From Pseudomonadota bacterium (GTDB lineage Bacteria > Pseudomonadota > Gammaproteobacteria > Halothiobacillales > Halothiobacillaceae): a stretch of DNA of 10,289 bases. Shown here piece after piece: positions 1 through 10,289 of the stretch; position 1 is the first letter of the stretch; each line of letters starts with the position of its first letter. The position numbers and the translations under genes were made by a program. The stretch is taken from positions 1-10,289 of the forward strand of contig JAJYPA010000272.1 in NCBI GenBank assembly GCA_021795795.1, in the 5' to 3' direction. A model generated the notes under the pieces. It saw only the letters and a program-made list of their open reading frames with translations. It had not been told where the DNA came from and searched no databases.

Positions 1-141
1 TTTGAGGTGCCCATCAACCAGGCAGACACGGTTTCAAAAGAGGTAGAGCGTGTCATGAATGAGGCTGCTGAGGCGTTGCTGCTGCTCCACAAGATTCCAA
101 GTGAGTGCGAGGCGTCGCTAGGTGATCATTGGATACATTGA
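1..141 (+). CDS. 3' end of an unidentified gene (partial)
   Basis: Reading frame 1 is open from the left edge and ends with TGA at 139-141, giving 46 residues. The tail is hydrophilic and probably helical, with a SKEVERVMNEAAEALLLLHK-like stretch in the middle. I do not recognise a family. Codon choice looks reasonable, no other forward frame stays open, and the antisense frame across this stretch encodes only low-complexity Ser/Thr-rich sequence. The start lies outside the window, so both the existence and the identity of the gene are uncertain. Confidence 0.4.
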   Translation, partial: FEVPINQADTVSKEVERVMNEAAEALLLLHKIPSECEASLGDHWIH

Positions 142-146
142 TCGCC

Positions 147-174
147 TTGACAGATTTGTGATCGCGACTATTAC
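147..174 (+). promoter_or_regulatory. possible weak sigma-70 promoter
   Basis: TTGACA (147-152) is followed after 16 bp by TATTAC (169-174, four of six consensus bases). It starts just after the stop codon at 139-141 and next to an imperfect 20-bp palindrome (124-143, arms GATCA and TGATC). It would read toward the sigma-like gene at 385. The -10 is poor, so this is at most a secondary start. Confidence 0.25.
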
Positions 175-239
175 AAGCACTGGTGGTACTGCTGGTGAGT
201 GAGAGTGACACTGACAGAGAGACAGGTAGCATCATATAG

Positions 240-268
240 TTGACATCCCTTTTTTGAAGGTCTATATT
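240..268 (+). promoter_or_regulatory. host-type sigma-70 promoter for the sigma-like gene
   Basis: A perfect -35 TTGACA (240-245) is followed by an ideal 17-bp spacer and TATATT (263-268, five of six bases). Transcription would start near 275 and give a leader of about 110 nt before the AUG at 385. This layout differs from the repeated TGCTATA-type elements in front of the other units, which suggests this gene is read by the host housekeeping polymerase. Confidence 0.65.
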
Positions 269-384
269 TTTAGAAGTGGTTGGTATGACTGCAAGATAAC
301 GTGCTGGGGTGCTGGTCTGGCTGCTTTTCTGGCTGGCCGCTTCCCTCCCGGTGCATAGGTAAACATAGGGCAAGGAGCATGAAA

Positions 385-1968
385 ATGGCATTTATCAAAC
401 TTAGCAGCATTTGTGATGATCCGGAAGATGAGTTGTTTCATGACACCGCAGAGCAGGTCGCAGCGCGAACTGTCTGGGATCTCGCCACCAAAGAGCTGGA
501 TGGGCTTTCTATGGCCGTTGGACTCGTCTGGCTCCACGAATTTCAGCACCCTGAGATTTGCTCCTTCCTGAGTCTCCTCTCTCCAGAAGAGGCTGAGACC
601 TGGGAGTACAATGTGCGCAATGATTTCCTGATGGCAGAGGCAGGCATCACTCAAGACGACTATTTTGAAGATGACCCATTCTGGGAGGACATGCAGGAGC
701 AGACCTGGGCAGCCGAAGAATCTATCAAGGTTACCGCTGCCGCAGCCTATGCTGTAAATCATGTCGCAACCCTCGGCCCGCGCGCCTCCAACCCCAGCCC
801 TACCCCCCGCCGTCAGACCGGCGGCTCCGATTCTGAAGACCCCGCCTCAGCCGATCACGATTCGCACGTCCAGACCTACCTGCAGTATATAAATGTAAAG
901 TACCACCGCCTCATCTGTTGGACTTCCGCCCTGGAAGTCGTCACCGCCATCTGCCCGGCGGCGAAACCCCACATCAAGAAGCACACCTACCAGATCGGCA
1001 ACCGTTGTCTGGAGTTGGCTGATTATCCAGATGATCTCACCCCTGATTACACTTTTCGCACGCTGAAATGTGCGGCATTGCATCTGTTTAATCCAGATTT
1101 CCGCAACAAATCAGAGATGGAGATGTACTGCGCATTGTTGCATTACCAGGTGCGCCACAAGAGCACCGTTGCCATGGCACGGCTGGCAACCATGTTTTGT
1201 CCATTTAATCGTGAAAGTAGGGCGATGGATAAAATTTTATCTGACATGCTCAATAATCTTGCCCACAACCTGATCAGGTCGTGGCGAAACCACGGTGACC
1301 TGGAGGAGGTGAAAGATTATCATTCTGAGGCTGTGGCGTCCGGTTTGAGACGCTTGAAGGCCTTTGATCTGTCTACTTATCGTGAATCATCGTTGCAGTC
1401 CTATCTTATCCGGTTCATGCAGCAGGGGATTAATGTGTTTAGGGATGTCATTGCCAAGACCAGCAGTCCCGGCCTTACCGCCCGCATGGCTACCGAGAAT
1501 AGGGCTGCGGCCAGCGCAGTTTTGGATGCCGCAAAGTCTCATCTGGCGCTCCTGGATGAGGATGCACCTGAGTATTTTTCCGCTCTCCGGGATGTTGCAC
1601 TCGCCCACCAGAGCTTGGCTGAGTGCAACCGTGGTCACAGCATTCCTGAGTCGTATTTGGCGTCTAATGCTAATGAAGAAGGGGGTGACATCATTTCTTC
1701 ACACCCTGGGGATATCAACCTTGCTACTGACTCCAACGCTCTTCATAGTCAGACCGTTGCTACAGTAGAGTATCTGCTGAGTGCCATTGGGGACAGCCTG
1801 ATGCGCGAGGTCTACATCAGCAAGCATGTGTATGAAATGAAAACCGGTGAAATTTCCAAACTTCATGGTATTACCCAGGATAAGGTGCGCAAATATCTCA
1901 GCAATGCGCAGGCAATCCTGTCGCATGCCGCGGCGGTTCGCAATATCCGTGGGGAGGACTACTACTAA
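385..1968 (+). CDS. divergent sigma-70-like regulatory protein (527 aa)
   Basis: I do not recognise a named family. Residues about 283-357 follow the pattern of sigma-70 region 2: an N-L-x-x-N-L-I-like helix, then EAVASGLRRLKAFDLSTYRE, then a QSYLIRFMQQGINVFRDVI-like helix, compared with the usual 'GLlrAvdkFDp..g.rFstYa.wwIrqaI'. Residues about 460-515 resemble region 4, with a helix-turn-helix around GEISKLHGITQDKVRKYLSN. A Pro/Ser-rich linker (about 131-160) separates an acidic N-terminal domain with many Asp/Glu and Trp residues (10-112). At 527 aa it is closer in size to primary sigma factors than to ECF factors. The start at 385 is chosen because AAGGAG (372-377) sits 7 nt upstream; the in-frame ATG at 379 is too close to it. 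The protein is coupled to the next gene by TAATG. The sigma reading is inference from pattern, not from a database match. Another DNA-binding regulator remains possible. Confidence 0.6.
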   Translation: MAFIKLSSICDDPEDELFHDTAEQVAARTVWDLATKELDGLSMAVGLVWLHEFQHPEICSFLSLLSPEEAETWEYNVRNDFLMAEAGITQDDYFEDDPFWEDMQEQTWAAEESIKVTAAAAYAVNHVATLGPRASNPSPTPRRQTGGSDSEDPASADHDSHVQTYLQYINVKYHRLICWTSALEVVTAICPAAKPHIKKHTYQIGNRCLELADYPDDLTPDYTFRTLKCAALHLFNPDFRNKSEMEMYCALLHYQVRHKSTVAMARLATMFCPFNRESRAMDKILSDMLNNLAHNLIRSWRNHGDLEEVKDYHSEAVASGLRRLKAFDLSTYRESSLQSYLIRFMQQGINVFRDVIAKTSSPGLTARMATENRAAASAVLDAAKSHLALLDEDAPEYFSALRDVALAHQSLAECNRGHSIPESYLASNANEEGGDIISSHPGDINLATDSNALHSQTVATVEYLLSAIGDSLMREVYISKHVYEMKTGEISKLHGITQDKVRKYLSNAQAILSHAAAVRNIRGEDYY

Positions 1969-2345
1969 TGCGCGCTGTAGATATCAATCTCACCCCCGCC
2001 CAGGCCTGGCAAGCCTGGCAGGCCATCCTTGGTCATCTCTACTCCCGCGGATATGCACAGGAGCAGGTGGCTGAATGGACAGGCATGGAGGCCAACCACG
2101 CCCTTATCCGGCATTACCAGAACCCTGTCTATTTGCAGCCCCCGTCCAGAGCGTGGCGTCACTGTAAAATTCCCCCATGGCTTCCTGGCGCCTGTAATCA
2201 GCGGGTTACCGCCGCACTGGAATCCTTGCTTGATCTCCCTCCGCCTCTTGAGCATGTGTCTGTAACTTCAAAGATGGTGCTATATAACATCGTAAGAAGC
2301 AGAGATCACCCCGATATTGAACAGGAGAGGGAAGATGAATACTGA
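1968..2345 (+). CDS. 125-aa helix-turn-helix-like protein coupled to the sigma-like gene
   Basis: The ATG (1968-1970) overlaps the upstream stop in TAATG, and GGGGAGGA (1951-1958) lies 9 nt upstream, so translation is probably coupled to the sigma-like gene. Residues about 22-50 (YSRGYAQEQVAEWTGMEA followed by LIRHYQNP) fit a helix-turn-helix: a 'G-x-x-x-E-x-V-A-E-x-T-G' turn followed by a second helix. The remainder is Trp/Pro-rich in the middle and acidic at the C-terminus. The last 11 nt overlap the next gene. A TGCTATA-type promoter element for that downstream gene lies inside its 3' end (2258-2288). No family is recognised. The arrangement would suit a co-regulator or anti-sigma partner, which is inference. 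Confidence 0.6.
   Translation: MRAVDINLTPAQAWQAWQAILGHLYSRGYAQEQVAEWTGMEANHALIRHYQNPVYLQPPSRAWRHCKIPPWLPGACNQRVTAALESLLDLPPPLEHVSVTSKMVLYNIVRSRDHPDIEQEREDEY
2258..2289 (+). promoter_or_regulatory. element-type promoter, site A (before the 88-aa gene)
   Basis: GTCTGT (2258-2263) is followed 17 bp later by TATATA (2281-2286), preceded by the extended -10 context GGTGC. It lies inside the 3' end of the 125-aa gene and 54 bp before the ATG at 2335. It matches site D (6871-6901) at 23 of 31 aligned positions, including a shared TTCAAA in the spacer. Confidence 0.55.
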
Positions 2346-2601
2346 CGCAATCAATCCAGCGGATGCGGCCGCCCGCGTAGGTGCTTTGGCTGGTAGGGCC
2401 AGCGCAGCCGATTTTGTCACCATGGCTACCCGGTTGGCGGAAGCGACCAGCGGCACCCCTGCATCTGCAGTGTACCGTGCTCTGGCCGAGCAAGTGCCAT
2501 ATCAGCACGGAGACCTGCTCTGGTATGAGACACCGGAAGGTTTTGAGATAGCCAAACGTATGGTTCTTGGTGACCACCATGACGATGGCCCACTCCACTA
2601 A
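2335..2601 (+). CDS. hypothetical protein (88 aa)
   Basis: The start at 2335 is chosen because AGGAG (2323-2327) lies 7 nt upstream; an in-frame TTG at 2317 has no ribosome-binding site. The protein is Ala-rich in its first half (about residues 9-40: PADAAARVGALAGRASAADF, then MATRLAEA) and probably helical. Its second half holds a LLWYETPEGFEIAKRMVLGD-like segment and a His/Asp-rich tail. There is no signal peptide or membrane segment. It overlaps the upstream 125-aa gene by 11 nt but has its own promoter-like element (site A). A 95-nt gap carrying another such element separates it from topB. Function unknown. Confidence 0.7.
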   Translation: MNTDAINPADAAARVGALAGRASAADFVTMATRLAEATSGTPASAVYRALAEQVPYQHGDLLWYETPEGFEIAKRMVLGDHHDDGPLH

Positions 2602-2632
2602 CTTCGACAATGGTGGCCTCACCACGCTCTCC

Positions 2633-2661
2633 ATCTACAAATGGATATCCGGTGCTATAAG
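2633..2661 (+). promoter_or_regulatory. element-type promoter, site B (before topB)
   Basis: GGTGCTATAAG (2651-2661) is an extended -10 (TG-C-TATAAG) 41 bp before the topB ATG. At the expected -35 distance there is ATCTAC (2633-2638), a weak match to the GTCTGW box of sites A, D and F. A perfect small palindrome, GTCTG-GTAT-CAGAC (2661-2674), covers the likely start of transcription and could be an operator or a 5' hairpin. Confidence 0.5.
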
Positions 2662-2696
2662 TCTGGTATCAGACAAAGCGGCTTAAGGAAAACAGG

Positions 2697-4685
2697 ATGA
2701 AACTGATTATCGCGGAAAAACCGAGTCTGGCTAAAGCCATCCGGGATGTGGTGGGCAAGGAATACACGGTTACTAACGCATTTGGGCACATTCTGGAGCA
2801 GGCAGAGCCGGATGAGTACACACCGGCGGACGTGCCGGTCAATCCGAAGACCGGCAAAAAGCGCTGGCGTCTTGAAGATTTGCCTATTTTTCCAGACAAG
2901 TGGATCAAGCATCCCAAGCCGGACGCAAAAGAACAGTTGATGAAAATCAAGGGAATGCTCAAAGAGGCCGCCTTGGTGGTGAATGCCGGCGACCCGGATC
3001 GGGAGGGCCAACTTCTGATCGACGAGATTCTGGAATACTGTGGTTATCGTGGCCCCGTCCAGCGTGTCTGGCTGGCCTCGCTGGATGAGACCAGCGTCAG
3101 GAAAGCCTTTGCCAATCTGCGCGATAATCGCGAATACCGTGCGCTGAGCCAGGCCGCCGAGGCCCGTTCCCAGGCGGACTGGGTGGTCGGCATGAATCTG
3201 ACCAGAGCATGGACCATACGGAATAATGGCCTATTGTCCGTTGGCCGTGTGCAGACTCCAACTTTGGCTCTGGTGGTTCGCAGGGATCTGGAGATCGAGC
3301 AGTTCAAACCCCGAGACTTCTTTGAAGTCATCGCCCATTGCCGCCACCAGAACGGCGACTTCCTGGCGAAGTGGAGACCACCTGTAAATGACGGTCCAGG
3401 ATTCGATGAGGAAGGTCGCCTGGTGGATCGTAAACTGGCGGATTCCATCGCCGCCAAGGCGGCAGGGCAGGGTAAAATCTCTCGTTATGAGGCCAAAGAT
3501 TCCAGACAGTCCGCCCCCTTGCCGTTCAGCCTCTCCGCACTCCAGAAAGCCGCCAGCGCCAAGTTTGGCATGTCGGCCAACATGGTGCTTGAGACGGCCC
3601 AGAGTCTCTATGAAAAGAAAATCACCAGCTACCCGCGATCTGATGCCCGGTATCTCCCTGAAGAGCAGCATGGCGATGCCGGACGTATCCTTTCTCAGTT
3701 GCCCATCCCCGACCCATTGAAAGGAAAGGTATCGGCCAATCGTAAACACCCCGCCTGGAACACCGGCAAGGTGACGGCGCACCACGCCATCATCCCGACG
3801 GGTGACCGGGCTGCCGGTTTGTCCGATGCCGAACAGAAAATCTATGATTTGATCTGGAAGTCCTATGTTGCGATGTTCTTGCCAGACTATCTTTATAAGG
3901 CTATTGGTGTGACGGTGAGTCTTGGCGGCGAGCAATGGACCGCCTCCGGTCGTCTGGATCTGGACATGGGATGGAAGGCACTGTATGGCACATCCGTTGC
4001 CGACGATGATGAGGACGGCGATGGTGAGGGAAAAGCCAAGCTCCCCTCCATGACCACAGGCGACGCCATCACCGGACAAAAAGGCGAGGTTCAGGCCAAG
4101 CAGACGAAGCCGCCCGTGCGTTTTACCGACGGCACCATGATCGAGGCGATGAGCAACATCCACAAGTTCGTAACGGACCACACCGCCAAGGCCAAGCTGA
4201 AAGAGACATCGGGCATCGGTACCGAGGCCACACGGGCGAATGTCCTGGAAACTTTGGTCAAACGCGGGTTTGTGGAGCGCAAGGGCAAGCAGATCATCAG
4301 CACCGCTACGGGGCGGTCTCTGGTGAAAGCCCTGCCCGTGGACCTCACCGATCCGGTGACGACCGCCCGCTGGGAGGATCACCTTTCATCCATTGCGGAC
4401 GGCAAACTGGACCCCGATAAATTCATGGGGGCCATCCAGCAGATGGTGCGGGAGCAGTTGGGGAAGGTGACAGCGGGGGTGAGCGTGGCTGGCGGTAAAT
4501 CTGGTGGAGGCTCTGGCGGTGCGAAAAAGGCTGGCCCACAATGTCCAGAATGCAAAACGGCTACTATTATTCTCACAACCAAAACCGGCAGGCCTTTTGT
4601 GAAGTGTGAGAAGTGCGGGTCCGGCTGGTGGCCGGACCGGAATGATCCCAAGAAACTGGGGTCGAAGTGGGAAGCGAGGAAGTGA
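2697..4685 (+). CDS. topB: DNA topoisomerase III (type IA)
   Basis: This enzyme relaxes and decatenates DNA by cutting one strand through a phosphotyrosine link. On conjugative elements such as RP4 (TraE) related proteins accompany DNA transfer. The Toprim domain begins at residue 1 (MKLIIAEKPSLAKAI, Glu7) and carries the metal-binding DxDxE as D99-P-D101-R-E103. The active-site tyrosine is Y312 in TSYPRSD. The conserved AHHAIIPT (361-368) and SGIGTEATRA (505-514) segments are present. After a Gly/Ser-rich linker (about 597-610) the C-terminus has one zinc ribbon (C616/C619 and C637/C640). At 662 aa it is full length for the family. AAGGA (2685-2689) lies 7 nt before the ATG. The low-complexity acidic stretch DDDEDGDGEG (437-446) looks like an insertion. 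Confidence 0.96.
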   Translation: MKLIIAEKPSLAKAIRDVVGKEYTVTNAFGHILEQAEPDEYTPADVPVNPKTGKKRWRLEDLPIFPDKWIKHPKPDAKEQLMKIKGMLKEAALVVNAGDPDREGQLLIDEILEYCGYRGPVQRVWLASLDETSVRKAFANLRDNREYRALSQAAEARSQADWVVGMNLTRAWTIRNNGLLSVGRVQTPTLALVVRRDLEIEQFKPRDFFEVIAHCRHQNGDFLAKWRPPVNDGPGFDEEGRLVDRKLADSIAAKAAGQGKISRYEAKDSRQSAPLPFSLSALQKAASAKFGMSANMVLETAQSLYEKKITSYPRSDARYLPEEQHGDAGRILSQLPIPDPLKGKVSANRKHPAWNTGKVTAHHAIIPTGDRAAGLSDAEQKIYDLIWKSYVAMFLPDYLYKAIGVTVSLGGEQWTASGRLDLDMGWKALYGTSVADDDEDGDGEGKAKLPSMTTGDAITGQKGEVQAKQTKPPVRFTDGTMIEAMSNIHKFVTDHTAKAKLKETSGIGTEATRANVLETLVKRGFVERKGKQIISTATGRSLVKALPVDLTDPVTTARWEDHLSSIADGKLDPDKFMGAIQQMVREQLGKVTAGVSVAGGKSGGGSGGAKKAGPQCPECKTATIILTTKTGRPFVKCEKCGSGWWPDRNDPKKLGSKWEARK

Positions 4686-4724
4686 CTGCGGGTGTGGTTT
4701 CCATGTTTGAGCAGGAGATTTGAT

Positions 4725-4973
4725 ATGAATGACTTGATGCGGCTGCTGAGTGATTTGAAATTGTCCCCCGTACCTGGCACGGAGGTTCCCCGTGGTCCAG
4801 TGCCCCCCGCCCCGCCGGATATGGGGTATGACCCGGACTCTTATGAACCGTGGGATCCGGAAACCGATGAGGAAGACGACCCCGCTTGCGTGGACGAAGA
4901 TGGTGTCTGCATTGCCGACCCGCGCCGTCTGCAAGACCCGGACGCGGAGGGCCGTAAGCATGTCATCCACTAA
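4725..4973 (+). CDS. acidic proline-rich hypothetical protein (82 aa)
   Basis: The start at 4725 follows AGGAG (4713-4717) with a 7-nt spacer; an upstream in-frame ATG at 4692 lacks a comparable site. The protein has a short helical N-terminus (MNDLMRLLSDLK), then a Pro-rich stretch (15-32), then a strongly acidic segment (about 36-62, DPETDEEDDPACVDEDG) with two cysteines five residues apart. No membrane segment or signal peptide is visible. It begins 39 nt after topB, without a promoter of the TGCTATA type, and probably belongs to the topB transcript. It overlaps the next gene by 14 nt. Family not recognised. Confidence 0.7.
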   Translation: MNDLMRLLSDLKLSPVPGTEVPRGPVPPAPPDMGYDPDSYEPWDPETDEEDDPACVDEDGVCIADPRRLQDPDAEGRKHVIH

Positions 4974-5364
4974 TGTTGATATTGACGATATCGAAGCCTG
5001 GGCGATGGATGAGGGGCAGGGTGCGGGGAAGTCCCGGCAGCGCCGCCTGAATCATCTGATTGCCAGTATTGAATATGACAGGAAGATGCCCCAACCGAAC
5101 GCCTTGCCTGTCAATTCTGGTGAACGGCGGGTTGCCGAGGCCCGCCAGCGCCGGTTGCTGGTCAAGGCTGTGGCTCAAGGGTACCAGCCACCGGTGAAGG
5201 AAATCGCCACGGAAATAGGAAAAGAGGCGGCCAGCCATGCGCTGGGCGTCCCGCTGGACATGGACCCCGGAGAGATGATGAAGGACATTACTTCCCGCGA
5301 GCAATCGGCCAAGAAGCGCGGCATCGGGAGTTCAGGGCTGGGATTCGGGTTTTCTCCGGGCTAG
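4960..5364 (+). CDS. hydrophilic hypothetical protein (134 aa)
   Basis: The ATG at 4960 is preceded by GGAGG (4946-4950) at 9 nt and overlaps the end of the acidic 82-aa gene by 14 nt, suggesting coupled translation. The frame stays open further upstream to 4792, but that extension would lie over the 82-aa gene. Two similar basic helices occur, around residues 24-38 (SRQRRLNHLIASIE) and 59-74 (AEARQRRLLVKAVAQG). The C-terminus is basic and then Gly/Phe-rich (GIGSSGLGFGFSPG). It is soluble, with no signal peptide. Family not recognised; the placement between topB and trbB suggests a role in transfer or DNA processing. Confidence 0.7.
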   Translation: MSSTNVDIDDIEAWAMDEGQGAGKSRQRRLNHLIASIEYDRKMPQPNALPVNSGERRVAEARQRRLLVKAVAQGYQPPVKEIATEIGKEAASHALGVPLDMDPGEMMKDITSREQSAKKRGIGSSGLGFGFSPG

Positions 5365-5395
5365 CACCCGGCACGGGTTCCTGAGAACGGTGCTA
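5356..5395. repeat. nested inverted repeats upstream of trbB
   Basis: Several short palindromes overlap here: CCGGG/CCCGG (5356-5360, 5367-5371), ACCCG/CGGGT with a 3-nt loop (5366-5370, 5374-5378), GTTC-CTGA-GAAC (5377-5388), and TAGCACC (5362-5368) inverted against GGTGCTA (5389-5395). The last pair places an inverted copy of the -10 motif 27 bp upstream. There is no following T-run, so an operator or a weak structured terminator for the upstream unit are both possible. Confidence 0.4.
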
Positions 5396-5400
5396 TAGAG
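5389..5400 (+). promoter_or_regulatory. element-type promoter, site C (before trbB)
   Basis: GGTGCTATAGAG is an extended -10 (TG-C-TATAGA at 5394-5399), 36 bp before the trbB ATG. The expected -35 position holds GCACGG (5371-5376), which does not match the GTCTGW box. The element overlaps the right arms of the palindromes just upstream. Confidence 0.5.
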
Positions 5401-5429
5401 AAGTTATGGACATGAAGGAGGATATGTAA

Positions 5430-6431
5430 ATGGCACTCGATCCAAAGATTGAAGCACACCAACGGCTGGTGGAGCAGTTACGCCGATCGTTTGGGCAAAC
5501 CATTATGGCGGCCTTCGAGGATGAAAAGGTCGTCGAGATCATGGCGAATCCGGACGGGAAGCTGCTGGTCGAGCGACACGGGCGGGGCATCGTACAGGAG
5601 GGCATGATCGCCCCGCAGCAGGTGCAGAACATCATCGGTCTGGTGGCGGCGTGGCGGGGGACGATCAGTAATGCGGAAAAACCGATCTGTGAAGGGTCGT
5701 TGCCGCGTGAGTTTGGTGGGGCGCGGTTTGAGGGGGTTCTGCCGCCACTATCGAAAGGTCCGTTATTTGCAATACGGTTACCAGCCCGCAGCATTTACAC
5801 GCTGACCAATTATGTGGAAGCAGGAATACTGTCAAACGAGCATGAAAAAGCAATAGAAGTCGTTGTAGAAGAAAAGAAGCTGGACAAGTTTGGTACACTA
5901 CGAAGGGCAATAGAATTACGCAAAAACATCCTGGTGAGCGGTGGCACCGGCAGCGGTAAAACAACACTACTTAACGCTATTTTGCAGTATATATCGGAAA
6001 TATCGGACCTGGACCAGCGCGTGGTAACTATCGAGGATACCGGCGAACTGCAGTGCACCGCGCCCAATTTTGTGGACCTGTTGACCGACGATACGGCGAA
6101 TGTGGACATGACTCGTTTGTTGAAAGCCACTATGCGATTACGGCCTGACCGTATTGTGGTCGGTGAGGTGCGCGACGGCTCGGCGCTGGCTCTATTGAAG
6201 GCGTGGAACACGGGGCACCCGGGGGGTGCCGCCACCGTTCATGCCAACAACCCGCAGGCGGCCTTGCTGAGACTGGATCAACTTTGTCAGGAGGCCGGTG
6301 TGCCCTCACAAAGTGAGTTGATCGCCGAGGCGGTGGATATCGTGATCCAGATACAGAAAGATAAAAGCCACCCCGCCGGACGCCGCATAACGAGCATGTG
6401 GGATGTAAAGAGAAGTGAGGAGATAGTATGA
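5430..6431 (+). CDS. trbB: TrbB, conjugal transfer ATPase (VirB11-type)
   Basis: TrbB is the hexameric cytoplasmic ATPase at the base of the Trb mating-pore apparatus, which powers pilus assembly and substrate transfer. The N-terminal domain (about 1-150) is followed by a RecA-like domain with Walker A GGTGSGKTT (171-179), Asp box VVTIEDTGELQ (198-208), Walker B region MRLRPDRIVVGEVRDG (235-250) and His box TGHPGGAATVHANNP (261-275). The length of 333 aa is normal. AAGGAGG (5415-5421) lies 8 nt before the ATG. The last 4 nt overlap the next gene (ATGA). Codons from about 5760 to 6000 are noticeably AT-rich (38-45% GC against about 60% before), suggesting a mosaic segment. Confidence 0.96.
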   Translation: MALDPKIEAHQRLVEQLRRSFGQTIMAAFEDEKVVEIMANPDGKLLVERHGRGIVQEGMIAPQQVQNIIGLVAAWRGTISNAEKPICEGSLPREFGGARFEGVLPPLSKGPLFAIRLPARSIYTLTNYVEAGILSNEHEKAIEVVVEEKKLDKFGTLRRAIELRKNILVSGGTGSGKTTLLNAILQYISEISDLDQRVVTIEDTGELQCTAPNFVDLLTDDTANVDMTRLLKATMRLRPDRIVVGEVRDGSALALLKAWNTGHPGGAATVHANNPQAALLRLDQLCQEAGVPSQSELIAEAVDIVIQIQKDKSHPAGRRITSMWDVKRSEEIV

Positions 6432-6664
6432 GCGCAGAAGAGAAGGATCCCTTCGCCAACATCAGCGACGAGGATAGGGCAACGATGGATCAGTGCCATC
6501 GGCTGCACGCAAATGCCAACCTGCGTATTCAGTTGGTGGCGATGTTGCTGCTCGTCACCCCCATGCTGGTGCGCCATTTTTACCCTGAGCCGTGGGCCGT
6601 CTGGGCGACGGCGGCGGCACTCTGCTGGCCTGTTGGGTTGTTTGTAGCGGGGATGTGGGTGTGA
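6428..6664 (+). CDS. small two-helix membrane protein (78 aa)
   Basis: ATGA overlap with trbB and a GAGGAG site just upstream (6417-6422) support this gene as part of the trbB operon. The N-terminus is soluble and acidic (1-32). Two likely membrane helices follow, about residues 33-49 (LRIQLVAMLLLVTPMLV) and 57-77 (AVWATAAALCWPVGLFVAGMW), separated by a short HFYPEP turn. The size and layout do not match TrbC (no signal peptide or pilin motif), and no family is recognised. An inner-membrane accessory role in the transfer apparatus is inferred from position only. Confidence 0.7.
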   Translation: MSAEEKDPFANISDEDRATMDQCHRLHANANLRIQLVAMLLLVTPMLVRHFYPEPWAVWATAAALCWPVGLFVAGMWV

Positions 6665-6876
6665 GCCAGCACGACGCCTCGCGTATAAACCGCATCAACC
6701 GGCATCTCAAAATGACGGGCACCACCCACTGGCTTCTTGAGAGCGATGACCTGATTCTGGTGCGATATTTGTCGCCCGTGGCCTGTCCTATATGTGGCAT
6801 GGCGGAAACGCTGGCGGAATTTCTGACGGTTGGAGAAGCATTGCGGTTTTTGCAGGAGCGCGAAATTCTTGTCTGA
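6661..6876 (+). CDS. small CPxC-containing protein (71 aa)
   Basis: I place the start at GTG 6661, which overlaps the preceding stop in GTGA, the same 4-nt arrangement as trbB and its downstream gene. The alternative upstream ATG (6592) would lie deep inside the membrane-protein gene. The N-terminus is basic (RINRINRHLKM). The middle carries ACPICGM (C42, C45), a single CxxC that could bind metal or be redox active but lacks a second cysteine pair. The C-terminus is helical (LTVGEALRFLQEREILV). Function unknown. A TGCTATA-type element begins 13 bp after its stop, so the trbB unit appears to end here. Confidence 0.65.
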   Translation: MSQHDASRINRINRHLKMTGTTHWLLESDDLILVRYLSPVACPICGMAETLAEFLTVGEALRFLQEREILV

Positions 6877-6901
6877 TTTTTCAAAACAGGTGCTATATAC
6901 C
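6871..6901 (+). promoter_or_regulatory. element-type promoter, site D
   Basis: GTCTGA (6871-6876) is followed 17 bp later by TATATA (6894-6899) within GGTGCTATATA. It matches site A over 31 bp at 23 positions (GTCTG, TTCAAA and GGTGCTATATA are all shared at the same offsets). The upstream box overlaps the last codons of the 71-aa gene. The first possible start downstream is a 19-codon frame at 6922; the first convincing gene starts at 7012. Confidence 0.55.
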
Positions 6902-6952
6902 CCTTTGTGCGGTGGCTGGCTATGAAAATTTCAAGCGGTCAATCATCTCCCG

Positions 6953-6981
6953 GTCTGTTTTCTGTGGATGACGCTATATAG
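6953..6981 (+). promoter_or_regulatory. element-type promoter, site F (variant, before the 59-aa gene)
   Basis: GTCTGT (6953-6958) is followed after 16 bp by TATATA (6975-6980) in the context GATGACGCTATATAG, so the GC before TATA is kept but the TG of the extended -10 is replaced by CG. It is 37 bp before the ATG at 7012 and in tandem with site D, 81 bp upstream. Confidence 0.4.
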
Positions 6982-7011
6982 GGTATGTAACCACTTTGAG
7001 GAGGGTATGCG

Positions 7012-7191
7012 ATGACTGGTCAGACTGAAAACTTTAACAACGACGATGCAGCCTATATTTCTTTTGCGATTCGGTTTGATCCTGTTGCCGAAGATTGTTA
7101 TGACGATAATGAGGAAGATCACAACCAGTTTCTTTCTTTTTTCGACCGCGCACCGGTCGGGGACGAGATTGACCAGGTGGTGCTGCAATAA
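7012..7191 (+). CDS. small acidic protein (59 aa), AT-rich gene
   Basis: The ATG at 7012 has a strong ribosome-binding site, GAGGAGGG (6998-7005), 6 nt upstream. The 59-residue product is very acidic (DPVAEDCYDDNEEDHNQF in the middle), with aromatic residues and one cysteine, and no basic or membrane stretch. The gene is about 40% GC, clearly lower than its neighbours. It sits alone between tandem promoter-like elements (sites D and F) and another one (site E) for trbC, so it may be its own transcription unit. Family not recognised. A highly acidic small protein could be a DNA mimic, anti-restriction or regulatory factor, but nothing in the sequence proves it. Confidence 0.6.
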   Translation: MTGQTENFNNDDAAYISFAIRFDPVAEDCYDDNEEDHNQFLSFFDRAPVGDEIDQVVLQ

Positions 7192-7201
7192 CGGTTGTGA
7201 T

Positions 7202-7229
7202 TGTGGCCGCCTCGCACAGTGCGGTCACA
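7202..7229 (+). repeat. 9-bp inverted repeat overlapping the trbC promoter
   Basis: TGTGGCCGC (7202-7210) pairs with GCGGTCACA (7221-7229) over a 10-nt loop, with one G-U wobble in RNA. It begins 11 nt after the stop of the 59-aa gene, as a terminator might, but only mixed bases follow, not a T-run. Its right arm contains the -35 position of site E (GTCACA 7224-7229), so it could equally be an operator. Confidence 0.45.
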
Positions 7230-7252
7230 TTGTCGTAAAATGATGCTATAAG
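7224..7252 (+). promoter_or_regulatory. element-type promoter, site E (before trbC)
   Basis: GATGCTATAAG (7242-7252) is an extended -10 with TATAAG at 7247-7252, 54 bp before the trbC start. At the same 17-bp spacing seen in sites A and D there is GTCACA (7224-7229), sharing the first three bases of the GTCTGW box. The -35 position is within the right arm of a 9-bp inverted repeat. Confidence 0.5.
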
Positions 7253-7300
7253 AAGTGTGTAGGTGATAAAACCAGGCTCTCACAAATGGAGGATCGGGCC

Positions 7301-7660
7301 ATGAAGACGAAGTTGAAGCAGTTCAAGAAGGTTCTGGTGGGCGCTGGACTCTCCGTCCTGGGCACGGTTCCGGCGCTGGCAAGTAGCGGTGGCGGAAATA
7401 TGCCGTGGGATACCCCTCTGACCAATATCCAGCAGGACCTGAGCGGCACCGTGGCGCACGTGTTTATCATAGTTGCCATCGTTGCCACAGGCCTCATGTG
7501 GGCTTTTGGGGAACATGGCTCCAGTATGCGCAAGGTGATGGGCATTGCGGCGGGTGGCAGTATGGCGCTTGGGGGTGTGTCCGTGGTCAGCGATCTGACC
7601 GGCAGTTCTGGTGCGGTGATCGGCATGGCGCATCCCTTTCTCCACCTGTTGGGGGTGTAA
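7301..7660 (+). CDS. trbC: TrbC, conjugative pilin (VirB2-like)
   Basis: TrbC is the pilus subunit precursor of the Trb system, exported to the inner membrane and processed. Here a basic N-terminus (MKTKLKQFKK) and hydrophobic core lead to a likely signal-peptidase site after PALA (about residue 27). Two membrane helices follow, about 51-70 (VAHVFIIVAIVATGLMWAFG) and 80-97 (GIAAGGSMALGGVSVV), as in TrbC/VirB2 proteins. The length is 119 aa. I choose the ATG at 7301 because GGAGG (7288-7292) is 8 nt upstream; the in-frame ATG at 7286 overlaps that site. It is 3 nt from trbD. Confidence 0.9.
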   Translation: MKTKLKQFKKVLVGAGLSVLGTVPALASSGGGNMPWDTPLTNIQQDLSGTVAHVFIIVAIVATGLMWAFGEHGSSMRKVMGIAAGGSMALGGVSVVSDLTGSSGAVIGMAHPFLHLLGV

Positions 7661-7663
7661 GTC

Positions 7664-7984
7664 ATGTCCGCCGCAAATGGGGAGATCGTACTCACCCGTC
7701 GTATCCCCATCCACTCTTCTCTGCTTCGTCCGCAGCTTCTGGGCGGAGCAGAGCGGGAGTTGGCTATCGTGAATGCAACATTGGTGGCTGCGCTGATTTT
7801 TGGGGTCGGTGGCGTAATCGGCATCGGTATGGGCTTGGTGTTAGGCACCACCATACATTTCATGCTGACCATAGCCGCAAAGAAAGATGACAAGGGGATG
7901 GCGGTTTATCGTCGCCAGATTCATCAACAGAATTTCTATGCGGCGAGCGCCTGGGTGAGTGCCCGGCAGCAATTGAATCACTAG
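7664..7984 (+). CDS. trbD: TrbD, conjugal transfer protein (VirB3-like)
   Basis: TrbD is a small inner-membrane component that works with the TrbE ATPase in pilus biogenesis. Family features are an N-terminal RRIPIHSSLLRPQLLGGAER segment (12-31, compare the VirB3 'hrSL.rP.l..GgeR' pattern), a glycine-rich hydrophobic region with one or two helices (about 36-71), and a soluble C-terminus. The length of 106 aa is typical. GGGGGTG (7651-7657) lies 6 nt before the ATG and overlaps the end of trbC. The next gene downstream is not trbE, which is unusual for this family. Confidence 0.9.
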   Translation: MSAANGEIVLTRRIPIHSSLLRPQLLGGAERELAIVNATLVAALIFGVGGVIGIGMGLVLGTTIHFMLTIAAKKDDKGMAVYRRQIHQQNFYAASAWVSARQQLNH

Positions 7985-8006
7985 GCTGGGGAAAGAGAGG
8001 CTATAT

Positions 8007-8555
8007 ATGTGGTACGTGCCATTGTATCAAGATGCCGCCAAGCAGACGGCCATTGTACAGGTCATGCCCGCCATCGCGCGGCCACGATTGCCAACAATTG
8101 CCCCAATCTCCCGTGCGCCAACGCGGCACGTCGCTTTCGTGGCTCCTGCTGGTTATGTGGAATGGCCGATGAAGCCGACACCCACACATCACCTCTGGGC
8201 ACCGCCCGCAGGCTATAGATCATGGCAACCGCAACCCGCGAGGTATCAGCGTGTGGCCTCGGCAGAATCTCCGGCACCGACGGTGATTCCCGCGCTGAAT
8301 ACCGTGGTGGCATTACCGGCAGCGTACCGTTATGCCGCCGCAAAAGCCGTGGCGTATGTCACTCAAAAAATCGGTTGGAAGTTCGTGGAGCAGGCAGGCG
8401 CCGTACCTATGGCACTGGCGCAGATCGGTATGCCTTGGGCGCCGAAGACCACTACGGCGTTGTCGCTGCTCAAGAGAATGTGCAACGACGTGCCCGCCAT
8501 CGATATCACCATCAACCCGCAAATGCGCACCATCACCTATGATGCCAAACTCTGA
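8007..8555 (+). CDS. Pro/Ala/Tyr-rich hypothetical protein between trbD and trbE (182 aa)
   Basis: An unrecognised protein inserted between trbD (22-nt gap) and trbE (12-nt gap). AGAGAGG (7994-8000) lies 6 nt before the ATG. The first half is rich in Pro, Ala and Tyr and contains an imperfect repeat 20 residues apart: APAGYVEWP (46-54) and APPAGYRSWQP (65-75). The middle is Ala/Val-rich (about 93-118, VIPALNTVVALPAAYRYAAA), possibly membrane-associated. The C-terminus (120-182) looks globular, with KIGWKFVEQAG and PAIDITINPQMRTITYD. No clear signal peptide. Another forward frame is partly open across this stretch, but this one has the ribosome-binding site, the operon spacing and the longer uninterrupted frame. 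A role in the transfer apparatus is inferred from position only. Confidence 0.7.
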   Translation: MWYVPLYQDAAKQTAIVQVMPAIARPRLPTIAPISRAPTRHVAFVAPAGYVEWPMKPTPTHHLWAPPAGYRSWQPQPARYQRVASAESPAPTVIPALNTVVALPAAYRYAAAKAVAYVTQKIGWKFVEQAGAVPMALAQIGMPWAPKTTTALSLLKRMCNDVPAIDITINPQMRTITYDAKL

Positions 8556-8567
8556 GGAGAACCAAAC

Positions 8568-10289
8568 ATGCTGAATCTTACCGAATATCGTCCCAAGGCC
8601 AAATCCCTGCCAGACCTGCTGAACATCGCCTTTCTGGTGGACGAGCGTGACGTGGGCCGTCATAAAATGGGCATTGCGCTAAACAAAAGCGGTTCTCTGA
8701 TGGCGGGATTCACCTTTGGCGGTCCTGATCTGGAAAGCTCCAGTCCAAATGACTTGAACTATCTGTCGGCGCACCTGAACCATGCCATTGCCCGCTTGGG
8801 CACGGGATGGGCGCTGCACATCGATATGGTGCGCAAGGAGGCTCCGGGCTACATCCCGGAAAAACTCTGCATGTTCCCCGATCCCGTGTCACACACGATC
8901 GACGCCGAACGACGCCTGCAGCACGAAGAGGAGTCCGCGCATTTCGAGAGCCGGACGACCTTTATTTTTAGCTGGGATATCCCTACCTCGGCCGAGTCCG
9001 GGCTGACTAAATTCATCCTCGAAAACGCAGATCGTGAGAGTGAGTCTTTGAAAGAGCATATCAGCCGCTTTGCGACGGATATGGAAACCATCATGAATAT
9101 CGCGGGCGGCTCCGGCGTGGTTGCACCGCTGTCCAGCTCCGATCTGCTGACCCAGATTCACGGTTGTCTGACCGGCGACTATCACCAACTTGGCGTGCCG
9201 AAAATTCCGGCCTATCTGGATGCGGTCATCGGTGCGCACGATGTGGTCAGCGGATTTGAGCCACGCATCCACGATGGCGGGCAGTGGCAGGAGATGCGGG
9301 CGATCAGCATCTCCGGCTGGCCGTCTGAATCCTTTCCGGAAATCCTGGAATCGCTCAACACCCTGCCTGTCGAGCTGCGCTTTTCCGTGCGCTACATATT
9401 CATCGATCCCAATGAGAGCGTCGGTATGCTCAATAAATACCGTCGCAACTGGTTCCAGAAACGGCATGGCCTGGGTACCCAGGTGAGCATGGCGATGGGC
9501 GGCGAGGGCAGCGCGTTTGAGAATACCGACGCGCTCAGTATGACTGCGGACGCGGATTCCGCCATTGCCGAGGCGTCCAGCAATGTCATTCGCTTTGGCT
9601 TCATGAGCGCCAACATCATCCTGCTCTCCCCCGATAAACGGGAAATGGCGAATCGGGTGAAGATGGTCCGCAAGCACCTGGATAATCTGGGCTTTGTCAG
9701 CCGCGTGGAGTCCATCAATGCCTTTGAAGCGTTCATGGGCAGCATCCCCGGCCACTGCTACGAAAACGTCCGCCGCCCGTTGATGAACACCATGAATTTG
9801 ATGGACATCGCGCCGACCACCAGCATCTGGACGGGGGATGAGTTCAGTCCGAACCCGTTCACGGCGGCCATTTATCGCGCACTCAAAGATGACAACGGCG
9901 ACGCACTGTTCTCAAAATCCCAGAAAGCCCCGCCGCTGTTTTACGGGGCGACGACGGGCAACACGCCCTTCCGGTTCAACCACCATGTCGAGGACGTGGG
10001 GCATCTGCTGATTGCGGGTCCTACCGGCGCGGGCAAGAGCGTTTTGCTTTCCCTGATGGCCGCCCAGCAGTTGCGTTACCCGGATGCCAGGGTGTTTTCA
10101 TTCGACAAGGGTTGGTCGATTTTCACCCTGTGTCAGGCGGTCGGTGGCAGTCATTATGACATCGGCAACGACGAAAACCCCATCACGTTTGCCCCGTTGT
10201 CGCGTGTGCATGAATCGGCCTCAGAGCGCCGCTGGGCGGAAGACTGGATTGCCAATCTTTGCATTCTGCAGGGCGTTTCCGTGGACTCC
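8568..10289 (+). CDS. trbE: TrbE, conjugal transfer ATPase (VirB4-type), partial at right edge
   Basis: TrbE/VirB4 is the large inner-membrane-associated ATPase essential for pilus assembly and DNA transfer. The frame is open from the ATG at 8568 to the end of the window (574 codons, no stop), so about two thirds of a family member of roughly 800-850 aa is present. The N-terminal CagE/TrbE/VirB-type domain is followed by Walker A GPTGAGKS (484-491) and the characteristic FSFDKGWS (510-517). The Walker B region and C-terminal part lie beyond the edge. The ribosome-binding site is GAGGAGA just after the previous stop, 7 nt or so from the ATG. It completes the trbC-trbD-182aa-trbE unit read from site E. 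Confidence 0.95.
   Translation, partial: MLNLTEYRPKAKSLPDLLNIAFLVDERDVGRHKMGIALNKSGSLMAGFTFGGPDLESSSPNDLNYLSAHLNHAIARLGTGWALHIDMVRKEAPGYIPEKLCMFPDPVSHTIDAERRLQHEEESAHFESRTTFIFSWDIPTSAESGLTKFILENADRESESLKEHISRFATDMETIMNIAGGSGVVAPLSSSDLLTQIHGCLTGDYHQLGVPKIPAYLDAVIGAHDVVSGFEPRIHDGGQWQEMRAISISGWPSESFPEILESLNTLPVELRFSVRYIFIDPNESVGMLNKYRRNWFQKRHGLGTQVSMAMGGEGSAFENTDALSMTADADSAIAEASSNVIRFGFMSANIILLSPDKREMANRVKMVRKHLDNLGFVSRVESINAFEAFMGSIPGHCYENVRRPLMNTMNLMDIAPTTSIWTGDEFSPNPFTAAIYRALKDDNGDALFSKSQKAPPLFYGATTGNTPFRFNHHVEDVGHLLIAGPTGAGKSVLLSLMAAQQLRYPDARVFSFDKGWSIFTLCQAVGGSHYDIGNDENPITFAPLSRVHESASERRWAEDWIANLCILQGVSVDS

What the first reader, a model, noticed from the sequence alone, without database searches (positions are those of the whole stretch)
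2258..7252. Recurrent promoter-like element (G)RTGCTATAWR in front of most transcription units
The same extended -10, TGCTATA preceded by G and G/A, occurs at 2276, 2651, 5389, 6889 and 7242, with a variant at 6970. The sites lie in intergenic gaps or gene ends, and the TATA hexamer is usually 36-54 bp before a start codon with its own ribosome-binding site. Three of six have GTCTGW 16-17 bp upstream of TATA, and a fourth has GTCACA at the same spacing. I found no comparable TGCTATA inside the long genes. This looks like a dedicated promoter class rather than chance.
Basis: partly seen in the sequence, partly recalled or inferred. Interest (0 to 1): 0.85.

Follow-up and report, generated by a model that had tools for sequence, protein, structure and literature searches.

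The report
Mobile element's own sigma-factor promoters
A DNA-transfer element, probably from an acid-loving bacterium, repeats one unusual start signal in front of its transfer genes and carries, just upstream, a gene for a sigma-type protein that may be the dedicated reader of that signal, so the element may switch its genes on with its own transcription factor.

Summary
TGCTATA occurs five times, 0.47 expected, all on the coding strand, in gaps or at a gene end. With the variant at 6970 there are six sites matching GRYGCTATADR, 0.08 expected (pattern written from the sites). No other position outscores five of the six in a leave-one-out scan. Eight plasmid transfer regions (145,653 bp) hold TGCTATA twice and the full motif never. 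Three of six sites have GTCTGW at -35 spacing.

The first complete gene (385-1968) encodes a divergent sigma-70-family protein: TIGR02937 E = 1.6e-6, hit in 18 of 19 family members. The family profile matches solved RpoS at E = 6e-11; all 60 chains shown are sigma factors. This gene's own promoter looks like ordinary sigma-70, whereas none of the six sites has the T usual for sigma-70 and sigma-S at -7.

Best reading: host sigma-70 expresses an element-encoded sigma that drives topB, trbB, trbC and small genes. This is inferred; no relative's DNA was found. Precedent: plasmid pBS32 SigN. The sigma family is also a striking domain mosaic.

The parts
240..268 (+). sigma-70-type promoter of the sigma gene: TTGACA, 17 nt, TATATT
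   Evidence: 11 of 12 matches; a hit of 11 or more appears in 5% of 300 shuffles of the window
385..1968 (+). element-encoded divergent sigma-70-family protein, 527 aa (start MAFI, Shine-Dalgarno AAGGAG at 372-377); sigma-like part about residues 290-515, the rest a family-specific N-terminal part and linker
   Evidence: TIGR02937 E 1.6e-6, 18 of 19 family members; family profile to RpoS E 6.3e-11; AlphaFold sigma-4 domain
1968..2345 (+). ORF2, 125 aa, overlaps the sigma stop codon by one base; conserved partner gene, possible DNA-binding or anti-sigma protein (unproven)
   Evidence: 12 homologs, 4 of them with the same longest-contig length as a sigma homolog; only weak hits to a helix-turn-helix family, E 0.034, and a phage regulator family, E 0.37
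2258..2286 (+). promoter site 1: GTCTGT-17-TATATA with GGTGC before TATA; in front of orf3 (2335); embedded in the 3' end of ORF2
   Evidence: 30-nt repeat D3 with site 4
2633..2661 (+). promoter site 2: ATCTAC-17-TATAAG; in front of topB
5371..5399 (+). promoter site 3: no clear -35 (GCACGG), TATAGA; in front of trbB
6871..6899 (+). promoter site 4: GTCTGA-17-TATATA; upstream site of a tandem pair before orf10 (or before a 19-aa ORF at 6922)
6953..6980 (+). promoter site 5 (variant GACGCTATATA): GTCTGT-16-TATATA; in front of orf10
7224..7252 (+). promoter site 6: GTCACA-17-TATAAG, GATGC before TATA; in front of trbC
2335..2601 (+). orf3, 88 aa, unknown (putative target gene of site 1)
   Evidence: no Pfam or NCBIfam hit at E up to 5
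2697..4685 (+). topB, DNA topoisomerase III (putative target gene of site 2)
   Evidence: NF005829 E 2e-200, above cut-off
5430..6431 (+). trbB, conjugative transfer ATPase (putative target gene of site 3)
   Evidence: TIGR02782 E 9e-117, above cut-off
7012..7191 (+). orf10, 59 aa, unknown (putative target gene of sites 4 and 5)
   Evidence: no Pfam hit at E up to 5, no NCBIfam hit at 0.001
7301..10289 (+). trbC pilin, trbD, orf13, trbE (cut by the window end): transfer genes downstream of site 6
   Evidence: Pfam TrbC above cut-off; NCBIfam TrbC, TrbD and TrbE models, below their cut-offs

Best explanation
The six GRYGCTATA-D-R sites are extended -10 promoters (TGC-TATAnR, weak GTCTGW -35, about 17-nt spacing) of a dedicated class. 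They are read by RNA polymerase carrying the divergent sigma factor encoded at 385-1968. The sigma gene is itself made from an ordinary host sigma-70 promoter (TTGACA-17-TATATT). When enough sigma accumulates it switches on topB, trbB, trbC and the small genes together as a transfer regulon. ORF2, overlapping the sigma stop codon, is a plausible modulator such as an anti-sigma or co-regulator. Shown: the motif, its placement, and homology of the ORF to sigma-70 family proteins. Inferred: that the sites are promoters, that this sigma reads them, and the role of ORF2.
Against: No transcription data. The window protein alone scores below the curated TIGR02937 cut-off (27.8 versus 42.9 bits) and has no Pfam region-2 hit at E up to 5; a source calls P0019 only a hypothetical protein. 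The region-2 part of both models has low confidence. GTGCTATA is also close to the sigma-S extended -10. Two of six sites have no GTCTG or GTCAC at -35. By word count alone the 7-mer is not significant after correction. ORF2 homologs, 4 of which share longest-contig lengths with sigma homologs of C-terminal types B or C, keep the residues VLY that the site encodes here, which would argue against type-specific recognition if the DNA is kept too. No relative's DNA was available to test co-occurrence of motif and sigma gene.
Confidence: 0.62

Rival explanations
1. The sites are real promoters but are read by a host sigma: housekeeping sigma-70 using an extended -10 (TGnTATAAT) or stationary-phase sigma-S (KCTAYRCTTAA). 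The element's sigma-like protein then serves other promoters or is inactive.
For: TGC-TATA fits the extended -10, and C directly before TATA fits sigma-S; the sigma-S consensus forms KCTAYRCTTAA and CTATACT were seen as a passage in PMC5650638. Weak -35 boxes are usual with extended -10 promoters (recalled).
Against: T at the last position of the -10 hexamer, present in both consensus forms, is missing in 6 of 6 sites (A,G,A,A,A,G), while the sigma gene's own promoter has it. GTCTGW is not a sigma-70 -35 box (TTGACA).
Confidence: 0.25
2. The repeat is an operator for an element-encoded regulator (for example ORF2) that overlaps ordinary promoters, as global regulators co-ordinate several operons on IncP plasmids (recalled).
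For: Several operons share one element; ORF2 is conserved, lies beside the sigma gene here and probably elsewhere, and has weak, non-significant helix-turn-helix similarity.
Against: The motif is asymmetric, has -10/-35 geometry, lies 36-54 bp before start codons at 5 of 6 sites, and the sigma-70 scan reports no + strand promoter beside any site.
Confidence: 0.08
3. Chance recurrence of a short AT-rich word in the AT-rich gaps of the window.
For: TATATA heads the list of over-represented 6-mers (as a palindrome it is counted twice there). TGCTATA is only third among 7-mers, and neither it nor the 8-mer survives correction for all words.
Against: Five exact 7-mers against 0.47; six full motifs against 0.08; 2 exact 7-mers and 0 full motifs in 145,653 bp of control regions; same strand, same place before genes, and the same -35 word at the same spacing in three sites.
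Confidence: 0.03

Closest known systems
SigN (ZpdN) of Bacillus subtilis plasmid pBS32 (PMC6751061, passages seen, part of the abstract among them)
   Same: A plasmid-encoded sigma factor, itself transcribed from housekeeping-sigma promoters, activates a regulon predominantly restricted to the plasmid through its own consensus.
   Different: SigN comes from a Gram-positive host, is LexA-repressed, also self-activates, and its regulon causes cell death; here the putative targets are conjugation genes. No sequence comparison with SigN was run.
Phage-encoded sigma factors (T4 gp55, SPO1 gp28; recalled)
   Same: A mobile element carries its own specificity factor and a dedicated promoter class.
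   Different: Those serve lytic timing; this is a Trb-type conjugative element. P0004, the one family member tried, had no match in 50,697 phage records.
RpoS and other group 2-3 sigma-70 proteins
   Same: Family profile aligns over regions 2 to 4 (best RpoS E 6.3e-11).
   Different: Long family-specific N-terminal part (about 280 aa), divergent region 2, and mosaic C-termini, some apparently without region 4.
IncP-like Tra/Trb transfer regions
   Same: topB, trbB, trbC, trbD and trbE homologs.
   Different: In the three control regions with trb genes, trbB-trbC-trbD-trbE are contiguous; here small genes and promoter sites separate trbB from trbC. None of the eight control regions lists a sigma factor (the gene table is incomplete).
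ICEAfe1 of Acidithiobacillus ferrooxidans (PMC6370655, passages seen)
   Same: Conjugative element in the likely host group, with transfer genes in four operons whose marker genes all rise after mitomycin C.
   Different: The main text uses the word sigma three times, all as a supplier's name; promoters there were predicted with general software.

Membership tests
sigma-70 family | Region 4 (-35 binding helix-turn-helix domain) | tested here: met
sigma-70 family | Region 2 (-10 recognition and core binding) | tested here: inconclusive
   TIGR02937 aligns residues 293-515 including region 2 and Sigma70_r2 is found in 14 of 19 members at 0.1, but not in the window protein alone; model confidence there is low
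sigma-70 family | Family-level profile similarity to solved sigma factors across regions 2-4 | tested here: met
   61 PDB sequences matched at E up to 1, 60 listed, all sigma factors, best 6.3e-11 over profile positions 305-555
sigma-70 family | Binds core RNA polymerase and directs initiation | not testable with these tools
   needs in vitro transcription
host sigma-70 extended -10 promoter | TGnTATAAT with A at position 2 and T at position 6 of the hexamer | tested here: not met
   TG (5 of 6 sites) and TATA (6 of 6) present, T at position 6 in 0 of 6; the scan that demands this T reports none of the six
host sigma-S promoter | KCTAYRCTTAA (CTATACT) | tested here: not met
   GCTATA agrees, but the CT after CTATA is absent in 6 of 6 (TA, AG, GA, TA, TA, AG)
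dedicated promoter class of an element-encoded sigma (SigN-like arrangement) | Consensus shared by promoters of the element and absent elsewhere | tested here: inconclusive
   six sites in the window, none in eight control regions; host genome not held, relatives' DNA not found
dedicated promoter class of an element-encoded sigma (SigN-like arrangement) | Transcription from the sites depends on that sigma | not testable with these tools
   needs RNA mapping with and without the gene

The most novel reading that the evidence does not exclude
The window belongs to a family of conjugative elements whose transfer regulon is driven by swappable sigma factors. The sigma genes of the family are domain mosaics in which an N-terminal module and a promoter-recognising module are exchanged around a conserved linker (P0002/P0019: N-terminal 98%, region 2 22%; P0002/P0003: N-terminal 22%, region 2 99%). 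Sister elements could then reprogramme, or insulate from one another, the promoters that start their transfer genes.
Probability: 0.25. Interest if true: 0.88.

Novelty: new variant of a known kind. Interest (0 to 1): 0.7.

Why it matters
Conjugative elements are usually described as controlling transfer with repressors, activators and host sigma factors (recalled). A conjugative element that brings its own sigma and promoter class would have a transfer programme largely independent of host regulators and directly testable: one gene and one 30-bp promoter. The mosaic family would also give natural chimeras for asking which part of a sigma factor sets promoter choice.

Tried and rejected
Chance was judged unlikely from shuffles, a leave-one-out scan, position and control regions, though word counts alone do not exclude it. 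An RNA element was considered: Rfam found nothing at gathering score. A defence-system reading: no PADLOC hit at 0.01 for four proteins. The 8000 and 8212 GCTATA occurrences were not counted as sites because they lack TG and do not fit the start-codon spacing.

The positional probability printed (all five in the 20-80 bp upstream zone) is not used: site 6891 lies 121 bp from the orf10 start, so 4 of 5 are in that zone.
Full report
WHAT THE WINDOW IS. The window appears to be a complete contig: the protein database lists its sigma-like protein on one contig of exactly 10,289 bases. No whole genome is held for it. It carries part of a Trb-type conjugative element, the recognisable genes all on the + strand: a sigma-like gene (385-1968), ORF2 (1968-2345), orf3, topoisomerase III (2697-4685), two small ORFs, trbB, two small ORFs, orf10, trbC, trbD, orf13 and trbE running off the end. 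Host: homologs of the sigma-like protein are named from an Acidithiobacillus MAG and from A. thiooxidans, so an Acidithiobacillus-like host is likely but not shown.

OBSERVATION. TGCTATA occurs five times, never on the other strand and never inside a long gene; 200 shuffles gave a mean of 0.47 and at most 3. With the variant at 6970 the six sites read GGTGCTATATA, GGTGCTATAAG, GGTGCTATAGA, GGTGCTATATA, GACGCTATATA and GATGCTATAAG. In a leave-one-out scan of both strands nothing outside the set beats 5 of the 6 held-out sites; one overlapping minus-strand position beats the sixth. With all six in the matrix they score 16.1-19.3, the next positions 13.2 and 13.1, then 8.3. GTCTG stands at the -35 spacing in 3 of 6 (chance about 5e-7, but the word was chosen after seeing the sites). 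Sites 1 and 4 share 77% of 30 bases as a longer repeat. Five of six lie 36-54 bp before a start codon with a recognisable ribosome-binding site. Against this, a count over all words puts TGCTATA only third among 7-mers, and neither it nor GTGCTATA survives correction for the number of words; it is the shared place, strand and length of the motif that carry the case (4 of 5 sites in 4.1% of the two strands).

CONTROL. I took eight regions (11.5-22.0 kb each, 145,653 bp together) around trbB or topB of other plasmids, chosen by hand from 70 listed hit rows. They hold TGCTATA twice and the full motif never. Their GC content is 0.51-0.66 against 0.557 in the window, so some are less likely to hold an AT-rich word; both hits are in the four regions at or below 0.58.

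WHY A DEDICATED CLASS. The sigma gene has the best sigma-70-like promoter of the window, TTGACA-17-TATATT, 11 of 12; 5% of 300 shuffles contain one as good. The six sites differ from it: no TTGACA-like box in five of six (GTCACA at site 6, 4 of 6 bases, is the exception), and the last base of the TATAnn hexamer is A, G, A, A, A, G. Both sigma-70 (TATAAT) and sigma-S (KCTAYRCTTAA, passage in PMC5650638) have T there. Hence the simplest picture: host sigma-70 makes the element's sigma, and that sigma reads the GTGCTATA class.

WHAT SPEAKS AGAINST. The sigma-S extended -10 begins with the same GCTATA, and extended -10 promoters tolerate poor -35 boxes (recalled), so a host sigma remains possible (0.25). 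Region 2 of the window protein is divergent and weakly detected. ORF2 homologs keep the residues VLY, which the window encodes with the bases of site 1 (GTG CTA TAT), in 10 of 12. Four of these homologs have the same longest-contig length as sigma homologs with C-terminal types B or C (P0023/P0014, P0024/P0016, P0025/P0012, P0029/P0008), so they probably lie on the same contigs. If the DNA is conserved too, the promoter would be the same with different sigma types, which weakens type-specific recognition; the codons could not be seen.

MOSAIC FAMILY. Segment by segment the 19 sigma proteins fall into different groups. P0002 and P0019 share 98% in the N-terminal part but 22% in region 2 and 13% at the C-terminus; P0002 and P0003 share 22% in the N-terminal part but 99% and 96% in those parts; P0012 and P0017 26% against 96% and 94%; P0007 and P0012 98% against 25% and 13%. 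The junction is a linker (WAAEESIKI...TPRRQTGGSD...CWTSALE) that keeps 52-88% identity in the 15 pairs compared. Three C-terminal types occur; one appears to lack region 4, which I infer from the alignment and the precomputed domains, not from a per-member table. Misassembly at the linker is possible for short contigs, but P0004, P0019, P0002, P0010, P0007 and P0017 have longest contigs of 20-604 kb.

LITERATURE. The closest precedent in their listings is SigN of pBS32 in B. subtilis (PMC6751061, passages seen): a plasmid sigma under housekeeping promoters with a regulon predominantly restricted to the plasmid. Sigma genes are reported on 33 Sulfitobacter plasmids, with effects described as not yet validated (PMC13386836, passages). 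The passages of the ICEAfe1 paper (PMC6370655) describe four T4SS operons and mitomycin C induction and no element sigma. A review of Gram-positive conjugation (PMC6540685, passages) mentions a sigma factor only as host sigma-H acting on phrI. Passages of a study of Acidithiobacillia mobile elements (PMC10561277) name a predicted sigma-70 promoter, and an rpoS-labelled gene in a figure legend, but no element sigma driving transfer. I saw in those listings no report of an element-encoded sigma factor driving conjugation genes; the library holds open-licence papers only and I saw listings and passages, not whole papers.

VERDICT. It is a new variant of a known kind (element-encoded sigma with its own promoters), unusual for its link to conjugation genes and for its mosaic family.

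Noticed in passing
window 385-1968 and homologs P0002-P0019: The sigma family is a domain mosaic: N-terminal and promoter-recognition parts are recombined around a conserved linker, with three C-terminal types, one apparently lacking region 4.
   Followed up: partly
1968-2345: ORF2 overlaps the sigma stop codon by one base and is conserved (74-89% identity in 10 of 12 homologs) while the sigma region-2 and C-terminal parts vary widely; a candidate anti-sigma or co-regulator.
   Followed up: partly
6922-6981: A 19-codon ORF (MKISSGQSSPGLFSVDDAI) lies between promoter sites 4 and 5 and its last codons overlap site 5; it could be a leader peptide or chance.
   Followed up: no
7998-8007: AGGCTATATA directly before the start codon of orf13 resembles the motif without TG; too close to the ATG for the same promoter geometry.
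   Followed up: no
269-384: A leader of over 100 nt separates the sigma-70-type promoter from the sigma start codon; no Rfam family at gathering score.
   Followed up: no
4686-5429 and 6428-7011: Small unknown ORFs sit between topB and trbB and between trbB and trbC, whereas the three fetched plasmid regions with trb genes have trbB to trbE contiguous.
   Followed up: no
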